64,000 bases of DNA from Kutzneria chonburiensis (lineage in GTDB: Bacteria > Actinomycetota > Actinomycetes > Mycobacteriales > Pseudonocardiaceae). Shown here one piece after another: positions 1 to 64,000 of the stretch. Position 1 is the stretch's first letter. Every line of letters starts with the position of its first letter. Under the pieces are notes generated by a model that was given only the letters and a program-made list of their open reading frames with translations, was not told where the DNA came from and made no database searches. Both the position numbers and the translations under genes were made by a program. Where the stretch lies: positions 8,939,501 to 9,003,500 of the forward strand of contig NZ_CP097263.1 of NCBI RefSeq assembly GCF_028622115.1, given 5' to 3'.

Positions 1-114
1 GGCCGCGTCCACGTGCCGCAGCAGCTCCTCGACCGCGGCCACCTGGCCACGCCCGTACGGCATGCGCCCGACCTGGTCCAGCCGGTCGGCCAGTTCCTCC
101 TCGGAGTAACTCAT
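1..114 (-). CDS. N-terminus of an unidentified protein (cut by window edge)
   Basis: Thirty-eight codons are visible, beginning MSYSEEELADRLDQVGRMPY and running off the left edge. The ATG at 114-112 overlaps the TGA of the HSP90-like gene (ATGA), so the two are very probably translationally coupled in one operon. The visible stretch is an acidic, helix-prone N-terminus that mentions no recognisable motif. I do not recognise the family; the tight coupling suggests a role connected with the chaperone. Confidence 0.7.
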   Translation of the reverse strand, partial: MSYSEEELADRLDQVGRMPYGRGQVAAVEELLRHVDAA

Positions 115-1880
115 GGCGTCCCCTCGGTCGGCACCGCCTGCTCGAGCAGGCCGAGGAAGGAGCGGTTGAGCAGCGCCGCGTCGGCCGGCCGGATCGGGTG
201 GTAGCCCAGCAGCAGCGCCTGCCCGTACAGCGCCTCGACCGACAGGCCGACCAGGTCCGGGTCGGTCAGCCCGCACACTCGGCGTACCAGCGGGTTGCGG
301 TGGTTGAGCACCAGCTGTGGCCGGTCGTCGGCCGGCTTGTCGAAGGCCGACAGCACGCCGGCCCACAGCTCGTCCACCCGCTGCTTGGTCGCCCGCAGCT
401 CGGCCTGGAACGCCGCCGACCGGTCGACCAGGAACAGCACCGGCAGCGACGCCGGCTCGTACGAGCGCAGCACGACCTCGCAGCCCAGCCGGTCCATGGC
501 CCGCTGCGCCGCGGTCAGGAACGGCCGCAGCGCCAGCTCGGTGGCCGGCGGCAGCGCGTCGAACCGGGTGGCCAGGTCGGTCGGGTCCAGCCGCGACACG
601 GTCAGCCCCGGCTCGAGCGCCGGCAGCCGCTCGATGATCTCCGCGTCGTACGTGTAGCCGCCGTTGACCAGCGCGATGTCCTGGGCCGCGGCCACCCCGG
701 CGAGCTGGCGGAAGTCGTCGGCGGTGGCGCAGTAGCGGATCTCGCCGTGCTGGGCCCGGAAGTCGGCCAGCGTCATCCGGCCGACGTTGGTCTCCATCGG
801 CCACCACTGCTCGACCAGCCGCAGCATGTCGTCGTCGTGCAGGGCCAGCGCCTTGACGCCGAGGTGGTGCACGCCGAGGAACTTGTGCAGCCGGGACTGG
901 TCGGCGCGGGCCAGGCCGACCAGCCAGCCGCGCAGCTGGTCACCCAGCGCCTGCCTGGTCTCGTCGAGCAGCGTGTCCGAGTACAGCGCCTCGCGGCTCG
1001 CCGTCGGCCGCAGCTCGCCCGCGTCGACCACGCAGCGGGCGAAGAACGCCCAGTCCGGCAGCAGGCCCTGCGCGCTCTCGGTGAGCAGCATGCCCTTCAG
1101 GTAGACACGGTGGCCGGCGTGCTCGGCCGGGTTCGCCGGGAACGGCAGCACGTAGGCCACGCCGGTCAGCCCGGCCTCCGGCACCGCGAGGTCGATCACG
1201 TCGAACGGGGTGAAGCCCAGCGTCTCCTGCGCGTAGCCGACCAGATCCGCGCGGCGCAGCCCCGGCTCGCGGTCGTCCTCGCGCCAGGGCGTGCCGTCGC
1301 CGCTGACCGCGACACCGTCCACGGTGACCGGCACCGGCAGCATCGAGCCGTACAGGCGGGCCAGCTCGGTCACCGTCGGCGGCTCGAACCACTGCTCCGA
1401 GCCCGGGCGTGCGGTCAGCTCGACCGTGGTGCCGACCTCGTCGCGCTGCGCCGGCTTGATGTCGTACGTGCCGTCGGCGCGCCCGGTCCACAGCACCGCC
1501 GGCGCGCCGTCGGCCTTGGTCGTCACGCGCACCTCGTCCGCGACCACGAACGCCGACAGCAGGCCGATGCCGAACTGGCCGAGGAACTCGTGCCGCGCGA
1601 AGCCCAATTCGTCCCGCTTGGAGCTGCGGCCGATGGTCGCCAGCAGCTCGTGCACCTGCGCCTCGGTCAGGCCGATCCCGGTGTCCGTCACGGTGATCGC
1701 GGCCGGCCCTGTCACCACGCTGATCGCCGCCCGCGCGTTCGGCACCTCCGCCCGCCGCGCCGTCACCGCGTCCACCGCGTTCTGCATCAGCTCGCGCAGA
1801 TACACCCGTGGGCTCGCGTACAGGTGATGGCTGAGCAGGTCCACGACGCCGCGCAGGTCGACCTGGAACGTGCGGTTCAC
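111..1880 (-). CDS. HSP90-family ATPase/chaperone (HtpG-like)
   Basis: A cytosolic GHKL-type chaperone of 589 residues. The N-terminal ATPase domain shows the N-box ELMQNAVDA (E30, N34, D37), the nucleotide-binding DTGIG (D66) and the lid GQFGIG (about 101-106). HSP90 proteins bind ATP here and clamp client proteins as dimers. The rest, a middle domain and a short C-terminal part, is poorly conserved, and the length is somewhat below the roughly 620-630 residues of classical HtpG; it belongs to the divergent actinobacterial HSP90-like group. The GTG at 1880 was chosen because an AGGGGGA ribosome site lies about 10 bases upstream and the protein then begins just before the conserved N-terminal strand; reading further upstream gives unlike, Arg/Gly-rich sequence. 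The downstream gene overlaps its stop by 4 bases. Confidence 0.88.
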   Translation of the reverse strand: MNRTFQVDLRGVVDLLSHHLYASPRVYLRELMQNAVDAVTARRAEVPNARAAISVVTGPAAITVTDTGIGLTEAQVHELLATIGRSSKRDELGFARHEFLGQFGIGLLSAFVVADEVRVTTKADGAPAVLWTGRADGTYDIKPAQRDEVGTTVELTARPGSEQWFEPPTVTELARLYGSMLPVPVTVDGVAVSGDGTPWREDDREPGLRRADLVGYAQETLGFTPFDVIDLAVPEAGLTGVAYVLPFPANPAEHAGHRVYLKGMLLTESAQGLLPDWAFFARCVVDAGELRPTASREALYSDTLLDETRQALGDQLRGWLVGLARADQSRLHKFLGVHHLGVKALALHDDDMLRLVEQWWPMETNVGRMTLADFRAQHGEIRYCATADDFRQLAGVAAAQDIALVNGGYTYDAEIIERLPALEPGLTVSRLDPTDLATRFDALPPATELALRPFLTAAQRAMDRLGCEVVLRSYEPASLPVLFLVDRSAAFQAELRATKQRVDELWAGVLSAFDKPADDRPQLVLNHRNPLVRRVCGLTDPDLVGLSVEALYGQALLLGYHPIRPADAALLNRSFLGLLEQAVPTEGTP

Positions 1881-2204
1881 GGTGCTGACGTCCCCCTGGG
1901 TGGGTCGACAAAGCCTGTTCCGGTTGGCCAGGGTAGAGGGTCGGGCTGCGCCGTGCGTTCGAGTTCCGCGTACCGGGTACGCCGAATCCCGCAAATCCCA
2001 CCCTTTTCGGCGACGTGCTCGCAGCGTGACCGATTGTGCCGTCTCAGTGTTCGGTGCGATCCTGTTGCCAGGCCGGCACAATGCCGGCGCCCGCCATCCT
2101 CGGCCGAGCCGCGTGCCGGCCGCACCGCACCACGGCGGGACTTGCGCCCGGGGGGACGCCTTGTGCGTGGCGGCGTGCGCCCGGCGTCGACCGCGGAGGC
2201 GCGC
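1881..2204. promoter_or_regulatory. Divergent intergenic region with a 7-bp hairpin
   Basis: These 324 bases separate the leftward chaperone gene from the rightward ureohydrolase gene and must carry both promoters. A perfect hairpin (gccggca, loop caa, tgccggc) lies at 2072-2088. A GGAGG ribosome site at 2195-2199 serves the rightward gene. Because guanidine hydrolase genes are often riboswitch-controlled I looked for the guanidine-I, -II and -III consensus elements and did not recognise one. Whether the hairpin is a terminator, an operator or chance cannot be told from sequence alone. Confidence 0.4.
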
Positions 2205-3323
2205 ATGGGGCACCTGCACGACAACTACGGTCCGGAGGCTCGCTACGCCGTCGAGGCGGAGGCGGCGCTGCCCACCACGAGGTGGGACGAGGAGGTGGCC
2301 CGGGGGTTGGAGCTCGGGCTGCCCGGCGCCGATTCCATCGTGGACCGGCGGATTCCCACCTTCTCCCGCGGCGAGCTGCCGCATTTCGCCGGTATCAACA
2401 CCTTTCTCAAGGCGCCTTACGTCGAGGACGTCCGGCGCTGCGGCGAGTACGACGTCGCCGTGCTCGGCGCCCCGTTCGACGGCGGCACCACCTACCGGTC
2501 CGGCACCCGGTTCGGGCCGCAGGGCATTCGCAAGATCTCCGCGCTGTACGGGCCGTACAGCTTCGAACTGGGCGTGGACCTGCGGGAGTCCATCACCATC
2601 GGCGATCTCGGTGACATCTTCACCATTCCCGGCAACATCGAGAAGACCTTCGACCAGATCACCAAGGCCGTTTCCCACGTCTACGAGTCCGGGGCGTTCC
2701 CGGTGGTGCTCGGCGGCGACCACTCCATCGGCTATCCGACCACCCGCGGCGTCGCCCCGCACCTGGGCGGCGGCAACCTCGGCATCATCCACTTCGACCG
2801 GCACGTGGACACCCAGGAAACCGATCTCGACGAACGCATGCACACCACGCCGTGGTTCCACGCCACCGACATTCCCAACGTGCCGGCCAAGAACCTGGTG
2901 CAGATCGGTATCGGCGGCTGGCAGGCGCCGCGGCCCGGCGTGCGGATCGGGCGGGAGCGCGGCACCACGATCATGACCGTCACCGACTGCGTGGAGATGG
3001 GTATCGAGCAGGCCGCGGCCCGCGCCCTCGACGTGGCCTGGGACGGGGCCGATGCGGTGTGGCTGTCGTTCGACGTCGACTGCCTCGACGCCGCCTTCGT
3101 GCCCGGCACCGGCTGGCCCGAGCCCGGCGGTTTCCTGCCCCGCGAGGTGCTCAAGTTCATCCAGCTGGTGGCCGAGCGGCCGCTGGCCGGCATCGAGGTC
3201 GTGGAGTGCTCGCCGCCGTACGACAACGCCGAGATCACCGCGCTGATCGCCACCCGGGTCATCTGCGACACCCTCGGCTGCCTGGTGCGGGCCGGCCACC
3301 TGCCGCGTCGGGAGGGCTCGTGA
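2205..3323 (+). CDS. Ureohydrolase, candidate guanidine hydrolase (GdmH type; agmatinase family)
   Basis: A 372-residue dinuclear-metal hydrolase of the arginase/agmatinase superfamily. Metal ligands are visible in GGDHS (H173), DRHVD (D198, H200, D202) and SFDVDCLD (D290, D292). The extended block HFDRHVDTQETDLDER, the N-terminal arm ending in GINTFLKAPY, and GTGWPEPGG match my recollection of the cyanobacterial Sll1077/GdmH group, which hydrolyses guanidine to urea and ammonia with nickel, rather than classical agmatinases. The assignment to guanidine is therefore inference from motif memory; guanidinobutyrase or agmatinase activity is the alternative. The start has GGAGG 5 bases upstream. 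The stop overlaps the next gene, a permease, by 4 bases (GTGA), which fits an uptake-and-hydrolysis operon. Confidence 0.8.
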   Translation: MGHLHDNYGPEARYAVEAEAALPTTRWDEEVARGLELGLPGADSIVDRRIPTFSRGELPHFAGINTFLKAPYVEDVRRCGEYDVAVLGAPFDGGTTYRSGTRFGPQGIRKISALYGPYSFELGVDLRESITIGDLGDIFTIPGNIEKTFDQITKAVSHVYESGAFPVVLGGDHSIGYPTTRGVAPHLGGGNLGIIHFDRHVDTQETDLDERMHTTPWFHATDIPNVPAKNLVQIGIGGWQAPRPGVRIGRERGTTIMTVTDCVEMGIEQAAARALDVAWDGADAVWLSFDVDCLDAAFVPGTGWPEPGGFLPREVLKFIQLVAERPLAGIEVVECSPPYDNAEITALIATRVICDTLGCLVRAGHLPRREGS

Positions 3324-5350
3324 CCACGACTGATGCCCAGGACCTTGCCCGTTTCGGTTATCCGCAACAGTTGCGCCGCAAGCTCGGCGGCTACGCGTCC
3401 TTTGCCGCCGGCTTCTCCTTCGTGTCCATCCTGACCACCGTCTTCCAGCTGTTCGCGTTCGGATTCTCCTTCGGCGGCACCGCGTTCTTCTGGACCTGGC
3501 CGATGGTTTTCGTGGGGCAGCTGGCGGTGGCGCTGGTCTTCGCCGAGCTGGCCGCGCGCTACCCGATCGCCGGCTGCGTCTACCAGTGGGCGCGGCGGGT
3601 GTCCGGGCCGGTGATCGGCTGGTTCGCCGGCTGGCTCATGCTGCTCGGCCAGATCGTCTGCGTGGCCGGCGCGGCGATCGCGTTGCAGGTGGTGCTGCCG
3701 GTGATCTGGCCGGGTTTCCAGCTGATCGACGGGCCCGGCAACGCGATCCTGCTCGGCGCGGGGCTGATCGTGCTGACCACCGTGGTCAACGCCTTCGGCA
3801 TCCGGGTCATGTCGATGATCAACTCCATTGGTGTGACGTGTGAGCTGGTCGGCGTGGCGGTGCTGGTCGTGTTGCTGTTCGGGAACGCCGAACGCGGGCC
3901 GTCGGTCGTCTTCTCGGGCAGCGTCGGCCTCGAGCCGTTCCTGATCTCCGCGCTGATGGCCGCGTACGTGCTGATCGGCTTCGACAGCGCCGGCGAGCTG
4001 GCCGAGGAGACCCGGTCCCCGCGCCGCACCGCGCCGCGGGCCATTCTGCGGGCCCTGTCCGCCGCCGGGCTCGGCGGCGTGTTGTTGCTGCTCGGCGCCC
4101 TGGTCGCCGCGCCGAGCCAGACCGACGGGAACCTGGCCTCCGGCGGGCTGCCCTATGTGCTGACCAGTCGGCTCGGCAGCGGCGTCGGCACCGTGCTGCT
4201 GATCGACGTGGCGATCGCGATCATCGTCTGCACACTGGCCATCCAGACCGCCGCCACGCGGATGATGTTCTCCATGAGCCGTGACGCAATGTTGCCGTGG
4301 CGCGCGTCTCTCGGTCGGGTGTCGCCGCGTACCGGCACGCCGATCGTGCCGGCCGTTGTCGTCGGCGCCGCCGCGATCCTGGTGCTGCTGCTGAACATCG
4401 GCCAGGCGACGCTGTTCACCGCCGTCACCAGTGTCTCCGTTGTGTTGGTGTATCTGGCTTATCTGCTCGTGACCACGCCGACGCTGGTCGCCCGATTACG
4501 GGGACGGCTTCCTTCCTCCGCACATTTCTCCTTGGGGCGCTGGGGAATTCTCGTCAACGCCGTGGCCGTCGGGTGGGGCGTTTTCATGGCCGTCGACATC
4601 GGCTGGCCCCGCTCCGAGGTGTACGACCCGCCGTGGTTCGCCATCGGGCTGCTCGCCGCCCTGCTGGTTGTCGGCGGGCTCGTTTTCGGGCGAACGCGTA
4701 GGGTCGGGGGCGGACCGTCCGTTGACGAGGGGGAGACCTTGCGCGAGATCACGTCTCTTGACGAGCTCACCGAGCTGGTGGGCGAACCGGTCAAACGCGT
4801 CGCCGAGAAGGTGCGGCCCGCGCTGCACGAGCTGGACCGGCAGTGGCTGGCCGCTTCGCCGTTCTGCCTTGTCGCCACGTCCGCCGCCGACGGCAGCTGC
4901 GACGTGTCGCCCAAGGGCGATCCGCCCGGGTTCACGGTGGTGCTCGACGAGCGCACCATCGCCGTGCCCGACCGGCCCGGCAACCGCCGGGTCGACGGTT
5001 GGCGCAACATCCTGTCCAATCCCCAGGTCGGGCTGCTCTACCTGATCCCCGGCCGCGGCGACACCCTGCGTATCAACGGCCGTGCCCGGCTGCTCTCCGA
5101 CGCCCCGTTCTTCGACGACATGATCGTCAAGAACCACCGTCCCAAGATCGTCATGCTGGTGGAGATCGACGAGGTCTTCCACCACTGCGCCAAGGCCTTC
5201 CTGCGCTCCGCGTTGTGGAACCCCGACACGTGGGAGCCCGGGGCCGTCGACTCCCGGCCCGCCATCGCCAAGGCCCTGGAACGGCCCGAGGACTCCATCT
5301 CCGATCTTGAGCACTACTACGGTGCGGCGTACGCCGCCAACCTGTACTGA
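3320..5350 (+). CDS. APC-family permease fused to a PPOX (MSMEG_1061-type) flavin-fold domain
   Basis: Residues about 20-465 form an APC-superfamily amino-acid/amine transporter with about 12 membrane helices, including the early GYASFAAGFSFVSI segment and a GFDSAGELAEETRSP loop typical of the family. From about residue 474 the chain changes to a soluble domain starting LREITSLDELTELVGEP and containing FCLVATSAADGSCDVSPKGD and NRRVDGWRNIL, typical of pyridoxamine 5'-phosphate-oxidase-like (split-barrel, flavin-binding) proteins of the MSMEG_1061 family, normally a separate gene of about 200 residues. No stop separates the two, so a 676-residue fusion is predicted. However TTG at 4739, directly at the domain boundary, is preceded by GAGGGGGAG, so the flavin domain may also be made alone. 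GTG at 3320 overlaps the upstream hydrolase stop. Confidence 0.82.
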   Translation: MTTTDAQDLARFGYPQQLRRKLGGYASFAAGFSFVSILTTVFQLFAFGFSFGGTAFFWTWPMVFVGQLAVALVFAELAARYPIAGCVYQWARRVSGPVIGWFAGWLMLLGQIVCVAGAAIALQVVLPVIWPGFQLIDGPGNAILLGAGLIVLTTVVNAFGIRVMSMINSIGVTCELVGVAVLVVLLFGNAERGPSVVFSGSVGLEPFLISALMAAYVLIGFDSAGELAEETRSPRRTAPRAILRALSAAGLGGVLLLLGALVAAPSQTDGNLASGGLPYVLTSRLGSGVGTVLLIDVAIAIIVCTLAIQTAATRMMFSMSRDAMLPWRASLGRVSPRTGTPIVPAVVVGAAAILVLLLNIGQATLFTAVTSVSVVLVYLAYLLVTTPTLVARLRGRLPSSAHFSLGRWGILVNAVAVGWGVFMAVDIGWPRSEVYDPPWFAIGLLAALLVVGGLVFGRTRRVGGGPSVDEGETLREITSLDELTELVGEPVKRVAEKVRPALHELDRQWLAASPFCLVATSAADGSCDVSPKGDPPGFTVVLDERTIAVPDRPGNRRVDGWRNILSNPQVGLLYLIPGRGDTLRINGRARLLSDAPFFDDMIVKNHRPKIVMLVEIDEVFHHCAKAFLRSALWNPDTWEPGAVDSRPAIAKALERPEDSISDLEHYYGAAYAANLY

Positions 5351-5357
5351 TCCGGGT

Positions 5358-5389
5358 CCGGTTCACGTCCGTGACCGGGCGTGAACCGG
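5358..5389. terminator. 10-bp inverted repeat after the permease gene
   Basis: The arms ccggttcacg (5358-5367) and cgtgaaccgg (5380-5389) are perfectly complementary around a 12-base loop, starting 8 bases after the stop codon. There is no T-run, so it is either a factor-assisted terminator or an operator for the lyase gene that follows. Confidence 0.5.
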
Positions 5390-5445
5390 TTCCGGTCGGC
5401 CCGCGTCTGCACCACTCGTAGCACCGGAGTGGAAGGCGGATTCAC

Positions 5446-6255
5446 ATGCTTGGACACCTGTTGCGCTCGATGCCGGTCCGCCGGCGGCGCACCTTGATCG
5501 CCGCCGTTGCCGGCGTTGTCGTCGTCGGGGCCGGCGCCATCGGCTTCTCTTCCGCCCAGGGGCCCGCCAGCGCCGCCGCCGCCGTGTCCTTGTCCGGTTG
5601 GCGCCTCACCCTCCCCGTCGACTCCGCCGGCCGTCAAAGCGGCGCTTCCTCCACCGTCAGTCCCGCCAAGGTCACTTCCCCTTGGCTCACCCGTACCGCT
5701 TCCGGCGCCTTGGCCTTCTTCGCCCCCACCAAGGGCGCCCATACCCCCAACTCGCCCCACCCTCGCACCGAGTTGGTCAGCGACAACGACTTCGCCGCCG
5801 GATCCGGCACCCATTCCCTGTCCGCCACCATGATCATGCAGCAGCTCCCCAGCGCGCAGGACATCATCATCGGCCAGATCCACGGCGGCGGCCCCATCTC
5901 CTCGGTGCCCCTCCTCATGCTCCACTACCGCCACACCTCCGCCGACGCCCCCGATTCCGGCCGCGTCACCCTCACCATCCGCAAGAACCCCACCGTCTCC
6001 GGCAGTGACCTCTCCACCGTCCTCACCGCCGTACCCATGAACGCCCCTTTCTCTTACACCATCACCGAATCCCCTTCCGGCTTCACCGTCACCGCCACCT
6101 CCGCCGGCCGCACCGGCAAGCAGACCGTCGCCCTCAACCCGTCCTTCCAGGGCAAGGACGTCCGCTTCCAGGTCGGCGACTACCAGCAGACCGAGGCCAA
6201 CAACTCCGCCACCGACGCCGGCAAACTCACCATCACCGCCTTGACCGACAACTAG
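5446..6255 (+). CDS. Secreted alginate lyase-type polysaccharide lyase (PL7)
   Basis: A 269-residue exported enzyme. Residues 1-43 form a signal peptide with the basic stretch RRRRT, a long hydrophobic core and an Ala-rich cleavage region. The mature part carries the three PL7 signatures: RTEL (arginine side of the cleft), QIH (the central Gln and catalytic His) and a GDYQQT strand corresponding to the third conserved motif with its Tyr. In the family QIH tends to go with guluronate-containing substrates and QVH with polymannuronate, so a guluronate preference is a reasonable inference. Codon use here is unusually rich in TCC/CCC, but no sign of a mobile element adjoins it. Neighbours give no dedicated alginate pathway. 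Confidence 0.82.
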   Translation: MLGHLLRSMPVRRRRTLIAAVAGVVVVGAGAIGFSSAQGPASAAAAVSLSGWRLTLPVDSAGRQSGASSTVSPAKVTSPWLTRTASGALAFFAPTKGAHTPNSPHPRTELVSDNDFAAGSGTHSLSATMIMQQLPSAQDIIIGQIHGGGPISSVPLLMLHYRHTSADAPDSGRVTLTIRKNPTVSGSDLSTVLTAVPMNAPFSYTITESPSGFTVTATSAGRTGKQTVALNPSFQGKDVRFQVGDYQQTEANNSATDAGKLTITALTDN

Positions 6256-6374
6256 TCCTCATGTCGAAACGTCCACCCGGCGCACACCCTTTGTCCACAA
6301 CTCCCTGTCAGACTGAAACGGTGTTGCCGAATGGTTTGACCGGAGCCTCGGCGTTCATCGAGTGGGTGGGGACA

Positions 6375-6693
6375 ATGTTCAGTGTTGCCTGGGGAGCAGT
6401 GATCGCCGCCTTCTTGGCCGTGGCGCTCGTGGGGTGCAGCCACAGTGTCCAGCAGGTGTCAGCCACGAGTGCCGATCTGGTCGGCACGTGGCGGGCCGAG
6501 GACGGTACGCAGGTGACCTTTCGGGCTGACGGCACCTTCACCGCCTCGCACTGGCCGGATTCCTCCGGGCGCTCCGTTGTGTATCGCGAAAGTTCCGGAA
6601 AGTGGCGAAATCGAGCACGGACGCGGTCTTGGTTATGGCTTCGCGATGCTCGACTATCACATCTGCGGCTACGGTGTTCTTCTGCGGGTATAG
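6375..6693 (+). pseudogene. Small lipoprotein gene with a single-base frameshift
   Basis: Translation from ATG 6375 gives a lipoprotein signal (MFSVAWGAVIAAFLAVALVGC, lipobox VALVGC) followed by DLVGTWRAEDGTQVTFRADG, typical of small secreted actinobacterial beta-strand lipoproteins. After about SSGKW (near 6605) this frame becomes Arg/Ser-rich and would run 186 bases into the opposing gene. The +1 frame instead gives GRGLGYGFAMLDYHICGYGV and stops at 6693, two bases before the convergent gene ends at 6695. The span is 319 bases, one more than a multiple of three, so one extra base explains everything. It is either a real pseudogene or a sequencing error. Function unknown. Confidence 0.6.
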
Positions 6694-6694
6694 C

Positions 6695-7303
6695 TCAGCG
6701 GCTGAGATCGCCTAGTTCGCGGGCCACGTTGCGGCGGGCTCGCCCCTCCCAGCGGTTTCGGCCAACCGGTGTGAGGAACAGCTTGTCCCGCTCCAGCAAC
6801 GAGTTCAGCACTCGCGCACGGCCTGTGCGCCACGCTTCGTCCGGGACGGCGGAGTACTCCTGGCGCACCGCCGCCGCGTAGGCGTCGTAGTCGGCGGGGG
6901 AGGAGCCGAGGATGGCAAGGTCGGCGTCCAACAAGGCGCAGGCGACGTGGTCGCTGGGATCGGCAGAGTGCTTGATGGTCATGAGGATCAGGTCCGCGAC
7001 GCGGGAGGCGTACGGCTCCAAGCCGGAGCGAGAAAGCCAGTCGCGGGCCCAGGAGGCGCTGAGCTGCTCGTCGGTGCCGGGGATGGCGTCGTAGACGACG
7101 TCGTGGGCGCAGGCGGCGAGGGTTAGGACGGCCGTTTCCGTTGAGGACAAGGGAACCAAGGTGACGGCGTCGCGGGCGACGGAGCGGGCGTGGGAGAGGT
7201 TGTGGTAGCGGCGGTGGGGCTCGCTGTAGCGGGCGACGAGGTCGGTCGGAACGGGGGTGCCGCCGAGGGCGGAAACGGCTTGGTGCCAAGCGAGGTCAGG
7301 CAT
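6695..7303 (-). CDS. HD-domain hydrolase
   Basis: A 202-residue soluble protein of the predicted metal-dependent HD phosphohydrolase group. The metal-binding residues are suggested by RYHNLSHA near residue 32 and AACAHDVVYD near 62, followed later by LLDADLAILGS. Such proteins usually cleave nucleotides or other phosphoesters, but the substrate of this small family is unknown. ATG 7303 (MPDLAWHQAV) is preferred over upstream starts because homologous proteins begin at this helix. It is divergent from the small gene at 7335, with only 31 bases between the starts. Confidence 0.78.
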   Translation of the reverse strand: MPDLAWHQAVSALGGTPVPTDLVARYSEPHRRYHNLSHARSVARDAVTLVPLSSTETAVLTLAACAHDVVYDAIPGTDEQLSASWARDWLSRSGLEPYASRVADLILMTIKHSADPSDHVACALLDADLAILGSSPADYDAYAAAVRQEYSAVPDEAWRTGRARVLNSLLERDKLFLTPVGRNRWEGRARRNVARELGDLSR

Positions 7304-7334
7304 AAGGTGCCGCCCGGAGCGAGGGGAGGCGCGG

Positions 7335-7571
7335 ATGGACGCCATGGAGCAGTGGATCTTCGATGACCGCTGGTTCGAGCTGGACGGGGCGGTCCTGCTG
7401 AAGGGCTGGCACGCCAGCTATCACGGGGATCGGGCGAGGTTCACGGACACTACGGGTTACGAGCTGGCGGTGAACGGTCGTGGCATCCCGGATCTGGACC
7501 TGGCGGAAGAGGGCGAGGCTCGGGCGGAGCGGCTGCGGGGAGAGGCGTGGCCTTTGCCGAAGCAGCGTTGA
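7335..7571 (+). CDS. Small protein, possibly the front half of a frameshifted gene
   Basis: A 78-residue ORF with an excellent ribosome site (GAGGGGAGG, 5 bases before ATG 7335). It begins MDAMEQWIFDDRWFELDGAV. The last nine residues overlap the next reading frame. Removing the frame change would give one protein of about 137 residues whose helix ARAERLRGEA continues smoothly into AFAEAALKRAEKD. I do not recognise the family. It could be a genuine small protein coupled to its neighbour or the first part of a broken gene. Confidence 0.55.
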   Translation: MDAMEQWIFDDRWFELDGAVLLKGWHASYHGDRARFTDTTGYELAVNGRGIPDLDLAEEGEARAERLRGEAWPLPKQR

Positions 7572-7747
7572 AGCGGGCCGAGAAGGACCTCCCGCACGTG
7601 GAGGTCGTGGCCTACGTGTCCGTGTCGCCGACCCTGTTCGACCCGGATCGGTACACGGGCAACGTGACCTTCTGCGCGGTCCGCCAGGGCGACCCGCCGT
7701 ACCCGGACGCGATCGAGATCAGGCAACGGGCACCACGATCGAGGTGA
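7547..7747 (+). CDS. Small protein, possibly the back half of the preceding gene
   Basis: A 66-residue frame from GTG 7547, overlapping the preceding ORF by 25 bases in another frame, with GGGGAGAGG just upstream. It reads AEKDLPHVEVVAYVSVSPT and then DRYTGNVTFCAVRQGDPPYP, a plausible small alpha/beta fold ending. The combined span 7335-7747 is 413 bases, one short of a multiple of three, which fits a single-base deletion splitting one gene. Its end overlaps the convergent phosphopantetheinyl transferase by 29 bases. Confidence 0.45.
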   Translation: MAFAEAALKRAEKDLPHVEVVAYVSVSPTLFDPDRYTGNVTFCAVRQGDPPYPDAIEIRQRAPRSR

Positions 7748-8318
7748 TGACGAAGCCGTCGCGGATGAGCCAACGGCCGGAGAAGCCCGACACGGGGCCG
7801 GGGACGAGGATGCGGGCGGAGAACGTGCCGTCGTCGAAGTTGAGCTCGGCCTCGGAGAAGTCGAGGAAGACTCGGGCCAAGGGGAACCACGCCTTGTAGA
7901 CGGACTCCTTGGCACTGAACAGAAGGCGGCCGTGTACGGAACGCTCCGAAGGCAGGGCGATGGCGTCCAGGACGCCATCGGGGAGGGGCTCGTCGGGCTC
8001 GGCGTCGATGCCTACGGTGACGATGTCCCGCGAGAAAGCCAAAGCGGCGGCGCGGTAGCCGAGGCAATGGGTCATGGAGCCGACGACGCCGGAAGGCCAG
8101 ATGGGGGCGCCGCGCTCGCCGGGCAACACAGCCGAAGGAGGAAGACCGAGGGACTTCATGGCCTGACGGGCGCAATAGCGGACGGTGGAGAACTCCCGGC
8201 GGCGCTTGTCGACGGCCCGGGAGATGACGGCTTCCTCAGCGGGAAGGAGCTCAACGGCGGAGTGGTCGTCGAAGGCCTCGGCGTACGCCACCGCAGGCGG
8301 CAGCAGCTCCTCGATCAC
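7719..8318 (-). CDS. 4'-phosphopantetheinyl transferase (EntD/Sfp type)
   Basis: A 199-residue enzyme that moves the phosphopantetheine arm of coenzyme A onto carrier proteins of polyketide, peptide or siderophore synthases. The magnesium-binding motif VGIDAEPDEPLPDGV (about 103-117) and the second signature FSAKESVYKAWFPL (about 134-147) are both intact, as is the earlier GAPIWPSGVVGSMTHC. GTG 8318 was chosen because it overlaps the upstream phosphoesterase stop by 4 bases and gives the usual N-terminus IEELLPPAVAYAEAF. No carrier-protein synthase lies in the window, so it probably serves clusters elsewhere in the genome. Confidence 0.9.
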   Translation of the reverse strand: MIEELLPPAVAYAEAFDDHSAVELLPAEEAVISRAVDKRRREFSTVRYCARQAMKSLGLPPSAVLPGERGAPIWPSGVVGSMTHCLGYRAAALAFSRDIVTVGIDAEPDEPLPDGVLDAIALPSERSVHGRLLFSAKESVYKAWFPLARVFLDFSEAELNFDDGTFSARILVPGPVSGFSGRWLIRDGFVITSIVVPVA

Positions 8319-9142
8319 GGCTTCACCGGCAAGATCTGGCGCAGCCAACCATCAGTACGCCCCCACTTCTTCCACTCCCGCGGATAGCCAACGGAAACCT
8401 CCTCGAACCGCACGTCGTCGTAGTGGGTGGTCCGCGGAATGTGCAGGTGCCCGTAGACCGAACACGCCGAGCGGAAGCGGAGGTGCCAGTCGGCGGTGAG
8501 CACGGTGCCGCACCACTGGGCGAACTCGGGGTAGTACATGACCCGCGTGGGCTCACGGACCATGGGCCAATGGTTGATCAACACGGTCGGCAGCTCGGGC
8601 GGCAGCGCGGAAAGCCGCTTCTCGGTGAGCTCGACGCGAGCCTCGCACCACGCCTCACGGCTGGGATAAGGGTCGGGATGCAGGAAGTACTCGTCGGTGC
8701 AGACGACGCCGGCCGCATGGGCCTTGGCCAGCGCCTCTTCCTTGTTCGACGTGCCCTCGGGACGGAAGGTGTAGTCGTACAGGAGGAACAGCGGCGCGAT
8801 GACGGCCGGACCGCCCTCGCCGGGCCAGATCGGATAGTCGTCCTCGGGCGTGACGACGTCGAGCCGACGGCACATCTCGACCAGGTACTCGTAGCGCTCG
8901 ACGCCACGAAGCTGCACCGGATCGTCCTTGGGCGTCCACAGCTCATGGTTGCCGGGCACCCAGATGACCTTGGCGAAACGCTCCCGCAGCAGCCCGAGCG
9001 CCCACTCGATGTCCGAGGCCGTCTCGCCGACATCGCCGGCGACGATGAGCCAGTCGTCGGCCGACTCGGGGCGCAGCCCATCGGTGATCGTCCGGTTCTC
9101 CTCGTACGCGACGTGCAGGTCGCTGACCGCGAGCAGCTTCAC
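8315..9142 (-). CDS. Calcineurin-like metallophosphoesterase
   Basis: A 275-residue cytoplasmic phosphoesterase. The dimetal site is visible as SDLHV (D8, H10), VAGDVGE, GNHELW, INHWP and GHLH near residue 235. The family cleaves phosphomonoesters, phosphodiesters or nucleotides; the substrate cannot be deduced. It is coupled to the downstream phosphopantetheinyl transferase by a GTGA overlap, an arrangement repeated in many actinobacteria. GTG 9142 is supported by a TACGAT box six bases upstream, which implies a leaderless message. Confidence 0.88.
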   Translation of the reverse strand: MKLLAVSDLHVAYEENRTITDGLRPESADDWLIVAGDVGETASDIEWALGLLRERFAKVIWVPGNHELWTPKDDPVQLRGVERYEYLVEMCRRLDVVTPEDDYPIWPGEGGPAVIAPLFLLYDYTFRPEGTSNKEEALAKAHAAGVVCTDEYFLHPDPYPSREAWCEARVELTEKRLSALPPELPTVLINHWPMVREPTRVMYYPEFAQWCGTVLTADWHLRFRSACSVYGHLHIPRTTHYDDVRFEEVSVGYPREWKKWGRTDGWLRQILPVKP

Positions 9143-9148
9143 CGTTCG

Positions 9149-9154
9149 ATCGTA
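9149..9154 (-). promoter_or_regulatory. -10 box for the metallophosphoesterase operon
   Basis: On the minus strand TACGAT is followed by six bases and then the GTG start at 9142. This TAnnnT-N6-start spacing is the classic leaderless arrangement in actinobacteria. Confidence 0.55.
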
Positions 9155-9168
9155 GGCAATCCAGGGGG

Positions 9169-9825
9169 TCAGGGGTGGTTGTGTGACGAATTGCCGGTGA
9201 TGTGTGCGAGCACGGCCAGCACCCGCCGGTTGTCGTCGTCGGACGCGGCCAGCCCGAGCTTGCCGAAGATGGCGGCGATGTGCTTGCTCACGGCGCTGTC
9301 GGACAGGTGCAGCCGCTGCGAGATGGCGGCATTGGACCGTCCCTCGGCCATCAGTTCCAGCACCTCACGCTCCCGCGGGCTCAACGTGGCCAGCGGCGGC
9401 GTCCCGGAGATCAGCTTGGTCACGACGTCGGGGTCCATGGCGGTGCCGCCGGCGGCGACGCGCCGCAGGGCGTCCACGAACTGCTCGTCGTTGAACACGC
9501 GGTCTTTGAGCAGGTAGCCGACACCGGCACCGCCGTCGGCCAGCAGCTCACGGGCGTAAAGCTGCTGCACGTGCTGCGACAGCACGACAACCGGCAGCCC
9601 GGGATGGATGCGCCGGGCCTCGATGGCGGCGCGAAGACCCTCATCGGTGAAAGTGGGCGGCAGCCGCACATCGACAACGGCCACGTCGGGCCGGTGTTCG
9701 ATGAGCGCGGCCAGCAGCTCGGGCCCGGATTCCACGGCCGCGACCACCGAGAAGTCGTACGCCTCCAGCAGCCGGGTCAGCCCGGCTCGGAGGAGGTAGA
9801 CGTCCTCCGCGATGACAACGCGCAC
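9169..9825 (-). CDS. NarL/LuxR-family response regulator
   Basis: A 218-residue regulator with a receiver domain (phosphoacceptor D52 in VAVVDVRLPP, acidic pair near the N-terminus in IAEDVY, Lys in YLLKDR) and a C-terminal LuxR helix-turn-helix (TLSPREREVLELMAEGRSN, then SDSAVSKHIAAIFGKLG). It is phosphorylated by the histidine kinase encoded immediately upstream, whose reading frame it overlaps by 49 bases. The GTG at 9825 gives the usual MRVVIAED start. Targets are unknown. Confidence 0.92.
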   Translation of the reverse strand: MRVVIAEDVYLLRAGLTRLLEAYDFSVVAAVESGPELLAALIEHRPDVAVVDVRLPPTFTDEGLRAAIEARRIHPGLPVVVLSQHVQQLYARELLADGGAGVGYLLKDRVFNDEQFVDALRRVAAGGTAMDPDVVTKLISGTPPLATLSPREREVLELMAEGRSNAAISQRLHLSDSAVSKHIAAIFGKLGLAASDDDNRRVLAVLAHITGNSSHNHP

Positions 9826-11495
9826 GGGATCTCCATCGTCAGTGTCGTGGGTCCGCCGAGAGGACTGCGCACGTCCAGGACCCCGTCGAAGGTACCGAGT
9901 CGCCGCTGCACGCCGATCAACCCGGTGCCGCAGGCCGGGTCGGCGCCGCCGCGGCCGTCGTCGTGCACGGTGATGCGCAGCAGCTCGTCAAAGTGGTGCA
10001 CGTCGATCCGGATCCGCGCAGCCCCGGAGTGCTTGGCGGCATTGGTGAGTAGCTCGCGTACGGCGAAGTAGGCGGCGGATTCGACCGGCGGATCGAGCCG
10101 TCCGGGCAGGTCGGCGGCCACCTCCACGTCCAGCGGGCAGTCCAGCGCCACCACCCGGATCGCGTCGGCCAGACCGCGTTCGGCCAGCACCGGCGGATGG
10201 ATGCCGTGCACCAGCTCACGGATCTCGTTCAGCGCGACCGAGGTGTTCTCACGGACCTCGACGATCAGCCGCCGGGCCGTCTCCGGATCCCGGTCCAGCA
10301 GCCGTTCCACGGTCCGCAGCGCCATGCCCATCGCCACCAGCCGACCTTGGGCGCCGTCATGCAGGTCGCGTTCGATCCGCCGCAGCTCGGCGGCCTGCGT
10401 GTCGACGGCGTCCGCCCGCGTCTCGGTCAGCCGCCGCACCCGTTGGGCCAGCCGCGCCGCCTTGGTCGGCGCGAGCAGCACGGACGTCCAGCGGTCGTGC
10501 CAACGACGCAGCGTCGGGCCCATGACCAGCGCGAACGCGACCAACGCGACACCGGACAGCACGTACTGCCACCGCTGGGTGTGCCCCCACAGAGCGCTGA
10601 CCAACGTCGTCACCTGGGCGAAGCCCCAGAAGAGACCGGCGCACGGCACCGCGAGCAGCGTCACCGCGACCAACGGGTTGACCAGCATCCACAGGAAGTC
10701 ACTGCCGGAGGCCGGGTCCCCGGTCAGCCAGTACAGCCGGGCCAGTCGCACCGGGATCGTCGGCGACCGGAAAAGCCGTCGCCCGACCCGGTACCGGCCA
10801 TCGGGTTCGGGCCTCGGCGCGGGCGGCGCCGGTCGATACGGCTCGTCGACGCCGACCCGCCGCCGGTAGTAGTTGGTGTAGCCGCGGGAGTTCTCGATCA
10901 GCACGATCAACGGCCACGTCACGCCGACGAGCGCCAGCGCCGCCGAGACCAGCTGCAACACCGCCAGCAGCAGCCCGGCCAGCGACTGCGCCGACAGCTG
11001 CGCGCCGTCCAGGAGCAGCACCACGCGTTCCTTGACCCAGTTCGGCCACGGTCGCCGCGCCCCGAGCAGCGCTCGTGTCCAGCGGCCGTGCCAGCGCAGC
11101 GCCGGCTGCCCGACGATCACCCCGGCCAGTCCCAGTGCCGTGCCGGCGATCGGGTTCACGACCAACCACAACAGGTCGAGCCAGGTCGCGCCGTCCGACG
11201 CCACCCAGTGGGCCCGTTGCCGATACGCGGGTACGTGCGGCCGGCGATACAGCCGCCTCCGTACCTCGTACATGCCGTCGGGCCTAGCGCGCGGCGGTGG
11301 CGGCACCGGGTCGTACGGGTCGGCGATCGGTACCTCGCACCACTCGCCGGCCAGCCGTCGCGCGACCACCGGCCAGCGCCGGATCCACAGCACGACCGGT
11401 GTCACGCCGAACACCAGCGCCACCAGGTCCATGGCCGCGAGCACGGGACCGACCGCCGCCAGCGCGGCCAGCCCCAACCCCCGTAGCCGTGCCAT
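9777..11495 (-). CDS. Sensor histidine kinase with a duplicated membrane sensor
   Basis: A 572-residue membrane kinase of the NarX/DesK class. The HisKA_3 motif RRIERDLHDGAQGRLVAMGM carries the phosphorylated H379; the ATPase domain shows RELLTNAAKHS and DDGRGG. The first 340 residues hold two similar halves: a Pro-rich linker with PDGMYEV or PDGRYRV, then RRLYRRPHVP or RRLFRSPTIP, then LLWLVVNP or FLWMLVNP, and WHGRWTRALL or WHDRWTSVLL. Each contributes two or more membrane helices, so the sensor appears to be an internal duplication. The C-terminus (after MEIPCALS) overlaps the regulator gene. The signal is unknown. Confidence 0.9.
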   Translation of the reverse strand: MARLRGLGLAALAAVGPVLAAMDLVALVFGVTPVVLWIRRWPVVARRLAGEWCEVPIADPYDPVPPPPRARPDGMYEVRRRLYRRPHVPAYRQRAHWVASDGATWLDLLWLVVNPIAGTALGLAGVIVGQPALRWHGRWTRALLGARRPWPNWVKERVVLLLDGAQLSAQSLAGLLLAVLQLVSAALALVGVTWPLIVLIENSRGYTNYYRRRVGVDEPYRPAPPAPRPEPDGRYRVGRRLFRSPTIPVRLARLYWLTGDPASGSDFLWMLVNPLVAVTLLAVPCAGLFWGFAQVTTLVSALWGHTQRWQYVLSGVALVAFALVMGPTLRRWHDRWTSVLLAPTKAARLAQRVRRLTETRADAVDTQAAELRRIERDLHDGAQGRLVAMGMALRTVERLLDRDPETARRLIVEVRENTSVALNEIRELVHGIHPPVLAERGLADAIRVVALDCPLDVEVAADLPGRLDPPVESAAYFAVRELLTNAAKHSGAARIRIDVHHFDELLRITVHDDGRGGADPACGTGLIGVQRRLGTFDGVLDVRSPLGGPTTLTMEIPCALSSRRTSTSSEPG

Positions 11496-11554
11496 GCACC
11501 GAGTGTCGCCGATGCGGCGGCGCGCCGGCAGTGGAGCTACCTGTACACCGGGCC

Positions 11555-11560
11555 TAGGCT
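11555..11560 (+). promoter_or_regulatory. -10 box for the SUKH gene
   Basis: TAGGCT lies six bases before GTG 11567, the leaderless TAnnnT-N6 spacing, and therefore supports that start. Confidence 0.55.
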
Positions 11561-11566
11561 GCCCCG

Positions 11567-12037
11567 GTGGCGGACTTCGACGAGATCAAGGTCGCGTTCT
11601 GGGGCGACGGCACCTACGACGTGCACCCGCTGCTGACCGACGCAGTCGTCCGTGAGGCCGAGGCCGTGCTCGGTGTCCCGCTGCCGGCGGCGCTGCTCGA
11701 CCTGCTCCGCGTGCAGAACGGCGGCATGGTGGCGTGCGGCCGGCGTCGATACCCGACCACCGCGCCAACCTCCTGGGCCGACGACCACGTGCCGCTGCCC
11801 GATCTCATGGGCATCGGCCACACCAAGGGCGTGACCTCGTTGCTCGACGTTCCGGACCTGGTCGAGGAATGGGGCCTGCCGACCGGCGTCGTGCCGATCT
11901 CCGGCGACGGACCGACCTGGGTCGCGCTGGACTACCGCCGACAAGGCGAGCCCACGGTGGTGTGGCTGGAGAGCGGCCGCGAACTGGCCCTGGCCCCGGA
12001 CTTCCGCTCGTTCGTCGAGGGCCTCACAGGTCGATGA
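11567..12037 (+). CDS. SMI1/KNR4 (SUKH) family protein
   Basis: A 156-residue protein with the SUKH pattern: an N-terminal helix ending in AEAVLGVPLPAALLDLLRVQNGG, the central LPDLMGIGH strand region, and VVPISGDGPTWVALDYR. SUKH proteins include immunity proteins against polymorphic toxins, but many chromosomal copies are unrelated to toxins. No toxin gene is adjacent here, so a housekeeping or orphan immunity role remains open. Its last 14 bases overlap the convergent SMP-30 gene. Confidence 0.8.
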   Translation: MADFDEIKVAFWGDGTYDVHPLLTDAVVREAEAVLGVPLPAALLDLLRVQNGGMVACGRRRYPTTAPTSWADDHVPLPDLMGIGHTKGVTSLLDVPDLVEEWGLPTGVVPISGDGPTWVALDYRRQGEPTVVWLESGRELALAPDFRSFVEGLTGR

Positions 12038-13028
12038 CGGCAATGCCCTGCTCCCGCAGGCTGCCGAGGTAGAGCTTGCCGTTGTGCTGTCGGACGCCGG
12101 TGACCATGTGATAGCCCGGTGCCGAGGTCTGGAGGTCGTGCACGATCCGGCCGGTGTCGTCGACGGCGACGACCCACGTCGTGCGCACCTCGAGCTTGGC
12201 CAGCATGGCCGGCGGCAGCGCCCACGTCGCCCGGCGCAGCACCGGATACCGCGAGGTCCGGTCGAGCACGGGATTGCGCGGCGACACGAGCGCGACCCAG
12301 ATCAAACCGTCCTGACCGGTGCTCAGGTTGTCGGGAATGCCCGGCAGGTTGTCCACGAGCACGTCGCTGCGGCCGGAGTCCAGCCACACCCGCCGGATCT
12401 GGTACGACCCGGTCTCCGCGACCGCCACGTACGACTCGTCGGCGGCCAGCGCGACGCCGTTGGCGAACTGTAGTCCGTCCAGCAGCTCGGTGACCTCGCC
12501 CGAGACGTCGCGACGCAGCAGCCGTCCGGTGCCGCTGTGTTCCAGCAGGTCAGCCATGAAGTTCTCGAGGCCGAACCGCTGGGTCGAATCCGTGAAGAAC
12601 ACCGTGCCGTCCCGGGCGACGGCCGCGTTGTTGCACAGGTTGAGCGGTCTCGACGCCGTGATCGAGCCCCCCGTGACTTTTGGCTCAACCGAGCCAGTGG
12701 CGGGATCCACCACCAGTAGCCCGGCCCGGGCGTCGCACACGAGCAGCCGTCCGTCGCCGAACAACTCCAGGCCCAGCGGCCGGCCGCCGGTGTCGGCGAC
12801 CACCTCGATCCGACGGCCCTCGTCGGACAGCCGCAGGATCCGGCCGTCGTCGACGCCGGTCAGCAGACGGCCCTCCTCGTCGACGAGAACGTCCTCGGGC
12901 CCGGTGCCGTTGACCGCCAGCACCTGCGGCGCGGGCATGGGCGGCGAGCTGTCCGACCGCCGGGATCGTTCGGGCGCGACCGGCGACTGCCACGCCACGG
13001 GACTGATGGACGGACGAGCCATCGCCAT
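12024..13028 (-). CDS. SMP-30/gluconolactonase-like beta-propeller protein
   Basis: A 334-residue six-bladed propeller of the SMP-30/strictosidine-synthase-like type. Blade motifs include GPEDVLVDEEGRLLTGVDDG, LCNNAAVARDGTVFFTDST, QFANGVALAADESYVAVAET and NLSTGQDGLIWVALVSPRN. The family hydrolyses lactones or phosphotriesters with a calcium ion; substrate unknown. The ATG at 13028 directly follows the TGA of the asparaginase gene, so the two are co-transcribed. A second, sequence-diverged SMP-30 protein is encoded at 38706-39542. Confidence 0.82.
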   Translation of the reverse strand: MAMARPSISPVAWQSPVAPERSRRSDSSPPMPAPQVLAVNGTGPEDVLVDEEGRLLTGVDDGRILRLSDEGRRIEVVADTGGRPLGLELFGDGRLLVCDARAGLLVVDPATGSVEPKVTGGSITASRPLNLCNNAAVARDGTVFFTDSTQRFGLENFMADLLEHSGTGRLLRRDVSGEVTELLDGLQFANGVALAADESYVAVAETGSYQIRRVWLDSGRSDVLVDNLPGIPDNLSTGQDGLIWVALVSPRNPVLDRTSRYPVLRRATWALPPAMLAKLEVRTTWVVAVDDTGRIVHDLQTSAPGYHMVTGVRQHNGKLYLGSLREQGIAVIDL

Positions 13029-14018
13029 TCACTCCTCGCCGAGGAAGGCCTTCCGGATGTCGTCGATGCCGGCTCGGGCGGCCAGCAGCTGGCGCAGCAG
13101 GATGCGCGCCTTGACCGGGCTGAGGAAGCCGGCCCCGATCAGGCCGCGGCGCAGCAGGTCCTGCTCCGAGCCCGGGAATCCGTACGTCTCGGCCAGCACC
13201 GGACCGGCGCCGGTCCGCGAGGCCAGGATCACCGGCATCCGCTGGGCCAGCGCGGTCAGCGGCTCGACCAGGGCCAGCGGCACGTGCCCGGCGCCGAAAG
13301 CCGCCACGACCAGGCCGTCCACGGCGTCGCCGATGGCCTTGAGCACGGAGCCGTCGTCGCCGAGAGTCACCGTGACCAGGCCGATCGTCGGCTGCGGCGC
13401 GCCCTGCGGCACGTACACCTTGAGCACGTCGGCCGGCCGGTTCAGCAGCCGGAACTTGCCCTCGACGACGTAGCCGATCGGCCCGGTGTTCGGTGACACG
13501 AAAGCGCCGATGCTGGCGCTGTGCGCCTTCGACACGTATCTGGCGGCGTGGACCTCGTCGGCGAACACCACCACGCAGCCCAGTCCGTCGGCCTGCTCAC
13601 TGGCCGCCACCTGGACCGCGGCCAGCAGGTTGGCCGGGCCGTCCGCGCCGGCCAGCGACGGGTTGCGCATCGCGCCCGTGACCACCACCGGCGCGCCGTC
13701 CAGCACGCTCGTGTCGAGGAAGAACGCCGTCTCCTCGATGGTGTCGGTGCCCTGCGTGACCACCACGCCGCAGGCGCCGGCGTCGATCTCGGCCGTGATC
13801 AGCTCAGCCAGCGCTGTCAGGTCGTCGAAGCCGACCGACGCCCCCGGCAGCGCGCGGAACGCGATCGTGCGGAGTTTGATGTCGACCTTGTCCAGTCCGG
13901 GCACGGACGCCAGCAGCTCGTCGACGTCGAGCGCCGGCACGGCCCCCGTGCTGCCGTCGGCCGGCCGGGCCATGGCGATGGTTCCACCGAGCGCGATCAC
14001 CGTCACGAAGTCGGTCAC
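13029..14018 (-). CDS. L-asparaginase (type I/II family)
   Basis: A 329-residue enzyme hydrolysing asparagine to aspartate and ammonia. The two catalytic threonine motifs are GGTIAM (T13) and TQGTDTIEETAF (near residue 90), with GPANLLAA following. There is no signal peptide, so it is cytoplasmic. GTG 14018 gives TDFVTVIALGGTIA at the N-terminus, as in homologues. It is followed without a gap by the SMP-30 gene and preceded by the kinase-like gene on the same strand, suggesting a three-gene operon. Confidence 0.9.
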   Translation of the reverse strand: MTDFVTVIALGGTIAMARPADGSTGAVPALDVDELLASVPGLDKVDIKLRTIAFRALPGASVGFDDLTALAELITAEIDAGACGVVVTQGTDTIEETAFFLDTSVLDGAPVVVTGAMRNPSLAGADGPANLLAAVQVAASEQADGLGCVVVFADEVHAARYVSKAHSASIGAFVSPNTGPIGYVVEGKFRLLNRPADVLKVYVPQGAPQPTIGLVTVTLGDDGSVLKAIGDAVDGLVVAAFGAGHVPLALVEPLTALAQRMPVILASRTGAGPVLAETYGFPGSEQDLLRRGLIGAGFLSPVKARILLRQLLAARAGIDDIRKAFLGEE

Positions 14019-14045
14019 CTGAACTGGCGTACCACATGCGCTCCC

Positions 14046-14882
14046 TCACCGATACCCCGGCGAATGGGCGGCGAGCCAGCGGGACAGGTCGGCTTCGGCC
14101 TCGGCCTGGCGGGCCGGGTCGCGCAGTACGGCGGCGTGCCGCCAGATCTGCACCTGGAGCCACCGGATCTCGCGGCAGACGGCCACCAGTTCGGCGTCGT
14201 ACGAGCCGGGGTAGGCGTCCAGCGCCTGCGCGCCGTCCAGCAGCGAGGTTCTGGCCATCACGGCCAGGTCCCACTCCAGCGGCCCGCGCCACGTGTCCTC
14301 GAAGTCGTTCCAGACCAGGCCGTCCGCCGTCACCAGCACGTTGCCCGGGTGGGCGTCGCCGTGCAGCGCCTGCCCACCGCCCGGCAGCAATGCCGACAGC
14401 CGCGCATGCTCCGCCCGCAGTGCTTCGGCATGCGCGCCGAGCAGCGGCAACCCGAGCAGCACGTCGTCCAGCGGACCCGACACGGGCAGCGGGCCGGCGT
14501 AGTCGGCCAACGCCCCGTGAAGATCGGCCAACGACTCGGCGAACTCGGCGGGCTTGATCGATGCAGCGGGGTCATGCGGCACGAAACGCCAGAACGTCAT
14601 CGTCTGGCCGGCATGCTCGACCGGACCGCGCGGCAGGTCAGAGCTGGGGGCGACGACCGGAAAGCCGTGTCCGAGTAGGTGATCCACCAGGGCGATCTCG
14701 CGGTCGAACCAGTCGGCGACCGGCCGGCGAACCAGCCCCGTGGTGCCGGCGACGCGGGCCACGACCGGCGCCGGCCGCAGGTGGACCAGCACGTTGCTGC
14801 CGTTCTTGAGCACCGCGGGCTCGGCCGACCGCACGCCGTGGGCCGCGGCGAAGGAGACCGCCGCCCGAATCGCCTGTTCCAT
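14046..14882 (-). CDS. APH-family phosphotransferase (aminoglycoside/choline kinase-like)
   Basis: A 278-residue kinase-fold protein. The catalytic loop ALHGDAHPGNVLV (about 186-198) and the magnesium motif VWNDFEDTWRGP are intact, with a phosphate-binding segment NGSNVLVHLRPAPVVARV near the N-terminus. The family phosphorylates small molecules such as aminoglycosides, choline, homoserine or sugars; substrate is not evident. ATG 14882 (MEQAIRAAV) is preferred to GTG 14900, although neither has a clear ribosome site. It lies 27 bases upstream of the asparaginase start on the same strand. Confidence 0.85.
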   Translation of the reverse strand: MEQAIRAAVSFAAAHGVRSAEPAVLKNGSNVLVHLRPAPVVARVAGTTGLVRRPVADWFDREIALVDHLLGHGFPVVAPSSDLPRGPVEHAGQTMTFWRFVPHDPAASIKPAEFAESLADLHGALADYAGPLPVSGPLDDVLLGLPLLGAHAEALRAEHARLSALLPGGGQALHGDAHPGNVLVTADGLVWNDFEDTWRGPLEWDLAVMARTSLLDGAQALDAYPGSYDAELVAVCREIRWLQVQIWRHAAVLRDPARQAEAEADLSRWLAAHSPGYR

Positions 14883-15012
14883 GCCGGAACATGCTGTCAC
14901 GCGCCGTGACGGGGGTCACTCGATTTCCCCAGTGCCGGCCCAGCCGAGCTGACCTGATCTCGCCGGTCTACCATCCTGATGGTTTCCCGAGATGACACTG
15001 GCTGGAGGCATC

Positions 15013-16755
15013 GTGACGGCCGTAGCACCGCAGCCGATCGCTACGCGTCCTTATCCGACGCGCACGACGGTGAAGGGTTCCCTCCTGCTGCGGTTGTTCC
15101 GTACTACGGACCACAAGCAGATCGGAATCATGTACCTGGTCACCTCGTTCGTCTTCTTCATGGTGGGCGGCGCGATGGCCCTCCTGATGCGGACCGAGCT
15201 GGCCCGGCCGGGGCTGCAGTTCCTGTCGCAGGAGCAGTTCAACCAGCTGTTCACCATGCACGGCACGATCATGCTGCTGCTGTACGCGACGCCGATCGTG
15301 TTCGGCTTCGCCAACTTCGTGCTGCCGCTGCAGATCGGCTCGCCCGACGTGGCCTTCCCGCGGCTGAACGCGTTCGCCTACTGGGCCTACCTGTTCGGCG
15401 GCACCATCGTGGTGGCCGGCTTCCTGACCCCGGGCGGCGCGGCCGACTTCGGCTGGTTCGCCTACACCCCGCTGTCGGACATGGTCCACTCGCCGGGCGT
15501 CGGCGCCGACATGTGGATCACCGGTCTGATCCTGTCCGGCCTCGGCACCATCCTCGGCGGCGTCAACATGATCACCACGGTGGTCTGCCTGCGCGCCCCC
15601 GGCATGACCATGTTCCGGATGCCGATCTTCACCTGGAACATCCTGGTCACCTCGATCCTGGTGCTGCTGGCCTTCCCGATCCTGACCGCCGCCCTGTTCG
15701 GCCTGCTGGCCGACCGGCACCTCGGCGCGCACGTGTTCGACCCGGCCAACGGCGGCGTGATCCTCTGGCAGCACCTGTTCTGGTTCTTCGGCCATCCCGA
15801 GGTCTACATCGTCGCGCTGCCGTTCTTCGGCATCGTGTCCGAGATCTTCCCGGTGTTCAGCCGCAAGCCGCTGTTCGGCTACAAGGGCCTGATCTACGCC
15901 ACGCTGGGCATCGCCGCCCTTTCGGTCACGGTGTGGGCCCACCACATGTACGCCACCGGCGCGGTGCTGCTGCCGTTCTTCTCCTTCATGACCTTCCTGA
16001 TCGCGGTCCCGACCGGTGTGAAGTTCTTCAACTGGATCGGCACCATGTGGAAGGGGCAGCTGACCTTCGAGACGCCGATGCTGTTCAGCGTCGGCTTCCT
16101 GATCACCTTCCTCTTCGGCGGCCTGACCGGCGTGCTGCTGGCCGCGCCGGCCATCGACTTCCACGTCTCCGACTCGTACTTCGTGGTGGCGCACTTCCAC
16201 TACGTGCTCTTCGGCACCATCGTGTTCGCCACCTACGCGGGCATCTACTTCTGGTTCCCGAAGATCACCGGCCGGATGCTGGACGAGGGCCTTGGCAAGC
16301 TGCACTTCTGGACCACGTTCATCGGCTTCCACACCACCTTCCTGGTCCAGCACTGGCTGGGTGCCGAGGGCATGCCCCGCCGGTACGCCGACTACCTGTC
16401 CAGCGACGGCTTCACCACGCTGAACACGGTGTCCACCATCGGCGCGTACATCCTGGGCGCCTCCACCCTGCCGTTCCTGTGGAACGTGTTCCGCAGCTAT
16501 CGGTACGGCGAGGTCGTCGAGGTGGACGACCCGTGGGGCTACTGCAACTCGCTGGAGTGGGCGACCTCCTGCCCGCCGCCGCGGCACAACTTCACCTCGC
16601 TGCCCCGGATCCGCTCCGAGCGCCCGGCGTTCGAGCTGCACTACCCGCACATGGTCGAGCGGCTGCGGCTGGAGGCCGAGTACGGCCACATCCCGGCCCC
16701 GTCCGAGGCGCTCACCGCGGCCGTCACGGGTAGCGACGACCCGACGGAGAAGTGA
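15013..16755 (+). CDS. ctaD: Cytochrome c oxidase subunit I
   Basis: The 580-residue catalytic subunit of the aa3 oxidase, with about 12 membrane helices. It reduces oxygen to water at a haem-copper centre and pumps protons. Visible signatures are the low-spin haem helix [11 protein letters not shown], the CuB/cross-linked tyrosine motif [17 protein letters not shown] for further CuB ligands, and [10 protein letters not shown] for haem ligation. GTG 15013 has GGAGG 5 bases upstream; an earlier ATG at 14992 lacks one. It stands alone here, as ctaD often does in actinobacteria, apart from ctaC/ctaE. Confidence 0.97.
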
Positions 16756-16766
16756 CCGTCAGCTGA

Positions 16767-18819
<2,053 letters not shown>

Positions 18820-18823
<4 letters not shown>

Positions 18824-19176
18824 CCGTCTCCGTCCGACGGGTCGGCGACGGTCGCTTCGTCGCCACCGCGCCCGGCGGTGCCACGGTCGAGATCGGCGGC
18901 GACGGCTTCTCACCCGTCCAGCTGCTCGAAGCCGCCCTCGCCGCCTGTGCGGCCATGACCGCCGAGCAGCTCATCGTCCGTCGCACCCATGCCGACTTCA
19001 CCGTCACCGCCACGGGCGACGAGGCCGCCCATGAGCTCCGCAGCGTCGACCTCGCCTTCGACCTGCCGGCCGACGAGCCGCTGGCCACCGTCATCCCCCG
19101 GGCCGTGGCCCGCGAGTGCAAGGTCAGCCGCACCGTCGAGCACGGCGCCCCGGTCACGGTCCGCCTCCAGGACTGA
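18820..19176 (+). CDS. OsmC/Ohr-family peroxide-handling protein
   Basis: A 118-residue OsmC-fold protein with one conserved Cys in LEAALAACAAMTAEQ and a second in VARECKVSRT, the spacing expected for the thiol pair that reduces organic hydroperoxides. The N-terminal strand GDGRFVATAPGG is also typical. It starts with GTG overlapping the previous stop. Shorter OsmC proteins of this type are often uncharacterised. Confidence 0.82.
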
Positions 19177-19342
19177 GTAACCGCAGGTAGACCCGGTGTC
19201 CTCGCGCGCCTCCGGCCGCGACTGGATAACGCCAACGTTTCTTTCCGAAGAAGGCGTGTACCTCGATCGACTGGCCCCGCTTGACGGTCGGAGGTAATAA
19301 GACCAAAATTCGCTGGCGAAACTCGGCGTGTGGAGGTCGACG

Positions 19343-19855
19343 ATGACCAACGAGGTGCAGCAGGCGAAACGGCCGGTGAGCGCGGCCCTGGCCGGCCCGT
19401 ACGGCCACCCGTTCCATCCGATGCTGGTCACGGTGCCGATCGGGGCGTGGGTGGCGGCGCTGGTGTTCGACATCGCGTCTCGCTTCGTGGCCGAGCCGGC
19501 CTTCCTCGTCGCGGGATCGCTGTGGCTGATCGGGATCGGCGTGCTGGGCGCGCTGGCCGCGGCGATGGTCGGCTTCCTGGACCTGTTCGCGATCCCCACC
19601 GGCACGCCGGCCTTCCGCACCGGGCTGACCCACATGAGCCTGAACCTGACGGTCACCGTCGGCTACGTGGCGAACTTCCTGTGGCGGCGGGCCGCGGACA
19701 CCGTGAACGGCCCGGTCGGCCTCGGCCCGCTGCTGCTGTCGGTGGTCTGCCTGCTGCTACTGGCCGCGGCCGGCTACCTCGGCGGCAAGCTCGCCTACCA
19801 CTACGGCGTCCGGGTGGCCGACGAAGCCACCCAGGCCGACGGCTTCCGCCGCTGA
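19343..19855 (+). CDS. DUF2231 membrane protein
   Basis: A 170-residue integral membrane protein with four predicted helices. The conserved DUF2231 opening GHPFHPMLVTVPIGAWVAAL is followed by LFAIPTGTPAFRTGLTHM. The family is uncharacterised; the histidines could bind a metal or haem. ATG 19343 has GGAGG 6 bases upstream. It is followed after 35 bases by another small membrane protein, so they are probably co-transcribed. A second DUF2231-like protein is encoded at 41831-42457. Confidence 0.82.
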   Translation: MTNEVQQAKRPVSAALAGPYGHPFHPMLVTVPIGAWVAALVFDIASRFVAEPAFLVAGSLWLIGIGVLGALAAAMVGFLDLFAIPTGTPAFRTGLTHMSLNLTVTVGYVANFLWRRAADTVNGPVGLGPLLLSVVCLLLLAAAGYLGGKLAYHYGVRVADEATQADGFRR

Positions 19856-19890
19856 CTTTCCCTTCCCACCACGGAACAAGGAGTACCGAC

Positions 19891-20328
19891 ATGGCCATCA
19901 CCGCACTGATCACCTGGCTGCTCACCGCCATCGGCGGCTTCGTCATGCTGGGCCTGTGGATCGCCAAGGGCGGTCTGCGCCAGCCCCGCACCAGCCACTT
20001 CCCGCCCGCGGTGATCTTCGGCCACTTCGCGCTGGCCGCGGCCGGCCTGGTGGTGTGGATCGTGTACCTGCTGCTGGCCACCCGGTCGCTAGCCTGGGTC
20101 TCGTTCGTGCTGCTGCTTCCGGTGGCCCTGCTGGGTTTCGTGATGCTGTTCCGCTGGATCCCGGTCTACCGCGCCCGCGCGGCGGTGGCCACCGGCGGCC
20201 CGGGCTCGACCGGCGCGGCCGACCAGGCCCCGGCCGAGCGCAGCTTCCCGCTGGTGATCGTGCTCGGCCACGGCCTGTTCGCCGTGATCACGCTGGTGCT
20301 GGTGCTGCTGGTCGCGCTCAAGGGCTGA
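19891..20328 (+). CDS. Four-helix membrane protein
   Basis: A 145-residue protein with four hydrophobic segments and two histidines in similar settings (VIFGHFALAAAGLVVW and VIVLGHGLFAVITLVL), which looks like an internal two-fold repeat. The start has AAGGAG 8 bases upstream. Function unknown; it probably works with the DUF2231 protein just before it. Confidence 0.75.
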   Translation: MAITALITWLLTAIGGFVMLGLWIAKGGLRQPRTSHFPPAVIFGHFALAAAGLVVWIVYLLLATRSLAWVSFVLLLPVALLGFVMLFRWIPVYRARAAVATGGPGSTGAADQAPAERSFPLVIVLGHGLFAVITLVLVLLVALKG

Positions 20329-20344
20329 ACCCGGAAAACCGGTG

Positions 20345-20363
20345 GGCCGGATGATCTCCGGCC
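20345..20363 (+). terminator. 7-bp hairpin after the membrane-protein pair
   Basis: ggccgga (20345-20351) pairs with tccggcc (20357-20363) around five bases, 16 bases past the stop codon. No T-run follows. It separates the membrane-protein operon from the next leader region. Confidence 0.45.
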
Positions 20364-20409
20364 TGTTAGCCTGCGCGGGACCGCGGCACCAGTCGAGGAG
20401 GTGAGACCC

Positions 20410-20460
20410 ATGAACGTTCGCACGTGGGTGCTCCCCTCGTCGTCACGGTCGGGCGCTTGA
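20410..20460 (+). CDS. Possible 16-residue leader peptide
   Basis: A tiny ORF, MNVRTWVLPSSSRSGA, preceded by one of the strongest ribosome sites in the window (GAGGAGGTGAG, 7 bases before ATG 20410). It ends 54 bases before the hydrolase start, and a hairpin (20475-20502) lies between. The arrangement resembles leader-peptide attenuation. There is no codon run that would point to a particular amino acid, except four serines close together. It is a prediction from layout only. Confidence 0.4.
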   Translation: MNVRTWVLPSSSRSGA

Positions 20461-20474
20461 CCTAGTGGTCTCGC

Positions 20475-20502
20475 CGGGAGCGCCCTCGTAGAGGCACTCC
20501 CG
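20475..20502 (+). promoter_or_regulatory. Hairpin between leader ORF and hydrolase gene
   Basis: cgggag (20475-20480) and ctcccg (20497-20502) pair, with a second 3-bp stem (gcc/ggc) inside after one mismatch. It lies just before the hydrolase ribosome site (aaagg) and could work as an attenuator or translation switch linked to the leader peptide. Confidence 0.35.
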
Positions 20503-20514
20503 AAAGGCACGACC

Positions 20515-21267
20515 ATGACTTCCTTGCGTTTCACCTCCCGTACGACGTCGGACGGCGTCGTCGAGCGCGACTTCACCGTGGGCGAGGTCCCCGGTGTGCT
20601 CTGGTCGCCCGCGGCCGGCCCCGATCACGCCCCGGTGGTGCTGATGGGGCACGGCGGCGGCCTGCACAAGAAGACGCCGGCGCAGCGGGCCCGGGCCGTC
20701 GACACGGTGACCAGGTGGGGTTTCCATGTGGTGGCCATCGACGCGCCCGGGCACGGCGAACGCCCGCTGTCGGCCGAGGACGAGCAGGTCCGCGACGAGT
20801 TCAAGCAGGCCATGAAGACCGGCGACATCGAGCGGTTCCGCAAGGTCAGCGTGGGCTACGCGCTCTCGCTGGCCGAGCGGGCGGTGCCGGAGTGGCAGCG
20901 GACCCTGGACGCGGTCCAGGAACTGCCGGAGATCGGCACCGAGGCGCCGATCGGCTACGGCGGCGGCATCTCGCTGGGCACCGCGATCGGGATTCCGTTG
21001 GTGGCCGCGGATTCGCGTATCTCAGCGGCCATCTTCGGCGGCGGTTTCTTCGCGTACGAAGAGGAACTCGCGGCGGCGCGGCACATCACGGTCCCCGTGC
21101 TGTTCCTACTGCCCTGGGACGACCAGTACGTGGACCGCCAGGACGGCCTGGAGTTGTTCGACGCCTTCGCGTCCAAGGAGAAGACGTTGCACGCCAACCC
21201 GGGCGACCATCGCACCATCCGCTGGCACGGGGTCGACGACGGTTTCCTGGCCCGGCATCTCGGCTAG
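20515..21267 (+). CDS. Alpha/beta hydrolase (dienelactone hydrolase-like)
   Basis: A 250-residue cytosolic hydrolase. The oxyanion region is LMGHGGGLHKK, the nucleophile serine lies in GISLG (about residue 153), the acid in LLPWDDQYVDRQ and the histidine in NPGDHRTI. The substrate is likely a small ester or lactone, but nothing nearby specifies it. Its last bases overlap the 3' end of dinG, which runs in the opposite direction. Confidence 0.85.
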   Translation: MTSLRFTSRTTSDGVVERDFTVGEVPGVLWSPAAGPDHAPVVLMGHGGGLHKKTPAQRARAVDTVTRWGFHVVAIDAPGHGERPLSAEDEQVRDEFKQAMKTGDIERFRKVSVGYALSLAERAVPEWQRTLDAVQELPEIGTEAPIGYGGGISLGTAIGIPLVAADSRISAAIFGGGFFAYEEELAAARHITVPVLFLLPWDDQYVDRQDGLELFDAFASKEKTLHANPGDHRTIRWHGVDDGFLARHLG

Positions 21268-23294
21268 TTCGCCGCGGCGTCCAGGCGTTTGAGGGCGGCG
21301 CGCACCACCTCCGGGTCGTGCGTGGTCCAGAACGGCGGCAGCGAAGCACGCAGGAAACCGCCGTAACGGGCGGTGGCCAGCCTCGGATCGAGGATGGCCA
21401 CCACGCCCTTGTCGTTGGTCGACCGCAGCAGCCGGCCGGCGCCCTGGGCCAGCAGCAGCGCGGCGTGCGTGGCGGCGACGGTGAGGAAACCGTTGCCGCC
21501 GCGGGCTTCCACGGCCCGCTGCCGGGCCGAGGCGAGCGGGTCGTCCGGGCGGGGGAACGGAATCCGGTCCACCACAACGAGTTGCAGCGAGTCGCCGGGC
21601 ACGTCGACGCCCTGCCACAGGGACAGCGTGCCGAACAGGCAGCAGCGCACGTCCTCGGCGAACTTCTTGACCAGCTGGGCGGTCGAGTCCTCGCCCTGGC
21701 ACAGCACCGGATACTCGATACGGGACCGGATGGCCTCGGTGGCCTGCTTGGCCGCGCGCATCGAGGAGAACAGGCCGAGCGTCCGCCCGCCGGCCGCGTT
21801 GACCAGGTCGACGAGCTCGTCCACATAGGCCGGCGGCAGGCCGTCCCGTCCGGGCGTGGGCAGATGCCTTGCCAGGTAAAGGATTCCGCTGCGGCCGTGC
21901 TCGAACGGGGAGCCGACGTCCATGCCGCTCCAGCGCGGGCTGCCCAGGTCGGACGGCGCTTCCTTCTCGGTCGCGGTGGCGTCGATCACCGGAACCTGGC
22001 TGCTGGCCGGCAATCCCCACTGCCGGGCCAGCGCGTCGAAGGTGCCGCCGAGGGTGAGCGTGGCCGAGGTGAGCACCGTGGTCCGCGGCGCGAACAGCCG
22101 CTCCCGGAGCAGGCCGCCGACGCCCAGCGGCGCCACCTTCACGGTCGGCGGCTTGCTGTCGTCACGGAAATCGCCGGCCAGCCACACCACGTCCCGCCGG
22201 TGGGCCTCGTCCTCGTCGAACGCCTCCAGCAGCCGCACCGCGGTGTCGTGGATCTCGTCGAGCAGGGCCAGGGCCAGCTTGCGGCCGACCGCGCCCTCGG
22301 GATCCTCCTTGCGCTCCGGGCCGAGCGCGGTGATGCAGCGATGCGACGAGTCCCGTACCGCGGCCAGGGCTCCGGCCAGCGCTTTCGGCATCGCGTCGAG
22401 CCGGCCGACCGGCATCTCCGACAGCACGATCTCCAGGCCCTCGCCGGCCTCGGACAGCTGGTCGGCGACGTCGTCCTCGATCTGCCGCCCGCAGCGGCGC
22501 ACGGCGATGGCCAGCGCCGCCGTGGACAGCTCGGCCGTGGCCACCGACGTCACCCGGTCGACCAGGTCGTGCGCCTCGTCCACGATCACCAGATCGTGCT
22601 CCGGCAACACCTTGTAGCCCTCGAGCGCGTCGATCGCCAGCAGCGCGTGGTTGGTCACCACCACATCGGCCCGGCCGGCCTCGGCCTTGGCCCGCTCGGC
22701 GAAGCAGTCGACGCCGACCGGGCACTTGGACACGCCGAGGCATTCCTTGGCACTGACCGAAAGCTGCCGCCAGGCCTGGTCGCTCACGCCCGGCACCAGC
22801 TCATCGCGGTCGCCCGTCTCGGTGTCCGACGACCACTCGTGCAGCCGGGCCACGTCCCGGCCCAGCCGAGAGATCGCGAACGGGTCGAACAGGCCTTCGT
22901 CCTCCGGTTCGTCCGGCGCTCCCGAGTGCACCCGGTGCATGCACAGGTAGTTGCGGCGGCCCTTGAGGATCGCGAACGTGGGCTCCCGCCCCAGCGCCTT
23001 CTTCAGCGCCCCTGCCAGCCTCGGCAGGTCGCGGTCCACCAGCTGCCGTTGCAACGCGATCGTGGCCGTCGACACCACCACCGTCGCGTCTTCCGCCACC
23101 GCGTGCCGCACCGCCGGCACGAGGTAGCCCAACGACTTTCCGGTGCCCGTGCCCGCCTGCACCGCCAGGTGCTCGCCCGTCCGGATCGCCCGCTCGACGG
23201 CCAGCGCCATCTCCACCTGCCCGGGCCGCTGCTTGCCGCCGAGGGCTTCCACGGCTTCGGCGAGCAGGTCTTCGACTGAGGGCAGTTCCGGCAC
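21264..23294 (-). CDS. dinG: ATP-dependent DNA helicase, DinG/XPD type
   Basis: A 676-residue superfamily-2 iron-sulfur helicase that unwinds 5'-tailed DNA and R-loops. Walker A is AGTGTGKSLGY (47-57), the DEAH box VIVDEAHDL, the last motif QGAGRLLRS. The four cluster cysteines appear as NYLCMHR and, further on, ECLGVSKCPVGVDC. In M. tuberculosis the equivalent gene (Rv1329c) adjoins pncB1 and clpS; here about 7 kb of other genes have been inserted between. The start at 23294 is followed by ELPSVEDLLAEAVEALGG. Confidence 0.93.
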   Translation of the reverse strand: MPELPSVEDLLAEAVEALGGKQRPGQVEMALAVERAIRTGEHLAVQAGTGTGKSLGYLVPAVRHAVAEDATVVVSTATIALQRQLVDRDLPRLAGALKKALGREPTFAILKGRRNYLCMHRVHSGAPDEPEDEGLFDPFAISRLGRDVARLHEWSSDTETGDRDELVPGVSDQAWRQLSVSAKECLGVSKCPVGVDCFAERAKAEAGRADVVVTNHALLAIDALEGYKVLPEHDLVIVDEAHDLVDRVTSVATAELSTAALAIAVRRCGRQIEDDVADQLSEAGEGLEIVLSEMPVGRLDAMPKALAGALAAVRDSSHRCITALGPERKEDPEGAVGRKLALALLDEIHDTAVRLLEAFDEDEAHRRDVVWLAGDFRDDSKPPTVKVAPLGVGGLLRERLFAPRTTVLTSATLTLGGTFDALARQWGLPASSQVPVIDATATEKEAPSDLGSPRWSGMDVGSPFEHGRSGILYLARHLPTPGRDGLPPAYVDELVDLVNAAGGRTLGLFSSMRAAKQATEAIRSRIEYPVLCQGEDSTAQLVKKFAEDVRCCLFGTLSLWQGVDVPGDSLQLVVVDRIPFPRPDDPLASARQRAVEARGGNGFLTVAATHAALLLAQGAGRLLRSTNDKGVVAILDPRLATARYGGFLRASLPPFWTTHDPEVVRAALKRLDAAAN

Positions 23295-23326
23295 GGACAG
23301 AACGTTACCCGCAACCCCCGACAGGC

Positions 23327-23953
23327 TTATGCAGCGCCGAGCGCGTCGGCCACCGCATCCCGCACCGCCGCCTCCGACGGCGTCGAAACTCCCTGCTCCG
23401 CAGCCAATTCAGACAGCGAGCACATTGTCACGCCGGGCAGCGCGCAGGCCGTGAAGTCGCGGTACACCGACATGTCCGGGTCCACGTTGACGGCGAACCC
23501 GTGGCTGGTCACCCCGCGCCGGATCCGCATGCCGATCGACACCAGCTTGCGGTGGTCCGGCGTCCACACCCCGACCAGGCTGCCCTCGCCGGCCGGCGTG
23601 TCCCGGCGGATGGTCGCGAACCCCAACGCCGCCAGCGCCTCGATCAGCCCGTTCTCCACCCACCGCACGATGTCCACCGGCCCGCGCCGACGCACGTCGA
23701 CCACCAGATACCCGACCAGCTGCCCCGGCCCGTGATACGTGGCGTACCCGCCACGGTCCACCTCAACCAGCTGCATCCCGGTCGGCAGATCCGCCGGATC
23801 GGTCCGCGGGCTGTACGTCACCACGGGCGGGTGGCTGAGCAGGAAGAGCCGGTCCTCGGCCCGCCCTTCCTGCCGCTCGGCCACCCACCCGCGCATGTCC
23901 GCGGCCGCCCGCTCGTAGTCGACGACCCCGAGATCGACGCGCTGCACGGTCAC
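23327..23953 (-). CDS. lipB: Octanoyltransferase LipB
   Basis: A 208-residue enzyme that transfers octanoyl groups from acyl carrier protein to lipoyl domains. Family motifs are LSHPPVVTYSPRT, the core RGGYATYHGPGQLVGY, RKLVSIGMRIRRGVTSHGFAVNV with the catalytic lysine, and TACALPGVTMCSL with the catalytic cysteine. GTG 23953 or GTG 23947 could be the start; a GAAGG sequence lies upstream of both. Unusually, lipA is not adjacent; the gene sits directly after a VapBC-like pair. Confidence 0.9.
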   Translation of the reverse strand: MTVQRVDLGVVDYERAAADMRGWVAERQEGRAEDRLFLLSHPPVVTYSPRTDPADLPTGMQLVEVDRGGYATYHGPGQLVGYLVVDVRRRGPVDIVRWVENGLIEALAALGFATIRRDTPAGEGSLVGVWTPDHRKLVSIGMRIRRGVTSHGFAVNVDPDMSVYRDFTACALPGVTMCSLSELAAEQGVSTPSEAAVRDAVADALGAA

Positions 23954-23958
23954 CGCCT

Positions 23959-24348
23959 TCAGAGCTTGATGACTTCGAGACCCGGCGTGCCGTCGTAGTC
24001 GTCGTCCTGTGTGACCACCGGCAGCCCATGGGCGATCGCGGTGGCCGCGATCCACGAGTCGTTCACGGGCATTCGCCGCCCGGCAGCCCGCAAATCACTT
24101 CTCAGCTCAGCCCACGCGACGGCCACCTGATCGTCGACGGGGATCGGCTCGGTCTCCAATGCCTTGGTGAGCGTGCGAAGCCGAGCGGCGCGACTCCGCT
24201 CGTCACCGGCGGTGAGCACACCGGCTCGGAGCTCGCCGATGGTGATCGTAGATACCTGATACCGCTGGGGAATGTCGGCTCGCAGCGGCCGACCCGTTTC
24301 AACGGCTATGAAGAAGGAGGTGTCCGCAAGGACCGTGCGGGGACTCAC
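23959..24348 (-). CDS. VapC-type PIN-domain toxin
   Basis: A 129-residue PIN-domain RNase. The four acidic residues are visible in VLADTSFFIA (D9), ITIGELRAG, PVNDSWIAATA and VVTQDDDYD. Such toxins cut tRNA or rRNA when freed from antitoxin. GTG 24348 overlaps the antitoxin stop by 4 bases, the usual coupled layout. It ends 5 bases before lipB on the same strand, so read-through into lipB is possible. Confidence 0.9.
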   Translation of the reverse strand: MSPRTVLADTSFFIAVETGRPLRADIPQRYQVSTITIGELRAGVLTAGDERSRAARLRTLTKALETEPIPVDDQVAVAWAELRSDLRAAGRRMPVNDSWIAATAIAHGLPVVTQDDDYDGTPGLEVIKL

Positions 24349-24608
24349 TGCCGAGCTGCCTTCTCCCAAGGATCGTCGAGGTCGTCAGTCGTCTCCGGCA
24401 GCATCTCGCGCAACTCGTCATACAGTCCGGCGTCGGCGCGGTTCGCCACGATCTCCGAAAGAGTGAGATACGGCCGCCGACGCGGTAACGGGACAAGCCG
24501 AGCCACGGGGCGGCCGCTGACGGTGACGGTCAGCTCCTCGCCGGCCTCGACGCGGTGCAGCACCTCACTGGTGTGGTTCCGCAGTTCGCGCAGCGCGATC
24601 TCGTCCAT
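24345..24608 (-). CDS. Phd/YefM-type antitoxin of the VapC pair
   Basis: An 87-residue antitoxin. The N-terminal half is the Phd/YefM DNA-binding fold (IALRELRNHTSEVLHRVEAGEELTV and GRPVARLVPL), and the acidic C-terminal tail (ELREMLPETTDDLDDPWE) is the expected toxin-wrapping segment. It normally represses its own promoter, which would be just upstream of 24608. The toxin gene follows with a 4-base overlap. Confidence 0.9.
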   Translation of the reverse strand: MDEIALRELRNHTSEVLHRVEAGEELTVTVSGRPVARLVPLPRRRPYLTLSEIVANRADAGLYDELREMLPETTDDLDDPWEKAARQ

Positions 24609-24641
24609 GAAACAAGCGTAGCACTGTTGCTACGGGTGTGG

Positions 24642-25229
24642 TCAGGGCTGCTGGAAGCGGCGGACCAGGGCCCAGGTGCCGGGGAGCAGGCCGGCGGCCA
24701 GGGCGATCTTGAGGGCGTCGCCGAGCAGGAACGGCACGACGCCGGCGACGAGGGCGGCGCGGAGGTCCATGCCGGTGGCGACCATGAGCCACGGCACGCC
24801 GAAGGCGTAGACGACGAGGTTGCCGAGCGCCATGGTGCCGGCGGTGCGCAACGGGGTGCGGTCGCCGCCGACGCGGGCCAGCGCGCCGACGAGGGCGCTG
24901 GCGGCGATGAAGCCGACGAGGTAACCGCCGGTGACGGCGGCCCAGCCGGACGCCCCGCCGGTGAACCACGGCACGCCGGCGAGACCGGCGACGAAGTACA
25001 GGGCCAGCGACAGGGCGCCGCGCTGCCAGCCGAGGGCTGCCCCGACGAGCAGGGCGGCGAAGGTCTGGCCGGTGACCGGTACCGGGCTGCCCGGGATGGG
25101 CACGGCGATCTGCGCGGCCAACCCGGTCAGCACGGCGCCGGACACCACCAGCGCGACGTTCTTGGCCAGCGCGCCGGGAATGACGTCGGCCAGCACGGCA
25201 CGCCGTCCGGTCAGGGCGAGCACGGACAT
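24642..25229 (-). CDS. bioY: Biotin transporter substrate-binding component
   Basis: A 195-residue membrane protein with about six helices, the S-component of an ECF-type biotin transporter. Conserved BioY stretches are PIPGSPVPVTGQTFAALLVGA, GGASGWAAVTGGYLVGF and a late LGDALKIALAAGL. The ribosome site GAGGAGGGG sits 4 bases before ATG 25229. No bioM or bioN (ATPase and T-component) is adjacent, so it may act alone, as solitary BioY proteins can, or share a common energising module. Confidence 0.93.
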   Translation of the reverse strand: MSVLALTGRRAVLADVIPGALAKNVALVVSGAVLTGLAAQIAVPIPGSPVPVTGQTFAALLVGAALGWQRGALSLALYFVAGLAGVPWFTGGASGWAAVTGGYLVGFIAASALVGALARVGGDRTPLRTAGTMALGNLVVYAFGVPWLMVATGMDLRAALVAGVVPFLLGDALKIALAAGLLPGTWALVRRFQQP

Positions 25230-25300
25230 CAGGTCCCCTCCTCACAAGTCGACGGAAGTGACCCTAATCGCCGAAACGCGGGGGACAGTTGGGACTTTTC

Positions 25301-25930
25301 TCACGCGGCCCGGGCTTGGTGGTAGACGAAGGTGTCCCGGGTGAGGCCGGCGTGCCACGCGGCGGACAGGGGGACGCCGCGCCACGGCCGGCCCTCGGGC
25401 CCGGCGATCGAGTCGAGTGCGGACAGCCGGATGAACTGTCCGTTGCCGCACAAGGGTTTGCTGTCGTTGCGACGGGTGCTGAGCCAACCGAGCCAGCCCC
25501 GCCGCGGGGTGCTGGACCGCACGTCGACCTGCACGGAGCCCATGCGCGGATCATCGAAGTGGGCGGCGGTCAGCTCGAGGCAGTTCCACAGTGGACGGCT
25601 GTCGGCGTCGAGCACCACGACCACGGCGCGCGACGGCGCGGCATGCCGGCCCTGCCACGTCTTCAGGGCCCGGTAAGCGGCGTTGAGGGCGTCCTCCTTC
25701 CCGGTCCGTGCCTGCGGCCGGTAGCGCTGCACGAGGTGGATGTGCCGACCCTCGACACGGCGAAGGTTCCGCACCACGGTGGCGGTGCGGTCGTCGGAGC
25801 CGTCGTCGACGACCCAGACGTGCGCGGCCCGGAAACGCTGCCGCAGGTACGTCATGGTCGCCCCGATGACGGCCTGCTCGTCCCGGCACGGCACGAAGAA
25901 GTGCCACTCCAGCTTGGTCGGATCGCCCAT
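25301..25930 (-). CDS. Short, possibly degenerate GT2-family glycosyltransferase
   Basis: A 209-residue GT-A protein. The nucleotide-sugar site is intact (VWVVDDGSDD and VVVLDADSRP), and CGNGQFIRLSAL matches the acceptor-site loop of processive-type GT2 enzymes. After PWRGVPLS the segment that normally carries the catalytic Glu-Asp and the long helix is missing; the chain jumps to AAWHAGLTRDTFVYHQ and ends. It therefore looks shortened by an internal deletion, and no membrane helices follow. It starts two bases after the end of the preceding membrane-protein gene. Confidence 0.65.
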   Translation of the reverse strand: MGDPTKLEWHFFVPCRDEQAVIGATMTYLRQRFRAAHVWVVDDGSDDRTATVVRNLRRVEGRHIHLVQRYRPQARTGKEDALNAAYRALKTWQGRHAAPSRAVVVVLDADSRPLWNCLELTAAHFDDPRMGSVQVDVRSSTPRRGWLGWLSTRRNDSKPLCGNGQFIRLSALDSIAGPEGRPWRGVPLSAAWHAGLTRDTFVYHQARAA

Positions 25931-25932
25931 GG

Positions 25933-26325
25933 TCACGGCCTTTCCCGGCGTACGGTCAACCAGCAGAACAACACCACCGCCGCCACGCCGCCGCCCACGT
26001 CGGCCGAGGGGCCCAGCAAAACTGTGAGCTGGTCGAACGCCACCAACGTCACGGTGGTGCATCCCAGCGCCACCAACGTCTTGCCGGTGATGCGGGGGAT
26101 CAGCGCGACCAGCACCGAGCTGAGCAGCAGCAGCGGCACCAGCATCTGGGCCGAGGAGCCCAGCTGTCCTATGTGGACGGATGGGCTGGCCAGCCGGGCC
26201 ACGGCCAGCTCGACGCCCTGGTAGGGGCGATGGGCGAGCACCAGTCCGGCGGCCGCCGCGACCAGCAGCACCGCGACGGCACGGGCCGCGGGCGCCCGGC
26301 GGTGCGGGGTTGTCACAGCTGTCAC
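25933..26325 (-). CDS. Small membrane protein, faintly exosortase-like
   Basis: A 130-residue protein with about four hydrophobic helices. GTG 26325 has AAAGGA 6-7 bases upstream. The pattern of SSAQMLVPLLLLSS, then LVAFDQLTVLL, then VGGGVAAVVLF resembles the helices of actinobacterial exosortases, but the catalytic Cys, Arg and His of that family are not seen at the expected places (Ser, Thr and Gly/Asp instead). I treat the likeness as weak. It is coupled to the short glycosyltransferase and divergent from the UDP-GlcNAc epimerase, so a role in surface glycans is possible. Confidence 0.5.
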   Translation of the reverse strand: MTAVTTPHRRAPAARAVAVLLVAAAAGLVLAHRPYQGVELAVARLASPSVHIGQLGSSAQMLVPLLLLSSVLVALIPRITGKTLVALGCTTVTLVAFDQLTVLLGPSADVGGGVAAVVLFCWLTVRRERP

Positions 26326-26493
26326 GCGTGGTCCTTTCACGTTCGCATCGGTGCAGGTATCGGGACGGACTCCGTTCCGCTGAACGGCCGGATCGGGTGG
26401 CCAGGTGACGCTGGACCGGCTGATATCGGCACACTGCGTAACGACTGCTGGGCGAAACGGCTGAACGTTGTCCCTCGTGTGGGTCGCTGGGCT

Positions 26494-26521
26494 TTGCCTA
26501 TTTCGGGTGAAGGTTGATAGT
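26494..26521 (+). promoter_or_regulatory. Candidate promoter of the UDP-GlcNAc epimerase gene
   Basis: TTGCCT (26494-26499) and GATAGT (26516-26521) are separated by 16 bases, a fair match to a housekeeping promoter, placing the transcript start near 26528, about 92 bases before the start codon. The region 26326-26619 separates two divergent genes and contains no ORF that I can support. Confidence 0.5.
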
Positions 26522-26528
26522 CCAAAGC

Positions 26529-26552
26529 CGCGGGTGATCACTGCACCCCGCG
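26529..26552 (+). promoter_or_regulatory. Hairpin at the start of the epimerase leader
   Basis: cgcggg (26529-26534) pairs with cccgcg (26547-26552) around a 12-base loop, right at the predicted transcript start. It may stabilise or regulate the leader. I compared the leader with riboswitch classes I know and found no match. Confidence 0.3.
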
Positions 26553-26619
26553 TCCCCGGAAGCCCCAGACCCTGTCGGGAGAAACCATGCCCACCCGGGA
26601 CATGTGAGGAGCCGAACCA

Positions 26620-27783
26620 TTGAGCACCGAAGTGCTGTTGCTGGCCGGGACCCGGCCGGAGGCACTCAAGGCCGCGCCGGTGGCCAAGGCGCTGGCCGGC
26701 CATCCCCTGCTGCGTCCGATGATCGTGCACAGCGGTCAGCACGTCGGCATGGTCGAGCAGGCGCTGTCCGCCTTCGACCTGCGCCCGGACGCGTTCGTGC
26801 CGCTGCGCCGCGAGATCGGCAGCCAGGCCGAGCTGGTCGCCGGCATGCTGCGCCGGCTGGACGAGCTGATCGTGCGCCGCCGCCCGGCGGCGGTGATGGT
26901 GCAGGGCGACACGTCCACCGCACTGGCCGGCGCGCTGGCCGGGTTCTGGCGTGGCGTGCCCGTCGCGCACCTGGGCGCCGGCCTGCGCACCGGCGACCTG
27001 ACCGCGCCCTTCCCCGAGGAGGGCAACCGGCAGATGATCTCGCGCATCGCCGCGCTGCACCTCGCGCCGACCGAGGCCGCTGCCCGCACATTGCAGGCCG
27101 AGGCCGTGCCGAGCAAGCGCATCACCGTCACCGGCAACACCATTGTGGACGCGCTCGAGTACGTCGCGGCGGCGAAGCTGCCGCCGCGCAGCGAGACCCT
27201 GCTCGACCTGGAGGCGCGCGTCAGCGCCGACGGTGCCCGGATCGTGCTGGTCACCATGCACCGCCGCGAGTCGTGGGGTGACCCGCTCGACCGGGTGCTC
27301 GCCGCCGTACGGTCCATGGTGGACCGTCACCCTGACATTCACGTCCTGCTGCCGGCCCACCCGAATCCGGCGGTGCAGGCCCAGGTGTCCGGCGCGTTGC
27401 GGGGCCACGACCGGGTCTGGCTGAGTGAGCCGCTGGACTACCCGGACCTGATCCGCGTGCTGCGGCAGACCGCGCTGGTGGTGACCGATTCCGGCGGCCT
27501 ACAGGAGGAGGCGCCGAGCTTCGGCGTGCCGGTGCTGGTGGTGCGGGACAACACCGACCGCACCGAGGCGGTCGACGCCGGCTACGCCTGGGTGGTCGGC
27601 ACCGACGACACCCGCATCGTGGCCGAGGCGGACTGGCTGCTGGGCTCGCACCTGCGGCTGCCGGCCGGGCACAACCCGTTCGGTGACGGGCAGGCCGGCC
27701 ATCGGGTGGTGGCCGCGCTCGACCGGCTGTTGGGCACCGGTGGAGTGGGCGCGTGCACCCCCGAATTGGTCGCGCTCCGGTGA
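26620..27783 (+). CDS. wecB: UDP-N-acetylglucosamine 2-epimerase (non-hydrolysing)
   Basis: A 387-residue enzyme that interconverts UDP-GlcNAc and UDP-ManNAc, supplying surface polysaccharides. Signatures include LLAGTRPEALKAAPV, VMVQGDTSTALAGALA, HLGAGLRTGDLTAPFPEEGNR, VTMHRRESWG and VVTDSGGLQEEAPSFGVPVL. The start is TTG 26620, with TGAGGAG 8 bases upstream. It faces away from a short glycosyltransferase and a membrane protein, and together they may form a small glycan locus. Confidence 0.92.
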   Translation: MSTEVLLLAGTRPEALKAAPVAKALAGHPLLRPMIVHSGQHVGMVEQALSAFDLRPDAFVPLRREIGSQAELVAGMLRRLDELIVRRRPAAVMVQGDTSTALAGALAGFWRGVPVAHLGAGLRTGDLTAPFPEEGNRQMISRIAALHLAPTEAAARTLQAEAVPSKRITVTGNTIVDALEYVAAAKLPPRSETLLDLEARVSADGARIVLVTMHRRESWGDPLDRVLAAVRSMVDRHPDIHVLLPAHPNPAVQAQVSGALRGHDRVWLSEPLDYPDLIRVLRQTALVVTDSGGLQEEAPSFGVPVLVVRDNTDRTEAVDAGYAWVVGTDDTRIVAEADWLLGSHLRLPAGHNPFGDGQAGHRVVAALDRLLGTGGVGACTPELVALR

Positions 27784-27884
27784 CCTGTCACTCGTCCGGG
27801 TGGCAGTCGCGCCATCGGGTTACATGACGGCGGGCGAGCGCAGATGATCGGACGCGAACGAAGCTCACTCCCGAAGGGACGACA

Positions 27885-28532
27885 ATGTTCAGCAGGAGCG
27901 CGCGGCGCGTCGGAGCCGGGGCGGTCGCGGTGATCGCGGCGATGGCGCTCACGGCGGTTCCGGCCGGGGCGACGCCGCTTGGCCAGACCTCGCTGGGGCA
28001 GGTCGACGTGACCAGGGCCGGCCGCCCGGTCACCGTGCCGCCCATCGCGCAGTGCGACGTCACCGCCGACCAGCAGAACTCCAGCAACGGCACCCATGCC
28101 TACGGTGTCGCCACGTTCGGCGCCGGCACCACCACGTGCACCAGGGACGACGGCGCCAGGACGGCCAAGATGCAGGCCGCCGGCGACGGCTTCGACCTGA
28201 CCGCGCTGGTGCCCTACGGCGGCCCGGAGATCAAGCTGTCCAACTACTCGGCCAGCTGCGCGGCGACGACCACCAGCACGACCGCGAACTTCCAGTTCAG
28301 CGGCCTCCAGGGAGTCACGGCGCCGAAGCCGATCCCGGCCAACTACACCACCACGGTCGGCCCGGCCGACAACCCGAGGGCCCGCATCACCTTCAACGAG
28401 GTGATCCAGGCCCAGCCCAACGACGGCAGCGTGACCATCAACATGCTGCACATCGTGCTGTACCCCAACGGGGACGGACCGATGAGCGGCGAGATCATCG
28501 TCGGCCACGCCGCCTGCTCGCCCGTGTCGTGA
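27885..28532 (+). CDS. Secreted protein of unknown function
   Basis: A 215-residue exported protein. Residues 1-30 are a signal peptide ending AVPAGATP. The mature part is Thr/Ser/Asn-rich with beta-strand character and has four cysteines (QCDVTADQQ, TTTCTRDDG, SASCAATTT, HAACSPVS), likely two disulfides. Related secreted proteins are widespread in actinomycetes but I know no function. AAGGGA lies 8 bases before ATG 27885. Confidence 0.75.
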   Translation: MFSRSARRVGAGAVAVIAAMALTAVPAGATPLGQTSLGQVDVTRAGRPVTVPPIAQCDVTADQQNSSNGTHAYGVATFGAGTTTCTRDDGARTAKMQAAGDGFDLTALVPYGGPEIKLSNYSASCAATTTSTTANFQFSGLQGVTAPKPIPANYTTTVGPADNPRARITFNEVIQAQPNDGSVTINMLHIVLYPNGDGPMSGEIIVGHAACSPVS

Positions 28533-28542
28533 CGGCTCGCTG

Positions 28543-28589
28543 TTCGTGGGGCCTTCGGGGGCTCAGCCGACCCTCGGGGACCCCACGAA
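28543..28589. terminator. Imperfect hairpin between convergent genes
   Basis: ttcgtgggg (28543-28551) and ccccacgaa (28581-28589) pair perfectly at the base and further pairs continue inward. It lies in the gap between the secreted-protein gene and pncA, and overlaps the last codons of pncA, so it could stop transcription from both sides. Confidence 0.5.
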
Positions 28590-29132
28590 GGACACGCCCG
28601 CACCTTCGAGCTCGGTGAGCGCGAAGTCGGTGCTCTTCGCGCCGACGGCGGCGGTCAGGTCCAGCAGCACGGTGGTGTGGAAGCCGAGGTCGTGCGCCTC
28701 CCGCGCGGTCGCCTTCACGCAGTAGTCGGTCGCGATGCCGACGACCTCCACGCGGTCGACTCCCTTGCCCCGCAACCAGTCGGCCAGCGAGATGCCGTCG
28801 GGACCGACGCCCTCGAAGCCGGAGTAGGCGGCCGCGTGCGCGCCCTTGGAGAACACGGCCTCGATCGGGGCCACGTCCAGCGCCGGGTGGAACGACGAGC
28901 CGGGCGTGCCGGCCACGCAGTGCACCGGCCAGCTCGACGCGTAGTCCGGCTCCGAGCTGAAGTGCGCGCCCGGGTCCTGGTGGTAGTCGCGGGTCGCCAC
29001 CACGTGGTCGTAGTTGCTGGCCGCGATGTGCCGGGAGATGTCGGCCGCCACCGCCGCGCCGCCGGCCACCGCCAGCGAGCCGCCCTCGCAGAAGTCGTTC
29101 TGCACGTCCACCACGATCAGTGCGGTAGCCAT
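28563..29132 (-). CDS. pncA: Nicotinamidase
   Basis: A 189-residue isochorismatase-fold enzyme that deamidates nicotinamide to nicotinate in NAD salvage. The catalytic triad appears as IVVDVQNDF (Asp), VFSKGAHAA (Lys) and GIATDYCVKATA (Cys). The metal-site residues DYH and HPALD are also visible. It directly follows pncB on the same strand (8-base gap), so the two consecutive salvage steps are encoded together. Confidence 0.93.
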   Translation of the reverse strand: MATALIVVDVQNDFCEGGSLAVAGGAAVAADISRHIAASNYDHVVATRDYHQDPGAHFSSEPDYASSWPVHCVAGTPGSSFHPALDVAPIEAVFSKGAHAAAYSGFEGVGPDGISLADWLRGKGVDRVEVVGIATDYCVKATAREAHDLGFHTTVLLDLTAAVGAKSTDFALTELEGAGVSFVGSPRVG

Positions 29133-29140
29133 CGGTTGCC

Positions 29141-30424
29141 TCACAGGAAGGTCGTCGGGATCGCCGGTTCGCCGTGCGAGAGCTTCAGGCCCTCCCACGG
29201 CACGCTGACCAGGGCCTGCCGCAGCCGTTCGCGGCTCTGCTCGATGGTCGGCAGGTCGGGCACGGGCTGTCCAGCCCGCACCAGGGGGATCTGGAGGTCG
29301 CGGTCGTGCTCGCCCAGGGCCGGCTTGTGGCCTTCGGTGTAGACGACCTCTTCGATGGCCGTGCCGGTCTCGCGGTAGCGGCGCAGCGCGCCCTTGCGGC
29401 CGCCGCGGGACTCCTTGTGCGAGCTGCGCTTGGCCACCGGCCGGCCCTCGACCTCCACCAGCTTGTAGACCATGCCCGCGGTCGGCGCGCCCGAGCCGGT
29501 CACCAGCGAGGTGCCGACGCCGTAGGCGTCCACCGGCTCGGCCCGCAGCGCCGCGATGGCGTACTCGTCGAGGTCGCCGGAGACGACGATCTTGGTGTTG
29601 CGGGCGCCGAGCGCGTCCAGCTGCTCACGGGCCTGCCGGGCCAGCGGGCCGACGTCGCCGGAGTCGATGCGGATCGCGCCCAGCTCCGGGCCGGCCACCT
29701 CCACCGCGGTCTGGATGCCCTTGGTGATGTCGTACGTGTCGACCAGCAGCGTCGTGCCCGCGCCCAGCTGCTCGACCTGCGCCTGGAACGCCGCCGCCTC
29801 GCTGTCGTGCAGCAGCGTGAAGGCGTGGGCCGAGGTGCCGGCGGTCGGGATGCCGTAGCGGCGGCCCGCCTCCAGGTTCGACGTGGCCGTGAAACCGGCC
29901 AGGTAGGAGACGCGGGCCGAGGCCACCGCCGCCTCCTCGTGGGTGCGGCGCGAGCCCATCTCGATCATGCGGCGGCCGTTGGCCGCGGTGACCATGCGGG
30001 CCGCCGCCGACGCGATCGCGCTGTCGTGGTTGAGGATCGACAGTGCCAGCGTCTCCAGCACCACGCCGGTCGCGAACGGCGCGCGCACGGTCAGGATCGG
30101 CGAGCCCGGGAAGTACAGCTCGCCCTCCGGGTAGCCGTCCACGTCGCCGGTGAACTCGTAGTCGGCGAGCCAGGCCAGCGTCCGCTCGTCCACGACATCG
30201 GCCGCCGCCAGCTGGTCCAGCTCGGCCCGGTCGAACCGGAACCGGGTGATCGCGTCCAGCAGCCGGGCGGTGCCGCCGACCACGCCGTAGCGGCGGCCGT
30301 CGGGCAGCCTGCGGGCGAAGACCTCGAACACGCATGGCCGGTCCGCGGTGTCGTCGCGCAGCGCGCTGGACAGCATCGTCAGCTCGTAGTGGTCGGTGAG
30401 CAGCGCGGTGCTCGTACTGGTCAT
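29141..30424 (-). CDS. pncB: Nicotinate phosphoribosyltransferase
   Basis: A 427-residue enzyme making nicotinate mononucleotide from nicotinate and PRPP with ATP. Conserved stretches are [15 protein letters not shown] at the N-terminus, [31 protein letters not shown] with the phosphorylated histidine, and [12 protein letters not shown]. Pairing with pncA reconstructs the salvage route. In M. tuberculosis pncB1 likewise lies divergent to clpS, as here (43 bases apart). ATG 30424 is preceded by TAGGCT at 8 bases. Confidence 0.95.
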
Positions 30425-30432
30425 AGCTGATC

Positions 30433-30438
30433 AGCCTA
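30433..30438 (-). promoter_or_regulatory. -10 box for pncB
   Basis: TAGGCT on the minus strand lies 8 bases before the pncB ATG. With 43 bases between the divergent starts, pncB and clpS promoters face each other almost directly. Confidence 0.5.
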
Positions 30439-30454
30439 ATGGGGAACGGCATGA

Positions 30455-30460
30455 CACCAT
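30455..30460 (+). promoter_or_regulatory. -10-like box for clpS
   Basis: CACCAT (second base A, last base T) lies 7 bases before ATG 30468; no ribosome site is visible, so a leaderless message is likely. Confidence 0.4.
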
Positions 30461-30467
30461 TGGCGGT

Positions 30468-30755
30468 ATGACCACGCCCGTCGAGCAGCACAAGCCGGAG
30501 GTGGAGTCGGTCGGCAGCGAGGACCACCCGTGGCTGACCGTCGTGTGGAACGACCCGGTCAACCTCATGTCCTACGTGACCTACGTGCTTCAGAAGATCT
30601 TCGGCTACAGCCGCGAGAAGGCCACCAAGCTGATGTTGGACGTGCATCACAAGGGTCGGGCGATCGTGTCATCGGGCAGCAAGGAGAAGGTGGAGACCGA
30701 CGTGGCGAAACTGCACGCCGCCGGCCTGTGGGCGACCATGCAGCAGGACTCGTAG
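30468..30755 (+). CDS. clpS: ClpS adaptor, canonical copy
   Basis: A 95-residue N-degron adaptor that hands proteins with bulky hydrophobic N-termini to the ClpC/ClpP protease. Pocket residues are conserved: WNDPVN (N28, D29), M34, V37, M56 in LMLDVHHKG, and H60, the counterpart of E. coli His66 that binds the substrate amino group. A 21-residue N-terminal extension precedes the fold, as needed for substrate delivery. Its TAG overlaps the GTG of the DUF2017 gene. This matches Rv1331 in position. Confidence 0.95.
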
Positions 30756-31312
30756 TGCGGGGTTGGCGACGGCGCGGCGAGCAGTTGGTCGCCGAGGTGG
30801 ACCGGCAGGAGGCGGCGATCCTGCGTGGGCTGGTCGGCCAGGTGCTGGACATGCTGGCCGCGCGGGAGCAGGACGCGCCCGACGACGAGCTGGCCGAGCT
30901 GACCGGGATCCGGGTCGGGCCCTCGACCGCGCCGGACGACCCGATCCTGTCCCGGCTGCTGCCCGACTTCCACCGGCTGGACGACGACCAGCCGTCGAAG
31001 GAGGACCTGGACTCGGCGGCCGCGCTGCGCAGTCTGCACGAGCCGGAGCTGCTGGAGTTCAAGACCGGCGTGGCGCAGATCGTGATGGACACCTGCCCGC
31101 CGGACGGCGGTCCGATCCTGCTGTCGGTGGAGCAGGCCGACGCCTGGCTGTCGGCGATCAACGACGTGCGGCTGGCCCTGGGCACGGCGTTGGACGTCAC
31201 CGAGGACATGCCGGACGAGCTGCCCGAGGACGATCCCCGGTCCTCGCACCTCGGCGTCTACCACTGGCTGACCTGGGTGCAGGAGAGCCTGGTCACCGCG
31301 GTGTCGTCGTGA
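30755..31312 (+). CDS. DUF2017 protein, partner of ClpS (copy 1)
   Basis: A 185-residue helical protein (Rv1332 counterpart). Landmarks are RQEAAILRGLVGQVLDML, LSRLLPDFHRLD, WLSAINDVRLALGTALDV and the terminal YHWLTWVQESLV. DUF2017 always follows clpS in actinobacteria but has no known function; constant pairing suggests a physical or regulatory link with ClpS. The start GTG shares one base with the clpS stop, and the stop overlaps the P1 peptidase start by 4 bases. Confidence 0.9.
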   Translation: MRGWRRRGEQLVAEVDRQEAAILRGLVGQVLDMLAAREQDAPDDELAELTGIRVGPSTAPDDPILSRLLPDFHRLDDDQPSKEDLDSAAALRSLHEPELLEFKTGVAQIVMDTCPPDGGPILLSVEQADAWLSAINDVRLALGTALDVTEDMPDELPEDDPRSSHLGVYHWLTWVQESLVTAVSS

Positions 31313-32406
31313 TCACCGACGTGCCCGGCGTGCTGGTCGGCCAGTACCAGCGGCTGGGCGACGGCTGGGCCACCGGCACCACCGTGGTGCTGACCCCGGA
31401 GGGCGCGGTGGCCGGCGTCGACCAGCGCGGCGGCGCGCCCGGCACGCGGGAGACCGACGTGCTGGAGCCGTCTCGGCTGGTGCAGGAGATTCACGGCGTG
31501 TGTCTGACCGGCGGCAGCGCGTACGGGTTGGCCGCGGCCGACGGCGTGATGCGCTGGCTGGCCGAGCGCAATCACGGTGTCAGCGTGGGGGAGTTGCCGC
31601 ATGAGGTCGTGCCGGTCGTGCCGTCGGCCGTGTTGTTCGACCTCAAGCTGAGCGACTGGGGCAACCGCCCCGACGCCTCCTTCGGCTACGCCGCGTGCGA
31701 GGCGGCGTCGGACGGTCCCGTCGAGCAGGGCTGCGTCGGCGCCGGAACCGGCGCTCGATGTGGGTCTTTGAAGGGTGGGATCGGCACCGCCAGCATGGTC
31801 GTCGACGGGCTCACGGTCGGCGCCATCGCCGCCGTGAACGCCATGGGTGAGGCCGTGAACCCCGACGGCCTGCCGTGGGCCCTCGACCACGAGATCGACG
31901 GCGAGTTCGGCGTGTCGCCCCCGGGCGCGCCGTCCGTGGAACTCCGGCCCAAGCGTTCCGCGTTGAACACCACGATCGGTGTGGTCGCCGTCGACGCCGT
32001 GCTGTCCAAGGCCGAGTGCCAGCGGATCGCCGCCGTCGCCCACGACGGCCTGGCCCGGGCCATCCGGCCCGCGCACGCCATGTACGACGGCGACACCATC
32101 TTCGCGCTGGCCACCGGCCGGCAGGAGCTGACGGGAGTGCGGGGCATGGCGCTGGACCGGGTGTGCGAGGCCGGCGCGCAGGTGTTCGCCCGGGCCATCG
32201 TGCACGGGATCCTCGCGGCGACCACGGTGGCCGGTGTGCCGGCGTACCGTGACGCATGGCCGGAGGCTTTGGGGGAAAGTGACGGACTGGCATGTCGCTG
32301 TGCACAACGACGAGATGAACGTGTTCCCGGTGGTGGTCGACGTGCTCAACCGAGTGGTCGGACTGAAGCTGGACGATGCGATCGCCGGCACGTGGCGGAT
32401 CCATGA
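31309..32406 (+). CDS. P1-family (DmpA-like) peptidase with an extended tail
   Basis: A 365-residue self-cleaving N-terminal-nucleophile hydrolase (Rv1333 counterpart). The processing site is GSLKGGIGTAS, with the Thr becoming the nucleophile, preceded by VGAGTGAR; VDQRGGAPGTRETD and LTGGSAYGLAAADGV are also family hallmarks. Members act as aminopeptidases or amidases. The natural end should be near VPAYRDAWPEALG, but this frame continues about 40 more residues of Arg-rich sequence, overlapping the second clpS-like gene by 128 bases. The original stop appears lost, presumably when the extra modules arose. Confidence 0.88.
   Translation: MITDVPGVLVGQYQRLGDGWATGTTVVLTPEGAVAGVDQRGGAPGTRETDVLEPSRLVQEIHGVCLTGGSAYGLAAADGVMRWLAERNHGVSVGELPHEVVPVVPSAVLFDLKLSDWGNRPDASFGYAACEAASDGPVEQGCVGAGTGARCGSLKGGIGTASMVVDGLTVGAIAAVNAMGEAVNPDGLPWALDHEIDGEFGVSPPGAPSVELRPKRSALNTTIGVVAVDAVLSKAECQRIAAVAHDGLARAIRPAHAMYDGDTIFALATGRQELTGVRGMALDRVCEAGAQVFARAIVHGILAATTVAGVPAYRDAWPEALGESDGLACRCAQRRDERVPGGGRRAQPSGRTEAGRCDRRHVADP
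32245..32250 (+). promoter_or_regulatory. Candidate promoter of the second clpS module
   Basis: TACCGT inside the P1 peptidase gene would start a transcript near 32257, giving a 22-base leader with the ribosome site GGGGGAAA before GTG 32279. It offers a way to express the extra pairs separately. Confidence 0.35.
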
Positions 32407-32512
32407 GCAGGGGTCGGCGCTGATCTCGTCGACCAGCCGCGACGCCGCGGAGGCGATGGTCGCGCGGCTGCACAGCTACGGCATCGACGCCTCGGTCGGG
32501 AGGTCCTCGTGA
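32279..32512 (+). CDS. Diverged ClpS-like protein (copy 2)
   Basis: A 77-residue ClpS fold lacking almost the whole N-terminal extension (only three residues precede the first strand). HNDEMN retains the Asn-Asp pair (N10, D11) and IHEQG retains the His (H42), but the hydrophobic pocket differs: the Met of canonical ClpS is F16, and the second Met is T38. GTG 32279 is preceded by GGGGGAAA. It overlaps the P1 peptidase tail and is coupled (GTGA) to its own DUF2017 partner. Likely an adaptor with altered specificity or a non-delivering competitor; this is inference. Confidence 0.82.
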   Translation: MTDWHVAVHNDEMNVFPVVVDVLNRVVGLKLDDAIAGTWRIHEQGSALISSTSRDAAEAMVARLHSYGIDASVGRSS

Positions 32513-32994
32513 CCGAGACGGACAATGAGGTCGCGCTCGACGGCGACTGGCTGGTGCTGTCGCTGTCGGCGCAGGCTGTGGCGGTCATCCGCCGGGCGGC
32601 CGGCGATCTGGCCGTGGCCATCGAGGACAAGCGGGCCAACGAAGCCTGGTGGAGCTTCCGGACACCGATGCACCTGTTCCCCGAGGCCTACGAGTCGCGT
32701 CGCGACCAGAAGGCGTACATCCAGCGGCATGAACTGGACATCAGGGCGGAACTGACCGCGGCCGCGCACCGGGTGATCGCGGCGCTGGACGCCGGACGGC
32801 CCATGCGCTACCCGGCGGCGCAGGCCGACGACCTGCTTCGAGTGTTCGGGTCCGCGCGTCTGCTGTACGTGGACCGAGACGCGCCGCCGAGCAGTGCAAC
32901 TCCGAAGGCCGCCGCCGCGTACCTGCTGAGCGCGATGCAGCACGAAATCGTGGTGACGTTGCGGCCGGAACTGGCGGGGGTGGGACCGCAGTGA
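32509..32994 (+). CDS. Diverged DUF2017 protein (copy 2)
   Basis: A 161-residue protein aligned to DUF2017 by AVAVIRRAAGDLAVAI, MHLFPEAYESR, LLRVFGSARLLYVDRD (compare WLSAINDVRLALG in copy 1) and YLLSAMQHEIVVTLRPEL. It begins with GTG overlapping the copy-2 clpS stop and ends overlapping the copy-3 clpS start. Sequence similarity to copy 1 is low, closer to copy 3, consistent with duplication of an already diverged pair. Confidence 0.78.
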   Translation: MTETDNEVALDGDWLVLSLSAQAVAVIRRAAGDLAVAIEDKRANEAWWSFRTPMHLFPEAYESRRDQKAYIQRHELDIRAELTAAAHRVIAALDAGRPMRYPAAQADDLLRVFGSARLLYVDRDAPPSSATPKAAAAYLLSAMQHEIVVTLRPELAGVGPQ

Positions 32995-33230
32995 GCGAAT
33001 TCCGAGTGGTCGCCTTCAACGACCTGCGCAGCGAGGACGCGGTGGTGGCCGACATCCTCAACCGGGTCTGCGGGCTGCCGCTGGCGGACGCGGTGGCGCT
33101 GACCAGACAGATCGAGGTGGACGGCAAGGCCACCGTCGGCCTGGCCGCGACGCGGGCCGACGCCGAGGTGATCGCCGCCCGGATGCTGGGCTTCGGGCTG
33201 CGGCCGGTGATCGAGAGGAACAGGGCATGA
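32991..33230 (+). CDS. Diverged ClpS-like protein (copy 3)
   Basis: A 79-residue ClpS fold with no N-terminal extension. AFNDLR keeps Asn-Asp (N10, D11), and DILNRVCGLPLADAV matches copy 2 (DVLNRVVGLKLDDAI), so copies 2 and 3 are sisters. However the pocket Met is D16 and the position of the amino-binding His is E42 (IEVDG), so canonical N-degron binding is unlikely. GTG 32991 overlaps the previous stop and its stop overlaps the next ATG. Confidence 0.8.
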   Translation: MSEFRVVAFNDLRSEDAVVADILNRVCGLPLADAVALTRQIEVDGKATVGLAATRADAEVIAARMLGFGLRPVIERNRA

Positions 33231-33745
33231 GCTGGTCGCACGGCTTCGACGTGGTCGTCGGCGAGAACCAGGTGCTGCTCAACCTGACCGAGCACACGGT
33301 GTCGGCGCTGCGTGAGGGCATCGGCACGCTGGCCCGCTACCTGGACGACATGCCGGCTCAGGGCGGCTTCAAGGACCGGCTGATGTTCCGCCGGGACCGC
33401 CTCGAGCTGCTGGACCGGCTGCTGCCGCCGGTCTCCGAGTACTCGCCGTCGGCCCAGGAGTTCCTGGCCCGCTGGGGCAACGACCTGCGGGTGGAGCTGC
33501 GCGACGCGGCCCGCCGGGTGCTGGCCTCCATCCCGGACGCCGGCCCGGTCAGCTATCCGCTGGTCAACGTGGACGACTGGATCCGGGTGCTCGGCCAGGC
33601 CCGGCTGGTGTGGGTGCCCCGCGGCACCTCAGGGGACACCCGGTCGGGTGATGCCCGGCTGCGCAACGCCGGACTGTTCGCCGAGCTCCAGGGTCAGCTG
33701 GTCCGGGCGCTGCGTCCGGAGCTGGCCGTCCAGCTGACCGGCTGA
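33227..33745 (+). CDS. Diverged DUF2017 protein (copy 3)
   Basis: A 172-residue protein of the same fold: TVSALREGIGTLARYL, LLDRLLPPVSEYS, DWIRVLGQARLVWVPRG and LFAELQGQLVRALRPEL. The paired motifs RLVWVPRG and ALRPEL recall copy 2 (RLLYVDRD, TLRPEL). It starts with an ATGA overlap with copy-3 clpS and ends 45 bases before mec. It closes the string of three adaptor/partner modules. Confidence 0.8.
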   Translation: MSWSHGFDVVVGENQVLLNLTEHTVSALREGIGTLARYLDDMPAQGGFKDRLMFRRDRLELLDRLLPPVSEYSPSAQEFLARWGNDLRVELRDAARRVLASIPDAGPVSYPLVNVDDWIRVLGQARLVWVPRGTSGDTRSGDARLRNAGLFAELQGQLVRALRPELAVQLTG

Positions 33746-33778
33746 TTCCCAAGCCTCGGGACAACCCCGGCCACCTAC

Positions 33779-33784
33779 TAGGAT
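33779..33784 (+). promoter_or_regulatory. -10 box for mec-cysO-cysM
   Basis: TAGGAT is exactly six bases before GTG 33791, with no ribosome site, indicating a leaderless message and an independent promoter for the cysteine genes. Confidence 0.55.
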
Positions 33785-33790
33785 GATGGT

Positions 33791-34207
33791 GTGCTGGTGA
33801 TCCGCCGTGACCTGGTCGAGGCCATCGTCGAACACGCCCGCCGGGACCATCCCGACGAGGCGTGCGGGGTGGTCGCCGGCCCGTCCCCGGACCGGCCGGA
33901 GCGCTTCGTGCCGATGCTCAACGCCGCGCGCTCGCCCACCTTCTACGAGTTCGAGTCGGGCGACCTGCTGCGGCTGTACCGCGAGATGGACGGCAACGAC
34001 GAGGTGCCGGCGGTGGTCTACCACTCGCACACCGCGACCGAGGCCTACCCCTCGCGCACCGACGTGTCGTACGCGGGCGAGCCGGAGGCGCACTACGTGC
34101 TGGTGTCGACCCGGGAGCCGGACACCCATGAGTTCCGGTCCTACCGGATCGTCGACGGCGAGGTCACCGAGGAGCCGGTGACGATCGTCGAGTCGTACGG
34201 GGAATAA
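33791..34207 (+). CDS. mec: JAMM/Mov34 metallopeptidase (Mec+)
   Basis: A 138-residue zinc peptidase (Rv1334 counterpart). The JAMM motif is complete: a Glu in the HPDEACGVVAG region and HSHTATEAYPSRTD, which is His-X-His, seven residues, Ser, two residues, Asp. In the CysO pathway Mec+ releases cysteine from the CysO-cysteine adduct. The neighbouring cysO gene here encodes two residues after the C-terminal Gly-Gly, so this enzyme might also trim CysO. The gene lies 59 bases before cysO. Confidence 0.93.
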   Translation: MLVIRRDLVEAIVEHARRDHPDEACGVVAGPSPDRPERFVPMLNAARSPTFYEFESGDLLRLYREMDGNDEVPAVVYHSHTATEAYPSRTDVSYAGEPEAHYVLVSTREPDTHEFRSYRIVDGEVTEEPVTIVESYGE

Positions 34208-34266
34208 CCGGCCACTGCCGGGCGTCCCAGCCAACAGCAAGGCCGACAGCGGAGGTTAGACAGCAC

Positions 34267-35500
<1,234 letters not shown>

Positions 35501-35516
35501 CCGCCCTTCTTTGGCT

Positions 35517-35567
35517 CTACCTGAGTGGCTCATTTGGCTTCCGAAGCCAAGTGAGCCACTCAGGTAG
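35517..35567. terminator. 24-bp hairpin between convergent cysM and SnoaL genes
   Basis: The arms at 35517-35540 and 35544-35567 pair over 24 positions with one wobble and a 3-base loop ccg; the outer arm reads ctacctgagtggctca. It sits between converging genes and so could stop both transcripts. The length is far beyond a typical intrinsic terminator. Confidence 0.8.
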
Positions 35568-35575
35568 AAGGAAAA

Positions 35576-35941
35576 TCAGCCGCCGGCGTAGTCGCGGGAC
35601 GAGACGATGAGGCCGTCACGGACCCGGAGCACGAAGATCGCCGGCATGGTGATGTCCTTGTCGCCCAAGGTGCCCCGGTACGTGAACTCGCCGACGACCA
35701 CCTCGGGATCGGTGGTCTCGTGGACCACCACGTCGTCGGCCCGGAAGTCGACGCCCATCTCGGCGGCGCGGGCGAAGTGCGCACGCAGCGCGGCCCGCCC
35801 CTCCAACCGGGCCACGGCCGGATCCGTGCTGAACGGATGCTCGACCACGGCGTCCTCGGCGTACAGCAGCGGCAGCCGGTCCCACTGCTTGCCGACAACG
35901 CCGTCGACCAGCTGTCGGAACACTTCGGCGGATGCGGTCAT
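35576..35941 (-). CDS. SnoaL-like/NTF2-fold protein
   Basis: A 121-residue cone-shaped fold. Typical features are the N-terminal helix FRQLVDGVVGKQWDRLPLLYAEDAVVEHP, EGRAALRAHFARAAEMG, and strands VGEFTYRG and FVLRVRDGLI. Members are cyclases, hydrolases or dehydratases, or simply binding proteins. ATG 35941 is chosen over 35947 because an AGGGGG sequence then sits at a sensible 8-base distance. Function unknown. Confidence 0.8.
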   Translation of the reverse strand: MTASAEVFRQLVDGVVGKQWDRLPLLYAEDAVVEHPFSTDPAVARLEGRAALRAHFARAAEMGVDFRADDVVVHETTDPEVVVGEFTYRGTLGDKDITMPAIFVLRVRDGLIVSSRDYAGG

Positions 35942-35983
35942 GATCATTACCCCCTAAACGGAACGTTCACTCCGCATCCAACG

Positions 35984-36871
35984 CTAGCGTGAACGGGCGC
36001 CAGGTGCCAGGGGTTTGGCCTCGGCCAGGGCGAAGGAGCGGAAGGCGTCGGCGGCGGCCGGCATGAACCGGTCGCACCAGGCCAGCCCGATCATGCGATA
36101 GCACGGCGGATCGGACACCGGCAGCTCGACGACGTCAGGCAGGGGAGCGGGGCCGGGCCCCATCAGCCCGACGCCACAGCCCGCGCCGATCAGCCCCCGC
36201 AGCGTGGCACCGTCCTCGCCCTCGCAGGCGATCCGCGGCGCGAAACCGGCCTCGGCGCACAGTCGCTCGGTCGTCGGCCGCATGCCGAACCCCCGGGAGA
36301 AGATCACGAACGGCTCGTCGCGCACCTCGGCCAGCTCCACCGATGATCGCCCGGCCAACCGGTGATACGTCGGCACGACCAACACGAGCGGTTCGCGCAG
36401 CAGCGGCTGCCAGATGATCCCGGGGGAGCCCGGCGTCGAGATCAGCAGCAGGTCGACCAGGCCGTCCAGCAGGTACTGCTCGATCCGCTCGGTCCCGCCC
36501 TGCCGCAGCCGGAACTGCACGTTCGGGCGGCGTGGCCGATATCCGCTGAGCAGCGTCGGCACGACCAGCGGGCCCATCGTGTTGAGGAAAGCCAGGTTCA
36601 CCGTCCCGCGATCGGGGTCGGCCAGCTCGCCGATGGACTGCCGTGCGCCGTCGACCGCCGACACCGCCCGCCGCGCGCCGTCCAGCAGCGCCTGGCCGTT
36701 GGCGTTGAGCCGCAGACCCCGCCCGACCCGGTCGAACAGCGGGGCGCCGACCTCCCGTTCCAGCCGGCCCAGGCCTCGCGACAGCGCCGGCTGGGACAGG
36801 TGCAGCGTCTCGGCCGCCTCCGTCACGGTCCGGCTCTCGGCGACCCGGATGAACCACCGCAGCTCGTCCAT
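35984..36871 (-). CDS. LysR-family transcription regulator
   Basis: A 295-residue regulator. The winged helix-turn-helix is MDELRWFIRVAESRTVTEAA to SQPALSRGLGRLEREVG, followed by an effector-binding domain with VNLAFLNTMGPLVVPTLL and RGLIGAGCGVGLMGPG. It is divergent from the TSUP permease gene 86 bases away and probably controls it. The 10-bp inverted repeat in the gap is the likely binding site. ATG 36871 gives the standard LysR N-terminus. Confidence 0.92.
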   Translation of the reverse strand: MDELRWFIRVAESRTVTEAAETLHLSQPALSRGLGRLEREVGAPLFDRVGRGLRLNANGQALLDGARRAVSAVDGARQSIGELADPDRGTVNLAFLNTMGPLVVPTLLSGYRPRRPNVQFRLRQGGTERIEQYLLDGLVDLLLISTPGSPGIIWQPLLREPLVLVVPTYHRLAGRSSVELAEVRDEPFVIFSRGFGMRPTTERLCAEAGFAPRIACEGEDGATLRGLIGAGCGVGLMGPGPAPLPDVVELPVSDPPCYRMIGLAWCDRFMPAAADAFRSFALAEAKPLAPGARSR

Positions 36872-36876
36872 GTCCA

Positions 36877-36936
36877 CGTATCGATGTCTAGCACGCATCG
36901 TTTCAATGGGGAACATTCATTGGACGCATCGATACG
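36877..36936. promoter_or_regulatory. Inverted repeat, likely LysR operator
   Basis: cgtatcgatg (36877-36886) and catcgatacg (36927-36936) form a perfect 10-bp inverted repeat 40 bases apart; acgcatcg also occurs twice (36893, 36924). The right arm overlaps a TACGCT -10 box (36933-36938) of the permease gene, so binding would directly affect that promoter. Confidence 0.6.
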
Positions 36937-36956
36937 CTCGGGTCGACCCTCAAGGG

Positions 36957-37709
36957 GTGACTCCACTGGCACTCGGTCTCGTCGCCGCGACCGGACTGAT
37001 CGTGGGCATGCTCAACGCCGTCGCCGGCGCCGGAGCGCTGCTCACCTTCCCGCTGATGGTCGGCCTCGGCCTGAGCCCGCTGGCCGCCAACGTGACCAAC
37101 TGCGTCGGTGTCGTGCCCGGCTCGGTGGCCGCGATCGTCGGCTTCCGCAAGGAACTGCGCGGCCAGGGCGGCGTGCTGCGCAAGCTGGTGCCGCCGGCGG
37201 CGATCGGGTCGGTGGTCGGCGCGGTGCTGCTGTTCATGTTGCCCGGCAAGGTCTTCGACTACGCCGCGCCGGCGCTGCTGGCCATGGGTGCGGTGCTCGT
37301 GCTCACGCAACCGTTGCTGGCCAAGCGATTGCGGAATCGAGCGCCGCATCGGAACAACAAGGCCTTGCTCGCCGGCATGTTTGCCAACGGCGCGTACGGC
37401 GGCTACTTCGGCGCCGGTGTCGGCATCATCTTCGCCGCGATGCTCGGCCTCATGGTCACCGACGACGCGCACAAGATGAACGCCATCAAGAACGTGCTGC
37501 AAACCGCGGCCAACGGCGTGGCCGCGGTGATCTTCGCCTTCACTGCCCCGGTGAACTGGCCGGCGGCGATCGTGCTGGCCGCGACCACGGCGATCGGCGG
37601 GCCGCTCGGGGCCCGCATCTCCCGCTACCTCCCGGCCACCGCGCTGCGTTCGGTGATCGGCGTCCTCGGCCTCGTCACGGCGTCCACGTTGCTGCTGCGG
37701 ACCTTCTGA
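36957..37709 (+). CDS. TSUP (TauE/SafE) family permease
   Basis: A 250-residue membrane protein with about eight helices, in two homologous halves: GMLNAVAGAGALLTFPLMVGLG and GMFANGAYGGYFGAGVGIIFA. The family exports or imports sulfite, sulfonates or other organic anions. GTG 36957 is the first start after the operator region; a TACGCT box lies 18 bases upstream. Control by the divergent LysR protein is likely. Confidence 0.88.
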   Translation: MTPLALGLVAATGLIVGMLNAVAGAGALLTFPLMVGLGLSPLAANVTNCVGVVPGSVAAIVGFRKELRGQGGVLRKLVPPAAIGSVVGAVLLFMLPGKVFDYAAPALLAMGAVLVLTQPLLAKRLRNRAPHRNNKALLAGMFANGAYGGYFGAGVGIIFAAMLGLMVTDDAHKMNAIKNVLQTAANGVAAVIFAFTAPVNWPAAIVLAATTAIGGPLGARISRYLPATALRSVIGVLGLVTASTLLLRTF

Positions 37710-37716
37710 CCGGCGC

Positions 37717-37722
37717 TACCAT
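37717..37722 (+). promoter_or_regulatory. -10 box for the monooxygenase gene
   Basis: TACCAT lies exactly six bases before ATG 37729, the leaderless spacing, and supports the start chosen. Confidence 0.55.
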
Positions 37723-37728
37723 CGAGGC

Positions 37729-38709
37729 ATGGGGGATAAGCGGATATCGGTACTGGACGTCGCCCCGCTCTGGCGAGGTGACACCGCCAGCGGCGCACTG
37801 CGAGCGTCCCTCGACCTCGCCACGCAGGTCGAGGCGCTGGGGTATCACCGGTACTGGACGGCCGAGCACCACAACACGCCCTGCCTGTCCGCCACCGCGC
37901 CCCCGGTGATGGTGGCGCAACTGGCCAACGTGACGAGCACGATGCGGATCGGCTCCGGCGGCGTGCTCCTGCCCAACCATGCGCCGCTGGTGGTGGCCGA
38001 GCAGTTCGGCGTGCTGTCCGCCTTCCATCCGGGACGGATCGACCTCGGCATCGGGCGGGCCCCCGGCGGCGACGCGCGGATCGCGACGGCGCTGCGCCGA
38101 GCGGCCGAGGGCGAAGACGAGTTCGTCGCGCAGATTGCCGAGCTGGCCAGCTATTTCGGCCGCGGCGGGCCCATCTCGGCCGGTGCCGCCGTCGAGCACC
38201 GGCCGCCGATCTGGCTGCTGGGCTCGAGTCCGGCCAGCGCGAAGATGGCGGCCCGCCTCGGCCTCCGCTACGCCTACGCGCACCAGATCAAGCCGGCGAC
38301 CACCGAGGAGTCGCTGCGCGCGTACCGCGACGGGTTCCAACCGTCCGCCGACCTGGCCGAGCCGTACGCCATGGTGTGCGCGCTGGTCACCGTGGCGGAA
38401 ACGGACGCGGCGGCCGACCGGATGATCCGCCCCTACCTGCTGTCGAGGCTGTCCATGCGCGCCGGCACCGGGTTCGACGCGTTCCCCAGCCAGGCCGAGG
38501 CCGACGCCTACTCCTTCTCGGCCGAGGAGCGCGAGCACGTCCAGAACTTCGCGGACGCGCAGCTCGTCGGCGGCCGCGACACCGTGCGGCACAAGGTGTC
38601 CGAGCTGATCGCCGCGACCGGCGCGGATGAGCTGATGGCGCTCACCCTCGTGCCGGACCGCGACGACCGGATCAACTCCTACCGCCTGCTCGCCGAACTC
38701 GTGCCCTAG
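37729..38709 (+). CDS. Luciferase-like flavin-dependent monooxygenase
   Basis: A 326-residue LLM-class protein. Signatures are the N-terminal VLDVAPLWRG, YWTAEHHNTPCLSATAPPVM, GSGGVLLPNHAPLVVAEQF and GRIDLGIGRAPGG. It likely uses reduced flavin (FMNH2) and oxygen on a small organic molecule. The last four bases overlap the convergent SMP-30 gene. It probably has its own leaderless promoter, so linkage to the TSUP permease is not certain. Confidence 0.9.
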   Translation: MGDKRISVLDVAPLWRGDTASGALRASLDLATQVEALGYHRYWTAEHHNTPCLSATAPPVMVAQLANVTSTMRIGSGGVLLPNHAPLVVAEQFGVLSAFHPGRIDLGIGRAPGGDARIATALRRAAEGEDEFVAQIAELASYFGRGGPISAGAAVEHRPPIWLLGSSPASAKMAARLGLRYAYAHQIKPATTEESLRAYRDGFQPSADLAEPYAMVCALVTVAETDAAADRMIRPYLLSRLSMRAGTGFDAFPSQAEADAYSFSAEEREHVQNFADAQLVGGRDTVRHKVSELIAATGADELMALTLVPDRDDRINSYRLLAELVP

Positions 38710-39542
38710 CCGGCGAACAGCGTCGACGGCAGCCCGACGCCGAAACCGGGCAGCACCAACAAGGATCCGGCCAGCTCCTCGGGATTCTCCAAGCCCTCAC
38801 GCGCAGTCGTCACGTAAAGGTCGGTGAAATCGGGGCCACCAAAGGCACACGCCGTCGGCTGCGACACCGGCAGCGGCACCTCGCGGTCCAACTTGCCCTC
38901 CGGCGTGTAGCGGCGGATCGCGCTGCCGCCCCACACTGCCACCCACAGGCACCCGTCGGCGTCCACGCACATGCCGTCCGGCGAGCCCTCGACCGTGCAC
39001 AGTGGACGGCGGTCGGTGGCGGAACCCGTTGCCAGGTCGTAGTCGAAGACGTCGACCCGGCTGGTCGGCGTGTCGATGTAGTACATCAGCGCGTTGTCCG
39101 GGCTCCACGCGATCCCGTTGCTGATGGTCACGTCGTCCAGCAGCACCTTGGCCGCGCCGTCCGGCTCCACGCGGGCCAGCCAGCCGCCGCCCTCGGCCGT
39201 GTCGTAGCGCATCGTGCCGGCCCACAGCCGACCCGCGCCGTCCACCGCCGCGTCGTTGCCGCGCAGGCCCTCGCGCTCCCAGTACACCAGCCAGCGCTGG
39301 CCCCCGTCGGCGTCGAGCAGCGCCACGCCGTCGCGCAGGTTGGCGATGAGGCCGCCGGCCGCGCGGGGCTTGGCCGCCCCCACGTGCTGCGGCGTCGGCA
39401 GCACGCTGTCCGTGCCGCGCCCCGGGTCGTACCGGTGCACCGCGCTGCCCAGGATGTCCACCCAGAGCAGCGTGGACGTCGACGTGTCCCACGTGGGGCC
39501 CTCACCGAGCGTTGCGTCGCCGCGCACTGCCACTTCGATCAC
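38706..39542 (-). CDS. SMP-30/gluconolactonase family hydrolase (second copy)
   Basis: A 278-residue six-bladed propeller with the true SMP-30 motifs: LGEGPTWDTSTSTLLWVDIL (metal-ligand Glu), NDAAVDGAGRLWAGTM, ISNGIAWSPDNALMYYIDT and GSPDGMCVDADGCLWVA, where the Asn and Asp ligands reside. It probably opens sugar lactones. GTG 39542 is preferred because TAAGGT lies 7 bases before it; GTG 39551 would overlap that box. Confidence 0.88.
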   Translation of the reverse strand: MIEVAVRGDATLGEGPTWDTSTSTLLWVDILGSAVHRYDPGRGTDSVLPTPQHVGAAKPRAAGGLIANLRDGVALLDADGGQRWLVYWEREGLRGNDAAVDGAGRLWAGTMRYDTAEGGGWLARVEPDGAAKVLLDDVTISNGIAWSPDNALMYYIDTPTSRVDVFDYDLATGSATDRRPLCTVEGSPDGMCVDADGCLWVAVWGGSAIRRYTPEGKLDREVPLPVSQPTACAFGGPDFTDLYVTTAREGLENPEELAGSLLVLPGFGVGLPSTLFAG

Positions 39543-39549
39543 TAGCTGC

Positions 39550-39555
39550 ACCTTA
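39550..39555 (-). promoter_or_regulatory. -10 box for the second SMP-30 gene
   Basis: TAAGGT on the minus strand ends seven bases before GTG 39542, again a leaderless layout. Confidence 0.45.
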
Positions 39556-39592
39556 GGGGTTGTTCCTGATGCCCTGGACCGCTACCGGGCCT

Positions 39593-39598
39593 TACGCT
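39593..39598 (+). promoter_or_regulatory. -10 box for the rhomboid-murI operon
   Basis: TACGCT lies seven bases before GTG 39606. Confidence 0.5.
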
Positions 39599-39605
39599 CG
39601 GTCAC

Positions 39606-40247
39606 GTGGCTACCCTTCCCGTACCGTCGGCGCCTGGCAAGCCCGTCAACCGGGTCCTGCCGCCCAGACCGCTGCAGGCTGCCGTGGTGATCGTCGCGTT
39701 CACCGCGCTGCTGTACGTGGTCGAGCTGGTCAACCTGGCCATCTTCCACGGCTCGCTCAACGACTACGGCATCGTGTCGCACCGGGTGACCGGGCTGCTG
39801 GGCGTGATCTGGGCGCCGCTGCTGCACGTCGGCTGGGGTCACCTGATCTCCAACACGCTGCCGGTGCTGCTGTTCGGCTTCCTGGCCATGGCGGTCGGCA
39901 TCCGGCAGTGGGTGGCCGTCACCGTGGTGATCTGGCTGATCAGCGGCCTTGGCGTGTGGCTGACCGAGGACACCGGGGTGTCCACCGTCGGCGCGTCCGG
40001 CATCGCGTTCGGCTGGCTGATGTTCCTGCTGGTGCGGGGCATCTTCAACCGCAGCCTCAAGCAGCTCGTGGTGGCCGCGGTGCTGCTGTTCTACTGGGGC
40101 AGCGCGCTGTGGGGCCTGCTGCCCAATGTGAATCCGGAGATCTCGTGGCAGGCGCACGCGTTCGGCGCACTCGGCGGCCTGCTGTCGGCCTGGTTGGTCG
40201 CGATGGCCAACCGACCGGCCCGCACCGCCGGTAGTCTCGCAGCGTGA
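39606..40247 (+). CDS. Rhomboid-family intramembrane serine protease
   Basis: A 213-residue membrane protein with about six helices (Rv1337 counterpart). The active serine lies in VGASGIAFG and the histidine in [21 protein letters not shown] is the conserved rhomboid helix-two motif. It cleaves membrane proteins inside the bilayer; targets unknown. Its stop overlaps murI (GTGA), and the pair, with the next metallo-beta-lactamase gene, is conserved in mycobacteria. Confidence 0.92.
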
Positions 40248-41062
40248 GCCCTGCCGCCGACGCCCCGATCGGGATTTTCGACTCCGGCGTGGGCGGCCTC
40301 ACCGTCGCCCGCGCGATCATGGACCAGCTGCCCGGCGAACGCGTCCGCTACCTCGGCGACACCGCGAACTGCCCGTACGGACCGCTGCCCATCGCCGAGG
40401 CTCGCCGGCACGCACTCGCCGCGTTCGACCAGCTCGTCGCCAGCGGGGTGAAGATGCTGGTCATCGCCTGCAACACGGCGTCGGCCGCCTGTCTGCGGGA
40501 CGCCCGTGAGCGCTACGACATCCCGGTCGTCGAGGTCGTGCTGCCGGCGGTGCGCCGGGCCGTGGCCACCAGCCGCTCCGGGCGTATCGGCCTGATCGGC
40601 ACGCAGGGCACCGTGCAGTCCCGGGCCTACGACGACGCCTTCGCCGCCGCCCCTCAGGTCACGCTGACCAGCGCCGCCTGCCCGCGGTTCGTGGACTTCG
40701 TCGAGCGGGGCATCACGTCGGGCCGGCAGGTGCTGGGCCTGACCGAGATGTACCTGGAGCCGCTGCACCGGGCCGATGTGGACACGCTCATTCTCGGCTG
40801 CACCCACTATCCGCTGCTCACGGGCGTGATCCAGATCGTGATGGGGGACCAGGTGACGCTGGTGTCCAGCGCCGAGGAGACGGCCAAGGACGTGGTCCGG
40901 GTGCTGACCGAGCGCGACCTGTTCCGGGAAAGCGCCGAGGACTACCCCGAGCACGAATTCCTGGCCACCGGCCCCGCCGAGCCGTTCCGGCGATTGGCCC
41001 GCCGATTCCTGGGTCCGCAGGTAGGGGCGGTCGGCGCCGTCATGTCACCCTCTACGCCGTGA
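40244..41062 (+). CDS. murI: Glutamate racemase
   Basis: A 272-residue enzyme making D-glutamate for peptidoglycan. [16 protein letters not shown] opens the fold; the two catalytic cysteines are in [12 protein letters not shown] and LGCTHYPLL. Starts with GTG overlapping the rhomboid stop and overlaps the following gene, consistent with Rv1338. Confidence 0.96.
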
Positions 41063-41829
41063 AGCTGACCATCATCGGGTGCTCGGGCAGCGTGCCCGGG
41101 CCGGCCGCGCCCGCCCCGTGCTACCTGGTCGAGGCGGACGGCTTCCGGCTGGTGTTGGACCTGGGCAACGGCGCCCTGGCCGCGTTGCAGGCCCGGATCA
41201 GCGCGTTCGACATCGACGCGCTGGCCTTCTCACACCTGCATCCCGACCACTGCGCCGACTTCAGCGCGCTGGCGGTGCTGCGGCGCTACCACCCGCAGCC
41301 GCCGTACCCACCGGAGCAGCGCCGGCTGCCGGTGTTCGGCCCGTCCGACACGGCCCGCCGGTTCGCCGCCCAGTACGCGCCCAACGACGCCGAGCGGCAG
41401 ACCACCGACTTCTCCACGGTGTTCGACTTCCATCCGCTGACCGGCGAGACCGTGCAGATCGGCCCGCTGAAGGTGACGTCCGCGCTGGTCACCCACCCGT
41501 GCGAGGCCTACGGCTTCCGGATCGAGCACGACGGCCGGTCGCTGGTCTACTCCGGCGACACCGCGGCCTGCCCCGCCCTGGACGGCCTGTCCGCCGGCGT
41601 CGACCTGCTGCTGGCCGAGGCCACGTGGACCGACCTGCCCAGCCGCCCCGCGGACATGCACATGTCCGGCCGGCAGGCGGGGCAGACCGCGTGCCGGGCC
41701 GGTGCGGGCAGGCTCATGCTGACCCACGTCGCGCCGTGGACGGACCCGGAGGTCGTGCTGGCCGAGGCGCGCGGTGAGTTCGACGGCGAGGTGCTGCTCG
41801 CCGAGCAGGGCCGGTTCTACGAGGTCTGA
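41059..41829 (+). CDS. Metallo-beta-lactamase-fold phosphodiesterase (Rv1339-like)
   Basis: A 256-residue protein with the metal motif [10 protein letters not shown], then [27 protein letters not shown] and a late LTHVAPW His. It matches Rv1339 in position and pattern. Rv1339 has been described as an unusual class of cyclic-AMP phosphodiesterase, so a cyclic-nucleotide role is plausible here; other phosphodiester substrates are possible. GTG 41059 overlaps the murI stop. Confidence 0.85.
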
Positions 41830-41830
41830 A

Positions 41831-42457
41831 TCACCCGCCTACGCCCTTCCAGACGGCCGAGGCGCCGCTGTCGCCGATCAGGTAGATCTCGTACGTCACC
41901 GCGACCGCGCTGGCGATCAGCGCGAGCGCCACGATGACCGTGATCACGCCCCAGAACCTCGACGCGGACGGGGCCTCCTCGACCATACCGGGAGTGGCGG
42001 CGACCTCCTCGTCCAGCTCCTCGATGCTGTGCACACCCGGGGCGACCGGCTGCTGACGGAGCGAGGCCGAGGGCGCCCGGACCGCGCGCACGCCGCCGGT
42101 GGCCCGCTCGCGGTCGGCGATCCGGCCCACGACCAGCAGCAGGAGCAGCATCACGCCGAAGGCGATCGCGTACGGCAGCAGGGCGTTGCCAAGGTCCCGG
42201 TGATGGGCCAGCCCGGGCGGCGACCCCTTGATCGAGTTGTACAGGGCCTCCCCGGCCTGCTGGGTGATCGGCACCGCGCCGATGCCCAGGACGGCCAGCA
42301 CCAGCACCGGCAGCCAGTAGCGGCGGCGCCACTTCGGGACCACGGCGATGATGATGCTGCCGACCGCCGCCAGGGGCAGCAGCACGACGACGGCATGCAC
42401 CAGCAGCGGGTGGAGCGGCAGCCCGTTGATGGTGAACGAGTTGTCGGCAAGGGTCAT
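41831..42457 (-). CDS. DUF2231-like membrane protein with a cytoplasmic insert
   Basis: A 208-residue protein with four hydrophobic helices. GLPLHPLLVHAVVVLLPLAAVG resembles the opening of the DUF2231 protein at 19343. Between helices three and four lies an acidic, flexible loop (PVAPGVHSIEELDEEVAATPGM) of about 50 residues not present in the other copy. Function unknown. It is convergent with the phosphodiesterase gene, one base apart. Confidence 0.75.
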   Translation of the reverse strand: MTLADNSFTINGLPLHPLLVHAVVVLLPLAAVGSIIIAVVPKWRRRYWLPVLVLAVLGIGAVPITQQAGEALYNSIKGSPPGLAHHRDLGNALLPYAIAFGVMLLLLLVVGRIADRERATGGVRAVRAPSASLRQQPVAPGVHSIEELDEEVAATPGMVEEAPSASRFWGVITVIVALALIASAVAVTYEIYLIGDSGASAVWKGVGG

Positions 42458-42503
42458 GACAACCTCACGTTGGGAGCGGCCCGGCGGTTCAATCGGGTGC
42501 CCG

Positions 42504-42509
42504 TAGGCT
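42504..42509 (+). promoter_or_regulatory. -10 box for rph-rdgB
   Basis: TAGGCT is exactly six bases before GTG 42516, indicating a leaderless transcript. Confidence 0.55.
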
Positions 42510-42515
42510 AGCCGC

Positions 42516-43289
42516 GTGGTTAGAGCAGACGGCCGAGGCGACGAGTCCCTCCGCGAGATCAAGATCACCCGTGGCTACCAGCAGTGGCCGGCCGGCTCCG
42601 TGCTGGTCGAGTTCGGCAACACCCGCGTGCTGTGCGCGGCCAGCGTCAACGAGGGCGTGCCGCGCTGGCGGGCCGGGTCCGGGCTCGGCTGGGTCACCGC
42701 CGAGTACGCCATGCTGCCGTCGGCCACCCACACCCGGGGTGACCGGGAGTCGGTCAAGGGCAAGATCGGCGGCCGCACCCACGAGATCAGCCGGCTGATC
42801 GGGCGGGCCCTGCGGGCCTGCATCGACCTGTCCGCGCTGGGCGAGAACACCATCGTCATCGACTGCGACGTGATCCAGGCCGACGGCGGCACCCGCACCG
42901 CGGCCATCACCGGCGCGTACGTGGCGCTGGCCGACGCCATCACGTGGTTGGACGCGGCTGGTCGGCTGGCCGACCCCAAGCCGCTGTCCTGCTCGGTGTC
43001 GGCGGTCAGCGTCGGCGTCATCGACGGCCGGGTGCGGTTGGACCTGCCGTACGAGGAGGACTCCCGGGCCGAGGTCGACATGAACGTGGTCGCCACCGAC
43101 GCCGGCACGCTGGTCGAGGTGCAGGGCACCGGCGAGGGCGCCACCTTCGCCCGTTCCACCCTCGACCAGATGTTGGACCTGGCATTGGCCGGTTGCGCCG
43201 AGCTGACCCGCCTTCAGGCCGAGGCGTTGGCGCTGCCCTACCCGGGTCAGCTGCCGGAGCCGTCGCCCAAGGGACGGCGTCGGTCGTGA
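42516..43289 (+). CDS. rph: Ribonuclease PH
   Basis: A 257-residue phosphate-dependent exoribonuclease that trims tRNA 3' ends. Conserved stretches: [60 protein letters not shown] and [22 protein letters not shown] 42516 is preceded by a leaderless promoter box. It overlaps rdgB by 4 bases, as in Rv1340-Rv1341. Confidence 0.96.
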
Positions 43290-43891
43290 CCAAGCTGCTG
43301 TTGGCCACCCGCAACGCCAAGAAGCTGGTGGAGCTGGACCGCATCATGGTCGCCGCGGACGTGCACGGGGTCGAGGTCATCGGCCTCGACGCCGTTGCCC
43401 CGTTCCCGGAGGCGCCCGAGACCGCGCCCGACTTCGAGGGCAACGCCTTGGCCAAGGCCCGCGACGCCGTCGCCGCCACCGGCCTGCCCGCCGTCGCCGA
43501 CGACTCCGGCCTCACCGTCGACGCCCTCAACGGCATGCCCGGCGTGCTGTCGGCCCGTTGGTCCGGCCGCCACGGCGACGACTTGGCCAACCTCCAGCTC
43601 GTGCTCGCCCAGCTCGGCGACGTCCCCGACGACCGCCGCGGCGCCGCCTTCGTCAGCGCCGCTGCCCTCGTCCTGCCCGACGGCACCGAGGTCGTCGTCC
43701 GGGGTGAGTGGCGCGGGGCGTTGATCCGGGAATCCCGTGGCGCCAACGGTTTCGGCTACGACCCGATCTTCGTGCCGGAGGGCGGGACCCGCACCTCGGC
43801 CGAGATGGCCCCCGCCGAGAAGGACGCCCAGTCCCACCGCGGCCGCGCCCTACGCCTCCTGCTCCCCCACATCACCGCCGCCCTGACCTGA
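43286..43891 (+). CDS. rdgB: RdgB/HAM1-type non-canonical purine NTP pyrophosphatase
   Basis: A 201-residue enzyme that removes ITP, dITP and XTP from the nucleotide pool. [18 protein letters not shown] starts the fold; [27 protein letters not shown] and [10 protein letters not shown] are the active-site blocks, with SHRGRAL near the end. It starts with GTG overlapping the rph stop. Confidence 0.96.
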
Positions 43892-43901
43892 TCCTCCCCC
43901 A

Positions 43902-43958
43902 ATGCAGGGAAGGACGCCTTACCTGCGTCCAATGCAGGTAAGGCGTCCTTCCCTGCAT
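43902..43958. terminator. 25-bp perfect hairpin after rdgB
   Basis: Arms 43902-43926 and 43934-43958 pair perfectly over 25 bases around a 7-base loop gtccaat; each contains aaggacgcctt or its complement. Flanking C and G runs could lengthen the stem. It lies between the converging rdgB and globin genes and probably ends both transcripts. No T-run. Confidence 0.85.
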
Positions 43959-43965
43959 CAGGGGG

Positions 43966-44427
43966 TCACCTCATTGGCGGAGCGACGCCCCAGCCCCAGT
44001 GGGGGACGGGCGCGTGCGGCACCGGGGTGGCATCCGGCTGCGAGTTGGACAACGCGATCCGCGTCCCCCACTCCAGGTAACCGGTGAACGCCGCCCGGAA
44101 CTCCGGATCCGCCGGCAGGCCGACCTCGTCGGCGGCGTCCTGGAGCAGGCTCACCCAACGGCGGCGCTGCGGCTCAGTGATCGCTTTGCCCAGGTGCATA
44201 CCGAGCATCGTCGAATACCCGCCGCGCTCCGCGGTGTACGCCGCCGGCCCGCCGAACACCTCGCCCAGCCACAGCGCCACCCGCCGCGGATGCTCGGTCG
44301 ACATGCCCCGGAACAACGGCTCCAGCAGGTCGTCCTTCACCACCTCGCGATAGAAGGCCTCAGTCAGCTCGGTCAGGGCTTTCTCCCCGCCGGCCCAGTC
44401 GTACAGTGTCGGTTCGGTCTCACCCAC
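43966..44427 (-). CDS. Group II truncated haemoglobin (GlbO-like)
   Basis: A 153-residue globin. LYDWAGGEKALTELTEAFYREV and VFGGPAAYTAERGGYSTMLGMHLG, with the proximal His in GMHLG, fit the group II/GlbO family. These bind oxygen or nitric oxide and support aerobic or nitrosative stress tolerance. The C-terminal tail (about 30 residues) is Pro/Val/His-rich and unusual. GTG 44427 is preceded by GGGGAGGAG 7 bases upstream. Confidence 0.9.
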   Translation of the reverse strand: MGETEPTLYDWAGGEKALTELTEAFYREVVKDDLLEPLFRGMSTEHPRRVALWLGEVFGGPAAYTAERGGYSTMLGMHLGKAITEPQRRRWVSLLQDAADEVGLPADPEFRAAFTGYLEWGTRIALSNSQPDATPVPHAPVPHWGWGVAPPMR

Positions 44428-44513
44428 GAGCAGCTCCTCCCCATTTGATCACCGCGCAGACGCAACCACCGCCGAGCGCGGCCGACAAGTACGCACTTTC
44501 CGGTAGGTAGCCA

Positions 44514-44855
44514 ATGGAACGGCGTTACCACTGCCCGGTCGAGCTCACCCTCGACGTCGTCGGCGGCCGCTGGCGCGTGCTCATCCTGGCCCGCCTCAAG
44601 CAAGGCCCGCTGCGCTACGGCCAGCTGCGCCGGCTCATCCCGGACATCAGCGAGAAGATGCTCAACCAGCGCCTGCGCGAACTGGAAGCGGACGGCCTCT
44701 TGCTGCGCGACGCCAGCGAAAAGCCGGAGCTGCGCACGGATTACCGGCTCAGCCCGGAGGGCGAGACCCTGGCTCCGGTGTTGCAGAGCCTGTACGACTG
44801 GGGTCTCGCCCGGGCCGAGCGCACCGGCGTGGATGTCACGCCGGCTGGTGAGTGA
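44514..44855 (+). CDS. HxlR-family winged-helix regulator
   Basis: A 113-residue regulator. YHCPVELTLDVVGGRWRVLILARL and GQLRRLIPDISEKMLNQRLRELE are standard for HxlR. The single N-terminal Cys (residue 7) is in the position used for redox sensing in related proteins; whether it senses here is unknown. Its last 20 bases overlap the convergent SMR-transporter gene. Regulation of the neighbouring pump is possible. Confidence 0.88.
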   Translation: MERRYHCPVELTLDVVGGRWRVLILARLKQGPLRYGQLRRLIPDISEKMLNQRLRELEADGLLLRDASEKPELRTDYRLSPEGETLAPVLQSLYDWGLARAERTGVDVTPAGE

Positions 44856-45171
44856 CCGACATCTGCACCACGAGCACGCCGGCCAGGATCAGCACCATGC
44901 CGCCGATCGTCAGCGCCGACACGGGTTCGGAGAACAGCACGCGGTTGGCCACCACGACCAGCGCGATGCCGCCGCCGGCCCACACCGCGTAGGTGACCGG
45001 CATCGGCATGCCCAGCCGGATCACCTGTGACTCCAGGTAGAAGGCGAGCGCGTAGCCGGCGATCAGGCCCAGCACGGGCAGCGGCTGGCTCAGGCCGTTG
45101 GACAGTTTCAACATGATCGTCGCGAACACCTCGGCGACGATGGCGAGGGCGAGCAGGATCCACATCAGCAT
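44836..45171 (-). CDS. SMR-family multidrug transporter
   Basis: A 111-residue four-helix proton-coupled pump. With ATG 45171 the essential membrane glutamate falls exactly at E14 (LAIVAEVFATIMLK), as in EmrE. YALAFYLESQVIRLGMPMPVTYAVWAGGG and the last helix are also typical. It exports cationic drugs or possibly guanidinium-type compounds; both subtypes share this pattern. Confidence 0.9.
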   Translation of the reverse strand: MLMWILLALAIVAEVFATIMLKLSNGLSQPLPVLGLIAGYALAFYLESQVIRLGMPMPVTYAVWAGGGIALVVVANRVLFSEPVSALTIGGMVLILAGVLVVQMSVTHQPA

Positions 45172-45183
45172 TGCTGGTTCCAA

Positions 45184-45447
45184 GTTCGGGCGCGCACCAA
45201 CGGCCGATGCCGCCGGGCGGCGGATCGGGGGTACGCGAAAGGGACCGCTGAACTCAGCGGCAAGCGGGATTAAGGCCGGTCAGGCCGGACTCAACCGCCG
45301 CGGGTCGGGAAGTGGACCCGCAGGACGAACTTGGAAGGACGCTCAGGACCGCTTGGTGTGGAGGAACCACACACGGCGTATCACCCTCACGTTGCACCGG
45401 GGCGGCCAGTCGCCAGCCCTCGGGCCCAGCTTACCCCATTCGGGGGC
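45184..45447. other. Intergenic region with three consecutive hairpins
   Basis: 264 bases without a supportable gene. Three perfect short stems occur in a row: ccgctga/tcagcgg (45245-45260), cgggtc/gacccg (45301-45320) and gtgtgg/ccacac (45356-45372). Both flanking genes end or start on the minus strand. It could hold a structured leader of the SMR gene or a small RNA; I see no match to a known RNA family. Confidence 0.3.
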
Positions 45448-46077
45448 TCACAGCCCGGGCGCGAGCGCCGTGACCTCGTCGTTCACCGCTGCGGCGGCGG
45501 TCACCCAGTCGGTGCCGACCGGGAAAGACGCCAGCACAACCACGACAAATCGCCAGTCGGCGCCGACCAGACCACTGGTGTGCAACACCACGTCACGCGG
45601 ACTCGTCGACCACCCCTGTTTGATCGCCCACGGCCGCGGCAGCGTCGGAATGCCGAAGTACTGGTCGAAACCGTCCGAGGCGTGCCGGGGAGCGGCCGCC
45701 AGCGCGTCCACGATCAGGTCGTTGTCCAGCACATGCCGGTAAATCGCGACCATGTCGGCGATGCCCAGCATCGTGTCGCCCCAGCGGCCCACGATCTCCG
45801 GCGGCCGGGTCGACGGCAGCGCCAGCCGCGCGGCCGTGCGCGTGACGATCGCCGGGCCGCCGTCGGCGTCCCACAGCTCGTTGGCCACGCCGTCGTCACT
45901 GGCCGACAGCATGCGCCACAACGCATCCCGCAGCGGCGGCTCGGCCGGCCGCCGCTCGAGCACGTCCAACGCGATCAGCAGCTTCACCAGCGAGGCGGAC
46001 CGGAAACTCAGCTCCGCGCCCCGCCAGTGCAGTGCCCGATCGGCGACTCGGTCGTAGACCGCTACCGCGCGGCTCAG
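45448..46077 (-). CDS. Beta-lactamase-like serine hydrolase with a probable CTG start
   Basis: A protein of about 209 residues related to class A beta-lactamases. SASLVK is the Ser-X-X-Lys nucleophile motif, SASDDGVAN resembles the SDN loop, and LHTSGLVG corresponds to the KTG strand. The first ATG/GTG/TTG in this frame (GTG 45987) falls inside SASLVK and would remove the nucleophile, so the start must lie upstream, where only CTG 46077 fits; it overlaps the bcp TGA (CTGA). No signal peptide is visible. It may hydrolyse beta-lactams poorly or act on other amides or esters. Confidence 0.7.
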   Translation of the reverse strand: MSRAVAVYDRVADRALHWRGAELSFRSASLVKLLIALDVLERRPAEPPLRDALWRMLSASDDGVANELWDADGGPAIVTRTAARLALPSTRPPEIVGRWGDTMLGIADMVAIYRHVLDNDLIVDALAAAPRHASDGFDQYFGIPTLPRPWAIKQGWSTSPRDVVLHTSGLVGADWRFVVVVLASFPVGTDWVTAAAAVNDEVTALAPGL

Positions 46078-46547
46078 ATGCCGAGATCCTTGCGCAGCTT
46101 GGCAACGTGGCCCGTCGCCCGCACGTTGTACGAGGCCTTGGCGATCTTGCCGTCGGCGTCGACGATGAACGTCGACCGGATCACGCCCATCACCGTGCGG
46201 CCGTAGTTCTGCTTCTCGCCGAAGACGGCCCAGCGCTGCATCACCGACTTGTCGGCGTCGGACAGCAGCGGGAAGGTCAGCCCCTCGGTGTCGCGGAACT
46301 TGGCCAGCTTCTCCACCTTGTCCGGGGAGACGCCCAGCACGGCGAAGCCGGCGTCGTTGAACTCGGCCAGGTTGTCCCGGAAGTCGCAGGCCTGCTTGGT
46401 GCAGCCCGGCGTCATCGCGGCCGGGTAGAAGTACACGACGACCTGCCGCCCGCGGTAGTCGGACAGCGCGACCTTGTTGCCGTCGCTGTCCAGGAGCGTG
46501 AAGTCCGGCGCCGTGTCGCCGACGGCCAGCCGCGTCTGCTCAGTCAT
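46074..46547 (-). CDS. bcp: Thioredoxin-dependent peroxiredoxin (Bcp/PrxQ)
   Basis: A 157-residue thiol peroxidase. AAMTPGCTKQACDFRD holds the peroxidatic Cys and the resolving Cys five residues later, typical of the Q-type. VGDTAPDFTLLDSDG and STFIVDADGKIA are also family stretches. It uses thioredoxin to reduce hydroperoxides. Its stop overlaps the CTG of the serine hydrolase gene. Confidence 0.95.
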   Translation of the reverse strand: MTEQTRLAVGDTAPDFTLLDSDGNKVALSDYRGRQVVVYFYPAAMTPGCTKQACDFRDNLAEFNDAGFAVLGVSPDKVEKLAKFRDTEGLTFPLLSDADKSVMQRWAVFGEKQNYGRTVMGVIRSTFIVDADGKIAKASYNVRATGHVAKLRKDLGI

Positions 46548-46581
46548 AGCGCGAACGTAGCGTGCCGGTCTGACAATCGGC

Positions 46582-47109
46582 CTAGGCGGTCCCCGCGAAC
46601 GCCGTCGCCGGCGCCCCGTCGACCACGTCCGGGCGAACCAGGATCCGCAGGTCGGTCGGCTGCTGCGGGACCGCGAAGGCCACCGTCAGCTGCACCGACC
46701 GGCCCGGCGGCAGATCGTCCTGCGCCGCCACGTAGCCGCCAAGGCCCTGCGCCGGATCCACGACCTCCTGCGCCGGCTGGCCGCCGATCGTCGCCTTGAT
46801 CGCCAGCTGCGACGGCTTGTACGTCGAGGTCGTGCCGTTCTCCACCGTCAGCTCGAACACCGCCGCTCGGGCCGCCTGCGGGTAGGCCGTGCTGCTCGGG
46901 CGCTGCGACCGGGGCTGCGAGATCGTGATCGCCAGGCCGTTCGGCCAGGTCCGGCGGTCCCCGAACGCCGCATCCATGGTCTTCGTCACCTGGCCCGCCG
47001 TGGGATTCGCGCTGCTCTCCACCGCCGACAGCTGAGGGCCGCCCGCCGTGCCGCACCCGGCCAGCAGCGCCACGAGGCACGCCGCCCCGACCAGCCTGAC
47101 GATCCGCAC
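46582..47109 (-). CDS. Lipoprotein of unknown function
   Basis: A 175-residue protein with a lipoprotein signal (VGAACLVALLAGC, lipobox LLAGC) and an extracellular beta-sandwich of immunoglobulin-like character: AVFELTVENGTTSTYKPSQL, GGYVAAQDDLPPGRSVQL and AFAVPQQPTDLRILVRP. GTG 47109 has GGGGAG upstream. It could be a binding or structural domain like DUF4352; nothing near indicates its ligand. Confidence 0.72.
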   Translation of the reverse strand: MRIVRLVGAACLVALLAGCGTAGGPQLSAVESSANPTAGQVTKTMDAAFGDRRTWPNGLAITISQPRSQRPSSTAYPQAARAAVFELTVENGTTSTYKPSQLAIKATIGGQPAQEVVDPAQGLGGYVAAQDDLPPGRSVQLTVAFAVPQQPTDLRILVRPDVVDGAPATAFAGTA

Positions 47110-47356
47110 TGTCCCGCTCCCCTCAGCAACCTGTCCACCATGGCGGCCATCCGGGTGTCCGGGCCAACCGGTTACGACAGTCGCTGCACACCTGGTGCCG
47201 GGACGTGGCCAAGCCGTAACCGACTGACGACGGAGTGTGGGCGACCCCACAGCCTCTTGTCGTACTTCGCCCGTGCGGCGACAGCCGGTTGGTCCACATT
47301 GGTGACTCGGGCATCGCCGATCGTCTCGGCACGCGACCTGGGGGTATCCGGCGTCA

Positions 47357-47362
47357 TACAGT
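47357..47362 (+). promoter_or_regulatory. -10 box for the TetR gene
   Basis: TACAGT lies seven bases before GTG 47370, with no ribosome site; leaderless transcription is likely. The gap 47110-47356 separates divergent genes and holds a weak 6-bp hairpin (tgtggg/cccaca) but no gene that I can support. Confidence 0.45.
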
Positions 47363-47369
47363 CGTGGGC

Positions 47370-47969
47370 GTGACTTCAGCCGACTCCACGGTCGCCGGCA
47401 GGCCGTTGCGTGCCGACGCCCGGCGCAACCGCGCCCGGGTGCTGGAAGTGGCCCAGCAGGTGTTCGCCGAGGAGGGCCTGGCCGTGCCGATCGACGAGAT
47501 CGCGCGGCGGGCCGGGGTCGGGGTCGGCACCGTCTACCGGCACTTCCCGACCAAGGAAGCGCTGTTCGTGGCGATCATCGTGGAGCGGCTGCGCGGGGTC
47601 GGCGAGGTCGCGCAAGAGCTGGCCAAGGGGCCGGACGCGGGCAAGGGCTTCTTCGCCTTCTTCGAGCACATGGTCCGCGACGCCAGCCTGAACAAGGCCC
47701 TGTTCGACGCGCTGGCGGCCAGCGGCAGCTTCAACCAGGAGCTGACCGCCGAGGCACGGCAGGTGATGCTCACCGGCCTCGGCGACCTGCTGGACAAGGC
47801 CCAGGCGGCCGGCGAGGTTCGGGCCGACCTGACCGCCGCCGACGTCAAGACGCTCATGGTCGGCTGCCTGACCATGGCCCGTCAGGGCACCACCGATCCC
47901 GGCCTGATCGTCGGCGTCGTGTGTGACGGCATGCGGCCGATCAGTCCAGGCCGGACACCCGAAGCGTGA
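47370..47969 (+). CDS. TetR-family regulator
   Basis: A 199-residue repressor with an N-terminal helix-turn-helix (RARVLEVAQQVFAEEGLAVPIDEIARRAGVGVGTVYRHFPTKEALF) and a ligand domain with FFEHMVRDASLNKALFDALAAS. This sub-type is common next to short-chain reductases or efflux genes; the target here is not evident. Its 3' end overlaps the alkB gene by 29 bases. Confidence 0.9.
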   Translation: MTSADSTVAGRPLRADARRNRARVLEVAQQVFAEEGLAVPIDEIARRAGVGVGTVYRHFPTKEALFVAIIVERLRGVGEVAQELAKGPDAGKGFFAFFEHMVRDASLNKALFDALAASGSFNQELTAEARQVMLTGLGDLLDKAQAAGEVRADLTAADVKTLMVGCLTMARQGTTDPGLIVGVVCDGMRPISPGRTPEA

Positions 47970-48566
47970 TGTTGAGGCGGCCGGCGGTCAGCCCGGTCGC
48001 CGGATCTCCGCTTCCCGGCACGGTTTTCGTCACGCCGTGATAGGCGAACCGGGACGGCCCGCCGAACACGAACAGGTCCCCGCCGCGCAGCTCGACGTCC
48101 GTCCACGGCCGGTTGCGGTTCTCGGTGTTGCCGAACCGGAACACGCAGCTGTCGCCCACGCTCAGCGACACCACCGGCGCGTCGCTGCGTTCGTCCTTGT
48201 CCTGGTGCAGGCCCATTTTCGCGACGCCGTCGTAGAAGTTGACCAGCGCCACGTCCGGCACGTAGCCGGGGTCGCCCACCGCCCTCGCGCCCAGCTCCGC
48301 CAGCCAGCCCGGCAGCGCCTTCACCGGCGAGCCGTCTTCAGTGGTGCGGCTGTACCGGTACGGCGTCCAGTGCCAGCCCAGGCACACCGTCTGCACGGAC
48401 ATCACGCCGCCACTCGGCAACCGCGTGTGCCGCATGCCCGCCGGGGAGCGGCCCACTCCCGACAAGCGGCCACCAGGCGCTGTTGTTCTACAAGACTCAG
48501 CCAGTCCGGCGTGTGCACCGCGCCGGGCGCGATCTCCACCGGCTCCCGCTCGAAGATCGACTCCAC
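47941..48566 (-). pseudogene. alkB: AlkB-family 2-oxoglutarate dioxygenase gene with a frameshift
   Basis: AlkB removes methyl groups from damaged DNA bases. The start is clear: GTG 48566 with GGAGG 6 bases before, and PGAVHTPDWLSLVEQQRLVAA as N-terminus. After REWA (48453) the frame fails; the continuation PAGMRHTRLPSGGVMSVQTV lies in another frame from 48435. The core is complete there: LHQDKDE (iron His and Asp), FAYHGV (iron His) and NITLRVS (2-oxoglutarate Arg). The span of 626 bases is one short of a multiple of three, so one lost base explains it. Pseudogene or sequencing error. Confidence 0.8.
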
Positions 48567-48703
48567 GGCACCCTCCCGCTTCCGCGCCACCCTCGGGGCG
48601 TGGGGCGGAGCCCCACATCGGGGGGTGTGGGGGGTCGTCCCCCCACAACAAACACCGGAGCGGCAAGGCGAGCGCCCTCCGCGAGCACAGTTCACCCATC
48701 GCG

Positions 48704-48777
48704 TAGGGCCGGTCGGACTCGAACCGACACTGGCACGGACCTAAACCGTGTGCCTCTGCCAATTGGGCTACGGCCCC
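48704..48777 (-). tRNA. tRNA-Leu (anticodon UAG) with a short variable loop
   Basis: A 74-base cloverleaf. Acceptor stem GGGGCCG/CGGCCCT (with one G-U pair at 1-72) and discriminator A; a 3-bp D-stem GCC/GGC around AATTGGCAGA; anticodon stem CACGG/CCGTG with loop TTTAGGT, so anticodon UAG reading CUA and related Leu codons; variable loop of only five bases (CCAGT); T-stem GTCGG/CCGAC with TTCGAGT. Leucine tRNAs normally have a long variable arm; here the D-arm is Leu-like but the long arm is missing. CCA is not encoded. Confidence 0.85.
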
Positions 48778-48875
48778 CTGCTGGTAAGCCTAGCGGGCTC
48801 CTTCCAGCGGGCCCCAGGAGCGGGGCCTAACGTGGTCAACTACGGTGGTTCCGGCACGCACGGCGAGGAGGACAA

Positions 48876-49097
48876 GTGGCTCGCGATCCCGACACCATCC
48901 AGCGCGAGATCGAACAGGCGCGGGACGCGCTGGCCGCCACCCTGGACGAGTTGGTCGTCAAGGCCAACCCCAAGCAGTACGTGGACCAGGGCAAGGACGC
49001 GGTCCGGGCCCGGCTGTCCGATCCGCGGGTCAAGTACGCGTTGATCGGCGTCGGGGTGCTGGTCGGCGTCCTGGTGGTGCGCAAGCTCTTCCGCTGA
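48876..49097 (+). CDS. DUF3618 small membrane protein
   Basis: A 73-residue protein: IQREIEQARDALAATLDELVVKANP is the DUF3618 helix, and the C-terminus (YALIGVGVLVGVLVVRKL) is one membrane segment. The family is uncharacterised and often neighbours phage-shock or holin-like proteins. GTG 48876 has GAGGAG 5 bases upstream. Confidence 0.85.
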   Translation: MARDPDTIQREIEQARDALAATLDELVVKANPKQYVDQGKDAVRARLSDPRVKYALIGVGVLVGVLVVRKLFR

Positions 49098-49115
49098 TCC
49101 CCAGCGGCATCGAGA

Positions 49116-49137
49116 CCCCCGCCGCGGCGGGGGTTTT
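49116..49137 (+). terminator. Intrinsic terminator after the DUF3618 gene
   Basis: cccccgcc (49116-49123) pairs with ggcggggg (49126-49133) followed by tttt: a textbook intrinsic terminator, the only clear one with a T-run in the window. Confidence 0.88.
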
Positions 49138-49143
49138 CGTGCG

Positions 49144-49752
49144 TCAGGGTCTCAGCAGCGGCAGCAGCACCTGGTCGACGAGCCGGTCGACGAAGGTGTC
49201 GTCGAGCGGATCGCCGGTGAGCATCAGCCGGTACGTCAGCGCCGCGCCGGCCAGCTCGACCGCCATGCCACGGGGCGCGTCCAGGCGAACCTCGCCGCGG
49301 GCGGTGCCACGGTCGATGATGCCGCGCAGCACGTCCCGCTGCGCCACCAGGAACGTCTCACGGAACGCGGTCGCCAGCTCGGGCTCGTGCGGCAGCTCGC
49401 CGACCAGCGCCTGGGCCGCCTTGCCGGTCGGGCCGGACAGGAACGCGGCGAAGGCGCTGAGGAACTCCCGCAGATCACCGGTCAGCGACCCGGTGTCGGG
49501 CTCCGGGATCTCCTGGTGCACGAGCTGGTTCACGGTGTCGATGACCAGGTCGAGCTTGGACTCCCAGCGCCGGTAGATGGTCGCCTTGCCGGCGCGCGCC
49601 TTGGCCGCCACGGCGTCCATCGTGAGCGCGCGGTAGCCGACCTCGGCCATCACGTCGAGGGCGGCTCTGCGCAGCGCCTCGTCGCGGGTGGCGTCTCTCG
49701 GCCGACCGCGGGCAGCCGCGTTTGCCTGCTCCGCGTACGACGTTGTGGCCAA
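49144..49752 (-). CDS. TetR-family regulator
   Basis: A 202-residue repressor. The helix-turn-helix is EALRRAALDVMAEVGYRALTMDAVAAKARAGKATIYRRWESKLDL; the C-terminal domain matches the TetR_C_11-like group (VIDTVNQLVHQEIPEPDTGSL). The start is TTG 49752, with GGGAGG 7 bases upstream. Target unknown; no divergent partner gene. Confidence 0.9.
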   Translation of the reverse strand: MATTSYAEQANAAARGRPRDATRDEALRRAALDVMAEVGYRALTMDAVAAKARAGKATIYRRWESKLDLVIDTVNQLVHQEIPEPDTGSLTGDLREFLSAFAAFLSGPTGKAAQALVGELPHEPELATAFRETFLVAQRDVLRGIIDRGTARGEVRLDAPRGMAVELAGAALTYRLMLTGDPLDDTFVDRLVDQVLLPLLRP

Positions 49753-49823
49753 GACCAGCCTCCCGATACGGCTACGGGTCGCCCTTCGGGATCATCCTAG
49801 GTGCAATCAGCCGGTCGGGTGGC

Positions 49824-50195
49824 TCAGTTCCCCTCGTCCTCGGTCTCGTCGGCCAGCTCGGACAGGTCCATCTCCTGCGTGTTCTCGCCGACGCGCGGCG
49901 GATCACCCGCTGGCGTGTCGGCCTCGGGCTCGGGCCGGGTCGGCGTGCTCAGGCCGTGCCGGGCGTGCAGGTACGCGGTGGTGAACGCGAAGGCGTCGCC
50001 CTCGAGCAGGTGCACGACGGTCGGCTTGCGCTCGGCGTCCGTGCCGGTCAGCTGCTCGACCATCTGGTCGGCCCGGTCCCGCGCGGCGATCAGGCCGGGC
50101 GCCTGCTCGGTCAGCACGGTGTCCTCGGACCGGACGTTGACCGTCCAGTCCTCGCCCTGTGGCTGGTAGTTCACCAAGATCGGTGTCGCGCCCAT
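49824..50195 (-). CDS. Hypothetical protein, loosely HicB-like
   Basis: A 123-residue protein. The first half (WTVNVRSEDTVLTEQAPGLIAARDRADQMVEQL) recalls the partial RNase-H fold of HicB-like proteins, in which a short sheet is followed by a helix; the C-terminal third is acidic and probably disordered (DLSELADETEDEGN). No HicA toxin is adjacent. I do not assign a function. Confidence 0.6.
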   Translation of the reverse strand: MGATPILVNYQPQGEDWTVNVRSEDTVLTEQAPGLIAARDRADQMVEQLTGTDAERKPTVVHLLEGDAFAFTTAYLHARHGLSTPTRPEPEADTPAGDPPRVGENTQEMDLSELADETEDEGN

Positions 50196-50312
50196 TCCTC
50201 GGTCACCCTCCCCGTCATGCGGCCTCCCCGGTCGATGGGGCCGCTCAGGTGAAACGCGGCACCATCGGACGCATGACGACGCTACACCGATCGGGTGACC
50301 GCCAACCGTGTC

Positions 50313-52346
50313 TTACACCAAAGCGTGCCTACCTTGTCGCTGTTCATCGCCCGCTTGTTCGATCATTCGGGCGGCCACCCGGTCGATCGCCGCGTCCAGG
50401 TCCTCCCGGCTCTTCGGCCGCCAGTCGGCCAGCCGCTCCACGATCCAGCCCCGCCAGGCGTCGGCCAGCCGGCCGAACTCGGCCTGCCCCCGTTCGGTCA
50501 GGTCCAGTTCCTCGCCGCGGCGCTCCAGGTAGCCGCTGAACTCCAGCGCGAAGAAGGCCGGCTCGAGCACCTTGCCCGGCAGCCGGTGCTTCTCGGCGAT
50601 GGCCGCGACGGTGGGCGGGCGGTGCAGTTTGTGCTGGAACTTCACCCGCATGAGGCACCAGACGCCGCCTTCGTCCAGGCTCGTCCCGGACCGGCCGAGG
50701 ATCTCCGGCGCGGCCTTGCGGCGTTCCCGGTACATCAGCGTGGAGATGGCCCGCTCCAGCTCGCGGTCGGAGTCCCGCGCCTCGGGCATCGCGAACGCCT
50801 CGCCGAGCTCGGGCGCGCTGGCCCGCGACGTGTCCCGCAGCGGCATCTCCTTGAGGAAGAACGACACCAGCAGCGCCAGCAGGCCGACCGGCACCGCGTA
50901 CAGGAACACCGTGTGCAACGAATCGGCGTATGCCTGCACGATAGGCCGCGAAACGACGTCTGGTAGCGCGTGCAACAGCGACGGCACGGCCGTCACGTGC
51001 GGATCAACGCCTTGGGGGAGCGGGTTTCGCGCCAGCGTGGCACCGAGGTTGTCGGTCAGCTGGCTCGAGTAGATGGAGCCGAAGATGGCGGCGCCGAACG
51101 AGCTGCCGATGGAACGCAGGAACGTCACACCCGACGTCGCCACGCCCAGGTCGGCGTAGTCGACGGTGTTCTGCACGGCGATCGTCAGCACCTGCATGGC
51201 CAGGCCGATGCCCACGCCGAGGACCAGCATGTACAGCGAGGACAGCACGATGCCGGTGTCCGGCGTGAGCAGCGACAACAGGTACAGGCCGGCGCTGATG
51301 CCGAAGCTGCCGAGGATCGGGAAGATCTTGTAGCGGCCGGTCTTGCTGACGATGTTGCCGGACACGATCGAGGCCACCAGCAGGCCGAGCACCATCGGCA
51401 GCAGCCGGATGCCCGAGGTGGTGGCCGACGTGCCCTCCACGTACTGCATGTACGTCGGCAGGAAGGACAGCGCGCCCAGCATGGCGAAGCCGACGATGAA
51501 GCTGAGGATGCCGGACACCGTGAAGACCGGGTTGCGGAACAGCCGCATCGGCAGCATCGGTTCCTTGGCCCGCAGCTCGACCGCGACGAACAGGCCCAGC
51601 AGCACGACCGAGCCGACCGACATCCAGATGATCTCCGGCGAGCTCCACGCGTAGGTGGTGCCACCCCAGCTCGTGACCAGGGTCAACCCGGTCACGGCCA
51701 GGCCGATCAGCAGGATGCCCAGGTAGTCGACGACCGGTTTGACGGCCGCCTTCACCGACGGCATGGCCGCCGCCGCGACGATCAGCACCACCACGACCAG
51801 CGGGATGTTCACGTAGAAGGCCCAGCGCCAGGACAGGTGGTCGACGAAGAGGCCGCCCAGCATCGGGCCACCCACCGTGACCACGCCGAACACCGAGCCG
51901 AGGATGCCCTGGTACTTGCCGCGTTCGCGGAGCGGGATGAAGTCGGCGATCAGGGCGGTGGCCGTGACCATCAGTCCGCCGCCGCCGATGCCCTGCACCG
52001 CGCGCCAGATGATCAGCCAGGTCATGGAGTCGGCGAAGCCGCTGAAGAACGAGCCGACGCCGAAGATCACCACCGACAGCTGGAACATGCGCTTGCGGCC
52101 GAACAGGTCGCCGAACTTGCCGACGATCACCGTCATGATCGTCTCGGCCAGCAGGTAGGCGGTGACCACCCAGGACAGGTGGCCCGCGCCGCCGAGGTCG
52201 CCGACGATCGTCGGCAGCGCCGTGCCCACGATGGTCTGGTCGAGTGCCGCCAGCAGCACGCCGAGCAGCACCACTCCGAAGATCGCGTTCGTCCGGCCGC
52301 GGCCGACGCTCGCGGTGTCCGGCTCGACTGCGGTGGTGGCAGCCAT
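50313..52346 (-). CDS. DHA2-type MFS drug exporter with a C-terminal winged-helix domain
   Basis: A 677-residue protein. Residues about 20-510 form a 14-helix EmrB/QacA-like antiporter: LDQTIVGTALPTIVGDLGG, GKFGDLFGRKRMF, GVVTVGGPMLGG (motif C). After the last helix the chain continues about 170 residues with a MarR-like winged helix: RPPTVAAIAEKHRLPGKVLEPAFFALEFSGYLER. Such a cytosolic domain on an exporter is uncommon and might sense substrate. It lies downstream of a TetR gene with a palindrome between them. Confidence 0.9.
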   Translation of the reverse strand: MAATTAVEPDTASVGRGRTNAIFGVVLLGVLLAALDQTIVGTALPTIVGDLGGAGHLSWVVTAYLLAETIMTVIVGKFGDLFGRKRMFQLSVVIFGVGSFFSGFADSMTWLIIWRAVQGIGGGGLMVTATALIADFIPLRERGKYQGILGSVFGVVTVGGPMLGGLFVDHLSWRWAFYVNIPLVVVVLIVAAAAMPSVKAAVKPVVDYLGILLIGLAVTGLTLVTSWGGTTYAWSSPEIIWMSVGSVVLLGLFVAVELRAKEPMLPMRLFRNPVFTVSGILSFIVGFAMLGALSFLPTYMQYVEGTSATTSGIRLLPMVLGLLVASIVSGNIVSKTGRYKIFPILGSFGISAGLYLLSLLTPDTGIVLSSLYMLVLGVGIGLAMQVLTIAVQNTVDYADLGVATSGVTFLRSIGSSFGAAIFGSIYSSQLTDNLGATLARNPLPQGVDPHVTAVPSLLHALPDVVSRPIVQAYADSLHTVFLYAVPVGLLALLVSFFLKEMPLRDTSRASAPELGEAFAMPEARDSDRELERAISTLMYRERRKAAPEILGRSGTSLDEGGVWCLMRVKFQHKLHRPPTVAAIAEKHRLPGKVLEPAFFALEFSGYLERRGEELDLTERGQAEFGRLADAWRGWIVERLADWRPKSREDLDAAIDRVAARMIEQAGDEQRQGRHALV

Positions 52347-52442
52347 GTCGCCCCCTCGTCCCGGTCGGTTCCGACTTCACCGCACCGAGCCGTCCGCCGC
52401 AGCGGACGTCACCCGGAGAGGTGAGGTCCCGGGTTCGAGAGT

Positions 52443-52457
52443 ACAGAACAGTTCTGT
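52443..52457. promoter_or_regulatory. Palindrome upstream of the MFS gene, likely TetR operator
   Basis: acagaac, one base, gttctgt: perfect 7-bp arms at 52443-52449 and 52451-52457, just downstream of the TetR stop and 97 bases upstream of the exporter start. A plausible binding site for the adjacent TetR protein controlling a promoter for the exporter. Confidence 0.55.
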
Positions 52458-52458
52458 T

Positions 52459-53061
52459 CTATTGCCTGTGATCTGGCCGACCCAGCAGGGGCGCCAGCAG
52501 CCCGTCCACGATCCGATCCACCAGCGCTTCGTCCATCGGCTGGTCCTTGAACAGCAGCGTGGCCACCGCCAGCGCCATCGGCAGCTCGCCGAGCAGCTCG
52601 AGATCCACGCCTTCCGGCAGCTCACCCCGCTTTTCGGCCGCTTCCAGCACCACCGTCATCGGGCTCACGCCGCCTTGGCCGAGCTGTTCGCTCATCAGCC
52701 GCACCAGCTCCGGGTCACGCCGGCCGCCTTCCAGCAGCGCCAGCAGCAGCCCTCTCCGATCGCCCGGCACCTCGGTGCGCAGCCACCGCTTCGCCAGCTC
52801 CCGCACGTCGCTCAGGTACGCCCCCGTGTCCGGCGCCTCCACCTCCACCCGATTGGCGTCCAGCGCCGCCACGATCAGATGCGCTTTCGACGGCCAGCGT
52901 TGGTAGAGGCTGCCTTTGCTTACGTGCGCCCGCTGCGCCACCAGGTCCATGTTGAAACGCTCGTAACCCACCTCCGCCACCACGTCGATCGCCGCGGTCA
53001 GCACCTCGGTCAGGCGCTCCGGGGTGTCGAGCGGGACGCGTCTACGCGGTGGGGACGACAT
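52459..53061 (-). CDS. TetR-family regulator of the MFS exporter
   Basis: A 200-residue repressor: LTEVLTAAIDVVAEVGYERFNMDLVAQRAHVSKGSLYQRWPSKAHL is the helix-turn-helix; the C-terminal domain resembles the group that pairs with DHA2 exporters. ATG 53061 is preceded by TACTGT at 7 bases (leaderless). The exporter follows on the same strand, so the gene order and the palindrome suggest drug-inducible control. Confidence 0.9.
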   Translation of the reverse strand: MSSPPRRRVPLDTPERLTEVLTAAIDVVAEVGYERFNMDLVAQRAHVSKGSLYQRWPSKAHLIVAALDANRVEVEAPDTGAYLSDVRELAKRWLRTEVPGDRRGLLLALLEGGRRDPELVRLMSEQLGQGGVSPMTVVLEAAEKRGELPEGVDLELLGELPMALAVATLLFKDQPMDEALVDRIVDGLLAPLLGRPDHRQ

Positions 53062-53068
53062 TCCGGGG

Positions 53069-53074
53069 ACAGTA
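53069..53074 (-). promoter_or_regulatory. -10 box for the TetR gene
   Basis: TACTGT on the minus strand ends seven bases before ATG 53061. Confidence 0.5.
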
Positions 53075-53129
53075 CTGCCGCCCTGCGCTCCTTGGCCCGG
53101 CTGACCGACCCAGCCGCGCCGCCTCGGGT

Positions 53130-53675
53130 TTACAGCCCTTGCTCACCACCGCCTCGGCCTTGCCGGCTGAGGGTGAGCTGGGCGCGGTGGAAGTCGAAAT
53201 GCTGGGTGGGGAAGTGGTAGACCTGCGCCAGGGTCATGACCTCGCGGAAGAACGGATCCCAGCGCGTGGGGTAGGCCATCCGACGGGCCAGCGTCGCGTC
53301 GGATTCGTGATCCAGCCGCCGGTGCAGTGCGGCGATCACCCGGTCGAACAGGCCGGCCAGCAGCCGCCGCGGCAGGATCGTGCCCGCGAGCCACGCCCCG
53401 GCGAAGTTGACCACGTCGAACGGCACGGTCACCGCGTTGAGGAGCCGTGCGAACGACCGGCCGACGGGCTCGGGCAGCCGGCTGAACAACACGACGAGGT
53501 TCCGCAGGGCCCGCACGATCAGGTATCCGAGGAGCATGTGGAACAGCAGCTGCTTGTTCGACCACAGTGTGCCCGCCGACCGACGACGCAGGTCGCGGGC
53601 GGACGCCGAGTCCAGCAGCTCGTGGAACGTCGCGCGGGCTCGTTCCATCTCCTGGTGAACGGCCTGGCGGTCCAT
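53130..53675 (-). CDS. DinB-like helical-bundle protein
   Basis: A 181-residue four-helix protein of the DinB/YfiT type. LWSNKQLLFHMLLGYLIVRAL and a late VYHFPTQHFDFHRAQL provide the histidines that usually bind a divalent metal in this family, and the first helix is MDRQAVHQEMERARATFHELL. Members include thiol-dependent transferases and damage-inducible proteins; role unknown. Upstream of the TetR gene on the same strand. Confidence 0.72.
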   Translation of the reverse strand: MDRQAVHQEMERARATFHELLDSASARDLRRRSAGTLWSNKQLLFHMLLGYLIVRALRNLVVLFSRLPEPVGRSFARLLNAVTVPFDVVNFAGAWLAGTILPRRLLAGLFDRVIAALHRRLDHESDATLARRMAYPTRWDPFFREVMTLAQVYHFPTQHFDFHRAQLTLSRQGRGGGEQGL

Positions 53676-53865
53676 CGGCTGAGTGTGCGCCCGCCGACCT
53701 GCCTCCGCCCTCGGCTGATCGAGTGGCGGCGACGAGCCGGATCGCCCGTTCGAGCCGGCCGCGCAGTGGGATTCACCCGCCTCGCGGTGCGGCCCGTTCG
53801 GCGTAGCGTGGACGGCAGTCGGTCACCCGAACAGTTCAATTGCCATCACGGAGCCCATTGCCGCC

Positions 53866-54948
53866 ATGTCGGACATCCCGATTCGCCGCTCGGCGGCCGC
53901 GCTCGGCGGATTTGTGGTCGGGTGCGCAGTGTTCTCGGTCGCCGGACTGGTGCCGTCGCTGACCATCGAACTCGACGTTTCCGATGCCGAAGCGGCGCAA
54001 TTGCTCACGGTTTTCGGAATGACCTGCACGATTGTTCTGCCATTCATCGGCCGGGTCGATCGCGGTCGACTGCTCCCGATCGGCCTGGTCATGCTGGCCG
54101 TCGGAAACGGCCTTTCGGTATTCGCCGGTAATTTCTTCTTGCTGCTCGCCGCGAGAATTGTGCTCGGTGTCGGCGCGGCTTTCGTGGTACGGGTCGGCGG
54201 TCGGGGTCTGGCCGCCGGACTGGCCGTCGGAACCGCGCTCGGAGCGCCGCTGGCGGCGGTGATCGCGGACCAGGCGGGCTATCGGGCGGTGTTCGTGCTG
54301 CTGGCTGTCCTGGCCACGATCGGCGTCGCCGACGCGCTACTCGGCGTACCGCCGTCCACGATCGATCGTCACTCGATCGGTTATCCGCAGGTGCTGCTCG
54401 CCGCCGGACTGAAGGTGATCTTGCGAGCTGGCGGGATCGCCACGTTTACGCTGCTCACAACAGTGTTGGCGGCTGTCGCAGGCTTACACGGTCCGACCGT
54501 TGAAGGGTTGTTCCTGGCCGGCGGCGCAGGGGTCGTGATCGGCGCACTGGCCGCGCGAGGACGTGGCACGAGATCGGCTTTGGTGGCGTCTGTCGCACTC
54601 ACCGCCGCATTCGTTGCGGCACTGCCGCTGATTCACGGCTCGATGGCCGGCACGGCGGCCGCACTGGCGCTCTGGGGTGCGTCGGCCGGGGCGGCGGACG
54701 CGTCAACCCGGGCGCTGATCGCCGATCCGGTGCTCGACGAAACGGCCGGCTTTCTCGGCATCGGCCTGGCCGGAGTGATCGGCGGCGCGGTGCTCGTCAC
54801 GGCAGGGCCCGACGCATTGCCGCAGGTCACAGCGGCATTGGCGGTAGTCGTGCTGATCACTGCCGCGATCGGTCTCGCGGCGGACTCCCGGCGAGAGGGC
54901 CACCGTGGCCCTGGGGCCCTCCCCACCGGAAGCAAGGACGCGCGCTGA
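53866..54948 (+). CDS. MFS transporter, shortened
   Basis: A 360-residue membrane protein with about 11-12 helices; MSDIPIRRSAAALGGFVVGC starts it. Motif A between helices two and three is poorly kept (FIGRVDRGRLLPIG), and the region between helices four and five is about 20 residues shorter than usual (GVGAAFVVRVGGRGLAAGLA). GC is lower than in neighbouring genes, with many ATT and TTT codons, hinting at foreign origin. Substrate unknown; it may be non-functional. Confidence 0.72.
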   Translation: MSDIPIRRSAAALGGFVVGCAVFSVAGLVPSLTIELDVSDAEAAQLLTVFGMTCTIVLPFIGRVDRGRLLPIGLVMLAVGNGLSVFAGNFFLLLAARIVLGVGAAFVVRVGGRGLAAGLAVGTALGAPLAAVIADQAGYRAVFVLLAVLATIGVADALLGVPPSTIDRHSIGYPQVLLAAGLKVILRAGGIATFTLLTTVLAAVAGLHGPTVEGLFLAGGAGVVIGALAARGRGTRSALVASVALTAAFVAALPLIHGSMAGTAAALALWGASAGAADASTRALIADPVLDETAGFLGIGLAGVIGGAVLVTAGPDALPQVTAALAVVVLITAAIGLAADSRREGHRGPGALPTGSKDAR

Positions 54949-54963
54949 ACTGCCGGCGTCGGG

Positions 54964-55077
54964 TCAGCGGTTGGGATTGACCGCCACCCGGCGTGCGGTG
55001 GACGCCGCCTGTCTGAGTACGCCGTCGCGTCCTCGAACTGGTGTTTCCGTCAGTCGCGGGTCCGGGTCTGCTGGCAT
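54964..55077 (-). CDS. Possible 37-residue protein
   Basis: A small ORF beginning MPADPDPRLTETPVRGRDGV with a near-perfect ribosome site (AGGAGGT, 5 bases upstream of ATG 55077). It is basic and has no membrane segment or cysteine. It converges on the MFS gene. Recognition rests only on the ribosome site; no family is known to me. The region around it (54949-55639) has no other supportable gene. Confidence 0.35.
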   Translation of the reverse strand: MPADPDPRLTETPVRGRDGVLRQAASTARRVAVNPNR

Positions 55078-55123
55078 AGCACCTCCTGTGGTCTCGGTTC
55101 CCGGCCGGACGGCAGGGCTGCTG

Positions 55124-55140
55124 CGCGGGGTAACCCCGCG
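55124..55140. terminator. 7-bp hairpin in the gap upstream of the galactosidase
   Basis: cgcgggg (55124-55130), loop taa, ccccgcg (55134-55140): a perfect stem in the 690-base gap between the MFS and galactosidase genes. Role unknown; could be a terminator or operator. The rest of the gap (55141-55639) is lower in GC and presumably carries the galactosidase promoter. Confidence 0.35.
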
Positions 55141-55639
55141 GCGCGGTGAAGACACATTCGTCACCCGAGAAGGTGAAGGGTGGTGTTAACCGAAAGGGGA
55201 GCAGCCGTCCCGAACGGGAGATCGACGAGGTCGATGTCCGGCGGGGCCAGTGGCATGGCGCGGGTCACCCTTTCGACTTCGAGCGGTCCGGCGAGCGGAT
55301 CCGTGTCGGGTTCATTCAGCCACCAGACGGCGGCGTGCTCAATACTCCATTTCGTTAAGGGACAACTAACTCATCGGTGTAGTAGCGTCGGGTTTGACCA
55401 CGAAGCGAACGCGCAGCGTCACCGTGCGCGTTCACGGTGCCACCTGTTCGGCCTAGTCGTTCGGATCCTTCGTAACTACCTGCCGGTACGCCGACCGGAG
55501 CACCGCCGCTCCGATGTCTGCCGGCCAAAGGTGGCATATCGGCCACTGATCCTTGTGCTGACGGGAACGACCTCCTACGTTTTGACCCGGTCGCCCGTCG
55601 CCGCCGCGCACGTCCAAGCCGACAAGCTGGAGGAACAAC

Positions 55640-56812
55640 GTGCGCAGGACTGTGCTGACCGCGCTGGCCGCGGTCGTGGCGTTGACCGGGTCGGGGGTGC
55701 TCGGGGCCGCCCCGGCGCTCGCCCTGGACAACGGCCTGGCCCGCACCCCGCAGATGGGCTTCAACAACTGGAACCTGACCCAGTGCGGGGCCCAGTTCAA
55801 CGAGGCGTTCGTCGAGGGCATCGCCGACACCCTGGTGTCCACCGGCCTCAAGGACGCCGGTTACCAGTACGTCAATCTGGACGACTGCTGGGCGCAGTCG
55901 AGCCGGGACAGCAAGGGCAATCTGGTGCCCGACAAGAACCGTTTCCCGCACGGCATCAAGGCCGTCGCCGACTACGTGCACGGCAAGGGCCTGAAGTTCG
56001 GGCTGTACACCAGCGCCGGCACCAAGACGTGCAACAAGGCCGGCTTCCCTGGCGCGCTCGGGCACGAGAAGCAGGACGCCGCGCTGTGGGCGTCGTGGGG
56101 CGTGGACTACCTGAAGTACGACAACTGCAACAACCAGGGCGTCGACGCCAAGAAGCGCTACACCGCCATGCGCGACGCGCTGGCCGCCACCGGCCGGCCC
56201 ATCCTGTACTCGATCTGCGAGTGGGGCCAGAACCAGCCGTGGACCTGGGCCGCGCCGGTCGGCAACTCCTGGCGCACCACCGGCGACATCAACGACTCGT
56301 TCGCGAAGATGCTGTCGATCTACAAGGCCAACATCAAGCTGGGCAAGTACGCCGGGCCCGGGCACTGGAACGACCCGGACATGCTCGAGGTCGGCAACGG
56401 CAAGATGTCCGACACCGAGTACCGCAGCCATTTCACGCTGTGGGCCATGATGGCCGCGCCGCTGCTGATCGGCTCCGACATCCGCAAGGCCTCGTCGGCC
56501 ACGCTGGCCATCCTGCGCAACGCCGACGTGATCGCCCTCGACCAGGACGTGAAAGGCGTGCAGGGCAACGAGATCTCCTCAGTCAACGGCCTGCACGTGA
56601 TCCGCAAGCCGCTGGCCGACGGGGACATCGCCGTCGCGTTGTTCAACGAGACCGGCGCGACGGCCAAGATCTCCACCACGCTGTCGGCGATCGGTGCCTC
56701 CTCGGGCACGCACTCGCTGACCGACCTGTGGTCCAAGGCCAAGTCCACCACCACGGGATCGATCAGCGCCTCGGTCCCCGCCCACGGCACCGTCGTCTTC
56801 CGCGTGCACTGA
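55640..56812 (+). CDS. Secreted alpha-galactosidase (GH27)
   Basis: A 390-residue exported glycosidase. Residues 1-29 are a signal peptide. The barrel starts LARTPQMGFNNWN; the nucleophile is D161 in YLKYDNC, the acid/base D216 in WRTTGDI; GHWNDPDMLEVG binds substrate. It removes terminal alpha-galactose from plant oligosaccharides or galactomannan. No C-terminal carbohydrate-binding module follows. GTG 55640 has GGAGGA 5 bases upstream. Confidence 0.93.
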   Translation: MRRTVLTALAAVVALTGSGVLGAAPALALDNGLARTPQMGFNNWNLTQCGAQFNEAFVEGIADTLVSTGLKDAGYQYVNLDDCWAQSSRDSKGNLVPDKNRFPHGIKAVADYVHGKGLKFGLYTSAGTKTCNKAGFPGALGHEKQDAALWASWGVDYLKYDNCNNQGVDAKKRYTAMRDALAATGRPILYSICEWGQNQPWTWAAPVGNSWRTTGDINDSFAKMLSIYKANIKLGKYAGPGHWNDPDMLEVGNGKMSDTEYRSHFTLWAMMAAPLLIGSDIRKASSATLAILRNADVIALDQDVKGVQGNEISSVNGLHVIRKPLADGDIAVALFNETGATAKISTTLSAIGASSGTHSLTDLWSKAKSTTTGSISASVPAHGTVVFRVH

Positions 56813-56848
56813 ACCTGATCTTCAAGCACCCCACTTGACAATCCCGAA

Positions 56849-56887
56849 CGGCGTGTTCCTGGGGCGTGAAACCCCAGGAACACGCCG
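56849..56887 (+). terminator. 16-bp perfect hairpin after the galactosidase gene
   Basis: cggcgtgttcctgggg (56849-56864), 7-base loop, and the exact complement (56872-56887). Followed by cttt. Lies 37 bases past the stop codon and clearly acts as a terminator. Confidence 0.82.
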
Positions 56888-56984
56888 CTTTCCCGACCTG
56901 GTTCACTCGGCCAACCCGGTGCCGTTCTGTCCCGCCCCGGACAGGATCGCCGGCACTGCCAGCTTCATGTGTCACGGTGTTGCC

Positions 56985-57971
56985 ATGCGGACACGTGCGG
57001 TGATCTGGCGCCTCCTGATCGGGGTGGCGCTGGTGGTGGTCGGCCTGGTGGCCGGCTCGGTCGCCTCGAACGCTGGGGCGGCGCAACAGGTGACGGCCGA
57101 CGACGGAGCCACGGTCGTCAGCCAGACCGTGGTCGCCCCGCGGACCCTGGATCTGACCATCCAGTCGCCTGCGTTGGGTCGCACCGCCAAAGCCCGGCTG
57201 CTGTTGCCACCGGACTGGGATGTCCGGCCGAACACCCGCTGGCCGGTGCTGTACCTGCTGCACGGGTGCTGCGACGACTACACGTCGTGGACCCGGCAGA
57301 CCGACGTGGCCGCGCTGACCGCCGGCACCGACGTGCTCGTGGTCATGCCCGAAGCCGGACCGGACGGCTACTTCTCGAACTGGTTGAGCGGTCCGGCCTG
57401 GGAAACCTTCCACACCGTGGAGTTGCGGCAGCTGCTCGAACGCGGCTACCGGGCCGGGCAGCAGCGCGCCATCGCCGGCCTGTCGATGGGCGGGCTCGGC
57501 GCGTTCGACTACTCGGCGCGGCATCCCGGCATGTTCCAGGCGGCCGCCTCCTACAGCGGGGCGCTGGACACCCTGCTGTCCCAGGAGTCGATCACCAACG
57601 TCATCACCATCGTGACGAGCAACGGTCACGATCCCGACGCCCTGTGGGGAGATCCGGTGCGGCAGCGGCTCGTCTGGGCCGCTCACAATCCGACCGACCT
57701 GGCCTTCGCCTTGCGTGGCACCAAGCTGTTCATCGCCTCCGGCAATGGGCAGCCGGGCCCGTTGGACCCGCCCGGGACCGGGTTCAACCAGAGCGAGGCC
57801 CTGCACGGCGCGGAGACGTCCGCGCTGATCGACCGCCTGCGGTGGCTGCACATCCCGGCCACGCTCGACATGTACGGGCCCGGCACACACACCTGGCCGT
57901 ACTGGCAGCGGGAGCTGCACGTGTCGTTCCCGATGCTGATGTCCGCGATCGGGGTGACGCCCATGACCTGA
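56985..57971 (+). CDS. Secreted esterase (EstD/mycolyltransferase-like fold)
   Basis: A 328-residue alpha/beta hydrolase with an N-terminal signal or membrane anchor (VIWRLLIGVALVVVGLVAGS). PVLYLLHGCCDDYTSWTRQTD, AIAGLSMGGLGAFDYSARHP with the catalytic Ser, and GTHTWPYWQRELH with the His define the esterase group that includes antigen 85 proteins and S-formylglutathione hydrolase. The genus lacks evidence of mycolates here, so general ester hydrolysis outside the cell is the safe call. Confidence 0.87.
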   Translation: MRTRAVIWRLLIGVALVVVGLVAGSVASNAGAAQQVTADDGATVVSQTVVAPRTLDLTIQSPALGRTAKARLLLPPDWDVRPNTRWPVLYLLHGCCDDYTSWTRQTDVAALTAGTDVLVVMPEAGPDGYFSNWLSGPAWETFHTVELRQLLERGYRAGQQRAIAGLSMGGLGAFDYSARHPGMFQAAASYSGALDTLLSQESITNVITIVTSNGHDPDALWGDPVRQRLVWAAHNPTDLAFALRGTKLFIASGNGQPGPLDPPGTGFNQSEALHGAETSALIDRLRWLHIPATLDMYGPGTHTWPYWQRELHVSFPMLMSAIGVTPMT

Positions 57972-58056
57972 CACCGTCCTCTGTAGACCTTCGCCGCAGT
58001 ACCGGAAATGCGTGGGACCCGGACCGCCGGTTGGTGGTAGGACAGCCCATGTGGTG

Positions 58057-59151
58057 ATGAGCAGCGTCGAGGACCTGATCCGTGCCGAGGACGCCGGGCA
58101 GCGGCTCAAGTACGTGTGCTTCTGGGGCCATGAGCCACGGCACGACGGGCGGATCGGCGCCTCGTGCCTGAGCCAGTGGTGGCCCGCGGAGTTCACCGTC
58201 GACGGGCTCGTGTTCCCGACCGCCGAGCACTTCATGATGCACCGCAAGGCCTTGCTGTTCGGCGACGAGGACACCGCCGCGCGAATACTGCGGGCTCGGC
58301 ATCCGAATGAGGCCAAGAACCTCGGCCGTGAGGTTCGCGGCTATGACGAGGAGGTGTGGAGGGCCAGCCGCTTCGACCTGGTCGTGGCCGGCAACCTGGC
58401 CAAGTTCGGGCAGCACGCCTTGCTGGGCCGGTACCTGCTCGGCACCGCTGACCGGGTGTTGGTCGAGGCCTCGCCCCTGGACCGGATCTGGGGCATCGGC
58501 CTCGCCGCCGACGACGAGCGCACCGCCTCGCCGCGCACGTGGCTCGGGTCGAACCTGCTCGGGTTCGTGCTCATGGCCGTTCGTGAGCAGCTGGTCGGCG
58601 CCAGTCTCATTGGTGGCCGGGAGAAGCGGGACATCACCATCCTCGACCACGACCGCGGGTGGGCCCGGCGCTTCCGCGTCGAACGCTCACGTATCCGCAA
58701 AGCCTTGGGAGATAACGCCCTTCGTATCGACCACATCGGCTCCACCGCCGTGCCCGGCCTCGCCGCCAAGCCGGTCGTCGACATCCAGGTCAGCGTCGCC
58801 GACGCCAACCGAGAGGAGACCTATCTACCCCAACTCGAAGCCGCCGGCTACCACCTACGCGTGCGCCAGCCCGACCATCGCATGGTCCGCACCGCCGAGT
58901 TCGACGTGCACGTGCACATCTGTCCCACCGGCGGCAAGTGGGAACGCGACCACCTGTTGTTCCGCGACTGGCTCCGCACCAGCTCAGCCGACCGCCTCGC
59001 CTACGAGAAGCTCAAACGCGACCTCGCCACCCGGGACTGGTTCGACATGAACCAGTACGCCGAAGCCAAGGGCGACCTCATCGACGAAATCCTCGGCCGC
59101 GCCGAACACTGGGCGGCCCGGACAGCCTGGTCCGTCGACCACCCCCGCTAA
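58057..59151 (+). CDS. NADAR (YbiA-like)-GrpB fusion protein
   Basis: A 364-residue protein of two domains. Residues about 15-185 are NADAR: FPTAEHFMMHRKALLFGD with the catalytic-type Glu, NEAKNLGREVRGYD, and LVEASPLDRIWGIGL. NADAR proteins are N-glycosidases acting on ADP-ribosylated guanine or riboflavin intermediates. Residues about 195-360 are GrpB (UPF0157 nucleotidyltransferase fold): IDHIGSTAVPGLAAKPVVDI and EFDVHVHIC. The two are normally separate. The fusion is a single open frame with no internal ribosome site at the junction (GGREKRDITIL). Possibly involved in nucleotide or nucleic-acid modification repair. Confidence 0.88.
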   Translation: MSSVEDLIRAEDAGQRLKYVCFWGHEPRHDGRIGASCLSQWWPAEFTVDGLVFPTAEHFMMHRKALLFGDEDTAARILRARHPNEAKNLGREVRGYDEEVWRASRFDLVVAGNLAKFGQHALLGRYLLGTADRVLVEASPLDRIWGIGLAADDERTASPRTWLGSNLLGFVLMAVREQLVGASLIGGREKRDITILDHDRGWARRFRVERSRIRKALGDNALRIDHIGSTAVPGLAAKPVVDIQVSVADANREETYLPQLEAAGYHLRVRQPDHRMVRTAEFDVHVHICPTGGKWERDHLLFRDWLRTSSADRLAYEKLKRDLATRDWFDMNQYAEAKGDLIDEILGRAEHWAARTAWSVDHPR

Positions 59152-59234
59152 CCCCGCGAGTCCCGCTTAGCGTCACATCGAAATACCGAATCCGTTTCAG
59201 CATCTCGGTGTGACTGTGGGCGGGACTCGCGGGG
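59152..59234. terminator. 83-base double-stem palindrome between convergent genes
   Basis: An outer 15-bp perfect stem (59152-59166 with 59220-59234, arm ccccgcgagtcccgc) encloses an inner 10-bp stem (59172-59181 with 59205-59214, one G-U pair). It sits directly after the NADAR-GrpB stop and before the end of the TetR gene, so it may end both transcripts. Confidence 0.75.
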
Positions 59235-59250
59235 GTGGGCGGGTCGTGGG

Positions 59251-59865
59251 TCAGGGGGCGGCGTGGGCGGAGAGGCCGGTCCAGACCGCGGCCATGAGCA
59301 GGTCGGTGGCGCGTTCCGGCGTGACCTCGGGACGGCGCTCGCACCACTGGGCCAGGCGCTCGCAGGAGCCGACCAGGATCTCGGCGGCGGCCTCGAGTTC
59401 GAGGGGGTCGGCGGCGGGCAGGGCCAGGCCCATCCAGCCGACCATCAGGTCGGTCTGCTGGCGGCGGATGGCCTCGATCTCCTCGACGGCCGACGGCACG
59501 GTCACCGCGGCCTCGTGCCGGAGCAGGCCGTAGGACTGGCGGCGCTCGGCGATGAAGCGGAAGAAGGCCAGCAGGCCGAGGCGCAGCATGTTCTCGGGAC
59601 TGTCGGCGTGGATGACGGCCTGCTCGGTGGCCTCGCGCAGCTCGGTCCGCGCCTTGTCGATGCAGCCGACGAGCAGGCCCTCCTTGGAGCCGAAGTACTC
59701 GTAGAGCATGGGCTTGGACACACCGACCCGCTCGGCGATCTCGTCCATGGAGGCGGCGAGGTAGCCGCGCTCGGCGAAGACCTCCTCGGCCACGGCCAGC
59801 ATCTGGGCCTTGCGGGCCGCGCGGGGCATCCGCCTGCGTCGGCCGGTGTCGGCTGCGCTCGTCAC
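59251..59865 (-). CDS. TetR-family regulator, EthR-like placement
   Basis: A 204-residue repressor: RKAQMLAVAEEVFAERGYLAASMDEIAERVGVSKPMLYEYFGSKEGLL is the helix-turn-helix. It is divergent from a Baeyer-Villiger monooxygenase (87 bases apart), the same layout as ethR-ethA in M. tuberculosis, so it probably represses that gene. GTG 59865 is the chosen start. Confidence 0.9.
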   Translation of the reverse strand: MTSAADTGRRRRMPRAARKAQMLAVAEEVFAERGYLAASMDEIAERVGVSKPMLYEYFGSKEGLLVGCIDKARTELREATEQAVIHADSPENMLRLGLLAFFRFIAERRQSYGLLRHEAAVTVPSAVEEIEAIRRQQTDLMVGWMGLALPAADPLELEAAAEILVGSCERLAQWCERRPEVTPERATDLLMAAVWTGLSAHAAP

Positions 59866-59883
59866 GGGACGAGTCTACCCAAG

Positions 59884-59907
59884 GTAACCTACTCGTAGTA
59901 ACCTACT
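59884..59907. promoter_or_regulatory. Direct repeat in the TetR-monooxygenase gap
   Basis: gtaacctact occurs at 59884-59893 and 59898-59907, with tactcgtagta between giving a partial dyad. Its position between divergent starts and its low GC make it the likely operator and promoter zone for both genes. Confidence 0.5.
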
Positions 59908-59952
59908 GGCGAGTTAAGGTGCAAGCCGAGGTCGACGAAGGGAAATCGGGAC

Positions 59953-61446
59953 ATGGGCGGGCAGGACACCAGCGTCGTCATCATCGGCACCGGCTTCTCC
60001 GGGCTCGGCATGGCCATCCAGCTCAAGCAGGCCGGCCGGCACGACTTCGTCATCCTGGAGAAGGCCGAGGACGTCGGCGGCACCTGGCGGGACAACACCT
60101 ACCCGGGCTGCGCCTGCGACATCCCCTCGCACCTGTACTCCTTCTCGTACGAGCAGAAGCCGGAGTGGAGCCGGCTGTACGCGGGCCAGCGGGAGATCTG
60201 GGACTACCTGCGGATCTGCGCCGACAAGCACAACCTGCGCGGGCACATCCGGTTCGGCGTGAAGGTCACCGGCGCGGTCTTCGACGACGACAGCAAGCGC
60301 TGGACGGTGCGGACCGAGAGCGGTGACACCTACACCGCCGACGCCATCGTGGCCGGCATCGGCGCGCTGCACATCCCGTCCGTCCCGGACCTGCCGGGCA
60401 TGGAGCGCTTCCAGGGCGAGAGCTTCCACTCGGCGCAGTGGAACCACGACTACGACCTCACCGGCAAGCGCGTCGCGGTCATCGGCACCGGGGCCAGCGC
60501 CATCCAGTTCGTGCCGGAGATCGCCAAGCAGGTCGACAAGCTCACCCTCTTCCAGCGCACGCCGGCCTGGGTGATGCCGAAGGCCGACCGGCCGGTCAAC
60601 AAGGTCGAGAAGACCCTGTTCCGCAACCTGCCGGCCACCCAGTGGCTGCGCCGAACCGCGCTGTTCTGGGCACTGGACTCCCGGGCGCTGGCGTTCACCT
60701 TCAACCCGAAGCTGATGAAGTTCGCCTCCCAGCCCGTGCGCAAGCAGATCAAGGAGCAGGTGCACGACCGCGAGCTGCGCCGCAAGCTCACGCCCGACTA
60801 CACCATGGGCTGCAAGCGGGTGCTCATCTCGAACGACTACTACCCGACCTTCAACCGCCCCAACGTGGACCTGGTCACCGAGGGCGTCACCGAGGTCCGG
60901 GAGCACTCCGTGGTCACCGCCGACGGCGTCGAGCACGAGGTCGACGCCATCATCTTCGGCACCGGTTTCCACGTCACCGATGCCTTCGACTACCTGGACA
61001 TCAAGGGCCGCAACGGGGTTGACCTGACCAGCCAGTGGCGGGAGAAGGGCCTGGAGACCTACCTGGGCATCGGCGTCTCCGGCTTTCCCAACCTGTTCTT
61101 CCTGCTCGGGCCCAACACCGGTCTCGGCCACAACTCGGTGGTGCTGATGATCGAGGCCCAGGCCCGCTATGTGTTGCAGTGCCTCGGGCTGCTCGCCTCC
61201 CACGACGTCGCCGCCATGGACGTCCGGCCCGCGCCGCAACGGAAGTTCAACCTGGAGATCCAGCGCAAGCTGCGCAAGGGCGTGTGGAGCGTCGGCGGCT
61301 GCAAGAGCTGGTACCTGGACTCGGCCGGCGTGAACCGCACGGTGTGGCCCGGCTTCGTCTGGCAGTACGTGCTGCGGACCAGGAAGGTCCAGCTGGCCGA
61401 CTACGAGCTGCTGGCGGCGACCCGCGCCGCGACGCCGGTGGGCTGA
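59953..61446 (+). CDS. Flavin-containing Baeyer-Villiger monooxygenase
   Basis: A 497-residue FAD/NADPH enzyme. The FAD motif GTGFSGLG (about 12-19), the Baeyer-Villiger fingerprint FQGESFHSAQWNHD (about residues 155-168) and the NADPH motif GTGASA (about 179-184) are all present; GGTWRDNTYPGCACDIPSHLYSFS follows the first. It inserts oxygen into ketones to give esters or lactones, and homologues activate ethionamide. Divergent from a TetR repressor. Confidence 0.93.
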   Translation: MGGQDTSVVIIGTGFSGLGMAIQLKQAGRHDFVILEKAEDVGGTWRDNTYPGCACDIPSHLYSFSYEQKPEWSRLYAGQREIWDYLRICADKHNLRGHIRFGVKVTGAVFDDDSKRWTVRTESGDTYTADAIVAGIGALHIPSVPDLPGMERFQGESFHSAQWNHDYDLTGKRVAVIGTGASAIQFVPEIAKQVDKLTLFQRTPAWVMPKADRPVNKVEKTLFRNLPATQWLRRTALFWALDSRALAFTFNPKLMKFASQPVRKQIKEQVHDRELRRKLTPDYTMGCKRVLISNDYYPTFNRPNVDLVTEGVTEVREHSVVTADGVEHEVDAIIFGTGFHVTDAFDYLDIKGRNGVDLTSQWREKGLETYLGIGVSGFPNLFFLLGPNTGLGHNSVVLMIEAQARYVLQCLGLLASHDVAAMDVRPAPQRKFNLEIQRKLRKGVWSVGGCKSWYLDSAGVNRTVWPGFVWQYVLRTRKVQLADYELLAATRAATPVG

Positions 61447-61524
61447 TCGGGGTCGTAACCGCCGGCCGTATTGACTGGGGTGCGAACCGGGAGCCCGATC
61501 ATCGGGGTATCGGCCTCCCGCAAC

Positions 61525-61603
61525 GAAGCCGGCCGTGGTGGGGTCCACGGCCGGCTTCTCGCGTGGTGGGACACGCGTGATTCCTCGCGTGGTGGGACAC
61601 GCG
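61525..61603. terminator. Three successive hairpins after the monooxygenase gene
   Basis: A 13-bp perfect stem (gaagccggccgtg, 61525-61537, with 61546-61558) is followed by two identical 18-base hairpins (cgcgtggtgggacacgcg) at 61560-61577 and 61586-61603. They lie in the 301-base gap before the convergent XRE gene. The first is a likely terminator; the duplicated pair may be a repeat element. Nothing else is seen in 61447-61747. Confidence 0.6.
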
Positions 61604-61747
61604 GGGCCTTGCCTGACGCCGGCCGTCCCTCGGAAATCCGAGGCCACCCGTCACGGTGCGGATCGCAGGGTGACGCGAGAGCGGCGGGTGGCTGGGCGGG
61701 GCGTCAGAAACTCGGTGCTGACCGGTCGCCGGGGAGACGGCGACCGG

Positions 61748-62248
61748 TCAGCGGGTCATGACCTGGCGCAGCCGCCCCATCAGGTCGACGGTGTCGACCC
61801 CGCAGAGCTCGGCCAGTTGTTCCAGGGCGGGCAGGTCGAGCTGGACCTCCGCGGTCCGGGCGCCGGCCGCGCGCAGGCGGTCGCGGGCCCAGCGGCGCAG
61901 CGGGAGCAGCTCGGGTTGGGCGTCTTCCACCACGCGGGCGAGCTCGAGACGGATGTGCTCGCCGGGGGCGTCGGTGAAGATGCGGCCGTGCACGCGGGCC
62001 AGCAGGTCGTGCGGCAGGGCTTCGAGGGCCAGGCAGATCTCGGCCAGCCGGACCACCGAGCACTGCCTGGTGCCCAGTTCGTAGGTGGCCAGCGTCTGCA
62101 GCGAGACCTCGGTCTGCAGCCTGCCCTGCAGCACCTTCCTGGTCCAGCCGCGTTGCTTGCGCAGCTTGCGTAGCTCGTCGCCGAGCACGCGCTGGTATGT
62201 CATCGGGTCGATCCGCACGATGGTGAGAGCGCGCACGGAGCGGTTCAT
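61748..62248 (-). CDS. XRE-type helix-turn-helix regulator
   Basis: A 166-residue protein (or 151 from ATG 62203). The DNA-binding domain reads LGDELRKLRKQRGWTRKVLQGRLQTEVSLQTLATYELGTRQCSV in family-typical order; a second half (PALEQLAELCGVDTVDLMGRLRQ) is helical. Proteins of this kind are common regulators in Pseudonocardiales, and some govern development or secondary metabolism. Neither start has a good ribosome site; ATG 62248 was taken to include VRALTIVRIDP, which looks protein-like. Upstream lies the repeat tract. Confidence 0.75.
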   Translation of the reverse strand: MNRSVRALTIVRIDPMTYQRVLGDELRKLRKQRGWTRKVLQGRLQTEVSLQTLATYELGTRQCSVVRLAEICLALEALPHDLLARVHGRIFTDAPGEHIRLELARVVEDAQPELLPLRRWARDRLRAAGARTAEVQLDLPALEQLAELCGVDTVDLMGRLRQVMTR

Positions 62249-62280
62249 TACGCGGTTTCCCGAGAACTTTTCAGACAAGG

Positions 62281-63000
62281 GTGTCACCCGAACGGGGCAA
62301 GGGCGGCAAGGGTAGGCCCACCGGACCGGTGGCGCGGGTGGCGTGGCCGGCGGCGGGGCACCGGAGCAGCGGAGCAGCTGACCGGCGGACCGGCGGTTCA
62401 GGGGAGCAGTTGACCGGCGGACCAGTGGCGTGGCGGACCGGCAGACCCGTGGCGTGGCGGATCGGCGGTGCAGGGGACCGGCCACGTGGCGGACTGGCGG
62501 TGCAGGGGACCGGCGGCGTGGCGACGAGCGGCCCGGCGAAGAGCGAGCCGGCGTGGGCATCGGGACGGGGACCCGGCGGACCGGGAACCGGCGCATCAGC
62601 CGGTGTAAGACCCTAAGCCGGTTTGAGGTCTTACACGGCGGGATGGCGGCAGCAGACGTGGCGGGCGAGCGGCGGCCGGGGCCGGCCGGGCAACCGAGGT
62701 GTCGGGCGCCGGGTGTCCCGGGCGTGGCGGGGCGGCAACCCGGCGAGCGGGCGGGTGGCGCTGAGTGCGGGGCGGCGGAGGTGGAAGGGCGTGCTGTGTG
62801 GCTGGCCGGCTGGCGGGAGGGCGTGCCGTGTGGCGGGTCGGCCGGGTTGGAGGGGCGTGCCGTGCGGCCGGCCGGTGGGAGGGCGTGCCGTGCTGCGGGC
62901 GGCCCGGGTGGGCCTGGCCCTTCGCGGTGTCGCGGATGGCCGGATGTGGACAACTTGGGGCACGGCCGGTTGGCGGGCTTGTTCCGGCCCGGGCGTGAGT
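62281..63000. repeat. GC-rich degenerate repeat tract with a hairpin
   Basis: About 720 bases without a credible gene. Two families of short degenerate repeats are visible: ggcggtgcaggggaccggc at 62464 and 62496 (period 32) within similar flanks, and ggagggcgtgccgtg-type units at 62783, 62816, 62849 and 62878 (spacing 29-33). A perfect 10-bp hairpin (gtgtaagacc, 62603-62612, with 62627-62636) sits between the two families. Both strands translate into Pro/Arg- or Gly/Val-rich sequence, typical of repeat DNA rather than protein. Role unknown; it lies between the XRE regulator and tatA. Confidence 0.65.
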
Positions 63001-63014
63001 TAGGCTGGATGGCG

Positions 63015-63275
63015 ATGCCATTCAACTTGTTCACCCCAACTCACCTGGTCATCATCCTTGTGGTGATCGTGGTGCTGTTCGGCGCGAAGAAACTGCCGTC
63101 CGCGGCTCGCGGGATCGGGCAGTCGTTGCGGATCTTCAAGGCTGAGATGGGCGCGAAGGACGGCAAGGCCGAAGACACGGCCCCGCCGGCTCCGCAGCAG
63201 CAGCTCAACCCGGCTCCGCAGCCGCCAAGCGCCCAGCAGCACAACACGACCCAGCAGGGCAACGTCCAGTCCTGA
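63015..63275 (+). CDS. tatA: Twin-arginine translocase subunit TatA
   Basis: An 86-residue protein: one membrane helix ([19 protein letters not shown]), the amphipathic helix [15 protein letters not shown] with its FG and KKLP hinge, and a Gln/Pro-rich tail. TatA forms the pore for folded proteins. ATG 63015 is preferred to ATG 63009 because TAGGCT ends 8 bases before it and homologues begin MPFNLF. tatB and tatC are not adjacent. Confidence 0.9.
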
Positions 63276-63284
63276 GCCTGCGAG

Positions 63285-64000
63285 TCAGTTCACGCAGGTG
63301 ACGCCGTCCGCCGTGATCGGCGCGTCGGAAGCGGTGGTAGGACCGGCCCGCAGGGCCGAGCCGTTCAGCGCCAGCTGACCAACGCCGGCCCACCCCTGGG
63401 CCCCGGGCCCGCGATAGTCGCTGCCCAGGTAGACCTCGACATGGCCACCGGCCAAGCTGGGCTCCTGGGACACGGCAATGCCGGACCCGAGGTCCGAAGC
63501 GACCTTGCGCGCGTCGGCCTCGCCGTCGGTGCCATAGGTGACCAGGGTGGACGACCGCGTAGCGGTGTTGCCGGTGTCCCCACGCCCGTAGCCCTTGGCC
63601 GCGAGCAGGTCCATGGTCCGCCCGGCCAACCCGGCAACGCCGGCCCCGTTGAGCACGTCCACGGTGATCGCGGGCGGTGCCTTCGTGGTGGTGGTCTCGG
63701 TGAGCCCCCGCACGAAACTGCGCACCTTGAACGGGTCGACCTTGACGGCATCGCCGTCCTGCGGCGTCACGTACGAGATGGCCTCGATCGGAATGGTGCT
63801 GAACTGGGTGGCGCCGCCGGTCAACCCCCGCAGCTGCTGGGCGAAGCCGACAAGGTCCCAGCCCTGGTCCAGCACCACGGACTTCTTGACGGCGTCGGCC
63901 AGCGCGGCCAGCTTGTCGGGATCGGTGAGGGTCCCGGCGGACAGCACCTTCTGGGCCATGCCGGCCATGAACGCCTGCTGCCGGTGAATCCGGTCGAGGT
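63285..64000 (-). CDS. LytR-CpsA-Psr family protein, C-terminal part (cut by window edge)
   Basis: The visible 238 residues hold the end of the LCP catalytic domain (DRIHRQQAFMAGMAQKVL, then LRGLTGGATQFSTIPIEAISY) and a C-terminal LytR_C domain (ITVDVLNGAGVAGLAGRTMDLLAAKGY to VEVYLGSDY). LCP proteins attach glycopolymers such as arabinogalactan or teichoic-like chains to peptidoglycan. The stop at 63285 lies 10 bases past the tatA stop, convergent. Confidence 0.9.
   Translation of the reverse strand, partial: LDRIHRQQAFMAGMAQKVLSAGTLTDPDKLAALADAVKKSVVLDQGWDLVGFAQQLRGLTGGATQFSTIPIEAISYVTPQDGDAVKVDPFKVRSFVRGLTETTTTKAPPAITVDVLNGAGVAGLAGRTMDLLAAKGYGRGDTGNTATRSSTLVTYGTDGEADARKVASDLGSGIAVSQEPSLAGGHVEVYLGSDYRGPGAQGWAGVGQLALNGSALRAGPTTASDAPITADGVTCVN

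Follow-up and report, generated by a model that had tools for sequence, protein, structure and literature searches.

ClpS and DUF2017 appear to form a single unit in Pseudonocardiaceae, a conclusion well supported by gene and protein comparisons: a DUF2017-like gene or remnant lies beside 52 of the 53 extra ClpS loci read, the trees of the two proteins are concordant, and the two proteins are joined in one reading frame in three species. Such a unit had been proposed in a sequence-only reading of the window (the whole 64,000-nucleotide stretch of DNA analysed here), in which a soil bacterium of the genus Kutzneria carries three copies of a two-gene clpS–DUF2017 set. The usual view is that ClpS acts alone as an adaptor and that AosR is a transcription factor next to it by chance. 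The near-obligate partnering, the co-duplication and the fusion tie ClpS to DUF2017/AosR. The explanation we favour, with a probability of roughly 0.5, is that the products of each clpS–DUF2017 pair together make up one two-part ClpC adaptor, in which DUF2017 would choose the client.

By ORF calls and Pfam matches, the gene order in the window is clpS–DUF2017–P1 peptidase–[clpS–DUF2017]x2–mec–cysO–cysM, and the gene coordinates read initially proved correct:

29141..30424, minus strand: nicotinate phosphoribosyltransferase-like gene (presumably; named from its sequence), an ORF divergent from clpS copy 1
30468..30755, plus strand: canonical clpS, copy 1 (Pfam ClpS, E 2.3e-25; NCBIfam NF000668)
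30755..31312, plus strand: canonical DUF2017, AosR-like, copy 1 (Pfam DUF2017, E 1.4e-54; NCBIfam AosR, 227.9 bits)
31309..32406, plus strand: P1 peptidase, family S58 (Pfam Peptidase_S58, 9.2e-71)
32279..32512, plus strand: extra clpS-like gene, copy 2, gamma lineage (Pfam ClpS, E 1.4e-14)
32509..32994, plus strand: extra DUF2017-like gene, copy 2, gamma lineage (Pfam DUF2017, E 2.6e-8)
32991..33230, plus strand: extra clpS-like gene, copy 3, alpha lineage (Pfam ClpS, E 5.3e-5)
33227..33745, plus strand: extra DUF2017-like gene, copy 3, alpha lineage (Pfam DUF2017, E 2e-11)
33791..34207, plus strand: JAB peptidase gene, which we take from the gene order to be mec (Pfam Prok-JAB, 1.9e-27)
34267..34545, plus strand: sulfur carrier gene (ORF), presumably cysO from gene order and sequence
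34550..35500, plus strand: cysteine synthase gene (ORF), presumably cysM on the same grounds

In the extra pairs, both inside a pair and from one pair to the next, the genes overlap by 4 bases; in pair 1 the overlap is a single base, in line with what had been noticed. The frame of the P1 peptidase ends at 32406, that is, 128 bases inside clpS copy 2; compared with relatives, its homologous part ends near 32280 and the frame then continues into clpS copy 2, whereas in each of the five Kutzneria relatives that have an extra pair the stop of the P1 frame makes a 4-base overlap. The divergent gene at 29141..30424 occupies the same position in the Kutzneria relatives read.

At the Pfam cut-offs, as the initial reading required, the products starting at 32279 and 32991 were placed in ClpS and those starting at 32509 and 33227 in DUF2017. 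For copies 1, 2 and 3, the ClpS family (PF02617, cut-off 23) gave 88.6, 54.0 and 23.4 bits, copy 3 being barely above the cut-off, and DUF2017 (PF09438, cut-off 25) gave 185.4, 34.7 and 44.9 bits. The NCBIfam ClpS equivalog model NF000668 (cut-off 86 bits) scored copy 1 at 152.5, copy 2 at 41.7 and copy 3 at 15.2, so that copies 2 and 3 are ClpS-like proteins and not ClpS equivalogs. The suggestion that these two copies are closer to each other than to copy 1 holds for both genes: their aligned identities are 28/77 for ClpS and 51/157 for DUF2017, against 24/77 and 15/77 (ClpS) and 37/149 and 37/157 (DUF2017) between copy 1 and copies 2 and 3. No convincing solved structure for DUF2017 was found by sequence search. 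A known defence system was considered and rejected, since six proteins gave no match (E up to 1) to the anti-phage defence proteins of PADLOC-DB.

At least two ClpS matches were found in 47 of 150 genomes of the family. A class-wide Pfam search at E up to 1e-3, less sensitive than the family search, found at least two in only 2 of 394 genomes and undercounts divergent copies, as is seen in the family sample from the second copies in G028, G089, G092, G115 and G170, which Pfam missed and A1 found. One genome of the class-wide sample (G320, a draft 68% complete) has two ClpS copies, each of which scores as a canonical one. The search tables were counted by hand to give the 47 genomes and the 53 loci, leaving out extra matches from a genus-level fusion search; the second ClpS match of G115 (E 5.6e-4), missed by a purpose-built ClpS profile, is counted among the 47. 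Neither the second match of G080 nor a third one in G093 is counted; both came from Pfam at E up to 0.01 and were unseen with A1. Of all the loci read, only those of 3 of the 7 Kutzneria genomes have two consecutive extra pairs at the P1 site; a single extra pair follows P1 in many genera, and other genomes have the pair elsewhere.

The window had been described as a triplication. Three pairs are indeed present, but they are not just the M. tuberculosis-type pair taken three times: the extra pairs belong to a divergent set found more widely in the family, and represent divergent, fast-evolving lineages and not a fresh triplication. The window carries the gamma and then the alpha lineage in tandem, and the gamma–beta–alpha gene order across Kutzneria fits an ancestral array with differing losses. 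In the limited literature collection searched, we found neither a description of such ClpS–DUF2017 arrays, nor a paper with DUF2017, nor one in which ClpS and Pseudonocardiaceae appear together.

The partnering of the extra genes was followed locus by locus. A DUF2017-like stretch adjoins each of the 35 extra ClpS read at the P1 site, which come from 32 genomes, and each of the 15 located elsewhere; it is the following gene in 49 of these 50 cases and part of a fusion in one. In most cases the extra clpS and DUF2017 genes overlap or abut. Two further partnered loci are those of G012 and of G007, the latter a decayed pair, and the sole unpaired locus of the 53 is the marginal second ClpS match of G115, which has no DUF2017. 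An iterated DUF2017 profile built from stop-to-stop frames carried out-of-frame clpS in its first positions, inflating the scores, and we therefore repeated the partner test on trimmed genes. The resulting clean profile, made from eight extra Kutzneria proteins, matched 48 of the 50 partners at E under 1e-3 (39 of 41 outside Kutzneria, which contributes 9 of the 50), none of 50 shuffled partners and none of 130 other genes of the same loci, and by this profile a partner lies beside 50 of the 53 loci. The two partners that this profile missed, those of the non-operon loci in G119 and G137, are frame-broken and were detected only with a mixed profile. Pfam DUF2017 was reached by 39 of the 50 partners at E up to 1e-3 with no other family listed, leaving 11 without a match at this threshold; in a smaller Pfam scan of 10 partners, 6 scored above the cut-off, 1 below it and 3 not at all. 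The profile of the canonical DUF2017 family matched just 3 of the 50 extra partners. The relation is asymmetric: DUF2017 occurs without ClpS, for example as a fourth DUF2017 match in the Kutzneria host genome, and G084 has four DUF2017 matches against one ClpS match.

The two proteins also share a history. Over 48 extra pairs, ClpS and DUF2017 distances were correlated (r 0.56), a value reached in none of 5000 permutations; with the canonical-gene distance removed, the partial r over 34 P1-site pairs was 0.44, again reached in none of 5000. Nearest neighbours agreed between ClpS and DUF2017 for 34 of the 48 pairs, and the alpha, gamma and alpha+beta groups were recovered in both trees. These tests exclude the non-operon pairs of G119 and G137 with their broken DUF2017, G007, G012, G115 and the canonical pair of G033; the partial correlation covers 34 of the 35 P1-site pairs, the pair of G033 being dropped for want of a canonical partner. 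In G033 the canonical clpS and DUF2017 are split by an IS605-type element.

We looked for a fixed third gene or client gene beside the non-operon pairs, using a home-made gene finder and clustering, and rejected the idea, as no family held a constant place among the clustered neighbours. The 18 neighbouring or inserted genes scanned (10 + 8) include MOSC, Macro, F420 reductase, tRNA_SAD, class I tRNA-synthetase-like, ThiF and VIT1 members. A few broad families, short-chain dehydrogenases among them, recur from genus to genus within the 13-kb stretches.

In three species of another genus (G165, G561 and G575), ClpS and DUF2017 are encoded by a single ORF. The G165 fusion is a 250-aa frame with 40.7 bits to ClpS (cut-off 23) and, when its DUF2017 part is scanned apart, 27.7 bits to DUF2017 (cut-off 25). 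The same single frame is found in G561 (70% identical to G165) and G575 (68%), where the DUF2017 halves, at 21.7 and 19.6 bits, lie under the Pfam cut-off. In two other members of the fusion genus, G013 and G149, clpS and DUF2017 are distinct genes within the same neighbourhood. The fusion would speak against DUF2017 being a degraded client of its own ClpS, and the fusion proteins offer ready-made constructs for structural work.

In ClpS, the equivalents of N34, D35 and H66 hold the N-terminus of the substrate. With residues numbered from the E. coli alignment range, N/D34, D35 and H66 are all kept in 20 of 50 extra ClpS against 36 of 36 canonical ones; in the window, copies 1 and 2 keep the three equivalents and copy 3 has Glu at H66. 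The initial proposal that the cell uses several adaptor systems may hold, but a residue important for N-degron binding is gone from copy 3. D35, one glycine and the A81–E82 pair do not vary among the 50 extra ClpS; because D35 is also a pocket residue, its conservation cannot separate docking from N-degron binding. Pocket decay alongside residues kept in all copies would also fit a role of the extra pairs as anti-adaptors or decoys. In this role they would tie up ClpC, or small ClpC-N-domain proteins, and so keep out other ClpS traffic or natural antibiotics directed at the ClpC N-domain. The host genome has five short frames with Clp N-domain matches (three of them read), and the parts of the literature consulted report that ClpC2, of the short N-domain kind, shields mycobacteria from cyclomarin A (PMC10030653) and that cyanobacterial ClpS2 blocks casein degradation (PMC6274998). 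A decoy, however, requires no DUF2017, which leaves the partnering at 52 of 53 loci unexplained, and we consider this explanation very improbable.

The extra genes are fast-evolving. Their dN/dS was 0.22–1.14 for ClpS and 0.38–0.93 for DUF2017 (7 comparisons); in 10 comparisons the canonical genes gave 0.04–0.19 and 0.13–0.20. The high values of the extra pairs also fit relaxed constraint. The extra copies could be duplicates that drift and do little, as the varying copy number, the decayed pair in G007 and the frame-broken DUF2017 of G119 and G137 would also suggest. Against this, both frames are intact in all nine extra pairs of six Kutzneria genomes (two of the DUF2017 starts being candidates), the start-stop overlaps are preserved in the six Kutzneria genomes with extra pairs, and a rough neutral simulation at 0.3 changes per site left a stop-free pair in only ~11% (alpha) and ~5% (gamma) of runs. 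We regard drift as quite improbable.

The identity of DUF2017 poses a difficulty for the adaptor model. NCBI names AosR (NCBIfam NF051854) as a mycobacterial oxidative-stress transcription regulator, and the copy 1 DUF2017 matches this model over nearly its full length with 227.9 bits (E 9.7e-68), below the cut-off of 260, a resemblance that the initial reading did not mention; the extra DUF2017 copies 2 and 3 gave no AosR match in the same scan. A role of AosR as transcription regulator is not predicted by a client-selecting DUF2017 and counts against the adaptor model. Alternatively, DUF2017 proteins might be AosR-type regulators, the life-time or activity of each being controlled through ClpC by a dedicated ClpS, with the extra pairs supplying further redox or sulfur regulators ahead of mec–cysO–cysM. 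Both the copy 1 score and the location favour such regulators: of the 32 genomes read that have an extra pair after P1, 29 have mec on its other side (mec is absent from the stretch read in the other 3), and mec–cysO–cysM is called SigH/AosR-activated in M. tuberculosis in the part of PMC11439070 that we consulted. Against such regulators, 15 of the extra pairs read lie away from the cysteine genes. AosR reportedly has a redox-active cysteine pair (an EMBO J paper of 2021 is said to describe it), which is not matched in the window, where DUF2017 has one cysteine in copy 1 and none in copies 2 and 3, and cysteines are unconserved more generally: 18 of 35 canonical DUF2017 have no cysteine, nor do 15 of 49 extra ones. 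A fusion of ClpS with a regulator would, moreover, put the adaptor inside its own substrate. With the shortfall against the AosR cut-off and the unmatched extra copies added, we think the regulator explanation unlikely.

The two-part adaptor is proposed from the overlapping or abutting genes, the joint duplication and movement of the pair, the concordant trees and the one-ORF fusions. Besides the regulator role of AosR, points that weigh against it are the distance of the extra DUF2017 from the canonical ones, the sub-threshold DUF2017 halves in G561 and G575, the broken partners in G119 and G137 and the high dN/dS of the extra pairs. The ClpS half would dock on the ClpC N-domain and the DUF2017 half would select or carry the client, so that the pair may deliver it to ClpC. 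If DUF2017 chooses the client, destabilising N-terminal residues would need no recognition, which could account for the pocket decay in many extra copies; the decayed pockets would then belong to ClpS domains that may bring clients without an N-degron. The canonical pair would consist of ClpS and an AosR-like DUF2017 beside mec–cysO–cysM, and the extra pairs, added to the same operon or, in other genera, elsewhere, presumably serve other clients. We offer a wider version only tentatively: DUF2017/AosR proteins might be general ClpS co-adaptors in Actinobacteria, the effect of AosR on the cysteine genes might run through ClpC-dependent proteolysis, and Pseudonocardiaceae might possess fast-changing, partly fused modules, each of which sends its own client to ClpC without use of N-degrons.

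The sources consulted in part provide a precedent for ClpS with a co-adaptor in plastids, where ClpS1 and the second adaptor ClpF bring a client to ClpC (PMC7966870), although ClpF has uvrB/C and YccV domains and not DUF2017. Cyanobacteria and Leptospira likewise have more than one ClpS per cell, ClpS1 and ClpS2, with differing properties (PMC7966870, PMC6274998, PMC12493166); unlike for the window pairs, a DUF2017 partner is not described in the portions consulted. Among the closest systems is the canonical actinobacterial block clpS–DUF2017 (aosR)–P1–mec–cysO–cysM, a complete copy of which lies in the same order inside the window, and from which the window differs in having two divergent clpS–DUF2017 pairs between P1 and mec; in the alignment, the canonical stretches ELTGI and MPDELPEDDP are missing from the extra DUF2017. 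The ClpS–DUF2017 link would give a testable reason for this conserved actinobacterial gene neighbourhood.

ORF calls and Pfam searches confirmed that the six clpS and DUF2017 genes proposed in the sequence-only reading are real and lie at the positions it gave, in a genome of 10.4 Mb on a single contig. The weakest of the three ClpS is that of copy 3, which scores 23.4 bits against a Pfam cut-off of 23.

30468..31312, canonical clpS-DUF2017 pair (copy 1)
31309..32406, P1 peptidase frame
32279..32994, first extra clpS-DUF2017 pair (copy 2)
32991..33745, second extra clpS-DUF2017 pair (copy 3)

Every junction from clpS of copy 2 through DUF2017 of copy 3 is a 4-base overlap, and a 45-base gap separates the last of these genes from mec. 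Among named genomes, DUF2017 of copy 3 finds matches in Kutzneria sp. CA-103260 (83% identity) and Kutzneria sp. 744 (85%). The frame of the P1 peptidase extends 128 bases into clpS of copy 2, stopping at 32406, while in the five Kutzneria relatives that have an extra pair it ends with a 4-base overlap. A run of G at the P1/clpS junction is one base shorter in the window than in three of these relatives (G001, G002 and G006), and the read-through may reflect either recent change or sequencing error. The extension leaves clpS of copy 2 itself unaffected.

The window array is a lineage-specific elaboration of the known block. The simple triplication suggested earlier was not borne out. The extra pairs fall into divergent lineages, and their number is uneven across the seven Kutzneria genomes: two in the window's genome (G000), G001 and G002, one in G003, G005 and G006, and none in G004, always between P1 and mec. 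We call the lineages alpha (copy 3 of G000, copy 3 of G002 and the G006 pair), beta (copy 3 of G001, copy 2 of G002 and the G003 pair) and gamma (copy 2 of G000 and of G001), the G005 pair being one further lineage. Alpha, and alpha together with beta, are well supported in both the ClpS and the DUF2017 trees, and support for gamma is good in the ClpS tree (95/93) and less so in the DUF2017 tree (88/86). Support for beta is weak in the DUF2017 tree (80/62), and the ClpS tree does not recover it as a group, with copy 2 of G002 falling outside. Along the operons gamma precedes alpha and beta, and beta precedes alpha, an order consistent with that expected if an older array had been losing different members. 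For a given pair of Kutzneria species, divergence is about 3 to 28 times greater in the extra genes than in the canonical ones; dN/dS, estimated by a counting method on short genes, is 0.22-1.14 for ClpS and 0.38-0.93 for DUF2017 in the extra pairs, and 0.04-0.19 and 0.13-0.20, respectively, in the canonical pairs. The intact frames and retained overlaps argue against drift of the extra pairs.

A profile built from the extra ClpS of Kutzneria detected at least two ClpS matches in 47 of 150 genomes of the Pseudonocardiaceae, the family to which Kutzneria belongs. In the loci read, 35 extra pairs follow P1, in 32 genomes, and 15 lie elsewhere; the remaining three multi-ClpS genomes hold a pair (G012), a decayed pair (G007) and an unpaired marginal match (G115). 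Among these loci, two extra pairs in tandem at the P1 site occur only in the three Kutzneria genomes. The mec gene lies downstream of the P1-site extra pair in 29 of the 32 genomes, and was not found in the stretch read at the P1 site of G009, G078 and G033. Other genes intervene at some of these pairs, such as a VIT1 gene upstream and an acetyltransferase gene downstream of the pair in G069, and a ThiF-family gene between P1 and the extra pair of G123 (L106:3980-5074), in an operon ending in the CysO sulfur-carrier pathway; the P1-to-pair gap of G096 and G063 is of about the same size as this ThiF-containing gap. At the G033 locus, an IS605 OrfB/TnpB-type gene (L126:1320-2537) separates the canonical clpS from its DUF2017. 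A class-wide Pfam survey found ClpS in 376 of 394 genomes and more than one ClpS only in G000 and G320, a search less sensitive to divergent ClpS copies than that of the family.

As far as our searches of the literature show, the new point is how strongly ClpS and DUF2017 are linked: extra copies are almost always partnered, the two genes duplicate together, and natural fusions occur. That the two proteins form a unit, as the sequence-only reading held, is supported by a DUF2017-like gene or remnant next to the extra ClpS in 52 of the 53 loci, by correlated distances and by the fusion. A clean profile matched 50 partners, namely 48 of the 50 in the main set and those of G012 and G007, and two broken partners were recognised only with a mixed profile; in the controls, the clean profile matched none of 50 shuffled partners and none of 130 other genes taken from the loci. 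On the other side, a canonical-only profile matches 3 of 50 extra partners and Pfam 39 of 50, so that the extra DUF2017 proteins form a divergent branch. Across 48 extra pairs, ClpS distances are correlated with those of DUF2017 (r 0.56; 0 of 5000 permutations), as they are across 34 P1-site pairs once the canonical-gene distance is removed (partial r 0.44; 0 of 5000). DUF2017 can also be found unaccompanied by ClpS, as in a fourth DUF2017 gene of the window's genome (G000:C1:6736892-6737404; L031:4860-5432, minus strand; 55.7 bits), whose neighbours we take to be mce-like, and in G084, with four DUF2017 matches versus one ClpS match.

Fusion was seen in another genus, where G165 carries ClpS and DUF2017 in a single 250-aa frame, whose ClpS half and, scanned alone, DUF2017 half each exceed the Pfam cut-off. 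G561 and G575 share this single frame (70% and 68% identity), their DUF2017 halves scoring under the cut-off (21.7 and 19.6 bits). The G165 fusion has a match in 13 of the 24 genomes of that genus, and G013 and G149 carry the two genes unfused in the same genomic neighbourhood. From this natural fusion we infer that DUF2017 would be a working half of the adaptor rather than its substrate. A further genome, G577, has a fusion-like ClpS-DUF2017 across two frames, with separate ClpS and DUF2017 genes directly downstream (C23:329798-331270; L188, L197), a tandem outside Kutzneria. The pair of G149 adjoins a cysteinyl-tRNA-synthetase-like gene (L095:6906-8024), presumably MshC-like, with a homologue nearby in G013 and G165.

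The three N-degron residues that we checked are retained in 36 of 36 canonical ClpS and in 20 of 50 extra ClpS, and D35, A81-E82 and one glycine are present in all 50 extra ClpS (E. coli numbering, assigned via the alignment range and the E. coli sequence). M. tuberculosis ClpS is reported to bind ClpC1, and molecular dynamics predicted a contact between its D35 and ClpC1 (PMC6274998); D35 is also part of the N-degron pocket. Three long frames with Clp N-domains were found in the window's genome; by eye, one of them (C1:7773093) reads as ClpC and two as ClpB-like, and with a single ClpC among them, all ClpS copies of this genome probably share one ClpC.

The canonical DUF2017 of the window matches the NCBI model of AosR with a score under the model cut-off. 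Five short Clp N-domain frames of G000 (219-253 aa; C1 near 4884577, 5540536, 7022023, 8004658 and 9704756) have no room for ATPase modules, and one of the three that were read seems to include a helix-turn-helix part. These short frames resemble ClpC2, which is reported to shield mycobacteria from cyclomarin A (PMC10030653).
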